Assembly (NCBI RefSeq): GCF_029240215.1
Contig: NZ_JARBTK010000007.1
Span: 1-64,000 of the forward strand
Length of the DNA: 64,000 bases
Origin: Chryseobacterium sp.
GTDB taxonomy: Bacteria; Bacteroidota; Bacteroidia; Flavobacteriales; Weeksellaceae
Reading direction: 5' to 3'
Of the stretch, positions 1 through 64,000 are shown piece after piece. The notes under the pieces are model-generated. The model searched no databases. It was given only the letters and a program-made list of their open reading frames with translations, and was not told the DNA's origin. A program made the position numbers and the translations under genes. Positions within the stretch are counted from its first letter, which is position 1. Each line of letters starts with the position of its first letter.

Positions 1-183
1 TGAAGTGATTTTTTTCGATTGAATCGAGCTTCCTGTAATCAAATATTGCTGATCGATTGTCGTAGTGACTTGTGAAAGAAAATCCTGAGTGGAGGATTTA
101 ATGTCTTTCTGCCAAACCACCTCCTGAGCTGAAATGCTCATGACGGTGCATAAGAATAATGCACTCATGTAGAGTTTTTTCAT
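1..183 (-). CDS. Secreted protein, N-terminal part only (T9SS/Rhs-associated type)
   Basis: A reading frame runs from ATG at 183 off the left window edge, giving 61 residues. It starts MKKLYMSALFLCTVMSISAQ, a clear type I signal peptide ending in the SAQ cleavage motif typical of this phylum. The following segment (VVWQKDIKSSTQDFL) resembles the N-terminus of long secreted Chryseobacterium proteins that carry beta-propeller-like repeats and end in Rhs repeats or a T9SS sorting domain; that resemblance is from memory. The frame is too short for the ORF track. The long AT-rich stretch upstream (184-400) probably holds its promoter. The product class is inferred; the signal peptide is directly seen. 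Confidence 0.6.
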   Translation of the reverse strand, partial: MKKLYMSALFLCTVMSISAQEVVWQKDIKSSTQDFLSQVTTTIDQQYLITGSSIQSKKITS

Positions 184-407
184 GATTTTTGTTTTTTAAT
201 TATTGTTAATTTTCTGCTAATATAAAATTATATTTTACTCCTGTTATGAGGAAAACCTTAATCTTCATTAAATATTGACAATAATTAAATTTTTTTATCT
301 TTTTTCATAACATTTGTTTGTTTTTAAGTTCTTAATGCAAATATCAATGCCAGATGCGACAAAACCTGTCGTGTTATTTTAATTGATTCTTTCTGATTTT
401 AGAAAAT

Positions 408-593
408 AAAAGGCACGGAGCAAAAGTCGATCCGTTAAAGAGGTACTGCGAAGAACCCGACAACCAGAAAGACTACGCCCGTGCCCCATTTATGAACATG
501 GGCGTAAGCCTATCAAAATATGGTTGTCAAAAGAAGATTCGCAGTTTTCTTTAACCAATATGATAGCTTACGCTTTTATTATTTCGTTAAAAT
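408..593 (-). ncRNA. Long-hairpin structured RNA candidate, 6S RNA-like
   Basis: Nested complementary arms form one long interrupted hairpin: GTTAAAG (434-440) with CTTTAAC (549-555), ACTGCGAA (445-452) with TTCGCAGT (538-545), GACAACCA (459-466) with TGGTTGTC (521-528), and TACGCCC (474-480) with GGGCGTA (500-506). Alternative pairings exist, such as GGCACGG (412-418) with CCGTGCC. A rod with internal bubbles, about 180 nt long, is the shape of 6S RNA, and flavobacteria have a described 6S family (6S-Flavo). There is no ORF. The strand is uncertain: minus is preferred because a TATCTTCG (-7-like) element lies at 600-607 and a T-rich stretch follows the other end. The SRP RNA tetraloop motif and tmRNA signatures are absent. 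Confidence 0.5.
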
Positions 594-706
594 CTGCTGC
601 GAAGATAAAAATATTTTTCATATTTTAAAACATAATAGTGAATTTAAATAACTTTTTAATGGATAAGCAGGTGGGAGATAGGTAAACGTAATTTTTTTTA
701 ACAGAA

Positions 707-737
707 TTTGTACATATAAAAATATTTTTTAAATTTG
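707..737 (+). promoter_or_regulatory. Bacteroidota promoter, TTTG-N19-TAAATTTG
   Basis: TTTG at 707-710 is followed after exactly 19 bases by TAAATTTG at 730-737. This matches the -33/-7 consensus (TTTG, N19-21, TAnnTTTG) of the primary sigma factor in this phylum at every fixed position. It lies 24 bases upstream of the ATG of the 223-aa gene. Confidence 0.8.
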
Positions 738-761
738 TCATTAATATTAAAATAAAACACA

Positions 762-1433
762 ATGACGACAAAACAATCCAACAGGCTGAGCATGGCCAAA
801 ACCCTCAAACAGTTTTTTTCCGTTGAACAAGGAAAATATACAGGTAATAATCCCTTAACCGTAAGAATTTCAGAGCTGAACATCATTGTAGATAATCTGG
901 ATGCTTTAGCGGGAATTCAGACTACCGACACCACAGCAAATACCGGCTTAAAAACAGACGCAAGAACGAAGATGATCAGCCTTACGGTAGCATATGCCAA
1001 TACGGCTGCAGATTATTTTGATGGTCAGGACAGTCCTTTAGCCAAACAGCTTACTACAAGCAAATCGAAGATCAAAAACATGACCGGGGTAGAAGCGAAA
1101 ATTTACTGTCAAAAGCTGTACAATATAGTAAATGAAAACACTGTAAATCTTGATCCCGATTATGTGACCTCAGCCGAAGTACAGGACTGGCTGACAGCAA
1201 TTAATAATTTTGATGCAAAGGCATATGATGCAGGAGTAAGTATTGACACAACCCAAAATGCAACGCATGATCTGCAAAACGAATTTAAAAAGTTCAGCGT
1301 ATGTTTAAGCAAAATCGACAGGCTGATGAAGAAATATGATGTTCTCAATCCATCATTTCACGGAAACTATAAGCTTTCGCGCAAAATCTCAGATTTGGGA
1401 ACCCGTCACAACAACGAAATTCCATTAACATAA
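762..1433 (+). CDS. Hypothetical protein, 223 aa
   Basis: The product has no signal peptide, membrane segment or recognised motif. It is soluble-looking, rich in Asn, Asp, Thr and Lys, and probably mostly helical. Two Cys residues are scattered rather than paired. The gene has a consensus promoter (707-737) and a terminator just after the stop, so it is probably a stand-alone transcript. It lies between a structured RNA candidate and a degenerate repeat array. I do not recognise the family. The start is supported by the promoter position and the A-rich context before ATG. Confidence 0.8.
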   Translation: MTTKQSNRLSMAKTLKQFFSVEQGKYTGNNPLTVRISELNIIVDNLDALAGIQTTDTTANTGLKTDARTKMISLTVAYANTAADYFDGQDSPLAKQLTTSKSKIKNMTGVEAKIYCQKLYNIVNENTVNLDPDYVTSAEVQDWLTAINNFDAKAYDAGVSIDTTQNATHDLQNEFKKFSVCLSKIDRLMKKYDVLNPSFHGNYKLSRKISDLGTRHNNEIPLT

Positions 1434-1443
1434 TAAATATATG

Positions 1444-1474
1444 AAATACCTGATTTGATGATCGGGTATTTTTG
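1444..1474 (+). terminator. Rho-independent terminator after the 223-aa gene
   Basis: ATACCTGAT pairs with ATCGGGTAT (one G-U pair) across a six-base loop, followed by TTTTTG, starting a few bases after the stop codon. Confidence 0.75.
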
Positions 1475-1505
1475 TGTGAGAAATTTCTTTACCATTCATC
1501 AAGAT

Positions 1506-1757
1506 GTCTTTCCGTAGCAGTCAGAAGGTATTCCTGATCGTAAAGAAGGTATTCCTTTTAATACAGTTGATATTCTTTAACAGGCAGCTGGTATTCCGAA
1601 CCGTTAAGATGTCATTCTCAGTTAGATATTTTGCATTCCGGTGTTTCCATATAATATTCAATATGGGGAAGCCGGGATTCCTTGAAGGTAAGACCACATT
1701 CGGAGATAAACAGCTTGTTTTCCCGATCGTACGGATAGTATTCTTGAATAATGAGCG
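1506..1757. repeat. Degenerate 21-bp tandem array, 12 units
   Basis: Twelve consecutive 21-base units can be laid out without a gap. Unit starts are 1506, 1527, 1548, 1569, 1590, 1611, 1632, 1653, 1674, 1695, 1716 and 1737. Most have ATTC (or TTTC) at positions 4-7, and the best units read GGTATTCC followed by variants of gatcgtaaag. Because 21 is a multiple of three, an 86-codon frame (1504-1764) stays open and encodes heptads with Phe at a fixed place (VFLIVKK, VFLLIQL). That composition looks like a by-product of the repeat. A related array lies at 34751-35065 and shares the GGTATT and GAACCG words. Confidence 0.75.
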
Positions 1758-2018
1758 GCAATGATGGTCAGTAAAATAATATTCAACAGGTCAATAAAGT
1801 AGTATCGATATAAGGAAAATTCATAATTTCTTACAGTTACATTCGATCAGAAAAAAAATAAAATCAGTATGTTTGCAGCGATGTAATTAATATCTGAATG
1901 AAGGATAAGTTTACACTCAACAGGGATCATTTGACTTCCGTATTCCTGCTCATAGGTTTTTTCATAGAACTGATAAAGATTAGTTTGAAGGTTTTATCTG
2001 AAATCAAAGAAAAATAAG

Positions 2019-2026
2019 TAAATTTG
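2019..2026 (+). promoter_or_regulatory. -7 promoter element of sucD
   Basis: TAAATTTG matches TAnnTTTG and lies 36 bases before the sucD ATG. No clear TTTG was found at the -33 distance. Confidence 0.55.
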
Positions 2027-2062
2027 TGAGCATTAATTAAAATAAATTAAAACAACAATAAA

Positions 2063-2935
2063 ATGTCAATTTTAGTAAACAAAGATTCTAAAGTAATTGT
2101 ACAAGGTTTTACAGGTAACGAAGGTACTTTCCATGCAGGTCAGATGATTGAATACGGAACGAACGTAGTAGGTGGTGTTACTCCCGGAAAAGGAGGAAGC
2201 GAGCACTTAGGAAAGCCGGTATTTAATACTGTTGCTGATGCTGTTGCAAAAGCCGGAGCTAATGTAAGTATCATTTTTGTACCACCTGCATTTGCTGCAG
2301 ATGCTATCATGGAAGCTGCTGAAGCGGGTATCAAAGTAATTGTATGTATTACAGAAGGTATTCCTGTTGCAGACATGGTAAAAGTAAAATCTTATATCGC
2401 TGACAAAGAATGCAGATTGATCGGGCCAAACTGTCCGGGAATCATCACTTCTGATGAAGCTAAAATTGGTATTATGCCAGGTTTCGTTTTCAAAAAAGGA
2501 AAAGTAGGGATCGTTTCAAAATCAGGAACTCTTACTTACGAAGCTGCTGATCAGGTTGTAAAAGCTGGTTACGGTGTTTCTACAGCGATCGGAATCGGTG
2601 GTGATCCAATCATTGGAACAACAACAAGAGAAGCTTTGGAATTATTCATCAACGACCCGGAAACTGAAGCGGTTGTAATGATCGGTGAAATCGGTGGTGG
2701 TCTTGAGGCTGAAGCTGCGAGATGGTACAAAGCTAGCGGTTCTACAAAACCTGTTGTTGGTTTTATTGCCGGGCAAACTGCTCCTAAAGGCAGAACAATG
2801 GGTCACGCAGGTGCTATTGTTGGAGGTGACGAAGACACAGCTCAGGCTAAAATGGAAATCATGAGAGAAAACGGTATCAATGTAGTAGATTCCCCTGCTG
2901 ATATTGGTGTTACTGTTGCAAAAGTTTTAGGATAA
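2063..2935 (+). CDS. sucD: Succinate-CoA ligase (ADP-forming), alpha subunit
   Basis: This is the CoA-binding alpha subunit of succinyl-CoA synthetase, a TCA cycle enzyme converting succinyl-CoA to succinate with nucleotide triphosphate formation; it works with SucB, which is not in this window. At 290 aa it has the usual family length. The N-terminal Rossmann-type CoA-binding region includes [13 protein letters not shown]. The C-terminal part contains [13 protein letters not shown], in which the His at about residue 248 is the phosphorylated one. The codon choice is that of a well-expressed gene, with many GCT, GGT and GTT codons. The porin-like gene follows 18 bases later and may be co-transcribed. 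Confidence 0.97.
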
Positions 2936-2953
2936 TTTAAAAAACAAAATGAT

Positions 2954-3631
2954 ATGAAAAAATTTTTATTAGCATCAGCTTTAGCGCTTTCTACTTTATC
3001 TTTCGCACAGATCGATTTTAGTAGTACAAGATTTGGTGTTACTGCTGGTGGAAACTATTCGAGAGTTAAGAATGCACATAATCCTTCAGGGGCAAGATTT
3101 GCTTTTCAGGGCGGTGCTTTAGCATTGATCCCAATGGGAGGAGCCAATCAGTTTTATCTTCAGCCAGAGGTTACATATTATGGAGCCGGAGAATCTGGGA
3201 AAGATAAAGATGCTAAAAATGCTGACGGTTATGATGCAATGTACGCTAATAATTATTTGAGCGTACCGATTTATTTCAAAGGATATTTTTCTGAAGCAGA
3301 ATCAGAATTTTTTGGAATGATTGGTCCGAGATTTAATTTTTTATTGAGTCAGAATGTTAAAAATGTACCTGCAAGCAGACCCTATTATGATCCGGATGTA
3401 ACAGTTCCCGACTATCCACAAATCAGCGGAAAAGCTAACAGCTTTAACTTCGCAGTAGGTGTCGGAATTGGGTATAGCTACAAAAGACAACTCGAATTAG
3501 CTTTAAAGTATGACTTCGGTGTTTCCAACACTTATCCTAAACTTATTGAGGATTTTACAAAAGATCCGAATACGGCAAAAAAGAAATCTGAACAGGTTCT
3601 TAGCTTAAGTTTAAGTTATATTTTCGAATAA
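2954..3631 (+). CDS. Outer membrane beta-barrel protein (porin family), 225 aa
   Basis: A signal peptide (MKKFLLASALALSTLSFAQ) precedes about 205 residues of alternating hydrophobic strands and Gly/Asn/Asp-rich turns. Segments such as RFGVTAGGNYSRV and YLQPEVTYYG, and the C-terminal LSLSLSYIFE, are typical of small eight-stranded outer membrane barrels (OMP_b-brl_2 type). The last residues, ending in aromatic plus Glu, resemble a barrel-assembly signal. It lies 18 bases after sucD and may share its transcript, although the functions are unrelated. A specific substrate or role cannot be assigned. Confidence 0.85.
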   Translation: MKKFLLASALALSTLSFAQIDFSSTRFGVTAGGNYSRVKNAHNPSGARFAFQGGALALIPMGGANQFYLQPEVTYYGAGESGKDKDAKNADGYDAMYANNYLSVPIYFKGYFSEAESEFFGMIGPRFNFLLSQNVKNVPASRPYYDPDVTVPDYPQISGKANSFNFAVGVGIGYSYKRQLELALKYDFGVSNTYPKLIEDFTKDPNTAKKKSEQVLSLSLSYIFE

Positions 3632-3648
3632 AATTCTTAATTTAAATA

Positions 3649-3680
3649 AAAATCCCGGGATATTTATCTCGGGATTTTTT
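3649..3680. terminator. Terminator between convergent genes
   Basis: ATCCCGGGAT, a short AT loop and ATCTCGGGAT form a stem flanked by A-run and T-run, so it can act for both the porin-family gene and the facing minus-strand gene. Confidence 0.8.
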
Positions 3681-3696
3681 ATGCTGTATATATTTA

Positions 3697-4191
3697 TTAG
3701 TGCCACATCAGCATTTCTTTGAAATCCTTGATGTATGAGAATTTCTCATAACCTAAATATTCAAATTTATTCTCAATTTGAAATTTAATTTCGAAATAAT
3801 TTTTATGGTAAGATTGTGAAATAGTAGCCACTGTCTTATTATTTCTAATGATAAGAATAAACTCACGTTGTGTATGATTATAAGTTTGATGAGATAATTT
3901 CCAGCCATCAATTACTGAATTTTTTATTATTCTTTCTTGTAAGCCCCAAAATCGTTTAATTTCTAACTTATTGTTATCTATATATAATTGTATGCATTTG
4001 TTTTTCAATTCCCCCATTGTCAAAAAAAAGAGAGCGAAAATAACAATTGAAGGAAGAAATATCTTTGGGAAAATTGTTCCATCATAGTAAGGATCAGTAA
4101 ACAGTTTTGGTACTAAACTAAATACAATATAGACGAATGCAATTATTACAATTGTAAGTGAATAATATAGTAGGGTGAATTTAGTTTTCAT
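3697..4191 (-). CDS. Hypothetical membrane protein, 164 aa
   Basis: Two hydrophobic helices at the N-terminus (about residues 8-29 and 44-61) are followed by a soluble beta-rich region of about 100 residues (LYIDNNKLEIKRFWG, EFILIIRNNKTVATI). The layout resembles small proteins with a two-helix hairpin and a PH-like cytoplasmic domain, but I recognise no specific family. It is 35 bases downstream of the ABC permease on the same strand, so it could be the last gene of that operon. Base composition is more AT-rich than the ABC genes, which fits an accessory gene. Confidence 0.7.
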   Translation of the reverse strand: MKTKFTLLYYSLTIVIIAFVYIVFSLVPKLFTDPYYDGTIFPKIFLPSIVIFALFFLTMGELKNKCIQLYIDNNKLEIKRFWGLQERIIKNSVIDGWKLSHQTYNHTQREFILIIRNNKTVATISQSYHKNYFEIKFQIENKFEYLGYEKFSYIKDFKEMLMWH

Positions 4192-4226
4192 TTGCTAATC
4201 GTATAGAACAAAATTTTGTAGTAAAA

Positions 4227-5537
4227 TTAACTTCTGATCCACTTCCAAAGTTCCTTCAACGTGGCTTTATTTCCATACATTAAGATTCCTACTCTGTAAA
4301 TCTTTCCAGCAAGGAAAATCATAAAAATAGTCGTAGCTAAAAGTAAAAAAATAGACAAAGCAATTTCCCACGCCGGAACACCATAAGGTATCCTCGCAAT
4401 CATCGCAACAGGCGATGTGAAAGGAATTATTGATAACCAAAATCCTAAAGGTCCATCAGGATTATTCATTAAAGAAAAACTTCCGTACATTCCTAAAGTT
4501 AGCGGTAAAATGGCAAATAATGTGAATTGTTGGGTTTCTGTTTCGTTATCAACTGCAGAACCAATTGCTGCATAAATCGAGCTGTAAAAAATATATCCCA
4601 AAAGAAAAAATACAATAAATACAAATATGATTAAAGGAAAATTTAAATCCAATAAACTATGAGAAACCTGAGTCGCAATCTGTGCAATATCCAATTTGTC
4701 AGATAATTCTTCATTGCTGCCCGGAATATTTTTTTGAATGGATGAAGAGCCTGTATTTAAAACTAATGCGCCAATTACTGACATCGTAATCCAAATAATA
4801 AACTGTGTAAGTGCAACCATTGTTACGCCTAAAATTTTTCCCATCATCAGTTCAAAAGGTTTTACAGAAGAGATGATGATTTCTACTACACGGTTGTTTT
4901 TTTCTTCTAAAACACTTCTCATCACACGCACTCCGTAAATGATGATAAACATGAAAGTGACATACATTAAACCCAAACTCAACCCCGTTTTTACACCAAA
5001 AGCAAGATCAGAATCTTCTTTATTATCTTCTGAAACATTGATCGTTTTCAGTTCAAAAGTTTTATCAAGATTGTTAAGCTGAGATTCTGCAATCCCTAAT
5101 TGCTTTATTTTTTCTTTCTTAATAACGTTGCTGATATCAGAAATAATGCGTTGTTTCGTATCAAGACCGATTTTTGTATTGACAACCAGTCTTGTGTTTT
5201 TTTCTAAGTCATCAAAATTCTGACTGTTAATCTGAGGCAGAATCAAAATTCCATCTAAAGATTCATTGTCTTTAAGGTTTTTAATTTTAGATTTTTCATC
5301 TGCTACGGGAACGAAAACATATTCCAGCTTATCATTAGATTTAAGCTGACCATTGAAAAGTCCGCTGTTGTCTACAACTTCAATAACATTATGTGATTCA
5401 TTAGCTTTGAACATCAATCCGATCACTGCGCCAAATCCGATGATCATTAAAGGAGCCAATAAAGTCAATAGAATGAAAGATCTTTTCTTTACCTGCGTAA
5501 GAAATTCTCTTTTTGTAATTAAAATAATATTTTTCAT
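4227..5537 (-). CDS. ABC transporter permease (NatB/ABC-2 type)
   Basis: This 436-aa inner membrane protein forms the channel of an ABC-2 exporter with the ATPase encoded just upstream. It starts MKNIILITKREFLTQVKKRSF, the usual amphipathic entry of NatB-like permeases, then a first transmembrane helix (about 22-44), a long extracytoplasmic domain (about 45-180), and five further helices in the C-terminal half. The motif VLEEKNNRVVEIIISSVKPFELMMGKILG is characteristic of the NatB/ABC-2 family. Five bases separate it from the ATPase gene. NatAB exports sodium in Bacillus; the substrate here is unknown. Confidence 0.9.
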   Translation of the reverse strand: MKNIILITKREFLTQVKKRSFILLTLLAPLMIIGFGAVIGLMFKANESHNVIEVVDNSGLFNGQLKSNDKLEYVFVPVADEKSKIKNLKDNESLDGILILPQINSQNFDDLEKNTRLVVNTKIGLDTKQRIISDISNVIKKEKIKQLGIAESQLNNLDKTFELKTINVSEDNKEDSDLAFGVKTGLSLGLMYVTFMFIIIYGVRVMRSVLEEKNNRVVEIIISSVKPFELMMGKILGVTMVALTQFIIWITMSVIGALVLNTGSSSIQKNIPGSNEELSDKLDIAQIATQVSHSLLDLNFPLIIFVFIVFFLLGYIFYSSIYAAIGSAVDNETETQQFTLFAILPLTLGMYGSFSLMNNPDGPLGFWLSIIPFTSPVAMIARIPYGVPAWEIALSIFLLLATTIFMIFLAGKIYRVGILMYGNKATLKELWKWIRS

Positions 5538-5542
5538 AAAAT

Positions 5543-6454
5543 TTAAGAATGATTACCAACGGCATTAATAAATACTTCATTCATACTAGGGATTTTCTCG
5601 TCAAATGATCTTACTTTTCCGGCTTGCACAAGATCAAGCAAAATATCATTTTGATTGACTGTATTTTTCAGATCAAAAGAAATCAGATTGTTTTGTTCTG
5701 ATAAATTGAAAATATCGTACTTATTCTGAAAATTTTGAAGTTGCTCATTATTCACATCCGAAAGCGTAATTCCAAAAATATTTTTCTTGAATTTTTCTCG
5801 TACATCAAAAACTCTTCCGTCAATAATTTTTTTAGAATTGTCAATCAATGCCACATAATCACACATTTCTTCTACACTTTCCATCCGGTGAGTGGAAAGA
5901 ATAATCGTAGTGCCGTTATTTTTAAGTTCGATGATCTGATCTTTAATCAAATTGGCATTTACAGGATCAAAACCTGAAAATGGCTCGTCAAGAATCAACA
6001 AATGCGGTTTGTGAAGTACCGTTACAACAAACTGTATTTTCTGAGCCATCCCTTTTGAAAGTTCAGAAAGTTTTTTCTTCCACCATTGATCGATGTGTAA
6101 CTTTTCAAACCATTTTTTGGCTTCATTAAGAGCGTCACTTTTTTTCATCCCCTTCAGTTCTCCGAAATAGAGAATCTGATCTCCGACACTCATGTTTTTA
6201 TATAAACCTCGTTCTTCAGGCATATATCCGATGTCTTTGATATGATTCGGATTCAGTTTTTCACCGTTGATGAAAACATCTCCGGAATCTGCCTGTGTAA
6301 TCTGATTGATGATGCGGATAAATGAAGTTTTTCCTGCTCCGTTGGGTCCGAGAAGACCGTAGATACTTCCTTTCGGCACATGGATGCTAAAATCTTCCAA
6401 GGCTGTTTTCTTTCCGGCGTTGTAAGTTTTAGTAATGTGTTCAGCTTTTAGCAT
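5543..6454 (-). CDS. ABC transporter ATP-binding protein (NatA-like)
   Basis: The 303-aa product is the ATPase partner of the permease downstream. It has Walker A (GPNGAGKTS, about residues 37-45), Q-loop region, a signature-like LSKGMAQKI, Walker B (LLILDEPFSG) and the switch His (LSTHRMESVEEM). The final 80 residues form the C-terminal extension usual in NatA-type subunits (DUF4162-like). The signature reads LSKGM rather than LSGGQ, as is common in this subfamily. The gene is the first of the ABC pair. Confidence 0.93.
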   Translation of the reverse strand: MLKAEHITKTYNAGKKTALEDFSIHVPKGSIYGLLGPNGAGKTSFIRIINQITQADSGDVFINGEKLNPNHIKDIGYMPEERGLYKNMSVGDQILYFGELKGMKKSDALNEAKKWFEKLHIDQWWKKKLSELSKGMAQKIQFVVTVLHKPHLLILDEPFSGFDPVNANLIKDQIIELKNNGTTIILSTHRMESVEEMCDYVALIDNSKKIIDGRVFDVREKFKKNIFGITLSDVNNEQLQNFQNKYDIFNLSEQNNLISFDLKNTVNQNDILLDLVQAGKVRSFDEKIPSMNEVFINAVGNHS

Positions 6455-6526
6455 TAAGTTGTTTTTTTACTATGAGAATAAAAATAATCCGAAAGTTACG
6501 GAATTATTAAAACAGAAGAAATCTAA

Positions 6527-6556
6527 AAGAAAAAATCCTGATGATTATCAGGATTT
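6527..6556 (-). terminator. Terminator of the small T9SS cargo gene
   Basis: On the minus strand AAATCCTGATAATCATCAGGATTTTTTC forms a perfect stem with a T-run, directly after the stop of the 116-aa gene. Confidence 0.8.
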
Positions 6557-6560
6557 AATA

Positions 6561-6911
6561 TTATTGTTTTACTATTTGAGTAACCTTTTGAGTATTGTCG
6601 CTGAGAATATAGCGGATCAGATACTTTCCGGGTTTTAATTTTTCAATATTGATCTCAGCTTTATTGGTATTCACATTGTAATTGGCAACCTGCGTTCCTA
6701 ATATAGAGTAAAATATCACTGATTTTATTTTTAACGAAGAATCTTTGGCTTTTACCACCAAAAAATCTTTTGCAGGATTTGGGTAAGCAGTAAGAACACC
6801 ATCATCAGACTTCTGTAAAGTGGAGGAAGGCTCCTTTATTTGTGCTTTAATATTGTCGGAAAAACCAACAAAAGCGCCCGTAAATATAATTAATAGTAAA
6901 AGTTTTTTCAT
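6561..6911 (-). CDS. Small T9SS type A sorting domain protein, 116 aa
   Basis: A signal peptide (about residues 1-24, ending KAQ) is followed by only about 17 linker residues and then a nearly complete type A sorting domain: TAYPNPAKDFLVVKAK, FYSILGTQVANYNV, INIEKLKPGKYLIRYI and the terminal QKVTQIVKQ. In the T9SS such C-terminal domains send a passenger through the outer membrane and are removed. Here almost no passenger exists, so the protein may be a relic of a larger secreted protein, a free sorting domain, or a peptide precursor. The start fits the signal peptide. Confidence 0.88.
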   Translation of the reverse strand: MKKLLLLIIFTGAFVGFSDNIKAQIKEPSSTLQKSDDGVLTAYPNPAKDFLVVKAKDSSLKIKSVIFYSILGTQVANYNVNTNKAEINIEKLKPGKYLIRYILSDNTQKVTQIVKQ

Positions 6912-6994
6912 CTAACGTATTATTTGCATAATTATTACTAACAAAAGTAATAAATTCTATAATCATCCACAATAGTTTTTTATAGAACTTATAT

Positions 6995-7002
6995 TAAATT
7001 TG
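6995..7002 (+). promoter_or_regulatory. -7 promoter element of hemB
   Basis: TAAATTTG matches TAnnTTTG, 28 bases before the hemB ATG, with a T-rich block (GTTTTTT) about 20 bases upstream as a possible -33 region. Confidence 0.55.
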
Positions 7003-7030
7003 CAATAAATTATTCAAAAAGTATTCCAAA

Positions 7031-8020
7031 ATGATATATTCAAGAAACAGAAGATTGAGAGTAAATGAATCTATGAGAGGATTGGTAAGAGAATGCAGCC
7101 TTTCTACAGATGATTTTGTAATGCCGATTTTCGTAATGGAAGGTGAAAATAAAGAAGAAGCAATTTCATCAATGCCCGGAATTTTCAGACGAAGTATTGA
7201 CTTGACGGTAAAAGAATGTAAAGAATTATTTTCTTTAGGCGTAAAAGCGGTCAATCTTTATATGAAAGTTTCAGAACATTTAAAGGACAACACCGGAAAA
7301 GAAGCTTGGAACAAAGACGGATTGATGCAAAATACCATTAAAGCAATCAAAGATGCCGTTCCGGAAATGATTATTATGCCTGATGTAGCTTTAGATCCTT
7401 ATTCAATTTACGGTCACGACGGAATCATCGAAAACGGAAAAATTCTTAACGACGCGACCAATGAAGCTTTAGCAAGAATGTCAGTTTCACATGCAGAAGC
7501 CGGAGCAGACATTGTAGCACCGAGTGACATGATGGATGGGAGAGTTTTGGCGATTCGAGAAGCTTTAGAACAAAATGGGTTCCATGATGTGGGAATTTTG
7601 AGCTATGCTGCAAAATATGCAAGTTCATTCTACGGACCTTTCAGAAGTGCTTTAGACAGCGCTCCGAAAGACAATATGGAAATTCCAAAAGATAAAAAGA
7701 CCTATCAGATGGATTTTCACAATTCCCGTGAAGCTTTAAATGAAGTTTTCAAGGATGTGGAAGAAGGTGCAGATATCATCATGATAAAACCGGGACTTCC
7801 ATATCTGGATATCGTTGCAAAAGTACGTGAAGCCATCGACTTACCAATTGCAGTTTATAACGTAAGCGGAGAATATGCAATGTTGAAGGCTGCTGCTCAA
7901 AACGGTTGGTTAGACAATGATAAAGCCATTATTGAAAGTTTAACCTGCTTCAAAAGAGCAGGAGCAGATATGATTTTCACATATGCTGCAAAAGAAGCCG
8001 CAATGATTTTAAATAGATAA
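7031..8020 (+). CDS. hemB: Porphobilinogen synthase (delta-aminolevulinic acid dehydratase)
   Basis: HemB condenses two 5-aminolevulinate molecules to porphobilinogen in heme synthesis. The length of 329 aa is normal. The N-terminus has RNRRLRVNESMRGLVRE. The two active-site Lys are in ILSYAAKYASSFYGPF and DIIMIKPGLPYLD. The metal region reads DVALDPYSIYGHDG. This is the Asp/Ala variant in place of the cysteine triad (DxCxC...GHCG), so the enzyme should be of the magnesium/potassium-dependent rather than zinc-dependent class. The heme made here would also feed the heme oxygenase at 55543. The gene appears monocistronic. Confidence 0.97.
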   Translation: MIYSRNRRLRVNESMRGLVRECSLSTDDFVMPIFVMEGENKEEAISSMPGIFRRSIDLTVKECKELFSLGVKAVNLYMKVSEHLKDNTGKEAWNKDGLMQNTIKAIKDAVPEMIIMPDVALDPYSIYGHDGIIENGKILNDATNEALARMSVSHAEAGADIVAPSDMMDGRVLAIREALEQNGFHDVGILSYAAKYASSFYGPFRSALDSAPKDNMEIPKDKKTYQMDFHNSREALNEVFKDVEEGADIIMIKPGLPYLDIVAKVREAIDLPIAVYNVSGEYAMLKAAAQNGWLDNDKAIIESLTCFKRAGADMIFTYAAKEAAMILNR

Positions 8021-8036
8021 ACAATGAAATATAATA

Positions 8037-8070
8037 AAAAACCACTTCAATTTGAAGTGGTTTTTTTATT
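8037..8070. terminator. Bidirectional terminator after hemB
   Basis: AAAACCACTTCAATTTGAAGTGGTTTT with T-run on the plus strand and A-run on the other side serves both hemB and the facing peptide gene. Confidence 0.85.
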
Positions 8071-8076
8071 ATATTG

Positions 8077-8259
8077 CTATCCGAAACATGCATTGTAATG
8101 AAGAGATCCCGGAACAATAGGATTTTGTCCACCGTTGTCATATACACATATATTAGAAGGGCATAGATACCATCCTGGCTGGCAATTACCATTTTCGTCT
8201 GGAAATCTTATGTTTCCACCATTAATTTTCATTAGATTTTTTCTTGTTAACTTTTTCAT
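8077..8259 (-). CDS. Bacteriocin-like peptide precursor with double-glycine leader
   Basis: The 60-aa product begins MKKLTRKNLMKINGG, a short charged leader ending in Gly-Gly of the kind cut and exported by peptidase-containing ABC transporters. It closely resembles the leader of the bacteriocin-like peptide family common in Chryseobacterium (known by recall). The core of about 45 residues (from NIRFPDENG) has four Cys, Gly/Asn/Pro-rich stretches and ends NACFG. No processing transporter, modification enzyme or immunity gene is adjacent, so export must use a remote machine. It may be a bacteriocin, a signal peptide or a secreted effector. It faces hemB with a shared terminator. Confidence 0.8.
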   Translation of the reverse strand: MKKLTRKNLMKINGGNIRFPDENGNCQPGWYLCPSNICVYDNGGQNPIVPGSLHYNACFG

Positions 8260-8305
8260 AATAATATTTTTTTGATTAGTGAAAAACTAAATTAACAAAA
8301 AAATA

Positions 8306-9034
8306 TCACATAATATCAAAATCTTTTCCTTTGGTGAATTTTGCTGCAAAAGGTGCTTGATTTCCTGAATATTTTAAAACAAAATGTTTTTTAGTATCCG
8401 TATCAACTTTGGCATCAACTTCCACATCCTCCGTTTGAAAACTCACATCTAGACCAATACCTGATTCTTTCTCCAAGAAAATTTCTACACTTTCAGCATA
8501 AAAAAGTGAGGTGCTTAAATAATTGAATTTAATATTCTTCCGGTAAGTTTTTGATTTTGAATCTGTGAACTCTGAATATTTCCTAAGAATTTCAATTCCG
8601 GGAGAATCAATATTGGTAATTCTTGATTTTGTTACTCCGTTCACGCGTACAGAAAAACTTTTGGCATTATTGATATTTCCATTAACTCCAATATTGAATA
8701 AAGATGGCAACGAAAGACCATATTCAACCATATTTTCCTTTGTAAATTCAAAATCGGGAATCAAAGCCGGATGTTTTGGAACATTCAAAAGTTGATCTTT
8801 AACTGTTTTCAATTGCTCTTCAGAAAAGAGAAAACCAATGAGATTATTGTTGGTTGTTCTCCAGTTTCTTCCGTTCCATTCGTAGATTTCGCAGAGCAAA
8901 GTATCTATAGAAGAATGGGGCAGAAGATCAATGTCCTGCCATTTAAAAACTTCTTTCGCGTATGGTCTTCGGTTAATCAGATTTATTCCGAGATCCGAAG
9001 CCAGCAAATCTGTCAGTTGTTGGTTATTTTCCAT
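8306..9034 (-). CDS. Hypothetical protein, 242 aa, possibly gasdermin-like
   Basis: No signal peptide or membrane helix is visible. The C-terminal two thirds alternate short amphipathic strands: SFSVRVNGVTKSRITNI, FNYLSTSLFYAESVEIFL, GLDVSFQTEDVEVDAKV, and a final FVLKYSGNQAPFAAKFTKG. The order of elements (a ks-RI strand, a serine-containing hairpin, then a P-FAaK strand near the end) reminds me of bacterial gasdermins, which are about 250-270 aa. However, the palmitoylated N-terminal Cys of many bacterial gasdermins is absent and no protease gene is adjacent. The function is unassigned; the gasdermin idea is speculation to be tested by structure prediction. Confidence 0.75.
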   Translation of the reverse strand: MENNQQLTDLLASDLGINLINRRPYAKEVFKWQDIDLLPHSSIDTLLCEIYEWNGRNWRTTNNNLIGFLFSEEQLKTVKDQLLNVPKHPALIPDFEFTKENMVEYGLSLPSLFNIGVNGNINNAKSFSVRVNGVTKSRITNIDSPGIEILRKYSEFTDSKSKTYRKNIKFNYLSTSLFYAESVEIFLEKESGIGLDVSFQTEDVEVDAKVDTDTKKHFVLKYSGNQAPFAAKFTKGKDFDIM

Positions 9035-9340
9035 AAAATTTAAATTGTGATTGGTGATTTAAATTTAAGAAAAATACCAATTGATATGATTCAGGAAAAG
9101 AAAATTGTTTTAAAATTTACAGCCAGCCATTATGATCACTTAATATTAAGCACAAAGTTTGTCATTCCGTTAGAAATCTAAACGACAAAACTATTTTACA
9201 ACCTTTGCTCCTTACGTGATGATAAAATGAGAGTTAATTTAAATTCACAACGTTCAAAATAACCTTAAATTTTCATAAAACTAAACCATCCGTTTTTTTA
9301 ATCTGAAATTTAAATTCAAAAAAACTTTATCTTTGCCTTT
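9035..9340. other. Gene-free spacer with one half-copy of the GTCATTCCG repeat
   Basis: About 306 bases without a gene lie between divergent genes. A partial family-1 repeat (AGTTTGTCATTCCGTTAGAAATCT, around 9155-9180) and the lptB -7 element at the right end are the only features seen. The rest is AT-rich without recognisable structure. Confidence 0.6.
9328..9335 (+). promoter_or_regulatory. -7 element of lptB, predicting a nearly leaderless mRNA
   Basis: TATCTTTG is a perfect TAnnTTTG match and ends only five bases before the ATG at 9341. Transcription should start about 5-7 bases after the element, at or next to the start codon. Confidence 0.65.
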
Positions 9341-10402
9341 ATGATTTTACGAGGAGAAAACTTAATCAAAGAATACGGTCCGAAAAAAGTTGTAAAAGGC
9401 GTTTCTGTAGAAGTTCAACAGGGAGAAATTGTTGGTTTGCTTGGTCCAAACGGAGCCGGGAAAACGACTTCATTTTATATGATCGTAGGTTTGGTAAAGC
9501 CAACCTCCGGAAAAATTTTCCTCGATAAACAGGAGATCACGACCGATGCGATGTATCGAAGAGCCCAAAAAGGAATCGGTTATCTTGCACAGGAAGCATC
9601 CGTTTTCAGAAAATTATCTGTTGAAGATAATATCATGGGTGTTTTACAGCTAACGAAACTTTCAAAACGCGAGCAACAAATTAAATGTGATGAACTGATC
9701 GAAGAATTTTCTTTACAGCACGTCCGTAAAAACCGTGGAGATTTACTTTCAGGTGGTGAAAGACGTAGAACTGAGATCGCAAGATGTTTAGCAACCAGTC
9801 CGAGTTTTATTTTGCTGGATGAACCTTTTGCGGGAGTTGACCCGATTGCTGTGGAAGACATTCAGAAAATCGTAAGAAGTCTGACCGACAAAAATATAGG
9901 AATTCTGATTACCGATCACAACGTACAGCAGACTTTGGCGATCACCAACAAAACTTACATCATGTTTGAAGGAAAGATTTTAAAAGAAGGTCTTCCTGAA
10001 GAACTGGCAAACGATCCTCAGGTAAGAGAAGCCTATTTAGGGGAAAATTTTGTTTACCAGAGTATTTTCGACAAACCAAGTAAGAAAAAACATGCGTACA
10101 ATATCTGGGCAGGAAATTTTGATTCTAAATCTCAGTTTCAAAGTTTCGTAGATGAAAATTTCGCTCAGTTTGACGATTTGAGATTGATGTATGGGTTTGA
10201 AGACATCAGTTTTTCATCATTAGGAAATTCAGAAATCCAACATATTTTCAATGATATCGTAGATAAAAATGCCAACAACTCTTTTGTTTTTCAAAAGAAA
10301 GAAATCAATATGCAATATTCTCTCGAACAGGCAGAAGCGGAATCGAAAGCTGCAAGCAAACCTGACCTGCATTATCTTACAACATATATGTTTGAAGGAT
10401 AA
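9341..10402 (+). CDS. lptB: LPS export ATPase LptB with extra C-terminal Imm22-like domain
   Basis: Residues 1 to about 240 form a complete LptB, the ATPase that powers lipopolysaccharide extraction with LptFG: Walker A GPNGAGKTT, signature LSGGERRR, Walker B FILLDEPFAG, switch His in ITDHNVQQTL, and the family ending REAYLGENF. LptB normally ends there (about 240 aa). This protein continues for about 110 residues to 353. The extension contains NIWAGNFDSKSQFQSFVDENF, which resembles the start of Imm22-type immunity domains (W-x-GNF followed by an acidic helix); that assignment is tentative. It reads in frame with no stop, so it is a fusion rather than a neighbour. An AT-rich unknown gene follows 23 bases later. 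Confidence 0.9.
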   Translation: MILRGENLIKEYGPKKVVKGVSVEVQQGEIVGLLGPNGAGKTTSFYMIVGLVKPTSGKIFLDKQEITTDAMYRRAQKGIGYLAQEASVFRKLSVEDNIMGVLQLTKLSKREQQIKCDELIEEFSLQHVRKNRGDLLSGGERRRTEIARCLATSPSFILLDEPFAGVDPIAVEDIQKIVRSLTDKNIGILITDHNVQQTLAITNKTYIMFEGKILKEGLPEELANDPQVREAYLGENFVYQSIFDKPSKKKHAYNIWAGNFDSKSQFQSFVDENFAQFDDLRLMYGFEDISFSSLGNSEIQHIFNDIVDKNANNSFVFQKKEINMQYSLEQAEAESKAASKPDLHYLTTYMFEG

Positions 10403-10425
10403 TCCTTAATAAAGTATTTAAGAAT

Positions 10426-11007
10426 ATGTTTTTTAAAAACTTGTTTAATAAAAGAAGGACTAACGCTTATTCTAAATCAAGTGATCTTTCTAAGATTGAG
10501 TATTTTGAAAAATATCAACTTCATAAACTATTCAATTTATTACATCAAGCTGAAGTATTACTCGAAGAACTTGCTTTAACAAATTCGGACTTGAAATTCT
10601 TGAAGTTTAAAAATGTTTTAATTGAAGAAATTTATGAGGTAGAGGGAGATAATGTTGCGGATTTTACAAATATCTGGAATTGGTTTAAGCCAAATAAAGA
10701 ATGGAGACAATTTACCGAATCTAAAGGAATGGAAATAGGTTCTCAAATATTTAATATTACCGATATTTGGAAGATAGATGATGATTTTATTTCTGGAAGT
10801 AAAGTTTTTTTGGATAACGAATATGGAGTTATTCTTGATAAAGAAAAAAATAATAATTTTGGAATTATTAAATGGGATACACCGAAAGAAATAGATGAAG
10901 AAGATTGGATTGGGATGTTTGGTACATTTAAGGAGTCAGGAGGTGTAATTGTAGATAAAAGTCACCCATTTAAATATATTGATGATCATGGAAGTTTTAA
11001 AAAATAG
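10426..11007 (+). CDS. Hypothetical protein, 193 aa, acidic, possible immunity-type protein
   Basis: This soluble protein has no signal peptide and is rich in Lys, Asp, Glu, Trp and Phe. The N-terminal half is helical (SKIEYFEKYQLHKLFNLLHQAEVLLEEL) and the C-terminal half beta-rich (GVILDKEKNNNFGIIKWDTPKEID, EEDWIGMFGTF). I recognise no family. Base composition is clearly more AT-rich than lptB or the ABC gene around it, which suggests a later arrival. It follows the Imm22-like extension of LptB by 23 bases, and acidic Trp-rich proteins of this size are often toxin-immunity proteins in this phylum; this role is an inference. A terminator follows. Confidence 0.75.
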   Translation: MFFKNLFNKRRTNAYSKSSDLSKIEYFEKYQLHKLFNLLHQAEVLLEELALTNSDLKFLKFKNVLIEEIYEVEGDNVADFTNIWNWFKPNKEWRQFTESKGMEIGSQIFNITDIWKIDDDFISGSKVFLDNEYGVILDKEKNNNFGIIKWDTPKEIDEEDWIGMFGTFKESGGVIVDKSHPFKYIDDHGSFKK

Positions 11008-11043
11008 CTTAGAAGGAAAGAATTATTTGCCTTAAAAAATAAT

Positions 11044-11083
11044 AAAACGTACCTTTTCTCTCAGAAACGGTACGTTTTTCTTT
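11044..11083 (+). terminator. Terminator after the 193-aa gene
   Basis: AAAACGTACC and GGTACGTTTTT enclose a 14-base loop and are followed by CTTTT, 14 bases before the next ATG. Confidence 0.75.
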
Positions 11084-11095
11084 TAACACCAATTC

Positions 11096-12898
11096 ATGGC
11101 AAAACCTTTTAACAGAACAGTCACTTTATTTGGAATTTACAAGCAGTTGATTCCTTTTATTAAGCCTTATCGTTTAATGATTTACGGAACTTTGTTTCTT
11201 ACTTTTCTCGGAGCTTTGGCGGCTCAGGTCAATCCTTTGGTCTTAAAATATACGGTAGATGAAGTTACAAAACTGACTCATTTGCCAGATCCGATGAATG
11301 AAGGAATTCATATTTTAATTATTATTTCAATCATTTTATTGGGTAAAGAACTACTGAATATTTTCATCAATTTCGGACAGAAATTTTATGGTGAAAAGAT
11401 CAGAATCAATGTCAGTTCGGTTTTAGCGCAATCAGCAATTGATAAAATTCTGACCTACAGAGTCGCTTATTTTAATGATGAGAACCACGAGTCAGGAAAG
11501 CTTCAGATCAGAATCGATCGCGGAATTGAAAGTCTGACGAGACTGGTTCAGAACTTCTTCATTGATATGCTTCCCTTGTTTTCAAATGCATTTATTGCTT
11601 TGATTATAATGTATATGCAGAATGTTTATGTTGGGATTGTTTCTACGGTTATCGTTCCTATTTATTTTTATATCAGTTCGTTACAGGCTAAAAAATTAGG
11701 AGGCGTGAGAAGAACTTTGAGAAATCAGCGAGAGCAAAAAACTTCCGGACTTTTAAATCTGATCAATTCAATTATGGTCATTAAAAGTTTTGTCCGTGAA
11801 AAATTTGAAGGCAAAAAACAGTATGATCTTCAGATGCAGTTGATGGGAAGCCAGATGTTTACAAGAAAAACCAATTTTATCTATGACGGTTTGAAAACTT
11901 TTATCGAGCAGTTCGGAGTGGTTTTAATTATACTTTTAACGGTTTATCTGGTTTTGGATCAGCAAATGACAATCGGTGCAATCATGCTTCATATTATGTT
12001 ATTTAATAATGTTTCGGCACCGATTCGGCAGTTGCACAGGATTTATGATGATATGAATGATGCGATGATTTATGCTGAAGGATATTTTGATATTTTAAAT
12101 GCCGAAAACGAAGAGGAACCCAACGGAACTTTCATTGAAAACAAAATCACAGGAAATTTTGAATTAAAAAATGTCAACTTCACTTATCCGAACGGTACAA
12201 AAGCTTTGAATAATGTTTCGATGGTGATTGAAAACGGTAAAACGACTGCTTTGGTCGGTTTAAGCGGAGCAGGAAAATCTACGATTATCAATCTTTTATG
12301 TAAATTCTACCTTCCCGATTCAGGCAAAATTATGTTAGATAAAGTTGATTTAAATGATTTTGAAAACTCTTACTTAAGGAATGATCTCGGTTTGGTGTTG
12401 CAGAAAAATCATATTTTTCAGGGAAGTATTGAGGACAACATCCGTTATGGAAATATGAATGCAAGTTTTGAAGAAATCCAGGAAGCTGCAAAAAAAGCCT
12501 ATCTCCATGATCAGATTATGGATCTTCCTCAAAAATACAATCATGATGCAACCCAACTTTCTGGCGGACAACAACAGAGAATAGCCATCGCAAGATTATT
12601 CTTAAAAAATCCCCCGATCATTTTTCTGGATGAACCGACTGCAAGTCTGGATGCGATCGCAACTGAGCAGATTAAAAACTCTTTGGATGCCATCAAAGAA
12701 GGAAGAACGGTTGTGATTATTTCTCATTCACTTTCTCAGATTTTAGATTCAGATAAAATTTATGTGATGAAAAAAGGAGAGGTGGTAGAAAGCGGAACTC
12801 ACGACGAACTTTTTGAAAAAGACGGATCGTACAGAGAGATTTTTGATGCTTCGGCAAGAAGTTTAAATCTGGATCGTCTGATAAAAACCTACAAATAA
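11096..12898 (+). CDS. ABC exporter, fused membrane and ATPase domains (MsbA-like)
   Basis: This 600-aa half-transporter has six transmembrane helices in the first 320 residues (ABC type I exporter fold, e.g. LMIYGTLFLTFLGALAAQ, ILIIISIILLGKEL) and a nucleotide-binding domain from about residue 350: Walker A GLSGAGKST, Q-loop LGLVLQKNH, signature LSGGQQQR, Walker B PIIFLDEPTAS, and switch His in ISHSLSQIL. It probably works as a homodimer exporting lipids, peptides or drugs; the substrate cannot be read. The WYL regulator starts five bases after its stop, so the two form an operon and the regulator may control the exporter. Confidence 0.93.
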   Translation: MAKPFNRTVTLFGIYKQLIPFIKPYRLMIYGTLFLTFLGALAAQVNPLVLKYTVDEVTKLTHLPDPMNEGIHILIIISIILLGKELLNIFINFGQKFYGEKIRINVSSVLAQSAIDKILTYRVAYFNDENHESGKLQIRIDRGIESLTRLVQNFFIDMLPLFSNAFIALIIMYMQNVYVGIVSTVIVPIYFYISSLQAKKLGGVRRTLRNQREQKTSGLLNLINSIMVIKSFVREKFEGKKQYDLQMQLMGSQMFTRKTNFIYDGLKTFIEQFGVVLIILLTVYLVLDQQMTIGAIMLHIMLFNNVSAPIRQLHRIYDDMNDAMIYAEGYFDILNAENEEEPNGTFIENKITGNFELKNVNFTYPNGTKALNNVSMVIENGKTTALVGLSGAGKSTIINLLCKFYLPDSGKIMLDKVDLNDFENSYLRNDLGLVLQKNHIFQGSIEDNIRYGNMNASFEEIQEAAKKAYLHDQIMDLPQKYNHDATQLSGGQQQRIAIARLFLKNPPIIFLDEPTASLDAIATEQIKNSLDAIKEGRTVVIISHSLSQILDSDKIYVMKKGEVVESGTHDELFEKDGSYREIFDASARSLNLDRLIKTYK

Positions 12899-12903
12899 AT
12901 TCA

Positions 12904-13854
12904 ATGAACGATCATTATCTCAAAAAACTAGATCGGGTAACTGCAATTCTCACGCAATTACAATCGAAACCATTGGTACGTGCACAAGATTTGGCTGAAA
13001 AATTTGAAGTAAGTATAAGAACAATTTACCGTGACATCAAAACGCTTGAAAACGCTGGAATTCCGATTATTGGCGAAGCGGGAAGCGGTTATTCTCTGAT
13101 GGATGGTTACAAACTTCCGCCCGTGATGTTTACAAAAGAGGAGGTTTTAAGTTTCATTACCGCAGAAAAACTGATGCAAAAATTTTCGCATCAAAGTTTG
13201 GGAAATTATTATCAGACGGCAATGGAAAAGCTGCGTTCGGTATTGAGGCATTCTGATAAAAATTTAATTCAGAATATTGAAAATCAGATTGATATTTTTG
13301 ATTACAGTCCGAAATCTGATGATTCTATAAAAAATGTGATTCCGATTATTCTGGAAAGTATTGCCGAGAAAAAACAACTTTCAATTGAATATCAAAGTGT
13401 TGAAGGAAAAGTTTCAAATCGTGTAATCGAAGCCGTTGGAATTTTTTATGAATTTACTTACTGGTACATCATGGCTTTTTGCACCTTGAGGAAAGATTTC
13501 AGACAGTTCAGAGTCGACAGGATTTTGAAGATTTCTAAAACAGAAATCGCTTTTTCTCAGGAATACGGAAAAATCAACGACCATCGAAGAATTGCATCAA
13601 AAAACATCACAAAAGTAAAATTGTTGGTCGATAAAAAAATAATGGGATATTTAATTAATTCTAAAAGCTATTACGGATTGATTGAAGAAAAAGAAACCGA
13701 AAAAGGCATCGAGATGACCTTTGAAACGGAATGGATTGATGAGGGTTTCCCGCGCTGGCTGATTACTTTTGCAGATTATGCCGAAATTCTGGAACCGGAA
13801 TTGTTAAAGGTAAAAATGAAAAAATTAATTAATAGAATTTCAGAAAGAATTTAA
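12904..13854 (+). CDS. YafY-family transcriptional regulator (HTH_11 plus WYL domains)
   Basis: The 316-aa protein starts with a DeoR-like winged helix (LVRAQDLAEKFEVSIRTIYRDIKTLENAGIPIIGEAGSGYSL, about residues 23-65) and carries a WYL domain from about 150 (LSIEYQSVEGKVSNRVIEAVGIFYEFTYWYIMAFC, FRQFRVDRI). WYL regulators bind small ligands or nucleic-acid signals and usually repress nearby genes. Five bases separate it from the exporter, so autoregulation of this pair is a reasonable inference. Length and domain order are normal. Confidence 0.92.
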   Translation: MNDHYLKKLDRVTAILTQLQSKPLVRAQDLAEKFEVSIRTIYRDIKTLENAGIPIIGEAGSGYSLMDGYKLPPVMFTKEEVLSFITAEKLMQKFSHQSLGNYYQTAMEKLRSVLRHSDKNLIQNIENQIDIFDYSPKSDDSIKNVIPIILESIAEKKQLSIEYQSVEGKVSNRVIEAVGIFYEFTYWYIMAFCTLRKDFRQFRVDRILKISKTEIAFSQEYGKINDHRRIASKNITKVKLLVDKKIMGYLINSKSYYGLIEEKETEKGIEMTFETEWIDEGFPRWLITFADYAEILEPELLKVKMKKLINRISERI

Positions 13855-13921
13855 AAGATGGTTTTAAAAAGAAAATCAGAGAATTTCTCCTATTAATCTA
13901 ATTAGTTAAATAAAAACTCCA

Positions 13922-14061
13922 CGTCAGTTTGAGTGTTTTAAGAAACAAAATGGAAAAAAATGTATCGAGAACTACTGAACCCTTCACAAAATCTCTTTCA
14001 AACAAAGACATTAATTAAAAACTTCTCGATACGATTTTTTCAAAATCTACTCGAAGTGACG
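13922..14061. repeat. Dispersed palindromic repeat, family 2 (CGTCA-TCGAG / ATCGAGAA), copy A
   Basis: The ends CGTCAGTTTGAGTG and cACTCGAAGTGACG are inverted, with inner words TATCGAGAAC and CTTCTCGATACGA also inverted. Other copies lie at 39131-39247, 62393-62494 and a half-copy at 57659-57695. The elements hold no ORF and sit only between genes, as expected of MITE- or REP-like sequences. Confidence 0.75.
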
Positions 14062-14079
14062 ATAGTATAGATTTTAACA

Positions 14080-14114
14080 AAAAAACTTTCAGAAAAATTC
14101 CGAAAGCTTTTTTT
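14080..14114 (-). terminator. Terminator of the DinB gene
   Basis: On the minus strand, AGCTTTCGGAATTTTTCTGAAAGTTTTTTTG forms a stem with a T-run directly after the stop. Confidence 0.7.
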
Positions 14115-14121
14115 AAGTTGA

Positions 14122-14619
14122 TTAAATGCTAAATCTTTCCCAGAAAAAAGGTGGCTCAATTCCTAAAGCTCTCAGGTAAACAAATCCCTGTCCACGGTGA
14201 TGAACTTCATTGTCAACGAAATAAAGAATATTCTGATAAACCGGAAACTCATACTGACCAAATAAATTAAAAGTTTCCTGAAATTTTTCTTCTGAAATCT
14301 GATTGAAATAATGGTTGATTACTTCGGTTTCTTCGTCCCATTTTTTCAGGATGTCTTCTTTAGTTTTTGGTTGAAAAGCTTCCTCTGAAAATCCTTCGAT
14401 TTGCGCTTCTACAATTCCTCTCAAACCCGGACCGGCAATGCTGATCAATTCAACTGCCAATTTCGCAAATGGTCTCATTCCGCCGATGGAAAATTCGAAT
14501 AAATCTTTTTCAGGGAACATCTCGATCACTCTTCTGGTGAGGTTTCTATGTCCTTGCCAATGTTCTAATAATTGTGCTGAAGAGATAAACTGTTTCGTTG
14601 CTGTTGCTGTAGTTGTCAT
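14122..14619 (-). CDS. DinB family protein, 165 aa
   Basis: The DinB fold is a four-helix bundle with a metal site of three His. Candidates here are LLEHWQGHRNL near residue 18-23 and the C-terminal YFVDNEVHHRGQGFVYLRALGIEPP, where HHRGQ is a hallmark of the family. Length is typical. Members act as metal-dependent hydrolases or thiol transferases (for example with bacillithiol), and many have no known substrate. The gene is monocistronic with its own terminator and is convergent with the WYL regulator. Confidence 0.88.
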   Translation of the reverse strand: MTTTATATKQFISSAQLLEHWQGHRNLTRRVIEMFPEKDLFEFSIGGMRPFAKLAVELISIAGPGLRGIVEAQIEGFSEEAFQPKTKEDILKKWDEETEVINHYFNQISEEKFQETFNLFGQYEFPVYQNILYFVDNEVHHRGQGFVYLRALGIEPPFFWERFSI

Positions 14620-14802
14620 AATATTTAATTTTATTTGTTAATGTTAAGACAAAGGTAAGTCGACGTTATGACAACAGATTGTCAGTAGGTTTTTTGGGAT
14701 TTAATTTTTTTTTCTTTAATTGTTAAATAAAATTCATCAGTTTGCGTTAAGTAAATAATTGGCAGCGAAATTGATGCTCAACTTTAAAATTTAGATTAAA
14801 AA

Positions 14803-15375
14803 ATGAAAAGAATTATTGTTGCAGGAATCATTGGTTTTACTGTGCTGTCATGTAATAAAGTAGAAGACAAAATCAATGAAACCGTACAGCAGACTAAAGA
14901 AAAAGTACAGCAAGAAGCTCAGAAAGTAATGGAAGAAACTGTTAGTGAATCGATTAATTCGCTAACTCACTCACAGGATGTTAAATTTGATGATGTTTTT
15001 AAAAATGCCGGAACTAATATGATTTCGGAAGCAAAAGGAAAAACTTTTAAATTTCCGAATGGTACCGAAGGGTTTATTTTTAAATATAAAGCCGACAAAG
15101 CTGTATTAATTCCTTTTTTGGAAAACCAGCTAACAACTGATGAAAGCAAATCAGATCAGAAAGTCCGGAGAATTGACGGACAAAGTATTGTAGATAAAAT
15201 AAGTTTAGTTGAGAAATTTCTTCCCGAAAATACTGTTGATACAGGTTTTCTTGAAGATATGAAAAATGATCAGAGTATAGAATATTATAAGCTAAAAAGA
15301 TTTCCAAACAGCAGTACAATCATCTACAATCCGAAAAATCAGACCGTTTTACAATATGTAGAGGTAGATAAATAA
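14803..15375 (+). CDS. Lipoprotein of unknown function, 190 aa
   Basis: The N-terminus MKRIIVAGIIGFTVLSCNK contains a lipobox (TVLSC, Cys at residue 17), so the protein should be lipid-anchored. Residues 18-50 are a charged Gln/Lys/Glu-rich stretch (NETVQQTKEKVQQEAQKVMEE) predicted as coiled coil, followed by an alpha/beta domain without recognised motifs. It is a single gene with a terminator right after the stop. No function can be named. Confidence 0.82.
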   Translation: MKRIIVAGIIGFTVLSCNKVEDKINETVQQTKEKVQQEAQKVMEETVSESINSLTHSQDVKFDDVFKNAGTNMISEAKGKTFKFPNGTEGFIFKYKADKAVLIPFLENQLTTDESKSDQKVRRIDGQSIVDKISLVEKFLPENTVDTGFLEDMKNDQSIEYYKLKRFPNSSTIIYNPKNQTVLQYVEVDK

Positions 15376-15383
15376 TTTTGAAT

Positions 15384-15412
15384 GAGACCGGTTTTATTAA
15401 CCGGTCTTTTTT
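15384..15412 (+). terminator. Terminator after the lipoprotein gene
   Basis: AGACCGGTTttattAACCGGTCTTTTTT is a perfect nine-base stem with five-base loop and T-run. Confidence 0.85.
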
Positions 15413-15552
15413 ATGATGTGTAACTGGGAATTTATTTTTAGTTTCTAAAGCTTTCCTGTTTTTTACTTTTGAAATTGTACAAAATAAACTATTTTAGTCT
15501 TATGAAATCGCCATGATTGCGTATGGCTTTTAAAGACAATGAAAATTTACAT

Positions 15553-16122
15553 ATGAAAATTTACACCAAAACAGGTGACAAAGGACAAACCGCTTTGTAC
15601 GGCGGAACCCGTGTTTCCAAGGCGAGTGCGAGAGTAGAAAGTTACGGAAACATTGATGAGCTCAATTCGTTCATCGGAATTTCAAAAAGCCATATTACTG
15701 ATGATGAGGTTTTAATACAATTAAAGAAAATTCAGTTTGATTTGTTTACGGTTGGCTCCGAAGCAGCAACCCCGGTTGATAAACTGATGTTGGCAAATGG
15801 AAAATCCCGGCTTCCTTTAATTATTACAGATAAAGAAATCGAAGAGTTGGAAAACTGGATGGATGCTTTTGAAGAAAAACTCGAGCCATTACAATACTTT
15901 ATTCTTCCCGGTGGCGGAAAATCTGCAACATTTTTGCATGCTGCGAGAACGATTTGCAGAAGAGCCGAACGTTCTTTGGTTTTTTTAAATGAATCTGAAG
16001 AAGTGCGTCCAGAATTGATAAAGTATCTCAACAGACTTTCAGATTATCTTTTTGTTTTAGCAAGATATATTTCAAAAATCAACGACGAACCGGAAGAATA
16101 CTGGAACCCGAATGAAAGATAA
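15553..16122 (+). CDS. Cob(I)alamin adenosyltransferase (PduO type)
   Basis: This enzyme transfers the adenosyl group of ATP to cob(I)alamin, making adenosylcobalamin. The product starts MKIYTKTGDKGQTALYGG, the conserved ATP-binding N-terminus of the PduO family, and has TICRRAERSL in the C-terminal half, also family-typical. The ORF track opens 36 bases upstream (15517), but the family starts at the second Met, so 15553 is chosen (189 aa). The thiamine pyrophosphokinase gene overlaps its end by 11 bases, indicating translational coupling of two cofactor genes. No cobalamin riboswitch was seen upstream. Confidence 0.93.
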   Translation: MKIYTKTGDKGQTALYGGTRVSKASARVESYGNIDELNSFIGISKSHITDDEVLIQLKKIQFDLFTVGSEAATPVDKLMLANGKSRLPLIITDKEIEELENWMDAFEEKLEPLQYFILPGGGKSATFLHAARTICRRAERSLVFLNESEEVRPELIKYLNRLSDYLFVLARYISKINDEPEEYWNPNER

Positions 16123-16741
16123 AGCACTTCTTTTCATCAATGGTGATGTACCAAAGTCACTTCCCAATCCAGAAAACTATAATCTCATAGCGTGTACAGA
16201 CGGTGCTTTTCATTATCTGAAAAATCTTAATTTCCCATTAGAAAAACTGGATTTTATTTCCGGCGATTTTGATTCGCATTCAGGTGTTGATGAAAACATT
16301 TATGAAGACAAATTCATATATACTCCGGATCAGGAAAAGACAGATTTTCATAAAGCTTTGGAACTTATTTCAGAAAAAAGCTTTAAAAATATTGATGTTT
16401 TTGGTGGAAGTGGAGGAGAGCAGGATCATTTTTTAGGAAATCTAACAGTTGCCTATTCATTTAAAAATACTTTAAACATAAAATTTTATGATGAGTTTTC
16501 TGAATATTTTTTTATTTCCGAAAATGTTGTTTTAAAAAATGTCAAAAATAAACTCATTTCACTGTATCCTTTTCCAACGGTTGAAAATGTGACAACTAAA
16601 GGTTTAAATTGGTCATTAACTGATGAAAATCTGAGTATTACGTCAAGAATCGGAACGAGAAATTTTGCAATTGAGGACGAAGTTTTTATCCAATATGAAA
16701 AAGGAGATTTGCTGGTATTTATCGGAAAGAATTATCTCTGA
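16112..16741 (+). CDS. Thiamine diphosphokinase
   Basis: Transfers pyrophosphate from ATP to thiamine to give thiamine diphosphate. Recognisable segments are ACTDGAFHYL, DFISGDFDS (metal-binding Asp), QEKTDFHKAL and GGSGGEQDHFLGNL, in the order of the TPK catalytic domain. At 209 aa it is the normal bacterial size, with a divergent C-terminal thiamine-binding domain. It overlaps the cobalamin adenosyltransferase gene by 11 bases. No TPP riboswitch is apparent, so regulation probably follows the upstream promoter. Confidence 0.93.
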   Translation: MKDKALLFINGDVPKSLPNPENYNLIACTDGAFHYLKNLNFPLEKLDFISGDFDSHSGVDENIYEDKFIYTPDQEKTDFHKALELISEKSFKNIDVFGGSGGEQDHFLGNLTVAYSFKNTLNIKFYDEFSEYFFISENVVLKNVKNKLISLYPFPTVENVTTKGLNWSLTDENLSITSRIGTRNFAIEDEVFIQYEKGDLLVFIGKNYL

Positions 16742-16860
16742 TTTTTACATAGAAAATAACGATACGGGTAATTTCAAATCTGTGAAAACTTTAAGAAAAT
16801 TTAAAACTAAAAAATCAATCTTTTTTAGCAATTTTGCATTCTTAATTCACTTGTCAGAAA

Positions 16861-18252
16861 ATGAAAATAAAATACTCGGAACTTATTGATCAGACATTGT
16901 ATTTTCCAACGGAAGAATTCAATGTTTCTGAGAACAATTTGTCTTTTCACGATATTCCTTTGATGGAGGTTGTTGAAAAGTTTGGAACACCTCTTAAGGT
17001 AAGTTACCTCCCGAAGATTTCTCAGAATATCCAGAAAGCAAAAGGCTGGTTCAAAGAAGCTTTTGAGAAAATCGATTACAAAAAAAACTACAGATACTGT
17101 TACTGTACAAAATCCAGCCATTTCAAATTTGTAATTGAAGAAGCCCTGAAGAACGATATTTCTATCGAAACGTCTTCGGCTTATGATATGGATATTGTAA
17201 AATCGCTTTACAATGAAGGTAAGGTTGATAAAAATATTGAAGTGATCTGCAACGGTTTCAAAACGGATGATTATCTGGCGAAAATTTCAGATATGATTAA
17301 TAGTGGTTTTGAAAACATCACTCCGATTCTGGATAATTATCGTGAATTGGATAAATTAACGGAAAGCATTGACACAACATTCGACATCGGAATCAGAATT
17401 GCTTCCGAAGAAGAGCCAAAGTTTGAATTCTATACTTCAAGATTAGGAATCGGATATAAAGATATTATTCCTTATTACAGTCAGAAAATTGCGGAACATC
17501 CGAATGCAAGACTGAAAATGCTTCACTTTTTCATCAATACCGGAATCAAAGACACAGCGTATTATTGGAATGAATTGTATAAATGTCTTCGTGTATATGC
17601 ACGTTTGAAGAAAATTGCTCCGGAAGTTAATTCATTAAATATCGGTGGTGGATTTCCAATCAAAACTTCTTTAAATTTCGATTATGATTACCAATATATG
17701 GTAGAAGAAATTGTTTCTCAGATCAAAAAATTCTGTGAAGAGGAAGGAGTAGAAGAACCCAATATTTATACTGAATTTGGAAGCTTTACAGTTGGTGAAA
17801 GTGGCGCAAATCTATATAAAATTATTTCTCAGAAACGTCAGAACGACAGAGAAAAGTGGAACATGATCGATTCATCTTTCATGACTACACTTCCTGATAC
17901 TTGGGCGATCTCAAGACACTTTATCATGCTTCCGTTAAACCGTTGGGAAGATTCTTATGAAAGAGTTTTCTTAGGTGGATTAACTTGTGATTCAGATGAT
18001 TATTATAATTCTGAACAGCATACGAATGCAATTTATTTACCTGTTTTCAGTGATACGAAACCTTTATATATTGGTTTTTTCCACACTGGAGCTTATCAGG
18101 AAACTATTGGCGGCTACGGTGGAGTTCATCACTGTTTGATGCCTCAACCGAGACATATTCTGATTCAGAAAGATGAAAATGGAGAATTTCAATATGAAAT
18201 CTTTAGAGAAAGACAGGAACCGGAAGATATTTTGAAAATATTAGGCTACTAA
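16861..18252 (+). CDS. speA: Arginine decarboxylase (PLP, alanine racemase-like fold)
   Basis: Decarboxylates arginine to agmatine, the first step of putrescine synthesis. The 463-aa product shows the PLP-lysine region CYCTKSSHFKFV, NIGGGFPIKTSLNFD, and TEFGSFTVGES, where the phosphate of PLP is bound. It is shorter than enterobacterial SpeA (about 650 aa) and is the form common in Bacteroidota. Agmatinase lies 950 bases downstream with one unrelated minus-strand gene between, so the two are not one operon but form a pathway pair. The start is the first Met and fits the family. Confidence 0.9.
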   Translation: MKIKYSELIDQTLYFPTEEFNVSENNLSFHDIPLMEVVEKFGTPLKVSYLPKISQNIQKAKGWFKEAFEKIDYKKNYRYCYCTKSSHFKFVIEEALKNDISIETSSAYDMDIVKSLYNEGKVDKNIEVICNGFKTDDYLAKISDMINSGFENITPILDNYRELDKLTESIDTTFDIGIRIASEEEPKFEFYTSRLGIGYKDIIPYYSQKIAEHPNARLKMLHFFINTGIKDTAYYWNELYKCLRVYARLKKIAPEVNSLNIGGGFPIKTSLNFDYDYQYMVEEIVSQIKKFCEEEGVEEPNIYTEFGSFTVGESGANLYKIISQKRQNDREKWNMIDSSFMTTLPDTWAISRHFIMLPLNRWEDSYERVFLGGLTCDSDDYYNSEQHTNAIYLPVFSDTKPLYIGFFHTGAYQETIGGYGGVHHCLMPQPRHILIQKDENGEFQYEIFRERQEPEDILKILGY

Positions 18253-18298
18253 ATAACTGAAGCACTCTAAACGAAGGCGACGAACAGTTTGCAATTTT

Positions 18299-18336
18299 AA
18301 AAAGACAGCTCTCAGATTTTTGAGAGCTGTCTTTTT
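18299..18336. terminator. Bidirectional terminator after speA
   Basis: AAAAAGACAGCTCTCA and TGAGAGCTGTCTTTTT form a long perfect stem with a short loop between speA and the facing HAD gene. Confidence 0.88.
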
Positions 18337-18338
18337 AT

Positions 18339-18998
18339 TCAAAAGAACTTTGAAATCTTATCAACTTCCAATTCAGAATAATCTGATACAATTATATTTG
18401 CCAGAGTATAATCCTGATTATGTGTATGCAGACTTTTGTATGCCGCACAGAAAATATTAGCACGATGAGCTGCCAAAATTCCGTTGGTGGAGTCTTCAAT
18501 GACCATACAGTTTTCAATTGGTTTACCAGCCATTTCTGCTGCCTTCATAAAAATTTCAGGATGTGGTTTTGATTCCTTTAAATCGGCACCGCTGATTTTT
18601 CCGCTGAAATATTTTTCTAATTCAAATTTCTCAAAAACCATATTGATGGTGGTCATCGTTGCGGAAGATGCTAAAATTAAAGTAATTCCGTTTTCGTAAT
18701 AATGTTGAATTAATGTTCTTACTCCAAGAATTAAATCAAACTCTTCATCATGATAAAAATAATCTTTGAAGTGTGCTCTTTTGATGCCGGCAATTTCTTC
18801 AAAAGTTTGAGAAAGATTGAATTTTTGAATTAACGTTTCGCAAACCTTTCTCGTGGAAGCACCAGTGAAGGAGGTGTAAAGTTCTTCAGAAACTTCAATT
18901 CCCAATTGATTAAATGTTTTGAAATACGCTTTTCTGTGCAAAGGTTCTGTATCTACAATAACGCCATCCATATCGAACAGCACAGCTTTTAATGACAT
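18339..18998 (-). CDS. HAD family hydrolase (beta-phosphoglucomutase-like)
   Basis: The 219-aa protein has the HAD motif I FDMDGVIVDTEPLH (nucleophile Asp and acid/base Asp), motif II around LILASSA, a Lys in DLKESKPHPEIF (motif III) and motif IV in VIEDSTNGILAA. The cap insertion between motifs I and II (about residues 15-85) marks subclass IA, close to beta-phosphoglucomutase and related sugar phosphatases. The exact substrate is not readable. It lies opposite to and between speA and speB; no functional link is evident. Confidence 0.9.
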   Translation of the reverse strand: MSLKAVLFDMDGVIVDTEPLHRKAYFKTFNQLGIEVSEELYTSFTGASTRKVCETLIQKFNLSQTFEEIAGIKRAHFKDYFYHDEEFDLILGVRTLIQHYYENGITLILASSATMTTINMVFEKFELEKYFSGKISGADLKESKPHPEIFMKAAEMAGKPIENCMVIEDSTNGILAAHRANIFCAAYKSLHTHNQDYTLANIIVSDYSELEVDKISKFF

Positions 18999-19032
18999 GT
19001 TTTAAATTTTTGCAAAGGTAGGAAATTTGGAT

Positions 19033-19189
19033 GGATGCTGGGAGTTGGATGCTTGTAGCTTAAGAGATATACATATTTCGGAAATTTGTTTTAAAAGTAA
19101 AATCAGCAAAATCAACGAGAGTTTTAAAAATTAATACGAATTTATTTTTTCACTGCAAAAATTTCAAGCTTCCAACTCCCAGCTTCCAT
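19033..19189. repeat. Inverted repeat pair, family 3 (GGATGCTGGGAGTTGGATGC)
   Basis: GGATGCTGGGAGTTGGATGC at 19033-19052 is matched by the near-inverse CAAGCTTCCAACTCCCAGCTTCCAT at 19165-19189, about 23 bases per arm with two mismatches, separated by 109 AT-rich bases. The right arm touches the agmatinase promoter. It looks like a MITE-type element; no other copy was seen in this window. Confidence 0.65.
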
Positions 19190-19196
19190 CTTTTAC

Positions 19197-19204
19197 TATC
19201 TTTG
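19197..19204 (+). promoter_or_regulatory. -7 element of speB
   Basis: TATCTTTG is a perfect TAnnTTTG match. It covers the TTG used as start by the ORF track, which argues that translation begins at the ATG at 19232 instead. Confidence 0.7.
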
Positions 19205-19231
19205 CAAAAATCATTTAACTTTAAAAACATT

Positions 19232-20083
19232 ATGAAAACATACGCAGGAATTCCTGAAGAAAATGCTTCATTAGAAAATTCAAAAGTAGTTTTGGTAACG
19301 GTTCCTTACGACGGAACGTCAACCTGGGGAAAAGGTGCCGACAAAGGTCCGGAATTGTTCTTAGAAGCTTCCGAAAATATGGAACTATATGACATAGAAA
19401 CAGGAACAGAGCCTTATCTTGAAGGAGTTTACATGGCAGGAGAAGTTTCAGAAAACTCTACTCCTGAGGCAATGACAGAAGCGGTTTATCAGAAAACAAA
19501 AGAGCTTTTGGCAACAGATAAATTATTTACGCTATTTGGTGGTGAGCATTCAGTTTCTATCGGTTCGATTCGTGCGGTTGGAGAGAAATTTGAAAATCTG
19601 ACGGTTTTACAATTGGATGCTCATACAGATCTTCGTCCTGAGTTCCATGGTTCTACTTCCAATCATGCTTGTGCGGTTTTTGAAGCAAACCAGAAACATA
19701 ATCTGGTTCAGGTCGGAATCCGCTCTATGGATGTTGAGGAAGCTGAATATTTACCTGAAGGAAGAGTGTTTTTCGCTCACGAAATTGCCAATAACGAAAA
19801 CTGGGTAAATGATGTTTTAGAAAAAGTTTCAGGAAATGTTTATATCACAATCGATTTGGATGCTTTTGATCCGTCAATCGCACCTTCAACAGGAACTCCG
19901 GAACCAGGTGGTTTACAATGGTATCCAACATTGGAATTATTAAGAAAAGTTTTCGAAAAATGTAACGTTGTTGCTTTTGATATTGTTGAATTAATGGATT
20001 CTGCTTATTCAAAACCAAGTGCATTTTTAGCGGCAAAACTGTATTATAAAATGTTGGCATATTATCACATCAACAGAGACTAA
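19232..20083 (+). CDS. speB: Agmatinase
   Basis: Hydrolyses agmatine to putrescine and urea, completing the route begun by SpeA. The arginase-family metal motifs are all present: GGEHSVSIG, LDAHTDLRPEF, and TIDLDAFDPSIAPSTGTPEPGG, supplying the His and Asp ligands of the manganese pair. With the ATG at 19232 the product is 283 aa, normal for the family. The longer frame from 19202 is rejected because a promoter element overlaps its start. The gene is apparently transcribed alone. Confidence 0.94.
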   Translation: MKTYAGIPEENASLENSKVVLVTVPYDGTSTWGKGADKGPELFLEASENMELYDIETGTEPYLEGVYMAGEVSENSTPEAMTEAVYQKTKELLATDKLFTLFGGEHSVSIGSIRAVGEKFENLTVLQLDAHTDLRPEFHGSTSNHACAVFEANQKHNLVQVGIRSMDVEEAEYLPEGRVFFAHEIANNENWVNDVLEKVSGNVYITIDLDAFDPSIAPSTGTPEPGGLQWYPTLELLRKVFEKCNVVAFDIVELMDSAYSKPSAFLAAKLYYKMLAYYHINRD

Positions 20084-20151
20084 AATTCCGCAGGAAACGG
20101 ATTTTTTTATTCAGGATTTCTTTGGAAATTTGTGATATAAAACAAAAGTAA

Positions 20152-21006
20152 ATGTCCATACAAAACGAAATAGACTATCAGAGAATTGCCAAAGCGATCG
20201 AGTTTATCAAAATCAATTTCAGAAATCAGCCAAATTTGGACGAGGTTGCTGAAAAAGTAAATTTAAGTCCGGCACATTTTCAGAAAATATTTACGGATTG
20301 GGCAGGAACAAGTCCGAAGAAATTTTTGCAGTTCATTAGTCTTGAACACGCAAAAAGTTTACTGAAAGAAGAAAAAGCCACGTTGTTTGATGCAGCTTTA
20401 GAGACCGGACTTTCAAGCACGAGCAGATTGCACGATTTATTTGTGAAGATTGAAGGAATGTCGCCTGCAGAATATAAAAACGGCGGTAAAAATTTAAATA
20501 TCAATTACAGTTTTTCAGAAAGTCCATTTGGAAAAATCATTACAGCTTCCACAGAAAAAGGAATCTGCTACATGGCTTTCGAAGAAGATAAAGAAAATGC
20601 ATTGAGAGATTTACAAAATAAATTTCCCAATGCATCTTTTTTTGAAAAAAAGAATGAGTTTCAGCAAAATGCATTATCCATTTTTAATAAAGACTGGACG
20701 AAGCTGAATACGATAAAACTTCATCTCAAAGGAACCGATTTCCAGCTCAAAGTCTGGGAAAGTTTACTAAAAATTCCACTTGGGAAATTATCAACTTATG
20801 GAAATTTAGCCAATGAAATCGGAAATCCAAAAGCTTCAAGAGCAGTCGGAACTGCGATTGGAAGTAATCCGGTTGCATTTTTAATTCCTTGCCACAGAGT
20901 GATACAATCTTCGGGAAAAATTGGCGGCTATATGTGGGGAAGTGACAGGAAACAGTTGATGATTGGGTGGGAAAGTTCGCAGGTTTATTCTGATGATTTT
21001 ATTTAA
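20152..21006 (+). CDS. AraC-type HTH / O6-methylguanine-DNA methyltransferase (Ada-like)
   Basis: Residues 1-100 are an AraC-type DNA-binding domain (FIKINFRNQPNLDEVAEKVNLSPAHFQKIFTDWAG, then a second HTH). Residues from about 115 form the methyltransferase domain with the active-site PCHRVIQSSGKIGGYMWG, whose Cys accepts the alkyl group. The N-terminal zinc domain of Ada, which takes methyl groups from phosphotriesters, is missing, so the sensing step of the classical Ada response may be absent or different. At 284 aa this is a known shorter architecture. AlkB follows on the same strand, separated by a palindromic repeat. Confidence 0.92.
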   Translation: MSIQNEIDYQRIAKAIEFIKINFRNQPNLDEVAEKVNLSPAHFQKIFTDWAGTSPKKFLQFISLEHAKSLLKEEKATLFDAALETGLSSTSRLHDLFVKIEGMSPAEYKNGGKNLNINYSFSESPFGKIITASTEKGICYMAFEEDKENALRDLQNKFPNASFFEKKNEFQQNALSIFNKDWTKLNTIKLHLKGTDFQLKVWESLLKIPLGKLSTYGNLANEIGNPKASRAVGTAIGSNPVAFLIPCHRVIQSSGKIGGYMWGSDRKQLMIGWESSQVYSDDFI

Positions 21007-21032
21007 AAAATATTCGGCTTTTTGACATTGAC

Positions 21033-21117
21033 TTCGTCGAATCTGCGATTTCCGCAGGAATCTCAACAGTTAAAAAAATAATATTGCTTAGATTCATATG
21101 GAATGACAAACTAAGTT
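21033..21117. repeat. Dispersed repeat, family 1 (GTCATTCCG/GGAATCT), degenerate copy
   Basis: The left part (TTCGTCGAATCTGCGATTTC then GCAGGAATCTC) is the inverse of sequence at 30213-30257. The right part ends TGGAATGACAAACTAAG, the family-1 terminus. It fills the gap between the Ada-like and AlkB genes. Confidence 0.6.
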
Positions 21118-21149
21118 TTGATAAATAGGTAATTAATTTTAGTTTAATC

Positions 21150-21761
21150 ATGAACAATTTATTTGAAGAAATACAAGATTTCCCCATCAATATTCTTCCC
21201 AAAGACGGAAATGCAGAATATTATGGCAAAATTTTTTCTGATGCTGAATGCGAAAAATATTATCAGTATTTATTCAGTCAAATTCCGTGGGAAAATGATG
21301 AGGCTGTTATTTTTGGAAAACTGATTATTACTAAACGAAAAGTTGCATGGTTTGGTGAAAAAGAGTTTGAATACACCTATTCCAACCGGACAAAATACGC
21401 AAAACTCTGGACTTCCGAATTGTTAGAATTAAAACAAAAATGTGAAGAAGCTTCAGGTGAAACCTACAATTCATGTCTGCTAAATTTATACCATGACGGA
21501 AGCGAGGGAATGGCTTATCATAGTGATGCCGAAAAAGATCTTAAAAAACACGGTGCAATCGCTTCTTTAACTTTCGGAGCAGAACGTAAATTTTCTTTTA
21601 AACATAAATTATCTAAAGAAAGAATTGATGTGATGCTTGAAAACGGAAGTTTACTCGTGATGAAAGGGACAACTCAGGAAAACTGGCTTCACAGACTTCC
21701 GCCAACCAAAAAAGTGACAACTCCGAGAGTGAATCTGACGTTTAGAACAATTAAGGATTGA
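21150..21761 (+). CDS. alkB: AlkB-family 2-oxoglutarate/Fe(II)-dependent dioxygenase
   Basis: Removes alkyl groups from bases such as 1-methyladenine and 3-methylcytosine by oxidation. The jelly-roll motifs are visible: NLYHDGSEGMAYHSD with the iron-binding HxD, the distal His in NWLHRLPPTKK, and the 2-oxoglutarate-binding RVNLTFR at the C-terminus. At 203 aa it belongs to the ALKBH2/3-like bacterial group. Together with the Ada-like gene it forms an alkylation-repair pair, although a repeat element separates them and co-transcription is uncertain. Confidence 0.93.
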   Translation: MNNLFEEIQDFPINILPKDGNAEYYGKIFSDAECEKYYQYLFSQIPWENDEAVIFGKLIITKRKVAWFGEKEFEYTYSNRTKYAKLWTSELLELKQKCEEASGETYNSCLLNLYHDGSEGMAYHSDAEKDLKKHGAIASLTFGAERKFSFKHKLSKERIDVMLENGSLLVMKGTTQENWLHRLPPTKKVTTPRVNLTFRTIKD

Positions 21762-21793
21762 TTTTAAGTGTAAAGATTTTATAACATTAATAT

Positions 21794-21899
21794 TATCCAC
21801 TCAGTTTGTCATTCCGTAGGAATCTCAACAGGGATTTTTACGATTCGATCTCTACAAAATGAACCTAGATTCCTACGGAATGACAAACTGAGTGGATAA
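21794..21899. repeat. Dispersed palindrome, family 1, perfect 33-bp arms
   Basis: The arms at 21794-21826 and 21867-21899 are perfect inverted copies (TTATCCACTCAGTTTGTCAT... and its complement) with a 40-base spacer. Related copies lie at 9155, 21033, 30111 and 61312. Perfect arms imply recent mobility or strong selection for the hairpin. Confidence 0.88.
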
Positions 21900-21910
21900 G
21901 TTGATGCGAA

Positions 21911-21944
21911 AAAAAAGCTGTTCAAAACGAACAGCTTTTTAAAA
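21911..21944. terminator. Terminator between alkB and the CocE-like gene
   Basis: AAAAGCTGTTCaaaacGAACAGCTTTTT with A- and T-runs; usable for both facing genes. Confidence 0.85.
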
Positions 21945-21945
21945 T

Positions 21946-23805
21946 TTATTTCAAAACCTCAACTTCAATCGCAGAATCCTCAAAAACTTTAATAAAAGCT
22001 TTCGTATAATCTTCCTTTTTCGCCATATTCGGATTGTCTAAGAACTTTTGTGGATTCACCGAGAAAAGCGGAAACCAGGTTGAAGAAATTTGAATCTGAA
22101 TTTTATGCCCTTTTTTAAATGTATGCACCACATCCTGCAATCTGAAATTCACTGCAGTTTTCTGATTAGCAACTAAAGCTTCAGGTTTTTCTCTCGAATT
22201 TCTGAATCTTGCCGGCATAATTTCGCTTCTTACCATCTGATGATAATTTCCATAAATAATACCTTCTTTTTTCTCAACAGGTTTAAAATCTTCCGGATAA
22301 ACATCGATTAATTTCACAGCAAAATCTGCATCAGTAGAAGTTGAAGCGATATTTAATTTAGCCATAATTTCTCCTGCGAAAATCATATCTTCTGTCAAAA
22401 CATCTGTTGTGAAAGTCAAAACATCAGGTCTTCCGACTGCAAATCTCTGGTCTTCCGACATATAATTTCTTGGAGTAAAACCGTTAAAGTCTTTTAGATT
22501 GTCAGAACTTAAAACAGGGTTATTCGGATCACTGTAATATTCCGAAGAGCCTTGTTGTGGGGAATTTTTCAATGTTCCGTTTGCCAAATAGAAATTGACT
22601 TTCTGAGTGTTTTTCGGAGGATATTGTGCAAATTCTTTCCATTCTTTGGCTCCGGTGTCGTACATCAAAGCTTCCGGCAAACCTGCGTCTTCTTTTGTAT
22701 TTCCTTTTAAATAATGATTAAAAAATTTAGTCTCAATATTTTTCTGATAATACGTTGCGATGCTGTCTCTAAAATAAATTTGGTTATGGAAATGTTTTCC
22801 TTCTTCTCTTGACCATCCGCCGTGTGAGAAAGGTCCCATGACGATTGTATTTTTAGCTTTCGGACTTGTTTTTTCAATCGTTTTGTAAATATTTAAAGGT
22901 CCTGAAAGATCTTCGGCATCAAACCAGCCTCCGACAGTCATTACCGCATGATTTACATTTTTCAGGTGAGGGAGAAGATTTCTTTTTTGCCAGTATTCAT
23001 CGTAATTCGGATGATTCATAATTTCGGTTATGAAGAAGTTGTCTTTGTAATATTTGTCGTAAGCTTCTTTCAAAGTTCCTAATTCTCTATAAAATTTCAA
23101 ACCGTCTTCTGATGTAGATTTAATCATAGAATCAGAATACCATGCTTTTTGTTCAGGCTTAGTTTTTTGAACTCCAAAAACAGGAAACGTTCTGAAATAA
23201 CCCAACATAAATTTTCCGTTGTGAAGAAAATCGTCATTCCAGAAATCTGAAATCGGAGCTTGAGGTGAAGAAGCCACCAAAGCTGGATGTTGCGCCAAAG
23301 TTCCTACTGCAGTGTAAAATCCCGGATATGAAGTTCCGTATTGACCAACTTTTCCGTTGTTGTCTTTGATGTTTTTGATCAACCAGTCTATCGTATCATA
23401 CGTATCAGTGCTTTCGTCGACATCTTTTTTTGTTTTCCGCTCAACCTGCGGAGTCATATTGGTAAAAGTTCCTTCGCTCATGTATCTTCCTCTCACGTCC
23501 TGAAAAACAAAAATGTATTTGTCTTTCATCAAATATTGATTGGGACCAAGCTTGGTTCTGTATTCGTTTTCTCCGTAAGGTGCAATGCTGTAGCAGGTTC
23601 TTTGCATTAAAAATGGATATTTTTGCTTTTTTGAAATGTCTTTCGGAATGTAAACAGCTGTGAAAAGTTTTACGCCGTCACGCATCGTAATGTAAAATTC
23701 TTTTTTGGTGAAATTATCTTTCACGAAGCTTTCTGCCTGCGCCGGGTTTTGAGATTTTCCTAAAATAAGAAAGAAAATAAGTACAATTGAAAAAGGAATC
23801 TTCAT
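21946..23805 (-). CDS. Secreted CocE/NonD family hydrolase (X-Pro peptidase/acylase type)
   Basis: A signal peptide of about 19 residues is followed by an alpha/beta-hydrolase domain with the nucleophile motif GTSYPG (about residue 165), preceded by FVFQDVRGRYMSEG, typical of the X-Pro dipeptidyl-peptidase (S15)/cocaine esterase group. The C-terminal 200 residues are the jelly-roll domain (FTTDVLTEDMIFAGEIMAKL). Family members hydrolyse esters, amides or glutaryl groups outside the cytoplasm; the substrate here is unknown. The length of 619 aa is normal. It is encoded alone between terminators. Confidence 0.93.
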   Translation of the reverse strand: MKIPFSIVLIFFLILGKSQNPAQAESFVKDNFTKKEFYITMRDGVKLFTAVYIPKDISKKQKYPFLMQRTCYSIAPYGENEYRTKLGPNQYLMKDKYIFVFQDVRGRYMSEGTFTNMTPQVERKTKKDVDESTDTYDTIDWLIKNIKDNNGKVGQYGTSYPGFYTAVGTLAQHPALVASSPQAPISDFWNDDFLHNGKFMLGYFRTFPVFGVQKTKPEQKAWYSDSMIKSTSEDGLKFYRELGTLKEAYDKYYKDNFFITEIMNHPNYDEYWQKRNLLPHLKNVNHAVMTVGGWFDAEDLSGPLNIYKTIEKTSPKAKNTIVMGPFSHGGWSREEGKHFHNQIYFRDSIATYYQKNIETKFFNHYLKGNTKEDAGLPEALMYDTGAKEWKEFAQYPPKNTQKVNFYLANGTLKNSPQQGSSEYYSDPNNPVLSSDNLKDFNGFTPRNYMSEDQRFAVGRPDVLTFTTDVLTEDMIFAGEIMAKLNIASTSTDADFAVKLIDVYPEDFKPVEKKEGIIYGNYHQMVRSEIMPARFRNSREKPEALVANQKTAVNFRLQDVVHTFKKGHKIQIQISSTWFPLFSVNPQKFLDNPNMAKKEDYTKAFIKVFEDSAIEVEVLK

Positions 23806-23860
23806 AGTTGAAATTTGTTGCTAATTTATTAAAATAAATATCTCCATTTAATTTAAAAAA

Positions 23861-23891
23861 GAAAATGACCAGAATCTCTCCTGATCATTTC
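23861..23891 (-). terminator. Terminator of the 924-aa barrel gene
   Basis: On the minus strand, GAAATGATCAGGagagattCTGGTCATTTTC forms the stem and is followed by TTTTTTAAA. Confidence 0.7.
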
Positions 23892-23918
23892 AAATATATA
23901 TAAAAGTGGGTTTGGTCG

Positions 23919-26693
23919 CTATTTGGTTTCCATTTTTTTACCTGCAAACTTATTAAGCTTCATCGTCAATGAAAACATCACATAACGTTTCAGAATAAGA
24001 TCTTCACGGTCTTCAAAATAAGCAGGCATAATGGTTCTTCTTACACTTTGATTTTGATTCAGAATATCATATACTTTCACTTTTGCAGTCAGCTGTTTGT
24101 TGAAAAATGAATATCCCAAACTCGTATTCCAGAAGTAAAAATCTCTTTTGAAACCTGGTGCTATGTTTGAGTTGGTGTTGTATTCAAAATCGTTGCCAAA
24201 GACGAGTTTTGTTTTAAAAATATAGTTGGTAAGTTCAAGTTTTACGACCTGATTTGTAGTCTGCACTCTTCCGATATCATAGTTGGTGTAATCTGAAAAA
24301 TTGTAACCGATTTTGTATGAGGGTTTTATAGTAATTTTGTCTTTAATTTCATAGGTAAGGTTAAATCCGGGATTGATAGTGTAAGAATCACTGGTATATT
24401 GCACCGAATTAATAAAACCTCGATTATATCCGTAATTCATGCTGAATCTTGGGTTGAGTGTAAGTTTATTTTCTTTCCATTTAAATGTTTTGGTAAACCC
24501 GCCGCCAAAATTCAGGTTTTTATTCCCGCTCACATTAGCATAGGTCACAAATTGTTTCCCCGAATCATCGAAATACGAATAGTTCACCACATCATTATTA
24601 CCATATGTGAAACCAATATTAATATAATAGCTGATGTTTTTTATCATATTAAAATTGTTAAAATAAAGATAAGCCTGATTTCGCCAGGAGTTTTTTAGAT
24701 CGGGATTACCCTGATAAGCGATCAACGGATTAGCAAGATCTACATAAGGGGTAAGTTGCTCCGCAGTAGGAATTGTAAAATCTGAGTAATTGTAAAAGCT
24801 TAATCTTTTGTTTTGCGAAAACTGATACTGCACATTAAAATTATAACCAGGAAGTGCAAAGTTTTTCTGAAGATCATATTGTTTTCCATCAAATACAGAA
24901 TTAACTCTCATATTTGAAATGTCAAGATCTGCGGTTGCCCACAAATTCAGTTTGTTTTTATTGATTTCATAGACTAATTCCGGACTGATTTTGTCGATTT
25001 TTTGATTCATTCTGTTGGATAATCCCATATTGTAATTGGAATATTGACCTGTGTTTTGATCAAAATCATTTACTTCTCTCAGATTTCGGTCAACATTGTT
25101 TTCATAGTTTAAACTAAGACTTATTGATGTCGAATCGGATAATGGTTCAGAATATCCTGCGCTGAATCTGTAGCTGTTTGTCTGAGTTTTGTTTTTTGAA
25201 AGCTGATTTCTAATATCGTTGGGCTCACTCGTTTGATAGAATAAAGTTTGAGATTTGTTTAATTGATCTTTTTTTGATTCAGAGATCGTAGAATTCATAT
25301 TGACATACGCAGACCGTCCTTTTTTCTTAAATTTTTTAGAAAAATAAATGTTCGGAGTGAATGAATTGCTTTCAGAATCTGTACTAGTGTAAGCATCACT
25401 TTCATTCAGAAGAAGATCATCTCTTAATGTGCTTGATTTTGAATTGTTAAAATTAAAGCCTTCATTTCGCGAAAATGACGGAGAGAAATAGATGCTGGTT
25501 AAAGAATCCAGTTTTATTCTTGCTGATGTATCAAAATTATACTGTCTGTTATCATTTTCACCATTGCTTTCCGAGTTGGTTTTTAAAGTATAGTCAGGAA
25601 GTAGAGTTGTTCGTGAAACTTTAGACCTGGTTTTAAGATTATTATCTGAATGCATCAGACTTAAAGTTTCCAGATCAGCATCATTAGACAGTTTATCACT
25701 GTAGTTAAAACCTACTGTGGTTGATCTTTGAATTCCTTTGGTATTTCCGCTTCCACCCTGATTATAAAATGTTGTTCCGCCAACGGTCATAACGCTTCCG
25801 CCCTGCATCAGCCATGAATTTCTTCCGTGTCCCATACTGTCGAAAACCTCATCATTTGAAAATCCTTGAGAATTGATGTTGTTGGATGATGCAAGAAGAC
25901 TTATTTTGGTATCCTTTTTAAAGTAACTTAAAAGTCCGCTTCCTTCATATCTTTTGTCTGAACCATAGCCCAATGTAAGTCTTGAGATCAGACCTTTGTT
26001 TTTCTTTTCATCAATATTAAAATTGATTGTCGTATTATTTGATTTGGCAGTTTTTCCGCTGAGTTCTTCTTCTTTGGTTTTGGTCGTTGTAAATTGAATG
26101 TTTTTAATAATATCTGCAGGGAGATTCTGTAAAGCGATTTTTCCGTCTTTGTCGAAGAACGGTTTTCCGTTGATCATGATTTGGTCAACTTCTTTTCCGT
26201 TAACGGTAATTTTCCCTTCATTGCTGATTTCCACTCCCGGAATTTGTTTTAAAAGCTCTTCAATCTTACTGTCCGGACGAACTTTGATCGCAGAAGCATT
26301 AAATTCAATCGTATCTTTTTTGATTTTAACAGGAGAAGCAGAAATTTTGACTTCTTCAATATTGAAAACAGAATTTTTTTCCAGTTCGATATCACCTAAT
26401 GACATTGACTGGGTAATTGACTCGTATTTTTTTGAAAAGGAAATAAGTTTATCAGCATCAATTTTCAGAACGGTCGGCTCCTTTACTTCGTCAGCTTTCA
26501 GAGAAAATTTCCCTTCGCGGTTGGTCGCGGTGTAATTGATGATTGATGAATCTTTTTGTTTGAGAAGATAAACGGTAGCATTTTCTACAGGTTTTTTTTC
26601 GAAGTCTGATACTTTTCCGTCGATGTTTAACTTTTGTGCATTGAGAATAACTGCGTTGAAAACAAAGAACAGCAACAATAAAATTTTCTTCAT
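23919..26693 (-). CDS. Large outer membrane beta-barrel protein (TonB-receptor-like)
   Basis: The 924-aa product has a signal peptide (MKKILLLLFFVFNAVILNAQ), a carboxypeptidase-regulatory-like domain (about 21-100), a plug-like region with IPGVEISNEGKITVNG and INGKPFFDKDGKIALQNLPADIIKNIQ, and a long Ser/Asn-rich barrel to the end. This is the outer membrane beta-barrel family related to TonB-dependent receptors, found throughout Bacteroidota and often linked to peptide or metal uptake. No partner lipoprotein is adjacent, so the ligand is unknown. The end is not the classical TonB-receptor Phe, as usual for this subfamily. Confidence 0.9.
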   Translation of the reverse strand: MKKILLLLFFVFNAVILNAQKLNIDGKVSDFEKKPVENATVYLLKQKDSSIINYTATNREGKFSLKADEVKEPTVLKIDADKLISFSKKYESITQSMSLGDIELEKNSVFNIEEVKISASPVKIKKDTIEFNASAIKVRPDSKIEELLKQIPGVEISNEGKITVNGKEVDQIMINGKPFFDKDGKIALQNLPADIIKNIQFTTTKTKEEELSGKTAKSNNTTINFNIDEKKNKGLISRLTLGYGSDKRYEGSGLLSYFKKDTKISLLASSNNINSQGFSNDEVFDSMGHGRNSWLMQGGSVMTVGGTTFYNQGGSGNTKGIQRSTTVGFNYSDKLSNDADLETLSLMHSDNNLKTRSKVSRTTLLPDYTLKTNSESNGENDNRQYNFDTSARIKLDSLTSIYFSPSFSRNEGFNFNNSKSSTLRDDLLLNESDAYTSTDSESNSFTPNIYFSKKFKKKGRSAYVNMNSTISESKKDQLNKSQTLFYQTSEPNDIRNQLSKNKTQTNSYRFSAGYSEPLSDSTSISLSLNYENNVDRNLREVNDFDQNTGQYSNYNMGLSNRMNQKIDKISPELVYEINKNKLNLWATADLDISNMRVNSVFDGKQYDLQKNFALPGYNFNVQYQFSQNKRLSFYNYSDFTIPTAEQLTPYVDLANPLIAYQGNPDLKNSWRNQAYLYFNNFNMIKNISYYINIGFTYGNNDVVNYSYFDDSGKQFVTYANVSGNKNLNFGGGFTKTFKWKENKLTLNPRFSMNYGYNRGFINSVQYTSDSYTINPGFNLTYEIKDKITIKPSYKIGYNFSDYTNYDIGRVQTTNQVVKLELTNYIFKTKLVFGNDFEYNTNSNIAPGFKRDFYFWNTSLGYSFFNKQLTAKVKVYDILNQNQSVRRTIMPAYFEDREDLILKRYVMFSLTMKLNKFAGKKMETK

Positions 26694-26721
26694 CTATTTT
26701 TTTTTGATGGCGCAAAAGTAT

Positions 26722-26749
26722 AAAAAAAACATCCCCAATTGGGGATGTC
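26722..26749 (-). terminator. Terminator of the BON/SH3 pair
   Basis: On the minus strand, GACATCCCCaattGGGGATGTTTTTTTT is a perfect stem with an eight-T tail, about 40 bases after the SH3 gene. Confidence 0.85.
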
Positions 26750-26790
26750 AAATGTTAAATATTTCTAAAAAGCGTGAGTTTTTGAGAAAC

Positions 26791-27210
26791 TTATGCTCTT
26801 AAATATCTTGAGTATGCGTAACCTTCCTGTCCGTCGGCAGTTTTCACTTTCCACCAGTCGTCAGAAGTCTGTTCTACTAATGTTACTGATGAACCTTTTG
26901 CCGCTTTACCCACAACAGCAGCTTCCGTGGAAGGCTCTTGTCTGATGTTCAGGTTAGAATCTTCTGTAGCAATAGTTAAAGTTGCTCCTGCTGCTAAACC
27001 AGCTACCTGTACATCAATGTTGATGTCTGAAGCTGAGTAAGTAGAATCGATAGCTCCTAAAGCATTCCAAACTGCATCTTTTGCTGCAGTATTAGAAGCG
27101 TTTCCCGAAACATAAAGAATTCCGTCCTGCTCCTGAACCTGCAAATTTGAAACTCCCGCAGACTGAGCTGCAGAAACTACACTCGAATATTTATCTTGTA
27201 ATGTGCTCAT
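26791..27210 (-). CDS. BON-like plus SH3 domain protein, 139 aa
   Basis: Residues 1-70 resemble a BON domain (VSNLQVQEQDGILYVSGNASNTAAKDAVWNAL), and residues 78-139 are a bacterial SH3 domain (LNIRQEPSTEAAVVGKAAKGSSVTLVEQTSDDWWKVKT then GQEGYAYSRYL). There is no signal peptide, although SH3b domains usually act outside the cytoplasm. The architecture recalls the cytoplasmic BON-LysM protein Kbp/YgaU of E. coli, a potassium-binding protein, with SH3 in place of LysM; this parallel is an inference. It starts six bases after the BON lipoprotein gene and is surely co-transcribed. Confidence 0.88.
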   Translation of the reverse strand: MSTLQDKYSSVVSAAQSAGVSNLQVQEQDGILYVSGNASNTAAKDAVWNALGAIDSTYSASDINIDVQVAGLAAGATLTIATEDSNLNIRQEPSTEAAVVGKAAKGSSVTLVEQTSDDWWKVKTADGQEGYAYSRYLRA

Positions 27211-27216
27211 CTCTAA

Positions 27217-27708
27217 TTATTTTACAGTGTAATTATAGTTTACTTTTCCAACTTTCAAAGCATCCACAGATTCTTTGATTTTTCTAGCCTGAGCAGAAGA
27301 TGCAGTTCCTGTAAGCGTCAATTCTCCGTTTACTACTTCCACATTTACAGATGGAAAATCTTTCAAAGCATCTTTTACTTTCTGCTGAACCATAGGATCT
27401 ACAGCAACAGTAGTTTCTACCGGTGGTGGAGGTGGAGCTACTTCAGCAATAGTTGCCATATCGTGTACGTCTTTTACACCTTTAATTTCTTTAAGAGATT
27501 TAATAGCTGCATCTTTTTCAGCTTGCGAAGCAAATGTTCCTCCTAAATGAGCTACACCTTCTTTTACTTCTACAGTTGCTGAAGGATTAGCTGCTACAAT
27601 TGTCGTTGCTGAAGTTTGCAGATCAGCATCAGAAACTTTCTTTTTGCACGAAATAGATCCAAACGATACTGCCAAAGCTAAGGCAGAAATTGCGATTGTT
27701 TTTTTCAT
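27217..27708 (-). CDS. BON-domain lipoprotein, two BON repeats
   Basis: The N-terminus MKKTIAISALALAVSFGSISCKKK carries a lipobox (SISC). Two BON domains follow (about 30-85 and 105-163), each with the pattern veVkeGvahLgGtf...kdaaikslkeikGVkdV, separated by a Pro-rich linker (EVAPPPPPVE). BON domains bind membranes or ligands; OsmY-type proteins protect the envelope under osmotic stress. It is the first gene of a two-gene operon with the BON/SH3 protein. Confidence 0.9.
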   Translation of the reverse strand: MKKTIAISALALAVSFGSISCKKKVSDADLQTSATTIVAANPSATVEVKEGVAHLGGTFASQAEKDAAIKSLKEIKGVKDVHDMATIAEVAPPPPPVETTVAVDPMVQQKVKDALKDFPSVNVEVVNGELTLTGTASSAQARKIKESVDALKVGKVNYNYTVK

Positions 27709-27892
27709 AATTGATTTAATTTAATGTTTTTAATTAGACTCAAATGTAATAATAAAATCTATACCATTTATCTAAAAAAAGAATAAATATATCAGAGTTT
27801 TACTTTAAACGTTTCATTATCTGTATATTAATTTTTGTTTGGTGAATTTTAAGTAATTTTAACATAAGTTTAGGCTTCAATTGAAAAACCAT

Positions 27893-27900
27893 TATATTTG
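27893..27900 (+). promoter_or_regulatory. -7 element of the dicarboxylate symporter gene
   Basis: TATATTTG matches TAnnTTTG 19 bases before the ATG at 27920, with GTTTAGG about 20 bases upstream as a weak -33 block. Confidence 0.6.
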
Positions 27901-27919
27901 TGGCAATTGAACTCTATAT

Positions 27920-29170
27920 ATGAAAGGACAGAATAAATTATTCATAGCAATCATTATTGCACTTATCGTAGGTGTGGCAATTGGAGGATTTGTACACATT
28001 CAATATCCTGAAAGCGCAAAACCATTTTCAGATAATATCAAACTGCTCGGAACCGTTTTCATCAGATTGGTTCAGATGATCATTGCTCCTCTGGTTTTTA
28101 CCACATTAGTGGTTGGAATTGCCAAAATGAGCGACATCAAAATGATCGGAAGGGTAGGAACAAAAGCGATGCTTTGGTTTATTTCTGCCTCACTGGTTTC
28201 GCTTTTCATCGGTTTGATTTTAGTGAATTGGTTAGAGCCGGGTCACGTAACGAAGCTTCCTATTCAGGATGCAGCTTCTGTGGATGAGCTTTTAAAATCA
28301 AGCAAAGGTTTTTCAATGGAAGATTTTGTGAAACATATTATTCCTAAAAGTTTATTCGAAGCTTTTGCAACGAATGAAGTCCTTCAGATTGTGGTTTTTT
28401 CTATTATGTTTGGGGTTGCTTTGGCTAATTTAGGTGATGAATATGCTCAACCTGTTATCAAATTATTTGACGTTATAGCTCATGCAATTCTGAAAATGGT
28501 AGGTTACATTATGTGGTTTGCACCGCTTGGAGTTTTGGGTGCAATTGCGGCAGTCGTTGCAACCAATGGTTTTGAAATCTTTAAAGTCTATGCCATTTAT
28601 TTAAGAGATTTCTTCTTCGCTATAGCAGTTTTGTGGCTCGTACTTTTAATCGTTGGATATTTAATTTTAGGAAACCGACTTTTTGAATTATTAAGAAGAA
28701 TAAAATCACCATTATTGATCGCTTTCTCGACGACAAGTTCGGAAGCTGTTTTCCCTAAATTGGTTGAAGAATTGGAAAGATTTGGCTGTAATAATAGAGT
28801 AGTGTCATTTATTTTACCTCTAGGATATTCATTCAATCTGGACGGAAGTATGATGTACATGACGTTTGCATCAATTTTCATCGCTCAGATCTACGGAATT
28901 GAAATGACTGTCGGACAGCAAATTACCATGCTTTTGGTGTTAATGTTAACCTCAAAAGGAATTGCCGGAGTTCCGAGAGCTTCTTTGGTAATTATCGTGG
29001 CAACCTGCTCTATGTTCGGAATTCCGCCGGAAGGAATTGCTTTAATTCTTCCAATTGATCACTTCTGCGATATGGCGAGAAGTATGACGAATGTTTTAGG
29101 AAATGCTTTAGCAACTTCAGCCGTTTCAAAATGGGAAGGACAGTTGGATAATCATGGTGGAAATATGTAA
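27920..29170 (+). CDS. Dicarboxylate/amino acid:cation symporter (DAACS family)
   Basis: This 416-aa inner membrane transporter of the GltP/DctA family takes up glutamate, aspartate or C4-dicarboxylates with sodium or protons. Family marks are the serine-rich loop AFSTTSSEAVFPK, the SFNLDGSMMYM substrate/cation site in helix 7 (NLDG replaces the commoner NMDG), and SKGIAGVPRASLV with the Asp-containing helix 8 after it (LILPIDHFCDMARSMTNVLGNALATS). It is encoded alone. Substrate choice between amino acids and dicarboxylates cannot be settled by eye; the conserved helix-8 Asp-Arg pattern (DMARSMTNV) leaves both possible. Confidence 0.93.
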   Translation: MKGQNKLFIAIIIALIVGVAIGGFVHIQYPESAKPFSDNIKLLGTVFIRLVQMIIAPLVFTTLVVGIAKMSDIKMIGRVGTKAMLWFISASLVSLFIGLILVNWLEPGHVTKLPIQDAASVDELLKSSKGFSMEDFVKHIIPKSLFEAFATNEVLQIVVFSIMFGVALANLGDEYAQPVIKLFDVIAHAILKMVGYIMWFAPLGVLGAIAAVVATNGFEIFKVYAIYLRDFFFAIAVLWLVLLIVGYLILGNRLFELLRRIKSPLLIAFSTTSSEAVFPKLVEELERFGCNNRVVSFILPLGYSFNLDGSMMYMTFASIFIAQIYGIEMTVGQQITMLLVLMLTSKGIAGVPRASLVIIVATCSMFGIPPEGIALILPIDHFCDMARSMTNVLGNALATSAVSKWEGQLDNHGGNM

Positions 29171-29251
29171 AGATATAAGTAATGTGTAATTGGTAATAAG
29201 TAATTTGAACACTCTTCAATTTTAATTAAGAACACTAAAGTTTAAATAAAA

Positions 29252-29968
29252 ATGTTGAATTTACCACAACATAAAAATACAATTGCTGATAAAGGATTTT
29301 CCGTTATCAGCAATGTTTTTTCTGAGGAAGAAATTGAGAAAATAATTGAAGTCATTCAGAATATTGACACTTCAAAAGATACCTTCAGGAAATCAGAAGA
29401 TCTTTTTGCGATCAGACAGTTTTTAAAGGAAATTCATGAAGTAAAAGATTTGATTTTTAATGAAAATTTAAAAACGATTATTAAAGAAATTTTTGGCGAA
29501 AATTATTTTGTCGTTAAAAGTATTTACTTCGATAAACCAGAAAAATCAAACTGGTACGTGGCTTATCATCAGGATCTGACCATTTCAGTTGATAAAAAAG
29601 TTGAACTGGAAAACTTCGGACCCTGGACGACAAAACAAAATCAGTTTGCCGTTCAGCCACCTTTACATATTCTTGAAAATATTTTTACGATAAGAATTCA
29701 TTTAGACGATACTGATGAGAATAACGGAGCCTTAAAAGTAGTTCCAAAATCTCACGCAAAAGGAATTTACAGACCAGAAAACATCGACTGGAATGTTGAG
29801 GCAGAAAATATTTGCAACGTAGAAAAAGGTGGTATTATGATCATGAAACCACTGCTTCTACATGGTTCGAACCGAACAACAAACGGAAAGAAAAGAAGAG
29901 TGATTCATATCGAATTTTCAGATAAAGAGCTTCCTGAAGAATTGAATTGGTCGGAGAAGATGAATTGA
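29252..29968 (+). CDS. Phytanoyl-CoA dioxygenase (PhyH) family protein
   Basis: The 238-aa protein shows the Fe(II)/2-oxoglutarate pattern: WYVAYHQDLTISVD with the proximal HxD, distal His in MKPLLLHGSNRTT, and the co-substrate Arg in KKRRVIHIEFS. PhyH relatives hydroxylate small metabolites, lipids or amino acids; the substrate is unknown. It begins 82 bases after the symporter gene on the same strand and could be co-transcribed, which would suggest action on an imported amino or organic acid (inference). Confidence 0.88.
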   Translation: MLNLPQHKNTIADKGFSVISNVFSEEEIEKIIEVIQNIDTSKDTFRKSEDLFAIRQFLKEIHEVKDLIFNENLKTIIKEIFGENYFVVKSIYFDKPEKSNWYVAYHQDLTISVDKKVELENFGPWTTKQNQFAVQPPLHILENIFTIRIHLDDTDENNGALKVVPKSHAKGIYRPENIDWNVEAENICNVEKGGIMIMKPLLLHGSNRTTNGKKRRVIHIEFSDKELPEELNWSEKMN

Positions 29969-30110
29969 TTTTATTTTATTTAAGTTTGAATCTAATACTT
30001 TAATTATTTAAGATTTGCAGATATAAAAAAAAATATTGATTTGACAAGAAATGCTAATCCTAATTTAGACTTTTGGAATTATTTATTAGAATGATTCTTT
30101 TGGGCAGCTG

Positions 30111-30260
30111 AGATTCCTCCGGAATGACAAACTTTGCAGTAAATTGGAAAATCAGAAGAGCCTTTGTCATTCCGGAGGAATCTTAACAACGTCTGTATTT
30201 AAATAATAATGTGAAGATTCCTCCAAAATCGCAGATTCGACGAAGTCAATGACAAACCTT
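30111..30260. repeat. Dispersed palindrome, family 1, copy with attached half-copy
   Basis: AGATTCCTCCGGAATGACAA (30111 onward, 21-base arm) is perfectly inverted at 30163-30183. A second half-element (GAAGATTCCTCCAAAATCGC, 30213-30257) follows and matches the inverse of 21033-21070. With flanking AT-rich sequence this fills the 400-base gap between the PhyH and GH92 genes; no gene is seen. Confidence 0.8.
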
Positions 30261-30297
30261 TGGTCCATTTATTTCATTATTGCTCTAAACCGATAAT

Positions 30298-30354
30298 CAT
30301 AAATAAATAAATAAATAAATAAACCTCTTCCAAATCGAAAGAGGTTTATTTATT
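30298..30354. terminator. ATAA microsatellite running into a terminator
   Basis: About six tandem AAAT tetranucleotides (30298-30321) lead into AATAAACCTCTTccaaatcgAAAGAGGTTTATT. The hairpin serves the GH92 gene on the minus strand and probably the plus-strand transcript too. The tetranucleotide run could vary in length between strains. Confidence 0.75.
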
Positions 30355-30369
30355 AAAAAAAAATCAGTC

Positions 30370-33180
30370 TTACTTCACAGAAATCTCATCCACAAAAATG
30401 TAAGCATCACCACCTGCACCTTGATGCCATTCCGGAAGTTTACCGAAGTGATATGCTTTTACCTTAAGATAACGGGCTTCTGTCGGAAGAACTTCAGTCG
30501 AGAAATTTTTCACCTGAACTTTTTCGTCTTTAGCATCAATGTCATTTTCCAAAGTTTTTAGAAGAATAAAAGTTTTACCATCCATTGATGCATAATATTC
30601 CACTTTTTTAGGCATTAAAATCCATGCGCGGCTGTCCTGTAAGTACGTTGAAGAAATCTGACTGATCTGTTGGGGAGACTTAAAATCAATAATTGCTTCC
30701 ACAGTTTGCCCTTGGTAACCCTGCCATTCTCCTTTTCTCCAATTGGTATCACCGTTGATTCCGTCAATTAAAGAGAACTTTCCGCCTGCTGTGTATTGAG
30801 GATTAACGTTGGCATTGATGGTAATATCCCAATGATTGGGTCTTCTGTTAAAATTCGCAGTCGTAATGCCGCTTTTCTCGCCATTTCTTTCAGCATATGT
30901 AGAAACTTGCGTTGTTTTATTGATGGTAAATGGTTCTTTGTAGACTTTAAACGTTTTTCTCACATTGGCGTCATTTTCATCCATCGTTATGTAATAGACT
31001 TTATCTTTTTCGTTCAACGGTGTGATTTTTACCTGAGTGGTAAAATCAAAAAGTCTGTCAGCAGCGATTACCGGAGAAGCAGTTTGTTCAGGATATTTTA
31101 AATCTTTTGCAACTTTTACATTTTCAAAACCTAAATGTTTAAGTTCACTTTTCGGAGTGTTTTTAGTAATAATTCTAGTCGTTCCATCTTCGAGATGTAA
31201 TTTAATTTCATCAAAATAAGGTGTCACCGTTTCCCATTCAGGTTTCCCCGGAGTTACAGCATAAATTCCCATAGAACTCAAAATAAACCATGCACTCATC
31301 TGTCCACAATCTTCATTTCCAATCAATCCATCTGGCGAATTTTTGTAGAAATTATCAAGAATATATTTGATTTTCGCTTCCGTTTTTTGTGGTTTATCAA
31401 CGAAATTATAAAGGTAAGCAATGTGATGACTCGGCTCATTTCCTTGTGCATACTGTCCCATTAATCCTGTAATATCTACTTGTTCTCTTCCTGTTGTTTT
31501 ATCAGAAGCAGAGAAAATCGCATCAATGAATTGTTCAAATTTTTCTTTTCCGCCATGTACTTCGATCAATCCCGGAATATCCTGCGGAACGGAGTATGAG
31601 TAATGCCACGAATTTCCTTCCGTATAATTGTTGTTCACTTCACTTGGATCAAACGGTTCATACCAGTTTCCGTTCTTTCTTGCCTGCATAAAACCGTTTT
31701 TCGGATTGTAAAGGTTTTTCCAATTTTGAGAACGTTTCATGAAGTATTCGTAATCTTCTTTTTTGTTTAAAATTTTTGCCATTTGAGCAATACACCAGTC
31801 ATCATAGGCATATTCTACAGTTTTAGAAACGCTTTCATGCTCATCATCAATGCTGATGTAGTTGTTCTGTTTGTAAGCGTTTAACCCAAAAAGATCCTTC
31901 ATTGCCGAATTTTTTGAAGCTTCAAACGCTTTTTCATAATCAAAACCTGTAATTCCTTTTGCCATCGCATCTGCAATCACAGAAACGCCATGGTAACCAA
32001 TCATACATTCCGTTTCATTGGAAGCCAGTTCCCAAACAGGAATTCTTCCGCCTTGTTCACGTTGTTTAATGAAAGTGTTGATGAAATCTGCCGTTCTTTT
32101 TCTGTCGATTAAAGTCATCAAAGGATGCGCTCCTCTGAAAGTATCCCAAAGCGAGAAAACGGAGTAGTATCCAAAATCTTTCGCCATGTAAAATTTGTTA
32201 TCTCTTCCACGATATTTTCCGTCAACATCCATATTGATATTGGGTTGCGTGAAAACGTGGTATAAAGCCGTGTAGAAAACGGTAAGTTTATCTTTGTCAG
32301 AAGATTTTACTTCAATTTTTGAAAGTTCTTTGTTCCAATCTGCTTCGGCTTGTTTTTTAATGATTTCAAAATCATTTGAATTTCCTTCAGCCAGCATGTT
32401 TTTTCCTGCACCTTCGTAATCTGTAGGAGAAATTGAAACTTTTACGAGAATTTTCTCGCCTTTTTTGACCTTTGTCGAAAACGCCATCTTCCGTTCAGTC
32501 AATTTCTCAGTTACAAAACCTATTTGTGGATTTTCTGTTCCTTTCACATTCCTGCTCCAAGGCATCGGTTTAGAAAACTCAATTCTTGCATAGATATATT
32601 GGTTTGTCGCCCAGGCTTCACTTCTTCTAAAAACCTCAATCGTTTTATCATCGATAATTTTAACTTCACCTTCCAACAATTTATCTCTGTGATTTAAATC
32701 TAAAATAATATTGGCGTTTCCGGCTTTGTTAAATGTGTACTCGTGATAACCAACCCTTTTTGTTGTGGTTAAACGTACATCGATGTTGTGTTTGTCTAAT
32801 TTAACCGAATAAAATCCAGCCGTTGCTTTCTCGTTTTTGTGTGAAAATTTTGATGAATATTCTTTTGGAGTCAGTCCCGGATTTCCCATTGTCGGCATCA
32901 ACATAATGTCTCCGTAATCAGAAACTCCCGTTCCATTTAAGTGTGTATGTGAAAATCCATAAATTACCGAATCTGAATAATGATAACCACTGCAGCCGTC
33001 CCAACTTCCGTCAATTCTTGTATCGGGAGAAAGCTGAACCATCCCGAAAGGGACGATGGCGCCGGGAAAAGTATGACCGTGACCGCCTGTTCCAATGAAA
33101 GGATTCACGTATTGCGAATAATTTTGTGAAAATAAATTATGGCTAATCAATCCTAAAAGAATGAAGAAAAATTTTTGCAT
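30370..33180 (-). CDS. Secreted GH92 alpha-mannosidase
   Basis: A signal peptide (to FSQ, about residue 18) precedes the GH92 N-terminal sandwich, beginning YVNPFIGTGGHGHTFPGA and VPFGMVQLSPDTR, then the (alpha/alpha)6 barrel with VFSLWDTFRGAHPLMTLI, GYHGVSVIADAMAKGI and GNEDCGQMSAWFILSSMGIYAVTPG. The last 140 residues add a discoidin-like (F5/8 type C) carbohydrate-binding module (DSRAWILMPKKVEYYASMDG). GH92 enzymes are calcium-dependent exo-alpha-mannosidases acting on N-glycans or yeast mannan. At 936 aa it is longer than a minimal GH92 because of the module. No SusCD is adjacent. Confidence 0.95.
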   Translation of the reverse strand: MQKFFFILLGLISHNLFSQNYSQYVNPFIGTGGHGHTFPGAIVPFGMVQLSPDTRIDGSWDGCSGYHYSDSVIYGFSHTHLNGTGVSDYGDIMLMPTMGNPGLTPKEYSSKFSHKNEKATAGFYSVKLDKHNIDVRLTTTKRVGYHEYTFNKAGNANIILDLNHRDKLLEGEVKIIDDKTIEVFRRSEAWATNQYIYARIEFSKPMPWSRNVKGTENPQIGFVTEKLTERKMAFSTKVKKGEKILVKVSISPTDYEGAGKNMLAEGNSNDFEIIKKQAEADWNKELSKIEVKSSDKDKLTVFYTALYHVFTQPNINMDVDGKYRGRDNKFYMAKDFGYYSVFSLWDTFRGAHPLMTLIDRKRTADFINTFIKQREQGGRIPVWELASNETECMIGYHGVSVIADAMAKGITGFDYEKAFEASKNSAMKDLFGLNAYKQNNYISIDDEHESVSKTVEYAYDDWCIAQMAKILNKKEDYEYFMKRSQNWKNLYNPKNGFMQARKNGNWYEPFDPSEVNNNYTEGNSWHYSYSVPQDIPGLIEVHGGKEKFEQFIDAIFSASDKTTGREQVDITGLMGQYAQGNEPSHHIAYLYNFVDKPQKTEAKIKYILDNFYKNSPDGLIGNEDCGQMSAWFILSSMGIYAVTPGKPEWETVTPYFDEIKLHLEDGTTRIITKNTPKSELKHLGFENVKVAKDLKYPEQTASPVIAADRLFDFTTQVKITPLNEKDKVYYITMDENDANVRKTFKVYKEPFTINKTTQVSTYAERNGEKSGITTANFNRRPNHWDITINANVNPQYTAGGKFSLIDGINGDTNWRKGEWQGYQGQTVEAIIDFKSPQQISQISSTYLQDSRAWILMPKKVEYYASMDGKTFILLKTLENDIDAKDEKVQVKNFSTEVLPTEARYLKVKAYHFGKLPEWHQGAGGDAYIFVDEISVK

Positions 33181-33281
33181 GAGTTTAAAATTAAAATCCC
33201 CCTAAAATACTACAATAATTCGTTCCACAAAAGAATTTATCTATCGCCATCTTTATTGATTCTAAATAGCTAAAATTTCCG

Positions 33282-33289
33282 TAAATTTG
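33282..33289 (+). promoter_or_regulatory. -7 element of apbC
   Basis: TAAATTTG matches TAnnTTTG and overlaps the TTG used as start by the ORF track, supporting the ATG at 33308 as the true start. Confidence 0.65.
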
Positions 33290-33307
33290 TTGACAATTTA
33301 TATTTTT

Positions 33308-34411
33308 ATGTTGACTAAAGAAAAGGTTCAGGATTTCCTTAAAGAAATAGAAGTAGATGATTTGGTGAGTAACTTTCAGGTAATGGGCAGCGATGTGTAT
33401 ATTGACATGACCGCTCATTCACCGGCAATGCACGAAAAAAAGAAGCTTGAGGCAGCAATGAAACAGGCTTTTGCAAGTGAATTTGGAGAAGAAATTAATT
33501 TAAAATTAAAAATAGTTTCTCCCGAGCCGAGCGAAGTTCAGCTAAGTCAGATTAAAGGAAAACAAATTCCTGGAATTCAAAATATTATCGCCATCGCATC
33601 CGGAAAGGGTGGTGTTGGTAAGTCTACGGTTGCTGCCAATCTTGCCGTGACTTTAGCAAAAATGGGTTTTAAAGTTGGAATTTTAGATGCCGATATTTAC
33701 GGACCGTCTGTTCCGACAATGTTTGACACAGAAGGTCAAAAGCCAATTTCTGTTGACGTCAACGGAAAAAGCTTAATGAAGCCTATCGAAAATTACGGTG
33801 TGAAAATGCTTTCCATCGGATATTTTTCAGGAGCAAACCAGGCGGTAGTCTGGAGAGGTCCAATGGCTTCAAAAGCCTTAAACCAGATGATCAGAGATGC
33901 GGCTTGGGGAGAATTGGATTTCTTGTTGATTGACCTTCCTCCGGGAACGGGTGATATTCATTTATCAATCATTCAGGAAGTTCCGGTAACGGGAGCGGTG
34001 ATTGTAAGTACACCTCAACACGTTGCTTTGGCGGATGTTAGAAAAGGAATTGCAATGTTCCAGATGGAAAGTATCAACATTCCGGTACTTGGATTGATAG
34101 AAAACATGGCGTATTTTACACCGGAAGAATTACCTGACAATAAATATTATATCTTTGGAAACCAGGGAGCACAATATTTAGCTGAAGATTTGAACATTCC
34201 TGTTTTGGGTGAAATTCCATTGATTCAGAGCATTAGAGAAGCGGGAGACGTAGGAAGACCTGCAGCGCTTCAGGAAAATTCAAAAATTGCAGAAATCTAT
34301 GTAGAGACTGCAAGAAAAATGGTTGAGAGTCTAGTAGAAAGGAATAAATTTCTACCGCCTACAGAAGCCGTGAAAATCACGACTATGGCAGGTTGCTCAC
34401 CAAAAAAATAA
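33308..34411 (+). CDS. apbC: Iron-sulfur cluster carrier ATPase (Mrp/NBP35 family)
   Basis: This 367-aa protein has an N-terminal MIP18/DUF59 domain (residues 1-80) and a ParA-like P-loop domain with deviant Walker A ASGKGGVGKSTVAANLAV, plus LDADIYGPSVPTMF and DLPPGTGDIHLS. It transfers Fe-S clusters to target proteins. The usual CPHC-like pair after ENMAYF is replaced by ENMAYFTPEELPDNKYYIFG without cysteines. The only nearby Cys is in MAGCSPKK at the end, so cluster binding may differ. The start at 33308 is chosen because a promoter element overlaps the longer frame. The Nfu gene follows 41 bases later. Confidence 0.92.
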   Translation: MLTKEKVQDFLKEIEVDDLVSNFQVMGSDVYIDMTAHSPAMHEKKKLEAAMKQAFASEFGEEINLKLKIVSPEPSEVQLSQIKGKQIPGIQNIIAIASGKGGVGKSTVAANLAVTLAKMGFKVGILDADIYGPSVPTMFDTEGQKPISVDVNGKSLMKPIENYGVKMLSIGYFSGANQAVVWRGPMASKALNQMIRDAAWGELDFLLIDLPPGTGDIHLSIIQEVPVTGAVIVSTPQHVALADVRKGIAMFQMESINIPVLGLIENMAYFTPEELPDNKYYIFGNQGAQYLAEDLNIPVLGEIPLIQSIREAGDVGRPAALQENSKIAEIYVETARKMVESLVERNKFLPPTEAVKITTMAGCSPKK

Positions 34412-34452
34412 ATAATGATTTCAAATTAATTTTTGAAAAACCAAATTCAAAT

Positions 34453-34701
34453 ATGGAGACAAATATAGCACACGAACAAACTGTAACTAAGGTAATGGAA
34501 GCTCTTGAAAGCATTCGTCCGTTTCTGAACAAAGACGGTGGAGATATTGAGTTGATTGATGTGAAAGAAGATACTGTTTATGTAAAGCTTTTGGGAAACT
34601 GCTCTGGCTGTTCTCTGAACTTTTCAACCCTGAAACTGGGTGTAGAAAATACCATTAAACAACACGCTCCTGAGATTACGAAAGTAGTGAACGTAGAATA
34701 A
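34453..34701 (+). CDS. NifU-like (Nfu) iron-sulfur scaffold protein
   Basis: The 82-aa protein is a free NifU C-terminal domain: IRPFLNKDGGDIELIDVKEDTVYVKLLGNCSGCSLNFSTL, whose CxxC binds a shared 4Fe-4S cluster in the dimer. The ORF track opens at 34393, overlapping apbC, but the family begins near METNIAHEQ, so 34453 is chosen. It is in an operon with apbC, consistent with handing clusters between scaffold and carrier. A terminator follows within 25 bases. Confidence 0.92.
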   Translation: METNIAHEQTVTKVMEALESIRPFLNKDGGDIELIDVKEDTVYVKLLGNCSGCSLNFSTLKLGVENTIKQHAPEITKVVNVE

Positions 34702-34722
34702 AAAATACCTAATATATTTTTT

Positions 34723-34751
34723 GAAGACAGGCTTTTAGTCTGTCTTTTTTT
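34723..34751 (+). terminator. Terminator of the apbC-nfu operon
   Basis: AAGACAGgcttttagtCTGTCTTTTTTT has a seven-base stem with T-run; its T-run abuts the 21-bp array. Confidence 0.8.
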
Positions 34752-35065
34752 GCTTTTAACAAAATCGTTTTTGTTCTGAAAAGTGTGGTTTTGGTTGATT
34801 AGTGATCTGTTTTGGTCTCACACTGGGAATTTTACCTTCCGAACCGAAAATTTCTGCTTCAGGATAAACTTGTTTAGGTATTGTATCGAATTTTTTTGGT
34901 TTTGAACGATATTCTTTCGGTCTTTTACTCTATCGTTTCGGTTGTTTAGAGGTTGGTTTCGGTTATTAACCGAAAAATATACGTTATGAACCAGAAACTT
35001 TAGGTATTGAACCGAATCGTTTATGTTTAGAACCGAATCTTATTATTAAATAACCGTATTGTATA
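34751..35065. repeat. Degenerate 21-bp tandem array, 15 units
   Basis: Fifteen contiguous units of exactly 21 bases start at 34751 and every 21 bases to 35045 with no indel. The consensus begins GGTTTTGAACCGAATCGTTT. The middle word GAACCGAA and the T-rich unit end (GTTT) are best kept; units at 34982, 35003 and 35024 contain GAACCAGAA, GAACCGAATC and GAACCGAATC. No frame is open through it because TAA and TAG occur. The array starts in the T-run of the nfu terminator and ends before the terminator of the facing gene. It is related in wording and period to the array at 1506-1757. Confidence 0.85.
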
Positions 35066-35120
35066 AATGAAAACCACAGGCTAAACCTTGACAAGGTTGA
35101 CTGCACAAGATTTACTTAAA

Positions 35121-35149
35121 CAAAAAAGCCCCGGAAAAACCGAGGCTAC
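35121..35149 (-). terminator. Terminator of the choice-of-anchor protein gene
   Basis: On the minus strand, AGCCTCGGtttttCCGGGGCTTTTTTG forms a GC-rich stem with a T-run. Confidence 0.8.
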
Positions 35150-35171
35150 ATTAAAATCAAATATATAAAAG

Positions 35172-38100
35172 TTACTTTACAATTACTCTTTTTACCTGTC
35201 CTTCAGAAGTTTTGATTAAATAAACTCCTGTTGATAATTTTGAAGTATCAATCGTCAAAGCATTCTTTTCTTTTCCAAGTAATTTTCCAGACATATCGTA
35301 CAATTCATAACCTTGAGCTCTGTTAAAATACAATATATTTCCTTTGTTTACAGGATTCGGGAAGATATTGAATGTTGCTTTTTCAGTTTTCACTTCTCCT
35401 GTAGATAAAGTTGGGGAAGGAGCAACTTCGTACATTGATAAAGTTCCGCTGATTTCGTTGGCAACAATTACATAGCCTTTTCCTGTTGTTGTATTTTGAG
35501 GAGCGATGTATGTAATTCCTTCCGGACCGTTATCACCTCCAAATGCAGAAGTGCTTCTGGAATGCTTGTAATCTGTAAATGTTACATTGTTGGGATCTGT
35601 TACGTTGTATACCATGACACCTCCCGTTCTTTCTAATGTGATGAAGGCGAAAGTTTGTCCGTTGATCGTTCCTAAAGTTACGCCTTCAGGTTCCGGACCT
35701 TTTGCACGGCTTCTTGCTTTTGCGCCGTTTGCTTCATTATCAGCGTTGAAAATTAATGGATGATTGGCTGCAGTATATCTTTCAAACTGATCTCCGCTGT
35801 CATAAACGATTTGTTTTGTGTCAGCATTGAAGATTGAGAACGAACGAGCTCCCAAAGCATGAATTTCCTCATATTCTGCATCGGCATCTGTATTTCCGTT
35901 CACACTTGTTACTCTGAATCTTCCTAAATTATTTGAAGATTTTAAAATTGAAGCATTTGGGAAAACTGTTGAATCTAAACCGTAAGTTGCGGCACCCACA
36001 GTAGTTCTTTCGCTGAATCCTCCCAAATCTTTTTCATCTCCTTCGTTGGCTGTAACGATATAGTTTGTATTTCCTACTTGATAAGATGCCATTGCATCCG
36101 GATTGTAATAAGCTTTTACAGGCCAGTTGGCGATTAATATTTCTCCGTTGTTATCAGAAGCATCAAAACCGTTTCCTGGAAGACTCATGTCTTTTTTACC
36201 TAATCCCCAAATGTTGGTAAGTGTTTTTGTAGCTAAATTTACCTCAATCACGGCATTGTTTTCCTGACAAGAAACCCAGGCTTTTTGGTTATCTGCGCTG
36301 ATTGCGATGTATTCAGGTTCAAGATCCTGAGCCAAAGTGCTTGTAGATTTTACTTTTCTTACTCCTGAAGCAGCCAATGTTGCTTCCTGACCGTTAAACT
36401 GAGTAAATCCAAGTGTAGTTACATTCGTTTGTGTTAATGCCTGAATTCCAGCAACAGTTAATGAAGGAATGTCAATAATACTGATCGAGCCTTCCGGATC
36501 AACTGTGTATGCATCGTTTGGTTCGCCTTCATTCGCCGTCATTACTTTTGTTCCGTCCGGTGAAAAAGTAATCATATCCGGTAAAACTCCTACAGAAACC
36601 TGCTTCAGGAAAGTCCCGTTAATATCGAAGAAAACAACAGATCCATTGCTTTGTGCATTGGTTCCGTTTGGAGAAGCTACTGCAATTATTCCGTTTTTCA
36701 CGGCGATACTTGTGATTCCACCGTAAGGAAGCATATTTACTGTACTAATTACAGTTGGTGCAAGTGGATTGGCAAAATTGATGATGTCGAAAACATCTGT
36801 TAAAGAACTGATTGTGAAAAGTCTTTGTGTTGCAGGATCGTGAACTACAATTTCTGTTGAGCTTGTGCTATTTCCTGAAGGGTCAAAGCTTCCGATATAA
36901 TTTAACTGAACCTGATTTGATGCAACCGGAGCTGCTTTATCATTATCAACAATATAAACAGTAGATAAGGCTTCACCGGAAATGGTTGCTCCAACAGGAT
37001 TTTCAAGACTTAAAACAAAATATTCAGCCATTTGTTCTTCCAAAGTATCATCAATAATTGGAATATTAACCGTAACGCTTGTCGTTGCCGGAGTAATATT
37101 AATGGTTTGATTTGCTAAAGTAAAATCACTGGTGTTTGCTGTATTAAAAGGTGCAGGTTTTACAACCAGATTCACCGTTGCATTTGAAGGATTGTTAACA
37201 TTGATCTTAAATGCCAACGTTCCTGAATTTTCGTTAACCTTTACAAATGTTTTATCTAATGAAATTGATGTTCCTGCCGTAGTGAAAGTTGTAGAAGTTG
37301 CCGTTGTCACTGCATTATCACTTGTGTCTTCTACCATATTTGGTTTTAATGCTAAATAATACGCCTGATTCGGAACCAAACCTCCAGTAGGAATTACCGT
37401 AATCTGATTATTAGCAAAAGTTGTAGTGAAAGGAACAACTGCTCCTGTTGCATTGCTTAATCTTAATTCGATTAAATTTTGAGCATTTGCGGCGGTAATT
37501 GCTGAGTTGTCAAGCAGTCTTACATTTTCGTTAAATGTAATGGTAGGATTTGTTGTTGTAGAAGCGTTGTTTACATTATTCGCAGGCAAATAGGTCACAG
37601 TGGGTGGAGTAGTGTCAACTCCACCAACTGCCGTTGCGTCAACCGTGAAATTGTCAAAACGATTGTTTCCTACATTTCCTCCTGCTCCTGTTGCGAACTG
37701 AACTTTAAGTTTAAAATTAGGGTTGTTTGATGCTCCCGAAATTGTTGAAAAATCAAAAGTAACCAGTTGCGGATTGGCATCTAAAGTAGTAACGGTTTGA
37801 TAGGGTATAAAAGTAGTTCCGTCCAAAGAATAAGACCACGATTGCGTTCCAGCTCCCGAACCAGACCTTCTTGTTGTAAATTTTACAACCACATTATTAT
37901 ATCCAGTGGTTGGTAAATTAAATTGTACATTCCCGTTGATCGGATAATTGTATCTCAAATGTGTACCTGAAGGGTCTCCGTTTCTTGCGTTTAAATTCTC
38001 AACATTAAAGTTTTGTGATGTTCCTCCTGCAAAATCAATGAAAGTATCTGTATTTCCCGTTCCTGTTGAAACCGCAGTGATAGATCCGTTTAAAAGCGTT

Positions 38101-38237
38101 GAAGTGGGAGCTGTAATAGCTGCAACTGAAGCGTTGTTGTTAAAATTCCAGTAATGAATCAAAGTCTGTCCGGAAACTGCGCCATGAAACAACGCAGCAA
38201 TGGGTAATAAACTTCTTAAAAGGTATTTGTTCCTCAT
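35172..38237 (-). CDS. Secreted choice-of-anchor I family protein with T9SS sorting domain
   Basis: The 1021-aa product has a signal peptide (to SGQ), an N-terminal lectin/LamG-like sandwich (about 25-200), a bacterial Ig-like domain (TPPTVTYLPANN, NPTITFNENVRLLDN, about 210-325), a Calx-beta domain (about 325-435), and a large beta-propeller-like region (SSTEIVVHDPATQRLFTISS, VSPDGTKVMTANEGEPND-like repeats, about 440-940) typical of the choice-of-anchor I and alkaline-phosphatase-associated family. The end is a type A sorting domain (FNIFPNPVNKGNILYF, STGVYLIKTSEGQVKRVIVK). It is probably displayed or released at the cell surface; ligand or activity is unknown. Confidence 0.92.
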   Translation of the reverse strand: MRNKYLLRSLLPIAALFHGAVSGQTLIHYWNFNNNASVAAITAPTSTLLNGSITAVSTGTGNTDTFIDFAGGTSQNFNVENLNARNGDPSGTHLRYNYPINGNVQFNLPTTGYNNVVVKFTTRRSGSGAGTQSWSYSLDGTTFIPYQTVTTLDANPQLVTFDFSTISGASNNPNFKLKVQFATGAGGNVGNNRFDNFTVDATAVGGVDTTPPTVTYLPANNVNNASTTTNPTITFNENVRLLDNSAITAANAQNLIELRLSNATGAVVPFTTTFANNQITVIPTGGLVPNQAYYLALKPNMVEDTSDNAVTTATSTTFTTAGTSISLDKTFVKVNENSGTLAFKINVNNPSNATVNLVVKPAPFNTANTSDFTLANQTINITPATTSVTVNIPIIDDTLEEQMAEYFVLSLENPVGATISGEALSTVYIVDNDKAAPVASNQVQLNYIGSFDPSGNSTSSTEIVVHDPATQRLFTISSLTDVFDIINFANPLAPTVISTVNMLPYGGITSIAVKNGIIAVASPNGTNAQSNGSVVFFDINGTFLKQVSVGVLPDMITFSPDGTKVMTANEGEPNDAYTVDPEGSISIIDIPSLTVAGIQALTQTNVTTLGFTQFNGQEATLAASGVRKVKSTSTLAQDLEPEYIAISADNQKAWVSCQENNAVIEVNLATKTLTNIWGLGKKDMSLPGNGFDASDNNGEILIANWPVKAYYNPDAMASYQVGNTNYIVTANEGDEKDLGGFSERTTVGAATYGLDSTVFPNASILKSSNNLGRFRVTSVNGNTDADAEYEEIHALGARSFSIFNADTKQIVYDSGDQFERYTAANHPLIFNADNEANGAKARSRAKGPEPEGVTLGTINGQTFAFITLERTGGVMVYNVTDPNNVTFTDYKHSRSTSAFGGDNGPEGITYIAPQNTTTGKGYVIVANEISGTLSMYEVAPSPTLSTGEVKTEKATFNIFPNPVNKGNILYFNRAQGYELYDMSGKLLGKEKNALTIDTSKLSTGVYLIKTSEGQVKRVIVK

Positions 38238-38336
38238 TTTTACAATATTTAGATTGTTGCAAAAATGAAGATTATTCTCTGTGAGGGTTTTAATTAAACT
38301 TTAACAAATGATTAATTGTGTGTATCAAATCCTGAA

Positions 38337-38981
38337 TCAGTTTGCCAGATTTTTAATGTCTTCGATTTCCAGAACAGATTCGGGGTAACCTCGTTTTACG
38401 ACATTAATCATTGCTTCTCCGACCTGATGTAGCGATAATGTTTTTGAAGGCGAAATCATCGGGAAAAACCAGACGAAAGGTTTGAAAAGCATTTTTACGT
38501 TTTTTTGACCTTCAACCGGTTTCATAAACCCCGGACGGAAATTGTAGACCGCTTTAAAACCAAGTTTCTGTAAATTATTTTCGGTTTTTCCTTTTACTCT
38601 TGCCCACATGAATTTTCCATTTTCGGAGCTGTCTGTGTAAACTCCTGACACAAAATTGAAAGTGCTTTCAGGGTTTTGATTTAAAACTGCTTTTGCAAAA
38701 TGTAGTGTTGTATCATAAGTAATTTTGGTGTAATCTTGTTCGTTCATTCCCATGCTGCTGATTCCTGCGCAGAAAAAACATGCGTCGTAACCTTTTAAAT
38801 TTTCGTCGTTAAGGTTTATTTTTAAAAAATCAGGGACGAGATATTCTTTCAGCTTTGCATGTTTTTTCCCGGATGGTTTTCTGCTGACGCTCAGGATTTC
38901 AAAAACATCAGGATTTTCAAGACATTCCATTAACACTCCTTCACCTACCATTCCTGTTGCTCCTGTGAGAATTACTTTCAT
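38337..38981 (-). CDS. NAD(P)-binding epimerase/dehydratase-like protein, 214 aa
   Basis: A Rossmann start (MKVILTGATGMVGEGVLMECL) and the layout of the atypical SDR group are clear. FFCAGISSMGMNEQDYTKITYD and NFVSGVYTDSSENGKFMWARVKGKTENNL stand where the catalytic region should be, but the YxxxK motif of classical SDRs is not evident (there is VKGK). It resembles YbjT/HTATIP2-like NAD(P)-binding proteins. Substrate unknown. It stands alone, with the terminal part close to the next gene's promoter. Confidence 0.82.
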   Translation of the reverse strand: MKVILTGATGMVGEGVLMECLENPDVFEILSVSRKPSGKKHAKLKEYLVPDFLKINLNDENLKGYDACFFCAGISSMGMNEQDYTKITYDTTLHFAKAVLNQNPESTFNFVSGVYTDSSENGKFMWARVKGKTENNLQKLGFKAVYNFRPGFMKPVEGQKNVKMLFKPFVWFFPMISPSKTLSLHQVGEAMINVVKRGYPESVLEIEDIKNLAN

Positions 38982-39130
38982 TTAAGTTTATTTTTTAGTT
39001 GTTTTGAATGACGTTTGTTTCTTTAGAATTACTTTAATAATAGAGTACGATTAATGAAAATTTAAATCTGATATGTGAAGATTATGCTTATAAAAATTAT
39101 AAAGTTAACCTGAATTTCTGTTTATTGGTT

Positions 39131-39247
39131 CGTCACTTCGAGTAGATTTTGAAAAAATCGTATCGAGAAGTTTTTGATTGATGGGCTGTCTGCAGTTCAC
39201 AAAATTCTCGATACAAAATTCTTTTAGAATTTTTACTCGAACTGACG
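39131..39247. repeat. Dispersed palindromic repeat, family 2, copy B
   Basis: CGTCACTTCGAGTAGATTTT at the left is inverted as TTTTACTCGAACTGACG at the right, with inner ATCGTATCGAGAAG and ATTCTCGATACAAAA. It is the clearest copy of this family in the window. Confidence 0.8.
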
Positions 39248-39316
39248 ATAGTTTAAAATTATCTTATCCAGATTTAAGGACTGTAAGACTTCTTGTGAAT
39301 TGGAAACGATCATTTT

Positions 39317-39412
39317 TAGCCCCGATTGAAGTGGCATCCTTTTTTGCAGTTTTCTGAGCGTAGCCGATGGAAACTGCAAAAAAGATATAACGGAAAGCGG
39401 GATTAAGCTTCT
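39317..39412. repeat. AGCCCCGATTGAAGTGG element with a perfect central hairpin
   Basis: The element starts AGCCCCGATTGAAGTGGCA and ends GGAAAGCGGGATTAAGCTT. Its centre is TTTTTTGCAGTTT ... AAACTGCAAAAAA, a perfect 13-base stem. The outer words (CCCG and CGGG) can also pair. I believe similar elements are scattered through flavobacterial intergenic regions, but this is from memory. It may be a structured RNA, an attenuator or a mobile repeat. It is 60 bases from the ppx stop codon on the opposite side. Confidence 0.65.
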
Positions 39413-39472
39413 GAAAAAATCCGGTCACAAAAAATGCAGCCGGCTAGTATGTTAAATCAAAGATCCAGATAA

Positions 39473-40357
39473 TTATTTTTCCCCGGAAACCCTCTCATAA
39501 ATATTGTGAATCAATCCATCCGCAACCGAGATCTTTGGAACATATATTTTGTTGATTTCTGCCCAATGCATCACGAAGTTGTAGATTTTCAAGGCATGTA
39601 CCAAAACATCTGCTCTGTCTTCACGGAAACCATATTTTGTCATTCTTTCTTCAACGGTAAGATCGTTGAATTCTTTGTAAGCTTTCTTCAGATAAGCAAT
39701 AGACATTGGTTTTCCGTCTTTGGTTTTGCTCATTGAGAAGACTTTGTTGATGTTTCCGCCGGAACCAATGGCAACGATCTGTTTTTTGCTGCTGATGTTG
39801 GCTTTTATTTCTTCTTTCATTTCTTGCCAGTTGTCTTCTGTTACGAGATTGTTGAGAAGGCGGATGGTTCCAATGTTGAAAGATTTTTCGTAAATCATTG
39901 TATCATTTTCATAGAACGTCAACTCGGTAGAACCACCGCCAACATCTACATATAGATAAGCGAAGTCTTTGTCGAGACCTTCTGCAACGTGGTTTTCGTA
40001 AACTAAAGTCGCTTCTTCATCTCCCGAAATGATTTCGATATTGATTTCTGAAGTATTTTTCACTTTTTCAATGATGTCTTTTCCGTTGGAAGCATCACGC
40101 ATTGCGCTTGTAGCACAGGCTCTGTAATGTTCTACTTTGTACACTTTCATCAGATCGCTGAAAATCTTCATTGAATCTAAGACCATTTTTTCTCTTTCTT
40201 CACCAATTTTTCCGAGGGTGAAAACATCCATCCCTAATCGTAGAGGAATTCGCAGGAGATTTAATTTAATAAATTCAGGCTTTCCGTTTTGAATTTTTAC
40301 CTCGTTGATTAAAAGTCGGGCTGCATTACTTCCTATGTCTATCGCTGCAATGATCAT
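39473..40357 (-). CDS. Ppx/GppA phosphatase family protein (exopolyphosphatase)
   Basis: The 294-aa enzyme belongs to the actin-like ASKHA fold: IAAIDIGSNAARLLI (phosphate 1), EVISGDEEA-like EIISGDEEATLVYE, YVDVGGGSTELTFYE (phosphate 2), and VAIGSGGNINKVF. It hydrolyses polyphosphate or guanosine pentaphosphate. It lacks the C-terminal HD domain of E. coli Ppx (513 aa) and corresponds to the short form. It lies 125 bases downstream of ppk1 on the same strand and probably balances it. Confidence 0.92.
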   Translation of the reverse strand: MIIAAIDIGSNAARLLINEVKIQNGKPEFIKLNLLRIPLRLGMDVFTLGKIGEEREKMVLDSMKIFSDLMKVYKVEHYRACATSAMRDASNGKDIIEKVKNTSEINIEIISGDEEATLVYENHVAEGLDKDFAYLYVDVGGGSTELTFYENDTMIYEKSFNIGTIRLLNNLVTEDNWQEMKEEIKANISSKKQIVAIGSGGNINKVFSMSKTKDGKPMSIAYLKKAYKEFNDLTVEERMTKYGFREDRADVLVHALKIYNFVMHWAEINKIYVPKISVADGLIHNIYERVSGEK

Positions 40358-40482
40358 TCTTGGGGTTTGTATTTTATTGAATTTCAGTAATTTGATTGAA
40401 AATGTAATGTTTTTTAAAAGTCGAATTTACAAAAATAATTTCTTTAAGTTATTTAGATGACCTTTAAAACCTCTTTCGGCAG

Positions 40483-42555
40483 TTATTTTCCTGTTGTTTT
40501 TGCTTTTAGGTAATTATAGGTTTCTATTTGTGATCGACATTCTTTTTGGTCATTGCTGATGTATTCGTTGCTCAGTTTCTTATCTAAAATCCTTGCTTTT
40601 ACATTATCCCTCAACTGAATGTCAAGAATATCTCTCAATTCTTTTTTAAGATTTTTATCGGTGATTTTTGCAGCAGCTTCTATTCTGTAATCCAGGTTTC
40701 TGTTCATCCAATCGGCTGAAGAAATATATATATCTTCTGCACCTTTGTTATAGAAATACATTACCCTTGCATGTTCAAGATATTCATCAACAATACTGAT
40801 CGCTTTTATTTTTTGCTTAAAATCTTTCTGATTGATGGCGCAGTAAATACCTCTCACAATAACTCTTATCACGACACCGGCTTCTGCTGCTTCGTACATT
40901 TTCAGAATAAGACCACGATCACTGACTGAGTTGGCTTTGATGATCATTTCGGCTTTACGTCCAGCTTTTGCCTCTTCAATTTCTTTATCAATATGCTGTA
41001 CAATTTTTTCACGCATAAACTGTGGACAGACCAACAGGTGTTTACAGGTTTTTAAAACCGACAAATAATCTTCCTTTGGTTTCTTAAGTACAGTGAAAAC
41101 TTTATTGATATCTGCCATTACCCCTCTGTCGGAAGTCATGATGAGATGGTCTCCATAGATTCTTGCAGTTTTTTCATTAAAGTTTCCGGTGCTGATAAAT
41201 CCGTATTGAAGTGTTTTATTATGAACTCTTTTTTTGATCACACAAAGCTTCGCATGAACTTTTTTGTCAGGAATTCCGATTAAAACCGTAATTCCTTCAG
41301 GTTCCAGCATTTCTTTCCACTCAAGATTTGATTCTTCGTCAAATCTTGCCTGAAGCTCGAGCATCACCGTGACATCTTTTCCGTTTCTTGCAGCGTAAAT
41401 CAATGCATTAATGATTTTTGAACTGCTTGCCAAACGATATGCCGTAATCTGAATTGATTTTACATCAGGGTCCATCGCAGCTTCACGCAGAAGATCAATA
41501 ACAGGAGTGTATGTGTGATATGGAAAACTTAATAAAACGTCTTGTTTCAAAATAACATCCGTCACTCTTTCGCCGTGTTCAAAAGCAGGATGGGTGAATG
41601 AAGTTCTCTCAATAGGCTTTTTGTAATATTCAAAAACATCCGGGAAATCCATAAAATGTTTGAAGTTATGAATTTTTCCGCCGGGAATGATGCTGTCTTT
41701 TTTACTTAAATTTAATTTTCGGATCAGTAACTCAAGCAGAGCTTTATCCATATCTTTATCAAAAACAAAACGGGTAGGTTTACCTTTTCGTCTGTTTTTA
41801 AGACCTTTTTCTATTTTTTCTGCGAAATTTGTTCTGATGTCATTATCGATGTCCATTTCTGCATCTTTGGTTACTTTAAATGCATTGGCAGAAAACTCGT
41901 CATATCCGAAATAAGAGAAAATATGTGGGAGATTGAAAGTAATAACATCTTCCAAAAGCATAACATTTTTTTCCTCTAAATCTTCTGTAGGTAACAAAAC
42001 AAATCTTCCCACAAAACGTGAAGGAATCTCAATAATGGCATAATTGCTGTGGTACTGCCAGTCTTTTTTTCTCATTGCCACACCCAGATACAAACTTTTA
42101 TCTCTGTAATAAGGCATTGGTGTATTTTCATGAAGTAGAATAGGGATCACATTAGATTCTACCACTTCATCAAAATATTGTCTTACAAATTCTTTCTGTT
42201 TTGCAGTCAGGTTTTTTGCAGTTTTGATGAAAACTTTCTGCTCTGCCATTTCAACCTGAATTTTTTTCCAGGTTTTGTCGAAATCGGCTTGTTGTGTGAT
42301 GACAATTTCGTTGATTCTCTGAAGAATTTTTGATGGTGGCTGATAAAATGATTCTGCAATCACTTTTTCTTTAAAATCCATTGCGCGTTTCAATCCTGCA
42401 ACACGCACTCTAAAAAATTCATCTAAATTATTTGAGAAAATCCCGAGAAATCTGATTCTGAGATGCAAAGGTACTTTTTCGTCCATTGCTTCCTGTAAAA
42501 CTCTTTCATTAAACGCTAACCAGGTAATATCTCTGGGATTAAAATGTACTGACAT
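40483..42555 (-). CDS. ppk1: Polyphosphate kinase 1
   Basis: Makes long-chain polyphosphate from ATP. The 690-aa length and four-domain order are normal: N-terminal region (FNPRDITWLAFNERVLQEA), head domain, and two phospholipase-D-like catalytic domains. The catalytic His are in IPDKKVHAKLCVIKKR (autophosphorylated) and IVDEYLEHARVMYF, and STGNFNEKTARIYGDH and SSADWMNRNLDYRIE are family hallmarks. It pairs with the ppx-like gene downstream. Upstream lies the divergent dnaK with a 325-base spacer. Confidence 0.96.
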   Translation of the reverse strand: MSVHFNPRDITWLAFNERVLQEAMDEKVPLHLRIRFLGIFSNNLDEFFRVRVAGLKRAMDFKEKVIAESFYQPPSKILQRINEIVITQQADFDKTWKKIQVEMAEQKVFIKTAKNLTAKQKEFVRQYFDEVVESNVIPILLHENTPMPYYRDKSLYLGVAMRKKDWQYHSNYAIIEIPSRFVGRFVLLPTEDLEEKNVMLLEDVITFNLPHIFSYFGYDEFSANAFKVTKDAEMDIDNDIRTNFAEKIEKGLKNRRKGKPTRFVFDKDMDKALLELLIRKLNLSKKDSIIPGGKIHNFKHFMDFPDVFEYYKKPIERTSFTHPAFEHGERVTDVILKQDVLLSFPYHTYTPVIDLLREAAMDPDVKSIQITAYRLASSSKIINALIYAARNGKDVTVMLELQARFDEESNLEWKEMLEPEGITVLIGIPDKKVHAKLCVIKKRVHNKTLQYGFISTGNFNEKTARIYGDHLIMTSDRGVMADINKVFTVLKKPKEDYLSVLKTCKHLLVCPQFMREKIVQHIDKEIEEAKAGRKAEMIIKANSVSDRGLILKMYEAAEAGVVIRVIVRGIYCAINQKDFKQKIKAISIVDEYLEHARVMYFYNKGAEDIYISSADWMNRNLDYRIEAAAKITDKNLKKELRDILDIQLRDNVKARILDKKLSNEYISNDQKECRSQIETYNYLKAKTTGK

Positions 42556-42880
42556 ACGTATTCATAAAATTTATCAAAAATACTAATAAAAACAGTTCTT
42601 TTATTTGATTTTAAAGTTAATTCTTAATTAAATTTTTAGTTGAAAAAACAGCATATAAATAGAAAAAACAGATTTTATCAAATCCAATGTATTACTTATA
42701 TATTTTTAAAATTAATTAAAGCTATTAAACATTCATTGCAGGACAGAATGATAATATTTTTCCTCAAAATTTATGGAAAGATTCTCAAGTCTGTCAATTT
42801 GTCATAAAAAATCTAATGGTACAGATATTGAGAAAGTGAGAGTGTAATTAAAACTTAAAAATTAGAAAAATATAAATATT
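42556..42880. other. AT-rich spacer between divergent ppk1 and dnaK
   Basis: The 325 bases hold no gene or obvious repeat. A TTTG at about 42797 and a degenerate TAnnTTTG-like TACAGATATTG downstream might be the dnaK promoter, but the match is poor. No CIRCE inverted repeat (TTAGCACTC) is seen. Confidence 0.5.
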
Positions 42881-44776
42881 ATGAGTAAAATAATCGGAAT
42901 TGACTTAGGAACAACCAACTCTTGCGTAGCAGTAATGGAAGGAAAAGATCCCGTAGTTATCCCTAACTCGGAAGGTAAAAGAACGACTCCTTCTATCGTA
43001 GCATTTACAGAAGATGGTGAAAGAAAGGTTGGAGATCCTGCAAAAAGACAGGCTGTAACCAATCCTACGAAAACAGTATATTCTATCAAAAGATTTATCG
43101 GAACACATTTTAAAGATGATTCTGCCGAGATCTCAAGAGTACCTTATAAAGTTGTAAGCGGACCAAACGATACTGTAAAAGTAAAAATCGACGACAGAGA
43201 ATATACTCCACAGGAGATTTCTGCAATGACTCTTCAGAAAATGAAGAAAACTGCTGAAGATTATCTTGGACAAGAAGTAACAAGAGCGGTAATCACTGTT
43301 CCTGCTTATTTTAATGATGCTCAAAGACAGGCTACAAAAGAAGCTGGAGAAATTGCAGGTCTTACAGTAGAAAGAATCATCAATGAGCCTACAGCAGCTG
43401 CTTTGGCTTATGGTTTAGATAAATCTCATAAAGATCAGAAAATTGCAGTTTATGACCTTGGAGGTGGTACTTTTGACGTTTCTATCCTTGATTTAGGTGA
43501 CGGCGTTTTCGAAGTATTATCTACAAATGGTGATACACACTTAGGTGGTGATGACTTTGATGATGTAATTATCAATTGGATGGCAGACGAATTCAAAGCT
43601 GAAGAAGGTGTTGACTTAAAATCTGATGCAATTGCATTACAAAGATTGAAAGAAGCAGCTGAAAAAGCAAAAATCGAATTGTCTTCTTCTCCTCAAACTG
43701 AAATCAACCTTCCTTATATTACAGCTACAGCTACAGGTCCTAAACATATGGTGAAGACTTTAACTAAAGCTAAATTCGAGCAATTATCTGCAGACTTGGT
43801 AAGACGTTCTATGGAGCCTTGTAAAAAAGCGCTTTCTGATGCAGGTCTTTCTATTTCAGATATCGACGAAGTGATCTTGGTAGGTGGTTCTACAAGAATC
43901 CCGATCATCCAGGAGGAAGTTGAAAAATTCTTTGGTAAAAAGCCATCGAAAGGTGTTAACCCGGATGAGGTTGTAGCAATTGGTGCAGCGATCCAAGGTG
44001 GAGTTTTAACCGGAGATGTGAAAGACGTACTTTTATTAGACGTTACGCCACTTTCTTTAGGTATTGAAACAATGGGTTCTGTTTTCACTAAATTAATTGA
44101 AGCAAATACTACAATCCCAACTAAAAAATCTGAAGTATTCTCTACAGCTTCTGACAATCAGCCGGCTGTAAGCATCAGAGTAGGACAAGGTGAAAGACCA
44201 ATGTTCAACGATAACAAAGAAATTGGTAGATTCGATTTAACGGATATTCCACCAGCACAAAGAGGAGTTCCTCAGATCGAAGTGACTTTCGATATCGATG
44301 CGAATGGTATCTTGAGTGTTTCAGCTAAAGATAAAGGAACTGGTAAAGAGCAGTCTATTAAAATTCAGGCTTCTTCTGGTCTTTCTGATGAAGAAATCGA
44401 AAGAATGAAAAAAGAAGCTCAGGAAAACTCTGCGGCTGATGCGAAGAGAAAAGAAGAAGTTGAGGTTTTCAACAAAGCTGACGGATTGATCTTCCAGACT
44501 GAAAAGCAATTGAAAGAATTCGGTGATAAATTGTCTGCTGACAAAAAAGCAGCAATCGAATCAGCTCACGCAGAATTGAAGACAGCTTACGAAGCTAAAA
44601 ACGGTGACGATGTAAAAGCTAAAACTGAAGCTCTTGATGCAGCTTGGATGGCAGCTTCGGAAGAAATGTATGCAGCAGGACAACAAGGTCAGGGTGCTGA
44701 TGCAGGAGCTCAGAATCAAGGAAATGCAGGCGGTGCAGAAGATGTACAGGATGCAGACTTTGAAGAAGTAAAATAA
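42881..44776 (+). CDS. dnaK: Molecular chaperone DnaK (Hsp70)
   Basis: ATP-dependent folding chaperone. All family marks are present: [18 protein letters not shown], the linker [37 protein letters not shown] in the substrate-binding domain, and a Gln/Gly-rich tail ending with [12 protein letters not shown], the usual acidic C-terminal signal. At 631 aa the length is standard. dnaJ and grpE are not adjacent in this window, so it stands alone as in many Bacteroidota. Codon use suggests high expression. A strong terminator follows. Confidence 0.98.
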
Positions 44777-44800
44777 GCAGTCACAGACTGATTAGATATG

Positions 44801-44832
44801 AAATCCCCGAACTTATGTTCGGGGATTTTTTT
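44801..44832 (+). terminator. Terminator of dnaK
   Basis: AAATCCCCGAACttatGTTCGGGGATTTTTTT is a perfect GC-rich stem with a seven-T tail. Confidence 0.9.
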
Positions 44833-45095
44833 GTGTTTAAAAGCTATCTATCTGTAATTTTCTCTTACGATTTTCAAAAATTTTAGCTTAAAACATATTA
44901 GAAATGATTATTAAGTCCCATTCCTATATTGAAAAGACATGAGCAGGTAACAGCAGGATAGCAGAAATTGATGATAAGTATACTTTTATAAAATTAAAAT
45001 ATGAGAAATATCATGTCGATTCCAATCTCCTTGTTCTTATATTTTGATTTCATAGAAATTGTATAAATAAATTTTAAATAATCACCCACCACAGA

Positions 45096-48020
45096 ATGAA
45101 GAAATCTATAATAACGCTTGGTATCTTACTGAACACTACAGGTTTAGTCTTCGCTCAAGAAGAACAAACGACAGGCAAGGTCAAGGATCAGGATACTATA
45201 CAACCAAGTCCTAGTAATAAAACTAAAGATATCGAGGAAGTGGTTATCATCGCCTACGGTACACAGAAAAAAGGAGAAGTTACCGGTTCTGTTGGCAGAG
45301 TAAATGCCGAAAGTTTTAAAGATCGTCCCATAGCAAGGGTTGATCAGGCATTAACAGGTCAGATTGCGGGTGTTAAAACACGGGCAACGTCAGGAAAACC
45401 CGGAGAACCTTTAGAAATCAGAGTGCGTGGTACAGCGTCAATCTCAGCAAGTAATTCTCCTCTTTATGTAGTGGATGGAATGGTGGCAGATGATATGGCA
45501 AACGTTTCTCCGGACGATGTGCAATCGATTGAAGTTTTGAAGGATGCTGCTTCTACTGCAATGTACGGATCTAGGGGTTCTAACGGTATTGTTATTGTAA
45601 CGACCAAGAAAGGAGTATCAGGAAAACCATCATTTTCATTTTCTCAATATTATGGTGTCCAAACGATTGAAAAAAAGTTAGATATTATGACAAGTTCAGA
45701 GTGGATTGATTACGCCACTGAATCGATTAATAAAAGATGGGTTGCTCTAGCTCCGGGTAATTCTGCATCAGATAGTTACGCAGTGAGAGCTAATTATTTT
45801 AATTTAGCAAATACCACAAATTATAATCTTGCCAATGTCAACTATATGGTTGATCCCAGATGGGGAACCGATCAGGTTGCTTATATTGACTGGCAGGATG
45901 CTTTCTACCGTCCGGCTTCTATTCAAAATTATCAGTTGTCGGTAAGAGGAGGAAGCAAGGATGTGAAGTATGCAATTTCGGCTGCGTATTTCGATCAGGA
46001 AGGTTTGGCTCTCAATACAGGCTTCAACAGATATAACCTAAGTGCAGTTGTTGATATCAACATTTCGGATAAATGGAAAGCCGGAATTGCTTTGAGGCCA
46101 AGTTATTCACAAAGTTACGGAGCAGCGGTTGACGGAAAAGACAATGAAGCTCATAAAATGCTTTCTATGGTCCCTGTGGCAGAATTGTCAGCTGGTCTCT
46201 ACACCAATTTCTGGAAAAATGATCGGTATCGATGGGCGAGTTCTTCGCAAAGCTCAATTGGTGTTTTAGAAAATACTACCAATAATACTAATGAATTCAG
46301 GTTATTGTCAAGTCTCTATATGTCCTATGATATTTTACCAAATTTAAATTTTAAAATTTCAGGGGGTGCAACCAATAATTTTAATCTCAATAACAGCTAT
46401 ACCCCTACTTTCAATTTGATTACAAATATTCCTGGGCAGGTAAGTATTGCCAGTCGTAGAACGGTAAATTATAACCGATATTTGGGAGAAGCATTATTAA
46501 ATTATAAAAAGACTTTCGGAAGCCACAGTGTAGCCGCTCTTGCAGGTTATAGTGCGGAAAATTACAGAACGACAAGTCAATATAACCGAAACAAAGGTTT
46601 TCCTAATGATGATTTAAAAACATTTAATTTTACCCAATCTGCATCAGTGCTTAATTCAGAATATACAGCTTCAGAATGGATGTTGGTTTCAATGTTCGGT
46701 CGTGTAAATTATGATTATAAAAAAAAGTATATGTTATTTGCAAGTATTCGTAGAGACGGTTCTTCCAGATTTGGCTGGAATAATCTTTGGGGAACATTTG
46801 CAGCATTTGGAAGTGCGTGGAAGATAGATGAAGAAGAATTTTTAAAGAATAAAACATGGTTGAGCAACTTAAAACTGAGATACAGCTGGGGAGAAAACGG
46901 AAATAATAACATAGGAGATTACAGAGCTTTCGGTACGCTTTCAGGGGGAAATTATTCATTCGGAGGTAATTTATCTAATGGTTTAATACCAAACACTATT
47001 GAAAATCCTAATCTGACCTGGGAAAAAACGCAGTCATCAGATTTTGGTTTTGAATTGGGACTTTTTAATAGAATTGACTTCACGGCAGATTATTATATCA
47101 AAAAAACCAATGACCTTCTTTTGCAACAACCAATTCCGTTTGCAACAGGTTACAATATCATGTGGAAAAATGTAGGTTCGGTTCAGAATACAGGTTTGGA
47201 ATTAGATTTAAGCACCAAAAATTTAACAGGAGCATTCAAATGGAATACCTCCGCAAATATTGCATTTAATAATAATAAAGTGCTGCAATTGGGTTCTGAT
47301 AATGCACCGATCTACACTGGTTTTAGTAACACGACAAATATTATCAAAGTAGGAGAAGAGCTCAACTCTTTTTATTTGTATGAAGCGATAGGAGTGCTTT
47401 CAACTGCAGATCTTACCAATACAGGTGTTGCAAAAACAGCGGGGGCTATTGCAGGAGATGTAAAGTACAAAGATTTCAACGGAGACGGTAAAATTACAGA
47501 AGATGACCGCCATATCATCGGAAGTCCTACTCCGGATTATTATTGGGGTTTCACCAATACGTTTTCTTATAAAGGCTTCGATCTTTCTGTATTTTTTCAA
47601 GGACAAAAAGGTGGTTACAGCTACGCATTGTTAGGTCGTGCAATTGACCGTCCAGGTATGGGAACCACTACCAACGTAATGGGGAACTGGGCAAATCGTT
47701 GGCGTTCTGATGCGGATCCCGGAGACGGAAAGACACCACGTTTGGACGGAACTACAGGAAGTCTTCTCGATACAAGATGGTTGTATGATGCGACCTACAT
47801 TCAGTTAAAAAATGTGACATTAGGTTATAATTTTGAACAGGAATTAGTCAGTAAATTGAAAATTTCTAATCTAAGAGTTTATGTCAGTTTAGAAAATGTT
47901 TGGAGAAAAGATCATTATTATGGTGGTTATAACCCGGAATCTGTACAGTCAGACGGTACCGATTATGGAGCATATCCGAATGCAAAAGTGTATATGATGG
48001 GCTTAAACTTTAACTTTTAA
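45096..48020 (+). CDS. SusC/RagA family TonB-linked outer membrane protein
   Basis: This 974-aa TonB-dependent transporter imports a glycan or peptide bound by the SusD partner. A signal peptide (to VFAQ, about residue 21) is followed by a short linker in place of the carboxypeptidase-like domain seen in many SusC proteins. Next come a TonB-box-like region (IEEVVIIAYGTQKKGEVTGSVG), the plug (DQALTGQIAGVKTRATSGKPG, VDGMVADDMANVSPDDVQSIEVLKDAASTAMYGSRGSNGIVIVTTKKG) and the barrel ending MMGLNFNF with terminal Phe. SusD follows ten bases later. No glycoside hydrolase or regulator is adjacent, so the substrate is open. Confidence 0.95.
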   Translation: MKKSIITLGILLNTTGLVFAQEEQTTGKVKDQDTIQPSPSNKTKDIEEVVIIAYGTQKKGEVTGSVGRVNAESFKDRPIARVDQALTGQIAGVKTRATSGKPGEPLEIRVRGTASISASNSPLYVVDGMVADDMANVSPDDVQSIEVLKDAASTAMYGSRGSNGIVIVTTKKGVSGKPSFSFSQYYGVQTIEKKLDIMTSSEWIDYATESINKRWVALAPGNSASDSYAVRANYFNLANTTNYNLANVNYMVDPRWGTDQVAYIDWQDAFYRPASIQNYQLSVRGGSKDVKYAISAAYFDQEGLALNTGFNRYNLSAVVDINISDKWKAGIALRPSYSQSYGAAVDGKDNEAHKMLSMVPVAELSAGLYTNFWKNDRYRWASSSQSSIGVLENTTNNTNEFRLLSSLYMSYDILPNLNFKISGGATNNFNLNNSYTPTFNLITNIPGQVSIASRRTVNYNRYLGEALLNYKKTFGSHSVAALAGYSAENYRTTSQYNRNKGFPNDDLKTFNFTQSASVLNSEYTASEWMLVSMFGRVNYDYKKKYMLFASIRRDGSSRFGWNNLWGTFAAFGSAWKIDEEEFLKNKTWLSNLKLRYSWGENGNNNIGDYRAFGTLSGGNYSFGGNLSNGLIPNTIENPNLTWEKTQSSDFGFELGLFNRIDFTADYYIKKTNDLLLQQPIPFATGYNIMWKNVGSVQNTGLELDLSTKNLTGAFKWNTSANIAFNNNKVLQLGSDNAPIYTGFSNTTNIIKVGEELNSFYLYEAIGVLSTADLTNTGVAKTAGAIAGDVKYKDFNGDGKITEDDRHIIGSPTPDYYWGFTNTFSYKGFDLSVFFQGQKGGYSYALLGRAIDRPGMGTTTNVMGNWANRWRSDADPGDGKTPRLDGTTGSLLDTRWLYDATYIQLKNVTLGYNFEQELVSKLKISNLRVYVSLENVWRKDHYYGGYNPESVQSDGTDYGAYPNAKVYMMGLNFNF

Positions 48021-48030
48021 ATTAAAAAAA

Positions 48031-49566
48031 ATGAAAATCACTACAATAAATACATCCTTTTTACAATTAAATATGAAGTCGCTTAGTAAAGCATTGATAT
48101 GCGGAATCATGATGTTGGGAATGGTCAGCTGCGAAGATGATCTGATGCTGGAACCTGAAAACAATATTACCCAAAACTCTTTTTATACTACCGAATTACA
48201 AATTCAGCAAGCTTTGTCGGGGGTTTATTCTGCGATGGTGAATGCTTCATCGAGAGGCGGTTATGATGTTAATTTTTATTTATTGGCATCGGAAGTTCGT
48301 TCTAATAATTTCAATGCAATTTCACAAAACGGAAACAGAGATTATTACGCAATCAATCGTTTTCAGGACACCTCTTCAACAGATGAGATGGAAATTCTTT
48401 GGGAAGACGCTTACCAACAGATTTCTTATGCGAATATGCTTTTGTCAAGAATAGATGCAGTGCCATTTGCGGATCCTGCAACAAGGGAACAATATCGTTC
48501 TGAAGCTCGTTTTCTAAGATCATATGCCTATTTTGAGTTAATGAGAAGTTTTGGAAAAGTTCCTTTAATCGATAAACCGGTTAGTCCTGAAGAGGCATCC
48601 AAGATACCGAGAACAGACTTAGCAACGCTTTATAATTTCATCACTTCGGAAATTGAAGCATCGATAGCAGGTTTGAAAAATGTGTACGATGCCGCAAATA
48701 AAGGAAGAATAACAAAATCAGCGGCTCATGCGATGTTGGGTAGAATTTACCTTACGGGTTCGGGTTATCCGCTCAATAACAGTTCTTATGTTGCAAAAGC
48801 GAAAGACCATTTGTTTGCGGTTATTCAGGGAGAAGGTCAGTTTGTGACGTTTGCACCTAATTATGCAGATTTATTTAAAAGTTCAAACGATAACAAATTC
48901 CATATTTTTGAAATTCAGCATATCAGTGGTGGTTTGTCGCAGGGTTCTTACTTGCCAAGTTATGTGTCGCCAAACTTTGGGAGTGCTGATCCTTACTATA
49001 ATGCACAAGGCAGTTTATTCAGTTCTGCTGAATTAGGAGTTTCTCAATCTTTGATTGATACTTATGAGCCGGGTGATTTAAGACTTCCTTTAACGATCAA
49101 AACAAGTTTTATTGGGACAAACGGACAACCTGATCAGGCTAAATTTTTCGTGAAATTCCGTGAAAAGGGAATTGTTTTGAGCAACAGATACGACTGGCCA
49201 ATCAACTTCCCAATCATTCGATATGAAGATGTTATGTTGATGTATGCCGAAATTTTGAATAATGAAGGAAGTACAAGTGCAGCTGTTTTTCAGTTAAACA
49301 GAATCCGTCAGAGAGCAGGCCTTGCACCTTTATCTACATCAATCTCAGCTGCAGATTTCACGACAGCACTTCGTAAAGAAAGAAGAGTGGAGTTTGCCGG
49401 TGAAGGGGTTTATTGGCATGATTTAGTTCGCTGGAATACAGGAGTTTCTGTTATTAATCAGGCTGCTGCACAGCTCAACTATAATTATACAATTACAACG
49501 AATGATTATTTATATCAAGTACCTTTATCTCAAATTCAGGTGGCAGGATATGATCAGAATCCTTAA
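48031..49566 (+). CDS. SusD/RagB family nutrient-binding lipoprotein
   Basis: This surface lipoprotein forms the lid over SusC. Lipobox MLGMVSC is followed by EDDLMLEPENNITQNSFYTTELQIQQALSGVYSAM, typical of the SusD start; AEILNNEGSTSAAVFQLNRIRQRAGL and RKERRVEFAGEGVYWHDLVRW are the conserved C-terminal motifs. At 511 aa it is normal. A second possible start at 48073 (MKSLSKALICG) gives a more standard 20-residue signal; the upstream ATG is kept because of its A-rich context ten bases after susC. The pair is followed by a strong terminator, so the operon has just two genes. Confidence 0.93.
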   Translation: MKITTINTSFLQLNMKSLSKALICGIMMLGMVSCEDDLMLEPENNITQNSFYTTELQIQQALSGVYSAMVNASSRGGYDVNFYLLASEVRSNNFNAISQNGNRDYYAINRFQDTSSTDEMEILWEDAYQQISYANMLLSRIDAVPFADPATREQYRSEARFLRSYAYFELMRSFGKVPLIDKPVSPEEASKIPRTDLATLYNFITSEIEASIAGLKNVYDAANKGRITKSAAHAMLGRIYLTGSGYPLNNSSYVAKAKDHLFAVIQGEGQFVTFAPNYADLFKSSNDNKFHIFEIQHISGGLSQGSYLPSYVSPNFGSADPYYNAQGSLFSSAELGVSQSLIDTYEPGDLRLPLTIKTSFIGTNGQPDQAKFFVKFREKGIVLSNRYDWPINFPIIRYEDVMLMYAEILNNEGSTSAAVFQLNRIRQRAGLAPLSTSISAADFTTALRKERRVEFAGEGVYWHDLVRWNTGVSVINQAAAQLNYNYTITTNDYLYQVPLSQIQVAGYDQNP

Positions 49567-49579
49567 ATATTTTTAAATT

Positions 49580-49622
49580 AAATGTGAAATCCCTTTGCGA
49601 AAGCGAAGGGATTTCACATTTA
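49580..49622. terminator. Bidirectional terminator after susD
   Basis: AAATGTGAAATCCCTT and its exact inverse enclose tgcgaaagcg, a 16-base stem between convergent genes. Confidence 0.9.
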
Positions 49623-50273
49623 AATTCTTGATATAGTTGGTATTTGTAATTTTTTGTCTATCCAATTTTTTTGAATTTCTTCATAAGATTCTATTCTTTG
49701 TGGAATGAAGAGTTTATCAATTTTATCAAATTCAACAATCAAATTTTCAAACGGTGTAATATCTAAATTTTCGTAATAAACTATTTCATCTTTAGAATAA
49801 AAATCCGATAAAGATTGATTTTTAATTAATTTTTTAGTGTTTTGGTAATCGTTGTAATTAATTAATTGCGAAAAGATCTGAGCTCTGATGTTACTAAGTG
49901 CCATATCTTGCTTAGATATGACATGACCAATCTTGGTTTCATATTCGAGTGGAAATTCAGAATAATATCGATATAATTTGATTATTCTATGGTCTTTTCG
50001 TGCCACTAAAACTGAAACTGAATTTATTCTAACAAATGTACTTCCATTTAATGCTAAATAGAATAGTTCATCATTCGTTGCAATAGCAGAAACTTTACTA
50101 AACATTTTGTATAAGCTGGAATATCCTTCTTCATCATAATTTTCAGTAAGTATAATTTTGAAATATTGATGATCAATTGGCTCGACAACTTTTTTTACTT
50201 TATTACTGATTTGTGCGGAATAGAATAATGTCTGAAGTAATAGTATTAGAATGATTTTAAATTTAGATCCCAT
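49620..50273 (-). CDS. Hypothetical exported protein, 217 aa
   Basis: A signal peptide (MGSKFKIILILLLQTLFYSAQ, cut at SAQ) is followed by about 195 residues, mainly helical, rich in Tyr, Ile, Asn and Lys. There are no cysteines and no recognised motif. The gene is more AT-rich than its neighbours and stands alone between terminators, which fits an accessory gene. Function unknown. Confidence 0.75.
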   Translation of the reverse strand: MGSKFKIILILLLQTLFYSAQISNKVKKVVEPIDHQYFKIILTENYDEEGYSSLYKMFSKVSAIATNDELFYLALNGSTFVRINSVSVLVARKDHRIIKLYRYYSEFPLEYETKIGHVISKQDMALSNIRAQIFSQLINYNDYQNTKKLIKNQSLSDFYSKDEIVYYENLDITPFENLIVEFDKIDKLFIPQRIESYEEIQKNWIDKKLQIPTISRI

Positions 50274-50396
50274 AATTTAATTTTGTTTTAAATATATATT
50301 TTATTTAATTAAAATCGTATCATCAATTTAAATCTAACCGACAAAAAATTTAGCAAAGAAATATCAAAAAAAATCTCAATATTTACCAAAATAAAA

Positions 50397-50432
50397 CGAC
50401 AGCGCCCAAACTAAAAGCTTGGGCGCTGTCTA
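50397..50432 (-). terminator. Terminator of the 132-aa gene
   Basis: GACAGCGCCCAA and its exact inverse TTGGGCGCTGTC flank an 11-base loop; on the minus strand it is followed by GTTTTATTTT, directly after the stop. Confidence 0.85.
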
Positions 50433-50441
50433 TTGCAAAAT

Positions 50442-50840
50442 TTAATTCTTCTTAAACATGATCTCATCCAGCCTGGTCTGGTTAAGATAAATCTGCTGAA
50501 ACTCGATCGGCATATACTGATACAAAATGTTCCATTGTTGGTTGTCAGTATGTTTTTTTAAACTTCCGAACGATCTGATAAACAGATTTTCAATAATGTG
50601 TTTCACGTTGAATGTTCCATTTTTGTAAAGCCATTCCATCATTTTGATGTTCCGGTTGACGATATTGATTTTAGATTCCTGTAAAAGAACTTTCAGATAA
50701 TCGACAGTCGATTGAATGATTGCAGGAAAATTGTTCTGTGCAGAAAGTTGCGCTATTTCGTTCTGAATTGTTGGATAAAATATTTTCAAATGCTCAATTG
50801 CCTGAGTTTCATTAATAGTATCCGCTTCAAAATTCTTCAT
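50442..50840 (-). CDS. Hypothetical protein, 132 aa, helical
   Basis: A cytoplasmic-looking, helix-rich protein (TINETQAIEHLKIFYPTIQNEIAQL, FPAIIQSTVDYLKVLLQES, MMEWLYKNGTFNVKHIIENLFIRSFGSLKKH). No signal peptide, Cys or known motif. The C-terminal part (IEFQQIYLNQTRLDEIMFKKN) is amphipathic. It resembles the short helical proteins of unknown function seen in Chryseobacterium; I cannot assign a role. It is a single gene with its own terminator. Confidence 0.75.
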   Translation of the reverse strand: MKNFEADTINETQAIEHLKIFYPTIQNEIAQLSAQNNFPAIIQSTVDYLKVLLQESKINIVNRNIKMMEWLYKNGTFNVKHIIENLFIRSFGSLKKHTDNQQWNILYQYMPIEFQQIYLNQTRLDEIMFKKN

Positions 50841-51338
50841 TGTTAAAATATTTTTTAAACATTCTAAGACTTACTAAAAGTGTACCAAAACCAACGGGAA
50901 ATTTAAAATAAATTGATTTTGTTTAATTTAAAAATTTAAATTTCAAATTCTTCTGGAATCCTTTATTTACCAATGATTTTGAGCTTTTAATACAATATAG
51001 TTTTTTGTAAGTGTTTGATTATTAAATCTAATTGTTTGTGTTGAATTTTAGAAATATGTAATCAAACATTTAAAATCTGTAATGAAATGGGAAACAAATT
51101 TATAAAAGCAATATTTTTTTACTGACAATTTATAACATAATAGATGTCTCTTCAATAATTAACTCATTAATTTGAAAATGTTAATTAAGAAACAAATAAT
51201 GGAAAGTGATTTTTTGATTTTAGAAATTTAAAAAAATCAAGTTAGCATTATTTTAAAGGATAATCAGTCTCAAAAAACAATTGAATTTCCAAGGAAATCT
51301 GACAGAAATGAAATGAATTTGAAATTAAAGCAAAGCAA
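50841..51338. other. Gene-free AT-rich spacer, about 500 bases
   Basis: I find no ORF of credible size, no inverted repeat comparable to the other spacers, and no regular period. Only very short frames occur (for example 17 codons from about 51178). It may hold the promoter of the 132-aa gene at its left end. Nothing else is seen. Confidence 0.6.
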
Positions 51339-51824
51339 TCAGCGAAGAAGCATATAAATTCCAACGCCAATACCGGCGTAAACAAGTACAGTTATAATGT
51401 CGGACAATGGTTTAGAGAAGCGTCTTTCTGTGATAGATTCAGCGTTGATTTGATTTTTATGTAATTTCAGGATTGCTTCAGGTTTATGTACTCGATGCGA
51501 AACCAGAGTGTCACCTTCCCATTTGTCAACTATTATTTTATACGATCTGCCATCAACTTTAATTTTATAATTTTTAGTAGGCCGAAGCTCATTTTGGATA
51601 TTGATAGGAACGAGTTCTTTTTCATTAACCGTTTGCGGTGATTTCTTATTTTGAGTTTCGGTTGCTGTATTGTTGAGTTGAGCCGAAGCAATATTACCAT
51701 CAACAGCTTTCTTCTTTGATTCCTGAATGTTTTCGGGTGGTAATGTCACGTGCTTTTTACGTTGATAAGTATAGCAACTCGTAACAAAAAATGATAGTAT
51801 AATGAGATATAGATATTTTTGCAT
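51339..51824 (-). CDS. Small lipoprotein with C-terminal transmembrane helix, 161 aa
   Basis: MQKYLYLIILSFFVTSCYTYQ has a lipobox (FVTSC, Cys at 17). The middle is Lys/Asn/Gln-rich and probably disordered, then a small beta motif (NYKIKVDGRSYKIIVDKWEGDTLVSH) follows. The last 20 residues (SDIITVLVYAGIGVGIYMLLR) form a membrane helix. The product therefore has a lipid anchor at one end and a membrane helix at the other. The KIKVDG..YKIIVDKWEGDTL pattern recalls bacterial proteins with a small SH3-like barrel. Function unknown. Confidence 0.78.
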   Translation of the reverse strand: MQKYLYLIILSFFVTSCYTYQRKKHVTLPPENIQESKKKAVDGNIASAQLNNTATETQNKKSPQTVNEKELVPINIQNELRPTKNYKIKVDGRSYKIIVDKWEGDTLVSHRVHKPEAILKLHKNQINAESITERRFSKPLSDIITVLVYAGIGVGIYMLLR

Positions 51825-52009
51825 TATTCAAATTTAAGAATTAAACGCATTATTCTGTGTTTTCTTTTGAGGGATTTTGTTTTTCTAGAAAAAATGCCGA
51901 AAAACTCAATAAATTAAACGGTGTTGCATTGATGTGTTGAATCTACCTTTTATATCTTTTAGCGAAATCAAATTGTGCATTTTTGTTACCTTTTTATGGA
52001 AAAAAATAA

Positions 52010-52043
52010 TTTGTCCTTTTTAAGTCAGAGATTAATATCTTTG
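52010..52043 (+). promoter_or_regulatory. Promoter of the nucleoid-associated protein gene
   Basis: TTTG at 52010-52013 and TATCTTTG at 52036-52043 are spaced by 22 bases, within the range reported for flavobacterial TTG-N17-23-TAnnTTTG promoters, ending 20 bases before the ATG. Confidence 0.7.
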
Positions 52044-52063
52044 CAGTCCACAAAAAATCAAAG

Positions 52064-53077
52064 ATGTTTTCAAAAATTGTAGTACACAGAGTCGGAAATA
52101 AAATCAACGGAGAATCTCTTTTACTTTCTCAGGAAGAGCTTGAGCTGGACGAAGGAACCGTAGAAATGCTGGAAAATTATTTTTTAGGATCATTTAAAAC
52201 TGAAGAAACTTATCAGTTTTATAGTGACTCTTACCTGGTCAATAATCCTGTTTACAGTTCTGTTTCCGAAATTTTTGAAGACAAAGCTAAATTCCTTTGG
52301 GAATCTGAAAACCTTGCCAAGCATCTTTTTGAAGCGGCAGAAAACCCGAGAGTTCAAGGAGGTGAGCTATTCGTTGTTTATTTTGAAGACGAACGAGAAA
52401 GCGACGAAAAAGTAGATAAAATCGGAATTTTTAAAACCGAAAAAAGAGAATCTTTCCTTAAAATTTTCCCTAAAAACGAATCATTTGAGATCGATAAAGA
52501 TCAGGGAATTAGCCTTTCAAAAATCGATAAAGCAGCGTTGATTTACAACAGCAGTAAAGAAAGCGGATATGTACTTTCTGTAGTAGACAACAACAAAAAC
52601 GGAGATATGTACTACTGGTTTGAAGATTTCCTGAAAGTAAAACAGCGTGACGATGAATATTTTCACACCCAGGAAGCGTTGATGGTTTATAAAGACTATA
52701 TCACCAAGCAGCTTCCGCAGGAATTTGAGGTTTCAAAGGCAGATCAGGCAGATTTTTTGAATCAGTCTATCAATTTTTTTAAGGAAAAAGAAGAATTTAA
52801 GTTAGATGATTTTACAGCTGAGGTTTTGAAAGACGAGCACGTAATTGAAAGTTTTAATAATTATAAAACCGATTACGAGCAGGAAATGCAGATCAATATT
52901 GCAGAAGAATTCCCGATCAGTGAGGCGGCGGTAAAAAAAACGCAGAGACATTTTAAAAGTATCATCAAATTAGATAAAAACTTCCATATTTACATCCACG
53001 GAGACCGGAAAATGCTTGAGCAGGGTCAGGATGAAAAAGGAAAATACTATATGCTTTACTTCGACAAAGAAGTGTAA
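52064..53077 (+). CDS. Nucleoid-associated protein (NdpA/YejK family)
   Basis: The 337-aa product matches the 37-kDa nucleoid-associated family: an N-terminal region with EELELDEGTVEMLENYFLGSFK, a central region LFVVYFEDE, and YYWFEDFLKVKQRDDEYFHTQEALMVYKDYI, then a C-terminal domain ending with KSIIKLDKNFHIYIHGDRKMLEQG. E. coli YejK binds the nucleoid with unknown precise role. The protein is acidic overall. It has its own consensus promoter and appears monocistronic. Confidence 0.88.
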   Translation: MFSKIVVHRVGNKINGESLLLSQEELELDEGTVEMLENYFLGSFKTEETYQFYSDSYLVNNPVYSSVSEIFEDKAKFLWESENLAKHLFEAAENPRVQGGELFVVYFEDERESDEKVDKIGIFKTEKRESFLKIFPKNESFEIDKDQGISLSKIDKAALIYNSSKESGYVLSVVDNNKNGDMYYWFEDFLKVKQRDDEYFHTQEALMVYKDYITKQLPQEFEVSKADQADFLNQSINFFKEKEEFKLDDFTAEVLKDEHVIESFNNYKTDYEQEMQINIAEEFPISEAAVKKTQRHFKSIIKLDKNFHIYIHGDRKMLEQGQDEKGKYYMLYFDKEV

Positions 53078-53294
53078 AATAGCATAGTAATTTTATGAAA
53101 TTCTCTTATTGATTTGTTTCTTATTATCCTAAGATTGATGAAGTCTTGATAGAAAAGTATTTAAAGATTATCAATTACCGCTGCGTAATCTGAAAATAAT
53201 GTTAAGAAAATATTAAAAAAATATAATTATTATTAATTATTGGTGTAAATTTCATCTCGTATACCACAAAGTAATTTTTAGGAAAAAAAATGAT

Positions 53295-53302
53295 TAACTT
53301 TG
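53295..53302 (+). promoter_or_regulatory. -7 element of the phytochrome operon
   Basis: TAACTTTG matches TAnnTTTG, 20 bases upstream of the ATG at 53322. It supports the ATG over the GTG at 53313, which would sit almost at the transcript start. Confidence 0.6.
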
Positions 53303-53321
53303 ATATCTTTAAGTGTTATTT

Positions 53322-55529
53322 ATGAATTTTGTTGAATGTCATGAGGAGCCCATCCATATTCCGGGCTACATACAAAGTTTTGGGTATCTGATTGGCATCG
53401 ATTCAGAATCTCATACCATTACTTTCTTCAGTGAAAATATTACAGATATTTTTAATGTTGAAAATTCTGAAATCTTTTTTGGAAAGAAATTATCAGATTT
53501 TCCGGTGCTTTTTCAGAGTGTTATGGCTTCTGATATTTTTGAATCTTTAGAAAATCTTACCAAAAGAGATAACGAAATTTATTTTGATAAAATTTTTATC
53601 GGAGAAAAAGAATATCACTTTTCTGTTTTTCGCAGTCAGGATCATATTTTCTTTGAATTTGAAGCAGTTATCAATAATCCTCATAAACGGATAACCAATA
53701 AATATGATAACTTCTACATCATTGATAACGAAAAAGAAATCTGGGATCAGCTTTTGGGGACACTTTTCAGTATCATCAATTATGACCGGATTATGGTCTA
53801 TAAATTCATGGAAGACGGTTCAGGTAAAGTGATAGCTGAAAAAACCAATGAAAATATAGAAAGTTATTTAGGCCTGCATTATCCCGAATCTGATATTCCG
53901 AGACAGGCACGCGAACTTTATAAAAAGAAAAGAAAAAGAATCTTCAGCAATGTATATTCTGAACCTGTGAAAATTCTCAGCAAAACGATTGACAAAATAG
54001 ATCTTACTTTTTCATCATCACGTGCAATGTCACCCATTCACGGGCAGTATGTCAAAAATTCCGGAGCATCGTCAAGTTTCAGCATTTCTATTATTATTGA
54101 TGATCAACTTTGGGGTTTGGTAACCTGTCAGAATTCTGAGCCCAAACATATTGATTTGGAAGACCGTGTACAGGCAGGAATTTTTACTGTTTTGGCATCC
54201 AATGCCTATTCATCGTTCAAATCAAAAAAAGAACTCGAATACCGTTTGGATTTAAGTTTAAAAGCTTCTCAGCTGAAATCTGAATTTTTAAAACACAATA
54301 CTTTATTTGAATCACTTGTCGAAAACAAATCTGCAATCAGAAACCTTCCTGAAGCAGACGGTTTGGCAGTTGTTTCTGAAAATTATATCGTAACAGACGG
54401 AATAACTCCGGAAAGGGAAACGATTCACAAAATTGTAGATTGGGCTTACCGGAATACGGAAGAAATGATTTTCATCAGCCGTAGTTTTCTTAAAGATTTT
54501 GGCGAAGAATTAGGTCTTGACGAAACGGTGGGCGGAATTGTTATTTATTTTGTTGAAAAAAGTAAAAATGAACTGCTAATGTGGTTCAGAAAAGAATTTG
54601 ACGACCATATCAACTGGGCAGGAAATCCGGAAAAGAAAATCGAAGTGTTTTCTCAAAATGGGGAAGAGAAAAAAATCGTTTCACCAAGAACGTCTTTTGA
54701 AGTTTTTACAGAAGACATTAAAGGAAATTCCAGAAGATGGAGCAGCAGAAACGAAATTGCGATACAGGCTGTACGTGATGTGATTTTAGAAACTTCTCAC
54801 AAGCAATACGTTACAATAAAAAGACTAAATGAACAGCTTAAAAAAGTAAACGAAGAACTGGATAGTTTCTCATACACGATTTCCCATGATTTGGGAACTC
54901 CATTGACTGTCATGAAACTGAACGCTCAGATGTTGCTGAAGAGCCTTTCTGAAACTTCAGATAAAAATAAGCATAAGATCAGCTCAATTATTGATGAAAT
55001 CGACAATATGGCTGAAATGATGCACGATGTATTGCAGCTAAGCCGTGCAAAACACAGTGAAATTGAACTTGAAAATATCGAAACTCAGCAAACGATCGAG
55101 AAGATTACCGAGAATGCCAAATTGACTTTTGACAGTCCGAACAGTATCGTGATTATCAAAAATTGTCCGAGCGTTCTGGCAGATAAAACTTTGCTGCATC
55201 AGGTTTTCCTGAATATTATCAACAACGCCATCAAATATTCGTCTAAACAGGATCAGCCAACCGTACAGATTGAAGGGACAGAAGAAGGTGATCAGGTGAT
55301 CTACCGAATCACAGACAACGGCATCGGAATTCCCGAAACTGAGAAACACAGAATGTTTAAGATCTTCAACAGAATGGATAATGCCAGAAAATTCAAAGGA
55401 AACGGAATCGGCCTTTCTATCGTTCACAGGATTATGAACAGAATCGGCGGAAATGTAGATTACGAAAGCAATAATAACGGAACCTGTTTTATTTTGACGT
55501 TCCAAAACCCTAAATTTGTGGAACTTTAA
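53322..55529 (+). CDS. bphP: Bacteriophytochrome histidine kinase
   Basis: A biliverdin-binding red/far-red photoreceptor kinase of 735 aa. The order is PAS (1-115) with chromophore Cys6 in ECHEEPIHIPGYIQSFG, GAF (about 130-300) with YPESDIPRQ and SPIHGQYVKN, PHY (about 310-490) with the tongue motif PRTSFE, then HisKA with ISHDLGTP (His near residue 522) and HATPase with N-box NIINNAIKYSS and GNGIGLSIV. In the GAF segment LWGLVTCQNSEPKH the position usually occupied by His-His (LWGLxxCHH) is Gln-Asn. No response regulator is adjacent. Heme oxygenase starts 13 bases after the stop. GTG at 53313 is a less likely start. Confidence 0.94.
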   Translation: MNFVECHEEPIHIPGYIQSFGYLIGIDSESHTITFFSENITDIFNVENSEIFFGKKLSDFPVLFQSVMASDIFESLENLTKRDNEIYFDKIFIGEKEYHFSVFRSQDHIFFEFEAVINNPHKRITNKYDNFYIIDNEKEIWDQLLGTLFSIINYDRIMVYKFMEDGSGKVIAEKTNENIESYLGLHYPESDIPRQARELYKKKRKRIFSNVYSEPVKILSKTIDKIDLTFSSSRAMSPIHGQYVKNSGASSSFSISIIIDDQLWGLVTCQNSEPKHIDLEDRVQAGIFTVLASNAYSSFKSKKELEYRLDLSLKASQLKSEFLKHNTLFESLVENKSAIRNLPEADGLAVVSENYIVTDGITPERETIHKIVDWAYRNTEEMIFISRSFLKDFGEELGLDETVGGIVIYFVEKSKNELLMWFRKEFDDHINWAGNPEKKIEVFSQNGEEKKIVSPRTSFEVFTEDIKGNSRRWSSRNEIAIQAVRDVILETSHKQYVTIKRLNEQLKKVNEELDSFSYTISHDLGTPLTVMKLNAQMLLKSLSETSDKNKHKISSIIDEIDNMAEMMHDVLQLSRAKHSEIELENIETQQTIEKITENAKLTFDSPNSIVIIKNCPSVLADKTLLHQVFLNIINNAIKYSSKQDQPTVQIEGTEEGDQVIYRITDNGIGIPETEKHRMFKIFNRMDNARKFKGNGIGLSIVHRIMNRIGGNVDYESNNNGTCFILTFQNPKFVEL

Positions 55530-55542
55530 ATCTAATCAAACA

Positions 55543-56094
55543 ATGGTATCTGAATATCTAAAACAAAACACAGCTGAGTTTCATGATGCAGCCGAAAAAC
55601 TATTTAGCTCTGATAAAATTTTCAGCAAAACTTTCACTTTAGAAGATTATAAAAAAATAATCAATACCAATTATCTGATGCTTCTTCACAGTGAAGACAA
55701 AATCTTCAGCAGTCTTTCTGAGAAATTCTCTGAAAAACTTCATTTAGATAAAAGAATAAAACTTCCTTTGATAGAAAAAGATCTGGCAAGTTTAGCATTA
55801 GAAAACCAAACGACAACTCATACCCTTGAATTTGCGAATGAGCATGAAGCTTTGGGAGCAATGTACGTGATTGAAGGTTCTACTTTGGGTGGAAACGTAA
55901 TCGCAAAACAGCTTTCAAAAACGGAAGGTTTTGATGATGTGACATTCAATTTTTTCGGGTGTTATCAGGAAAATACAGGACCGATGTGGAAGAACTTCAA
56001 AGAGGTTTTGGATACTGAAGTGATTGAAGAAAACTACAATGAAGTATTATCAGGAGCCAAAAAATTATATACATTTTTACTAAGCGTTAATTAA
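55543..56094 (+). CDS. Biliverdin-producing heme oxygenase (BphO-like)
   Basis: Cleaves heme to biliverdin, iron and CO, giving the phytochrome its chromophore. The 183-aa helical protein has the proximal His in TAEFHDAAEKLF, and the distal-helix Gly-rich motif AMYVIEGSTLGGNVIAKQL. The ORF track opens inside the phytochrome stop region (55516), but the family begins near MVSEYLKQNTAEFH, so 55543 is chosen. It lies 13 bases after bphP in one operon, in the order kinase then oxygenase. It might also supply iron, but the context argues for the light receptor. Confidence 0.93.
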   Translation: MVSEYLKQNTAEFHDAAEKLFSSDKIFSKTFTLEDYKKIINTNYLMLLHSEDKIFSSLSEKFSEKLHLDKRIKLPLIEKDLASLALENQTTTHTLEFANEHEALGAMYVIEGSTLGGNVIAKQLSKTEGFDDVTFNFFGCYQENTGPMWKNFKEVLDTEVIEENYNEVLSGAKKLYTFLLSVN

Positions 56095-56111
56095 TTTCCT
56101 TAAATAATAAT

Positions 56112-56149
56112 TAAAATTCCCGAAAGATTGCTCAATTTTTCGGGAATTT
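56112..56149 (+). terminator. Terminator of the bphP-heme oxygenase operon
   Basis: AAATTCCCGAAA and TTTCGGGAATTTG form a 12-base stem shortly after the stop. Confidence 0.75.
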
Positions 56150-56264
56150 GTACATTTGGGAGGCAAAAATTAAAAGCTAAACAAAAAATAAATAATTAAA
56201 AAAAAGTAACATTATGAAACTATAAAGTTCCATAATACCATTAAAAACAATAAATAAATATATT

Positions 56265-57191
56265 ATGAAAGTAACTGTAGTAGGTGCAGGCGCTGTAGGA
56301 GCAAGTTGTGCAGAATACATCGCAATGAAAGACTTCTGTTCGGAAGTAGTTTTAGTAGATATCAAAGAAGGTTTTGCTGAAGGAAAAGCAATGGACTTGA
56401 TGCAGACTGCATCTCTGAACGGATTTGATACAAAAATTACCGGAACAACAGGAGATTACAGCAAAACAGCAGGTTCTCATGTAGCAGTAATCACTTCCGG
56501 AATTCCAAGAAAACCGGGAATGACAAGAGAAGAATTGATCGGTATCAACGCAGGAATCGTAAAAGAAGTTACTGAAAATTTAGTAAAAAATTCTCCTGAA
56601 GTCATTATCATTGTGGTTTCCAACCCAATGGATACGATGGCTTATCTGGTACACAAAACTTCAGGTCTTCCTAAGCACAAGATCATCGGAATGGGTGGTG
56701 CTTTAGACTCTGCAAGATTCAAATACAGATTGGCAGAAGCTTTGGAAGCTCCAATCTCTGACGTAGACGGAATGGTAATCGCTGCTCACAGTGATACTGG
56801 AATGCTACCTCTATTAAGCAAAGCAACAAGAAACGGAGTTCCTGTAACTGAGTTCCTTGATGATGCAAAACAAAAATATGTAATCGAAGAAACTAAAGTT
56901 GGTGGAGCTACATTGACTAAATTGTTGGGTACTTCAGCTTGGTATGCTCCGGGTGCGGCAGTTTCTGTAATGGTTCAGGCAATTGCTTGTGATCAAAAGA
57001 AAATGATCCCTTGTTCATTAATGCTAGACGGAGAATATGGCGAAAGCGATATCTGCTTGGGTGTTCCTGCAATCATCGGGAAAAACGGTGTTGAAAGCAT
57101 TGTCAACATATCTTTAACTGAAGAAGAGAAAGCTAAATTTGCTGAAGCTGCACAAGCAGTAAGAGAAGTAAATGGTGATTTGAAGTTTTAA
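56265..57191 (+). CDS. mdh: Malate dehydrogenase
   Basis: Oxidises malate to oxaloacetate with NAD in the TCA cycle. The 308-aa enzyme belongs to the LDH-like MDH group: GAGAVGASCAEYIA (NAD), VITSGIPRKPGMTREELIGIN with substrate-binding Arg, IVVSNPMDTMAYL, GMGGALDSARFKYRLAEAL, and the catalytic His in GMVIAAHSDTGMLPL (written AHSDT where most enzymes read GHGDT). Codon use indicates strong expression. It and sucD are the two TCA enzymes of the window. A long stem terminator follows. Confidence 0.96.
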   Translation: MKVTVVGAGAVGASCAEYIAMKDFCSEVVLVDIKEGFAEGKAMDLMQTASLNGFDTKITGTTGDYSKTAGSHVAVITSGIPRKPGMTREELIGINAGIVKEVTENLVKNSPEVIIIVVSNPMDTMAYLVHKTSGLPKHKIIGMGGALDSARFKYRLAEALEAPISDVDGMVIAAHSDTGMLPLLSKATRNGVPVTEFLDDAKQKYVIEETKVGGATLTKLLGTSAWYAPGAAVSVMVQAIACDQKKMIPCSLMLDGEYGESDICLGVPAIIGKNGVESIVNISLTEEEKAKFAEAAQAVREVNGDLKF

Positions 57192-57210
57192 TTTTTATTA
57201 AACTTATCAT

Positions 57211-57250
57211 AAATACGAAGCCTGAAATTTATTTCAGGCTTCGTATTTGA
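57211..57250 (+). terminator. Terminator of mdh
   Basis: AATACGAAGCCTGAA and its exact inverse TTCAGGCTTCGTATT enclose atttat, followed by TGATTTT. Confidence 0.88.
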
Positions 57251-57252
57251 TT

Positions 57253-57580
57253 TTGAATAAATAATTTACGACAGTTTTACAAATCTTTATAACCTCTTTT
57301 ATAACTACCAACAGGGGGTTAGGTAAGGGGGGTAAAGCCCCTTTGGAAGTGGCTGTGACCGGTTGTTCAAGTGTTTATTGGCTGTTGTGAAGTGTCTACA
57401 GATATTTATCTAACGGGTTGGAGACACTTTCTCAAGTTGTCGGAGGCAGTTATACCAATGGTCGGAAGTAGTTTTTAAGTGCCTTGACATACTTATATAA
57501 CCTCATCTATACACTTTTGTAAATGATTACAGATGGTCGGAGAAGGGGCAAATGGATCTACATCAATAGGGTCGGGCTAA
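57253..57580. repeat. Degenerate 22-bp tandem array, 15 units
   Basis: From 57253 the sequence can be cut into 15 units, 13 of exactly 22 bases and two of 21 (starting 57363 and 57450). Nearly all have T at position 1 or 2 and AA at positions 7-8, and the pattern is roughly TTnTntAAgtgnnTnnagac. The best adjacent units are TTGTTCAAGTGTTTATTGGC and GTTGTGAAGTGTCTACAGAT. GC content is higher than the surroundings and small palindromes occur (GTCGGGCTaaAGCCCGAC at its right edge). No open frame runs through it. The mdh terminator precedes it and a family-2 half-repeat follows. Confidence 0.7.
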
Positions 57581-57658
57581 AGCCCGACTACAATTAAAGG
57601 TTTCAAATCTGGCTTCAACCAAATTTATTTTAAAAAATAGATCAACTCTTTAAGATTA

Positions 57659-57695
57659 GAAAAATTCTCGATACGCTTCGCTACTCGAACTGACG
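57659..57695. repeat. Dispersed repeat, family 2, half-copy
   Basis: ATTCTCGATACGCTTCGCTA followed by CTCGAACTGACGG matches the right half of the copies at 39131 and 62393; the left half is missing. Confidence 0.7.
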
Positions 57696-57722
57696 GAGTA
57701 TTAGAGTTAGTTTTGAGAGAAA

Positions 57723-58112
57723 TTACTTTACAACGGTCGCTTCCATTTCGACTTTCAAGGTTTCGAATAGTGTTTTTACTTCTATGACCGTACTTGCCTG
57801 CTGAATACCGTGTTGGGTAATCCAGTTTTGCCAGAGGTCAAAGTTTTCGAAAAATGCAGGATGATCTGTCGTGTAAACATTAAGACGAACAATATTTTTC
57901 AGTTCAAAATCTGCCTTTAAGATTACTTTTTCCAGATTTTCAAAGGTCTTGATGATTTGTGTTCTCATATCTGCATCGTTTGAGATCCCATTATCATCGA
58001 TAGCAGTCTGTCCGGAAACATACAGTGTGCTCTGTACGTTTTTTACTTCTACTGCCTGTACGTAATTTCTTGTGTCCTGCCATTTCCACGGGTTGATGAT
58101 TCTTTTTTCCAT
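57723..58112 (-). CDS. RidA family protein, catalytic Arg apparently absent
   Basis: This 129-aa protein has the YjgF/RidA fold: TLYVSGQTAIDDNGI, IKTFENLEKVILKADFELKNIVRLNVYTTDHPAFF, and the terminal VKVEMEATVVK. RidA deaminates reactive enamines using an Arg in the motif ARxxVxV near the C-terminus. Here the equivalent segment reads QASTVIEVKTL, with Ser in place of that Arg. Relatives lacking the Arg usually do not have the deaminase activity, so the role may be different. It is 77 bases downstream of the Crp/Fnr gene on the same strand. Confidence 0.9.
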   Translation of the reverse strand: MEKRIINPWKWQDTRNYVQAVEVKNVQSTLYVSGQTAIDDNGISNDADMRTQIIKTFENLEKVILKADFELKNIVRLNVYTTDHPAFFENFDLWQNWITQHGIQQASTVIEVKTLFETLKVEMEATVVK

Positions 58113-58189
58113 GCTGAATTTATTTAATTAAACAATGAAACAAAGTTCTCACAGTTGCAGAAATTTGTTGTGTGACCTGTGTCACAATT

Positions 58190-58759
58190 TTATTTTGAAT
58201 CTGCAAATAAACGGCTCAGAGTTTCTCGGGAAACACCAAGATATGAAGCCAATACTGTTTTAGGAATTCTCTGTAAAAGAGTGGGATATGATTGAAGAAG
58301 CTGCTCGTATCGTTCTTTCGCAGTTAATGTAAGCAAAGACAATATTCTTTTTTGATTGGCAATATGTCCGCCGATGGCTTTTTTTAGAAAGAAATGTTCC
58401 ATTTTAGGAATCTGACTGCAGAGTTTTTCGTAGTCTTTAAATGATAAGCTAAGAACTTCCGTTTCTTCCAGACACTGTAAAAATTGGGTGGCTTTCGATT
58501 GCGTGTAAAACGCCATGTAGTCGGTTTCCCACCAGTCTTCCATTGAAAAAGAAATGATGTGCTCTTTGGCTCCCCTATCATTAATAAAGAGTTTCATTAA
58601 TCCGGAAATAATAAAGTAAACATCTTCCACAGTATCATTTTCACGAATAACAAATTCTCTTTTTGAAAATTTTTTAGAATGAAAACAAGATTTGATCAGT
58701 TCAAATTCTTCGTCTGCGAGCGGGATGATTTTTTCAATGTGGGTTCTGAGGATATTCAT
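58190..58759 (-). CDS. Crp/Fnr family transcriptional regulator, 189 aa
   Basis: Residues 20-115 form a cyclic-nucleotide-binding-like beta barrel (KREFVIRENDTVEDVYFIISGLMKLFINDRGAKEHIISFSMEDWW), and the C-terminus holds a winged helix with KTVLASYLGVSRETLSRLF. There is no Fnr-type cysteine cluster and the phosphate-binding loop of CRP is not conserved, so the ligand is unknown. It is 101 bases downstream of the flavoprotein gene in the same direction, suggesting a shared regulon (inference). Confidence 0.92.
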   Translation of the reverse strand: MNILRTHIEKIIPLADEEFELIKSCFHSKKFSKREFVIRENDTVEDVYFIISGLMKLFINDRGAKEHIISFSMEDWWETDYMAFYTQSKATQFLQCLEETEVLSLSFKDYEKLCSQIPKMEHFFLKKAIGGHIANQKRILSLLTLTAKERYEQLLQSYPTLLQRIPKTVLASYLGVSRETLSRLFADSK

Positions 58760-58860
58760 TAAAAAATAAATTAGATAATCATTATATGCGAATGATAAAT
58801 ATAATAAAGTTAGTCTTTTAAGAAAATATCAAATATTTTAAATGCTTATATATAATTCAC

Positions 58861-59769
58861 TTAAAAACAATCTGTCACCAATTCCATATTCGTCATTGCT
58901 CCGGCTACATTCCCGGTCATCACGGCATTGGAAACTGCGCGCATCATCGAAGAATTGTCACCACAAACGAAAAGTCCCGGAACATTTGTTTTCTGAAACT
59001 GATCTGTCTTGATGTGACCAAAGTCGGTCAATCCACAACCGAGCTTTTCCGGAATATCGGAATGCTGTAGAAAAGGAAAAGCTCCGTATACAGCCTCAAA
59101 ATTTATTTCTTTTCCATCTTCAAAAACAAGACTTTTTACATAACCATTTTCATGTGTGAGTTCTGTGATTTCTATTTCAATGATTTCAATATTGTTGCGA
59201 ACAAGTTTTTCCAATTGTTCATCTGTAAAACTTGCTTTGCCTCTGGTAAGAATTGTGACATCTTCCGTTAGATTTTTAACAAGTGAAGATAGGTGTATCG
59301 CTCTGTCTCCGTTGGCAATAATTCCGGTTTTCTTTCCTCTGTATTCGTAACCGTGACAGTACGGACAGTGAATCAAAGAAATTCCCCAAGATTCTTTAAA
59401 ACCTTTAATATCAGGAATTTCATCTGTAATTCCTGTTGCAGTGATCAGTTTTTTTGAATTAAATTTTTCACCGTTTTCAGTGATAACTTCAAATCCTGAA
59501 TCTGTCTTTTTGGCTGAAACTGCTTTCCCATTATAAAATTCAACTGTTTCATATTCTCTGACCTGATTTTTCGCTAAAGTTGAAATTTCTGAGGGCGAAC
59601 TACCGTCCTGAGTCAGAAAATTATGAGAATGCGGTGTCTGTTGGTTACACGGTTTTCCGTTATCAATGACTAAAGTTTTTCTTAAAGATCTTCCTAAAGA
59701 CATTGCAGCAGAAAGTCCTGCATAGCTTCCGCCGATGATGATGACGTCAAATAGTGTATTTTCATTCAT
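58861..59769 (-). CDS. Thioredoxin-reductase-like NAD(P)/FAD-dependent oxidoreductase
   Basis: The 302-aa flavoprotein has the FAD motif IIIGGSYAGLSAAMSLGRS, the redox motif CPYCHGYE (CxxC), an NAD(P)-binding region (KTGIIANGDRAIHLSSLV, where the Gly-rich loop is imperfect) and the C-terminal FAD loop GLFVCGDNSSMMRAVSNA. This is the low-molecular-weight thioredoxin reductase fold. Such stand-alone members may reduce disulfides of partners other than thioredoxin. It is divergent from the Fur-family gene. Confidence 0.9.
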   Translation of the reverse strand: MNENTLFDVIIIGGSYAGLSAAMSLGRSLRKTLVIDNGKPCNQQTPHSHNFLTQDGSSPSEISTLAKNQVREYETVEFYNGKAVSAKKTDSGFEVITENGEKFNSKKLITATGITDEIPDIKGFKESWGISLIHCPYCHGYEYRGKKTGIIANGDRAIHLSSLVKNLTEDVTILTRGKASFTDEQLEKLVRNNIEIIEIEITELTHENGYVKSLVFEDGKEINFEAVYGAFPFLQHSDIPEKLGCGLTDFGHIKTDQFQKTNVPGLFVCGDNSSMMRAVSNAVMTGNVAGAMTNMELVTDCF

Positions 59770-59892
59770 AATTTTAGAGTTTTGTTGTTTAGAATTGATG
59801 TAATAGCAACTTTATCCTATAAAAGTTTTTGTTGAATTACTTGCCAAAGTTAAACAATTATTTTATTATTGCAATATTGTCGCATTAATAAA

Positions 59893-60267
59893 ATGAAAAG
59901 AAGAAGTACCCCTACCAAAGAAGCGGTTTTAACTTTGCTTACCAATACCGGAAAAGCAATGAGCCAGGATGCCATTGAAAAAAAAATCCAAATGAATATA
60001 GATCGTGCAACGATTTATCGCGTGCTCAACCGTTTTTGCGAAGACGGAATTCTTCACAGGATTGTGGCAGAAGACGGCAAACAGTATTTTGCAGTCTGCA
60101 TCAGATGTGATGAAAAAAAACTTGCTGATCATCATTTTCATTTTCGATGTACAGCTTGTCAGACCATAGAATGTCTTCCTGTCCCGGTGCAGTTTTCTTT
60201 ACCACAAGGTTATCATGTGGAAAGCGTGAATTGTATTTTGACGGGTATTTGTAAGGATTGTGCGTAG
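59893..60267 (+). CDS. Fur-family metal-responsive repressor (Zur-like)
   Basis: The 124-aa protein has a winged helix (KEAVLTLLTNTGKAMSQDAIEKKIQMNIDRATIYRVLNRFCEDGIL) and a metal-binding half with CIRCDEKKLADHHFHFRCTACQTIEC and CKDC. The two CxxC pairs and the His cluster fit the structural zinc site and a sensory site as in Fur/Zur proteins. The ORF track begins at a TTG (59869); the ATG at 59893 is chosen as the usual family start. It may control the divergent flavoprotein gene. The metal cannot be settled by eye. Confidence 0.9.
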   Translation: MKRRSTPTKEAVLTLLTNTGKAMSQDAIEKKIQMNIDRATIYRVLNRFCEDGILHRIVAEDGKQYFAVCIRCDEKKLADHHFHFRCTACQTIECLPVPVQFSLPQGYHVESVNCILTGICKDCA

Positions 60268-60304
60268 TCAAAATTTAATCTGAATACTTGCTTTTATAGA
60301 AAAA

Positions 60305-61240
60305 TTATTTTTTTAAATCTTTTTTCCATTCGGAGATAGGTTTGTTAAAGCTGAAAGATTGATATTTTGAAGCAATGCCAATATCAAATCCTGAAACGAC
60401 AACCATATTTAAAATGTCGTTATCAGATTCGTAGGCATTACTGTTGATAAAAGTTTTTGCAGCTTGTAGAAGTTCCGGATTTTTGATGCTTTGATTCTGT
60501 GGTGTTCTGTCAACTGAAATATTTACGGTGTAAATATTGCTTTTATCCCTGTTTGTTAGATAATTTATTGAGACACTTGCACGGGAAATATGATCCTGTT
60601 TATTTATTTCCTCATACACAGGAATCAATTTCGAAAGTTTCAAATCACTATTATACGTATAAAATGATATTCCTAAAGTAACAACAAATATTCCTGCTGT
60701 AATGTAAAATGGCAGTTTTTTTATCTTTGGCATCACTGTAATTTTGTCATTTTTATAGTCTTGAACGACATAAGTTTTTACAGCTAAATCATGAAGAGAC
60801 TGTCTTGTGGCTTTGTTAAATATGTAAAAAATTATAATACCAAGACCAATTGTGGAAATAACCAATCCCTGAATTACACTTATTGGAGAAAATGTTGATA
60901 ATCCTTTGATTTTTAAGCCATTTATAAAAAATGGTGTTGTGAGAATCAAAGCTCTAACAAATGATTTTTTTAGATCGATGAAGTCACCATTAATATCGAC
61001 AACCTTAATATTCAGTATTTTCTTACCAAATGTTTGTCCTTTATATAATTTTGAATTTAAAATTGAGAAGTAAAATAATGAGATGATCCACCCAATTAAT
61101 TTTGCATTTTCACCAAGGGAAGTAAAAAAATTATAAAAAATTGAACCTAATATAAATCCGAAAATTCCAAGAATAATAGAATCAATAAATAACGCCCAGA
61201 TTCTTGCCCAAAATTTTGACAACAATAAATTATTTTCCAT
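60305..61240 (-). CDS. RDD family membrane protein, 311 aa
   Basis: The N-terminal 160 residues form an RDD domain: SKFWARIWALFIDSIILGIFGFILGS, the second helix LIGWIISLFYFSILNSKLYKGQTFGKKILNIKVVD, and helices to about residue 150, followed by QSLHDLAVKTYVV. One further helix (about 175-195) leads to a soluble C-terminal domain of about 110 residues. RDD proteins are membrane proteins, a few of which are sodium/proton transporters; the usual role is unknown. A family-1 palindrome lies just upstream. Confidence 0.88.
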   Translation of the reverse strand: MENNLLLSKFWARIWALFIDSIILGIFGFILGSIFYNFFTSLGENAKLIGWIISLFYFSILNSKLYKGQTFGKKILNIKVVDINGDFIDLKKSFVRALILTTPFFINGLKIKGLSTFSPISVIQGLVISTIGLGIIIFYIFNKATRQSLHDLAVKTYVVQDYKNDKITVMPKIKKLPFYITAGIFVVTLGISFYTYNSDLKLSKLIPVYEEINKQDHISRASVSINYLTNRDKSNIYTVNISVDRTPQNQSIKNPELLQAAKTFINSNAYESDNDILNMVVVSGFDIGIASKYQSFSFNKPISEWKKDLKK

Positions 61241-61268
61241 GTATTAGCTTTATCAAGTTAAGATTTTT

Positions 61269-61421
61269 ATGAATGTCCGTTTTTGATCATAATGCTAAAA
61301 TAAGCAGTAATTTTGTCATTCCGTAGGAATCTAAACTACTCAATTTTCAGCGTATTGAGATCCTAACGGAATGACAAACAGTCCGCTAAAAACTAAATTA
61401 TTACTAATTACGGACATTCAT
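61269..61421. repeat. Dispersed palindrome, family 1, inside an outer 12-bp inverted repeat
   Basis: The family-1 core (TTTGTCATTCCGTAGGAATC ... GGAATGACAAA, 61312-61380) is enclosed by perfect outer arms ATGAATGTCCGT (61269-61280) and ACGGACATTCAT (61410-61421). The outer arms differ from other copies, so this copy sits inside a larger palindrome. No gene is present. Confidence 0.75.
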
Positions 61422-61533
61422 TAAGATTTTTTAAAAGTAATGAATTTCAATCTTAATTTTGTATAATATTTCTTTAAATTATCTCAATAATCAACAGTCA
61501 TTCCTAATTTTAAAACAAATATTTAAATTGATA

Positions 61534-62325
61534 TCAATTTTTTTCATTCACTTCCGAAGGTGCAATTCCAAACTCCTTCTTAAACACAAAAGAAAAATGC
61601 GAAAGATCTTCAAAGCCAAGATCTATATAAATATCTGTTGGTTTTTTACGTTCCTTTTCCAGCAAAAAATACGCTTCCTGAAGACGTTTATTCATCAGCC
61701 ATTTTCCGGGAGTGGTGTTGAAAATTGCTTTGAATTCTCTTTTAAAAGTTGATAAACTTCGTCCCGTCATAAAGGCAAAACGTTCTAAACTAATGTTAAA
61801 TTTAAAATTATGATTCATAAATAATTCCAGATCAATTTTATGCGGAACATTGAAATTGAAGAAAATATCTTTCAGATCTGGATTGTTTTTCAATAAAATC
61901 ATCAACAATTCTTCACGCTTAATATCCACAAAAGTATCATCCAACTGTTCGGTTCCGTTGTAATAAGGTTCTAAAGATTGTATGTAATTTTTAATCAATT
62001 TATCTTCATTGATAAACAAAAAAGAATCGTCATTATCTGTCGGTTTTACCTGATAAGAATGGCGTTCCAGAAATTTCTTTAAAAACGGTTCATCAAAGGC
62101 AATAATTACTTTTTCAAAATCCCCGTCTTCCTTGTATTTTGTATATCGAACGAGATGATTTTTCCTTGCAATACAGTAATCGCCGGGTTTCATCGCATAA
62201 TGTTTGTAACCGTCATATGAAATCATTGAGCCTTTTAGCAAAAACAAAAAGAAATGTTCCGGAATAAACTGTTCCGGTGAAATTTCGGGTCCCAGATGAC
62301 AGGATTGTATGTTGTTGAATTTCAT
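61534..62325 (-). CDS. AraC family transcriptional regulator, 263 aa
   Basis: The N-terminal part is a cupin-like sensor (PEHFFLFLLKGSMISYDGYKHYAMKPGDYCIARKN). The last 100 residues contain two helix-turn-helix units, FNISLERFAFMTGRSLSTFKREFKAIFNTTPGKWLMNKRL and KPTDIYIDLGFEDLSHFSFVFKKEFGIAPSE, matching the AraC consensus. The neighbouring SDR gene lies upstream in the same direction, separated by 180 bases that include a family-2 repeat; control of it is possible but not shown. Confidence 0.93.
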   Translation of the reverse strand: MKFNNIQSCHLGPEISPEQFIPEHFFLFLLKGSMISYDGYKHYAMKPGDYCIARKNHLVRYTKYKEDGDFEKVIIAFDEPFLKKFLERHSYQVKPTDNDDSFLFINEDKLIKNYIQSLEPYYNGTEQLDDTFVDIKREELLMILLKNNPDLKDIFFNFNVPHKIDLELFMNHNFKFNISLERFAFMTGRSLSTFKREFKAIFNTTPGKWLMNKRLQEAYFLLEKERKKPTDIYIDLGFEDLSHFSFVFKKEFGIAPSEVNEKN

Positions 62326-62392
62326 TTTAATATTTTTCTTTTGTCTTAAAGTAAATATAAGGATTCGTTTTAAAATTGCCTGTCACACATTT

Positions 62393-62494
62393 CGTCACTT
62401 CGAGTAAGTTTTGAAAAAACTGTATCGAGAAGTTCTCGTGTTTTAGATTCTCGATACAAAATTATTCTTCTAATAATTTTTACTCGAATTGACG
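62393..62494. repeat. Dispersed palindromic repeat, family 2, copy D
   Basis: CGTCACTTCGAGTAAGTTTT at the left and TTTTACTCGAATTGACG at the right are inverted, with inner ACTGTATCGAGAAGTTCTCG and ATTCTCGATACAAAA. It fills the gap between the SDR and AraC genes. Confidence 0.78.
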
Positions 62495-62505
62495 AAAAGC
62501 ACTTG

Positions 62506-63480
62506 TTATTTTCCCATCAAACTATCTGCGCTTGCCAGCAAAGCGTGTTCACGACTTCTTGGAGTCCAGTTTAAGATGGTTTTTGCTTTTTTGTTGGTCA
62601 TTTCTTTGTAGAATTCTTTGCCAATTGGTTCTAAATTCTGAATGTTGGAAGCGTATTGAGGTCTTTCTTTTTTGAAAAGTTCGGCAACATCATAAAAGCT
62701 CATCACACTGTCTGAAGTTGCGATAAAACGTTCTCCATTAGCTTCGGGATGCAGCATCGCTTTGATATGGATGTCCGCAACATCTCTCACATCGACAACA
62801 CCCATTGTAAAAGGCGGAGTATGATTCATCGTCCCGTTTAGAATCCCTGAAACTGCAATATCCAACGAAGCTGAAGTAATTCCGCCGATGACAGGACCGA
62901 AAATCCCTACAGGATTGATGACAGAAAGTTCCAATCCGTTTCCTTCTTTTTCGATAAATTCCCATGCAGATTTTTCAGCGACAGTTTTTGATTTGATGTA
63001 AGCCGGAAGTGGAGTATTGGTGTCTGTCCAGTCGTCTTCTGTGAAAATATGATCTTTTGCATCAATGCTATAACCGACTGCAGCAAAAGAAGAGGTCAAA
63101 ACCACTCTTTTCACTCCCGCATCACTCGATGCCTTCAAAACGCGCAAAGCTCCGTCTCTTGCAGGAATAATGAGTTCGTTTTCATCTTTCGGATCCTGAG
63201 CAGGGAAGGGTGATGCAACATGAAGCACATAATCACAGCCTTTTACGGCTTCGTCCCAATTGTTGTCGCTCGTAAGGTCGGCTTCAATAAATGAAAGGTT
63301 TGAAAAATCTGTAATTCCGCCTTCTTCTAATGCTTTTAGAATGTTATCTTTTTTTGTTAATGAACGAAGCGTAGTTTTTACTTCGTATTCCTGTTGTAGT
63401 AATTGCAGAACAGTATGAATTCCCAAAAATCCTGTTCCTCCCGTCACCAAAACTGTTTTCTTTGTCTGTACGTTTTCCAT
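62506..63480 (-). CDS. NAD-dependent epimerase/SDR (dihydroflavonol-reductase-like)
   Basis: The 324-aa enzyme has VTGGTGFLGIHTVLQLL (Rossmann), DYVLHVASPFPAQDP, VKRVVLTSSFAAVGYS with the catalytic Ser region, and YIKSKTVAEKSAWEF with the YxxxK pair. Overall it matches extended SDRs of the dihydroflavonol 4-reductase/aldehyde reductase type, which act on small ketones or aldehydes. Substrate unknown. An AraC regulator is next downstream. Confidence 0.92.
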   Translation of the reverse strand: MENVQTKKTVLVTGGTGFLGIHTVLQLLQQEYEVKTTLRSLTKKDNILKALEEGGITDFSNLSFIEADLTSDNNWDEAVKGCDYVLHVASPFPAQDPKDENELIIPARDGALRVLKASSDAGVKRVVLTSSFAAVGYSIDAKDHIFTEDDWTDTNTPLPAYIKSKTVAEKSAWEFIEKEGNGLELSVINPVGIFGPVIGGITSASLDIAVSGILNGTMNHTPPFTMGVVDVRDVADIHIKAMLHPEANGERFIATSDSVMSFYDVAELFKKERPQYASNIQNLEPIGKEFYKEMTNKKAKTILNWTPRSREHALLASADSLMGK

Positions 63481-63588
63481 TTTGTTTAAATTTTAAAGGA
63501 CAAAGTTGGGGTTTATTTTGGGTGGGGATTTTGTTGTGGAGTTCAATTTTTGTTTGTTGTGAGGGTCATATTCTAATCTTTACAAATT

Positions 63589-63643
63589 GCGTAGATTAGG
63601 CAGATTTATAACACAAACATCTGTAAAATCCGTTTAATCTGCG
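63589..63643. repeat. Imperfect palindrome with AGATTA/TAATCT words
   Basis: CGTAGATTAGGCAGATTTAT and ATCTGTAAAATCCGTTTAATCTGCG form nested imperfect arms (AGATTA with TAATCT, CAGAT with ATCTG). It is a single copy in this window and may be a third intergenic repeat type. Confidence 0.45.
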
Positions 63644-63760
63644 AGAAATATAAATTCCAATTAAATATATTGTAGAAAAGCTGACGCAAAAAATACATCA
63701 GCTTGTCTATGAAATTTATATATTGAAAACTACCAATAAAATGGCAGTATAATTCTCTCA

Positions 63761-64000
63761 TTATGCATTAAAAGCACCAAATGCACCCTCCGTCCCTGCA
63801 AAGAAATTCTGGTACAATAATTCTGTATATCCTACACGAACTTCATAAATATTTTCCTGAAGAGCTTTTACCAAATCATTGGCAACATCTGAAGGCGGAA
63901 TTCCGTTTTCTTTTCCTCCGATTTCTGCAGAAAAATCAGTATTGACCAATGGTGGCATCAATTCAAAAACCTTAATGTTGCTTTCTTTTGCCAGTTCATA
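63761..64000 (-). CDS. SDR family oxidoreductase, C-terminal part only
   Basis: The frame enters from the right window edge and ends at 63761, giving 79 residues (YELAKESNIKVFELMPPLVNTDF ... EGAFGAFNA). VFELMPPLVNTDF is the segment after the active site in DltE/SadH-like short-chain dehydrogenases (the usual PG-x-V-x-T replaced by PPLVNT). The Rossmann and YxxxK parts would be beyond the window. The Met start given in the ORF track (63961) is a TTG inside this gene and is not real. Confidence 0.8.
   Translation of the reverse strand, partial: YELAKESNIKVFELMPPLVNTDFSAEIGGKENGIPPSDVANDLVKALQENIYEVRVGYTELLYQNFFAGTEGAFGAFNA

Follow-up and report, generated by a model that had tools for sequence, protein, structure and literature searches.

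A 22-bp array of dyad-symmetric units behind mdh in Chryseobacterium, and its relation to arrays linked to a small gene family in Bacteroidia

The spacer behind mdh in a Chryseobacterium sp. genome raises the question of whether a regularity of about two helical turns is a real feature of the DNA and, if so, what kind of element it could be. We consider it here within a stretch of 64,000 nucleotides (contig NZ_JARBTK010000007.1, positions 1–64,000), called the window below.

The array behind mdh and other arrays of the source genome

An earlier note on this DNA described, at 57253–57580, a 22-bp period with a recurrent AA step, and both parts of this description stand. Matches at lag 22 amount to 0.415, compared to 0.263 in dinucleotide shuffles (z 6.0, reached in 0 of 2000 shuffles), and lag 44 has a z of 4.5. 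The AA is phase-locked in 14 of the 15 units, while the maximum in 1000 shuffles is 8, with a free offset and up to two 21-base units allowed for array and shuffles alike. The pattern is therefore not noise, and it does not depend on which two units are taken as 21-mers. An unsupervised period-22 fit returns nearly identical units. The array runs from ca 57259 to 57586 and has some 15 units, of 22 bp except for a few of 20–23 bp; its word family is called A here. Its units have diverged too far for Tandem Repeats Finder to detect it.

The earlier reading of the unit was correct for AA but overlooked TT at positions 17–18 (13 and 11 of the 15 units), T8 (10/15) and A11 (11/15). With these bases alongside AA the unit is dyad-symmetric, and its consensus can be written AAg-nnn-cT-nn-Ag-nnn-cTT-nnnn. 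This consensus equals its reverse complement about two dyad axes, one mid-unit and one at the centre of the 4-nt spacer.

The two neighbouring genes, considered only as context, are mdh on the left (56265–57191, forward strand, Ldh_1_N and Ldh_1_C) and a RidA/L-PSP family gene on the right (57723–58112, reverse strand, Ribonuc_L-PSP). Just left of the array is the mdh terminator hairpin, with a perfect 18-bp stem (57211–57248, inverted repeat I1), and the array starts about 10 nt past it. At the right end there is a dispersed short palindrome of REP-like type, GTCGGGCTAAAGCCCGAC / TCGGGCTAAAGCCCGA (57570–57599), which recurs across the genus genomes and is outside the 22-bp pattern itself. A second REP-like palindrome, CTCGATACGCTTCGCTACTCGAACTGACG, is located at 57665–57695 and occurs again at C3:57124 and C2:187025 of the source genome. 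The site between mdh and ridA carries an array in the source genome and in G011, while G031 has both genes and no array. A unit-by-unit alignment of the source-genome array with that of G011 gives no homology signal.

The window contains two further arrays, as the earlier note had it, at ca 34760–35070 and ca 1496–1790, both with a period of 21 bp. The three differ in wording and share the period: the former of these two has word C (TTTcGGTt..aACCGAA) and the latter word E (GGTATTCC), families separate from A. The suggestion that such arrays form a genome-wide class is also borne out. When the intergenic stretches of the window and 800 kb of the source genome (279 stretches, 0.86 Mb) are ranked by the best autocorrelation of each, lag 21/22 accounts for five of the seven highest values, three of these five coming from the window; the lag-33 signals in this ranking are coding. 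When the sample was extended to 1.25 Mb of genome stretches, some of them picked after matches had been seen, 15 signals reached z ≥ 5, and 10 of these have lag 21/22.

Family A is found in the source genome at the mdh-flanking array and at C1:442k, word B (TGAGGT..ACCTCA) at C1:639k, C2:187k, C10:59k and C10:74k, word D at C1:634.7k, and words C and E at 34.8k and 1.5k of the window. Yet another word family is seen at C1:585k, a lag-22 array of palindromes CTCATGCGCATGAG (L329:5076–5275). A pattern search with word B through 150 genus genomes gives the source genome and one other only, and weakly. As a separate observation, a Flavo-1 small RNA (RF01705, 75.9 bits) is present at 39314–39408 of the window.

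Family A in other genomes and arrays behind a small gene

A two-unit pattern of family A, with 20 fixed bases and at most two mismatches, has matches in 41 of 150 genus genomes and almost none in controls. Among named genomes, the true family A arrays are those of Chryseobacterium. Matches in Pseudomonadales MAG contigs (L152, L154, L155) were rejected, being ordinary homogeneous tandem repeats of 22–23 bp, AAGACGCTGAAGGCTCTTTATTT, unrelated to the array class. A profile made from sequence only, using 35 stretches of which none is from the source genome, matches 66 of the 150 genus genomes and a sister genus; in 295 genomes spread over the class it matches the source genome alone. In 0.87 Mb of the source genome it finds only C1:442k (E 7e-11) and the mdh-flanking array (57303–57386, E 9e-7; 57388–57437, E 2e-6; profile R1), both scoring below the arrays of other genomes.

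The proposed tie to terminators or convergent genes finds no support in family A, whose contexts are tandem in 31 cases, convergent in 5, divergent in 3 and undetermined in 2. Unit order is common to arrays at different sites in 35 pairs with z > 5 and in no shuffles, some of the pairs being orthologues and the genomes compared being related, so that cluster counts are approximate; many family A arrays have therefore been copied from one another. We also observe defence-like genes repeatedly just past family A arrays (L121, L124, L126, L135, L136, L157, L191, L218), among them McrB-like and DUF262-like genes and an OLD/UvrD-like pair, most of these named by eye, and PDDEXK_4 by Pfam.

Several arrays are preceded by a small gene without a Pfam match. 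Its product, the EQNKL protein, has 160–170 aa (alignment A3), and its YG, EQNKL-like, EF..D, DNY and QFF motifs are invariant. Pfam, NCBIfam, PHROGs and PDB sequences offer no credible match to it, and the protein is absent from plasmids (72,556), phages and viral contigs. The single-sequence model is all-helical, with a low confidence (pLDDT 47) at which no DNA-binding fold can be claimed, and a fold search with it gives no significant match. There is no neighbour gene, NTPase and Rep included, that recurs across the EQNKL families; XRE-type HTH genes adjoin the gene in 17 of 59 loci, mostly in one genus-level cluster. Tandem pairs of EQNKL genes, or EQNKL with a related-looking gene, are seen at L249/L276 (G558) and L269 (G367).

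In 60 genus genomes, a 21/22-bp array is found downstream of the EQNKL homologue at 26 of 30 loci, where an array means z > 4.5 at lags 21/22/42–44, or a family A score > 16, in the 700 bases behind the gene. At two of the four negative loci, a family A array follows at a greater distance downstream. A profile search across Bacteroidia gives 26 further loci (L249–L274), 20 of them with a downstream array (z > 5 at the same lags) and only one, L250 of G527, with an upstream array (21 bp, z 8.9). The control, downstream of mdh, gives 0/26 at z > 5. The gene-linked arrays start a median of 15 nt past the stop codon, are 155–655 bp long, and have a significantly dyad-symmetric consensus in 24 of 36 cases. 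At the 20 positive class-wide loci, the period is constant at 21–22 bp and the words are unrelated between lineages.

Within the genus, the array word goes with the gene subtype: MALDNL genes are followed by 22-bp family A arrays and MGLTNL genes by 21-bp arrays of other words. In the 60 genomes, family A is present in all 15 with the MALDNL subtype and in two of the 12 with only other subtypes (the source genome and G011), a co-occurrence that is partly automatic, through the linked array itself. The relation is not strict, since family A arrays are also present in ten genomes that lack the MALDNL subtype. The source-genome homologue (C10:59157–59645) carries a word B array, and this word is found again at C1:639k, C2:187k and C10:74k. 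Word C likewise occurs behind the EQNKL gene of G057 (L231). The gene-linked array of G046 differs in word from the arrays dispersed over 0.8 Mb of that genome. No EQNKL gene is found within the 64-kb window, and candidate relics near its arrays were rejected as weak short matches (E ≥ 0.1). The mdh-flanking array is an orphan, with a word family common to the MALDNL-linked arrays.

Constraint on the units and rival explanations

We now turn to what is kept in the units. In 381 units from 31 non-redundant arrays the consensus is again dyad-symmetric, with an A/T frame of A1 (.92), A2 (.96), T8 (.87), A11 (.83), T17 (.94) and T18 (.92); the positions between are G/C-rich yet variable. Among seven orthologous arrays, with the register read from a single sequence, the pairwise difference amounts to 0.062 for the six frame positions, 0.20 for the free core positions, 0.27 for the spacers and 0.146 for the flanks, so that the spacers diverge about four times as fast as the frame. 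Among related arrays, all 30 pairs compared also have a frame slower than the remaining core; there the frame served to choose units in both sequences, for which reason the seven-orthologue comparison is the fairer one. The description of the units as strongly decayed may suit the mdh-flanking copy, where decay may be ongoing, but it does not apply to the class, whose frame is constrained.

Each unit consists of 18 bp and a linker of 3–4 bp. Across 17 arrays with no relation to one another, 3-nt spacers form 2 adjacent pairs where 8.8 are expected (p 0.0009), and this anti-clustering means that the helical register is kept. The phase also wanders less than it does in shuffled arrays (p 0.0004), and units recur on average every 21.77 bp, or two turns of 10.9; these register statistics come from an array finder that carries a fixed penalty per 21-bp step.

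These results bear directly on the option of old minisatellites, in which slippage would have created 21–22-bp duplications that decay without function, the period reflecting the duplication mechanism only. Neighbouring units are indeed slightly more alike in direct orientation (4.5 vs a background of 3.9 of 10 positions), and there is little variation among the units of certain gene-linked arrays (L271, match 0.87). Neutral decay would, however, be equal at all positions, contrary to the difference between frame and spacers. The kept register also speaks against it, as does a period of 21–22 bp that 20 of 26 loci share although their words are unrelated. We consider this origin unlikely, while giving it some weight.

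Another option is phased DNA of a general kind, bent or bendable, that abundant nucleoid proteins such as HU would read with no dedicated partner. Arrays with word B, C or D agree with it, since their predicted curvature is raised (z ca 3–4 with one or both of two wedge models) and their A/T periodicity is near 10.35–10.55 bp. Family A, on the other hand, is not raised in either model, the mdh-flanking array having z values of −0.44 and 0.55 against shuffles, and still it keeps specific AA, T..A and TT bases. Curvature as a property common to the arrays was accordingly rejected, as it holds for words B–D and fails for family A. A link to one gene family would also be unexpected, and we regard this option as quite unlikely.

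If the gene-linked arrays were 3'UTR or small-RNA structures, the window array could be a displaced copy of such an RNA element. The start of these arrays close behind the stop codon would fit, the strands of the mdh-flanking array fold better than shuffles (the folded stretches include the terminator hairpin), and there is a weak covariation across spacers in the 381 units (z 2.6). Between the left and right halves of these units there is, however, no covariation (z −0.16), the RNAalifold covariation term for the orthologue alignment is about zero, inverted similarity within arrays is at the background level, within-unit pairing in the mdh-flanking array is not above chance, and there is no Rfam match. 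In addition, the terminator stands between mdh and the window array. An RNA or single-stranded DNA hairpin was therefore rejected, and the symmetry belongs to double-stranded DNA; the broader RNA reading we hold to be improbable.

The arrays could, alternatively, mark hot spots of recombination or insertion that serve in the exchange of cargo, e.g. defence genes. Several sites have the order conserved gene, array, variable genes; in G148 a segment of gene and array is duplicated 23 kb away with 96% identity; and paralogous arrays have a common unit order. At the mdh–ridA site, however, the two neighbours are the same genes with the array (L091, L092) and without it (L096), and we find this explanation very improbable. 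It is hardly credible that the arrays conceal coding sequence for a repeat of seven residues (21 bp being 7 codons): long open frames exist inside some 21-bp arrays, but none runs through 29 of 32 gene-linked arrays, every fit needed indels, and a 22-bp unit cannot stay in frame, because 22 is not a multiple of 3. A phage or plasmid element was rejected as well, as there are no matches.

A possible gene-array system and its relation to known elements

The two-turn period, the symmetric sites, the register, the variable half-sites and the gene together point to a cooperative dimer lattice. On balance, we put it at about an even call that the array behind mdh is a dispersed copy of a double-stranded DNA class of this kind. 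The units would be dyad-symmetric sites lined up along one helix face, at a fixed two-turn period of 21–22 bp, and a dimeric protein would fill them cooperatively to give a nucleoprotein lattice. The EQNKL product would be the first candidate for the binder, and a partner, e.g. from the HTH neighbours, the second. One can speculate that the lattice serves in silencing, in chromosome anchoring or partition, or as a boundary beside sites of gene exchange.

Slightly more tentatively, we suggest a gene-array system of Bacteroidia in which the two-turn period is invariant, protein and word co-evolve, and gene-less arrays have been seeded as sites acting in trans. Partition centromeres with an adjacent binder gene, such as ParR-parC and TubR-tubC, and plasmid iterons are the closest in layout, with sites at whole helical turns beside a small protein gene, and cooperative filling of one face is also the mode suggested for the arrays. 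Unlike these systems, the arrays are chromosomal, lack plasmid or phage matches and a recurring NTPase or Rep neighbour, have many gene-less copies, and change their word at fixed period, and the EQNKL protein is without database relatives.

The arrays resemble minisatellites and VNTRs in their tandem units of ca 21 bp and the homogeneity of some arrays, but differ in the frame constraint, the fixed period with changing word and the link to one gene family. With periodic A/T clusters and phased curved DNA they share A/T periodicity near the helical repeat, whereas the two-turn period, the base-specific dyad symmetry and the predicted lack of curvature in family A set them apart. CRISPR arrays are similarly regular, but here there are no identical repeats with unique spacers, only 22-bp units with linkers of 3–4 nt. 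REPs are described in one account as 20–40-bp palindromic repeats (PMC3733652). Like REP/BIME elements, which go with RAYT transposases, the arrays are built of palindromic units dispersed in intergenic DNA, which in REP/BIME sometimes stand in rows; in the arrays, however, the unit halves neither pair nor co-vary, there is no stem, and 18-bp units with short linkers are kept in helical register.

We found nothing on such arrays in the open-access literature, and from this lack of a match the class, gene-linked, constant in period and changing in word, is apparently undescribed. It would account for numerous intergenic spacers that look "degenerate" and escape the usual repeat finders, and the gene link would open the system to direct test by binding, ChIP and deletion. 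If the proposal is right, an entire class of bacteria possesses a system of phased DNA that comes with a protein family of its own, as yet unannotated, and in which the period is kept while the sequence turns over, as in eukaryotic satellites. Co-evolution of gene and array, if true, would make this a bacterial counterpart of satellite or centromere-like DNA, constant in spacing and changing in sequence.
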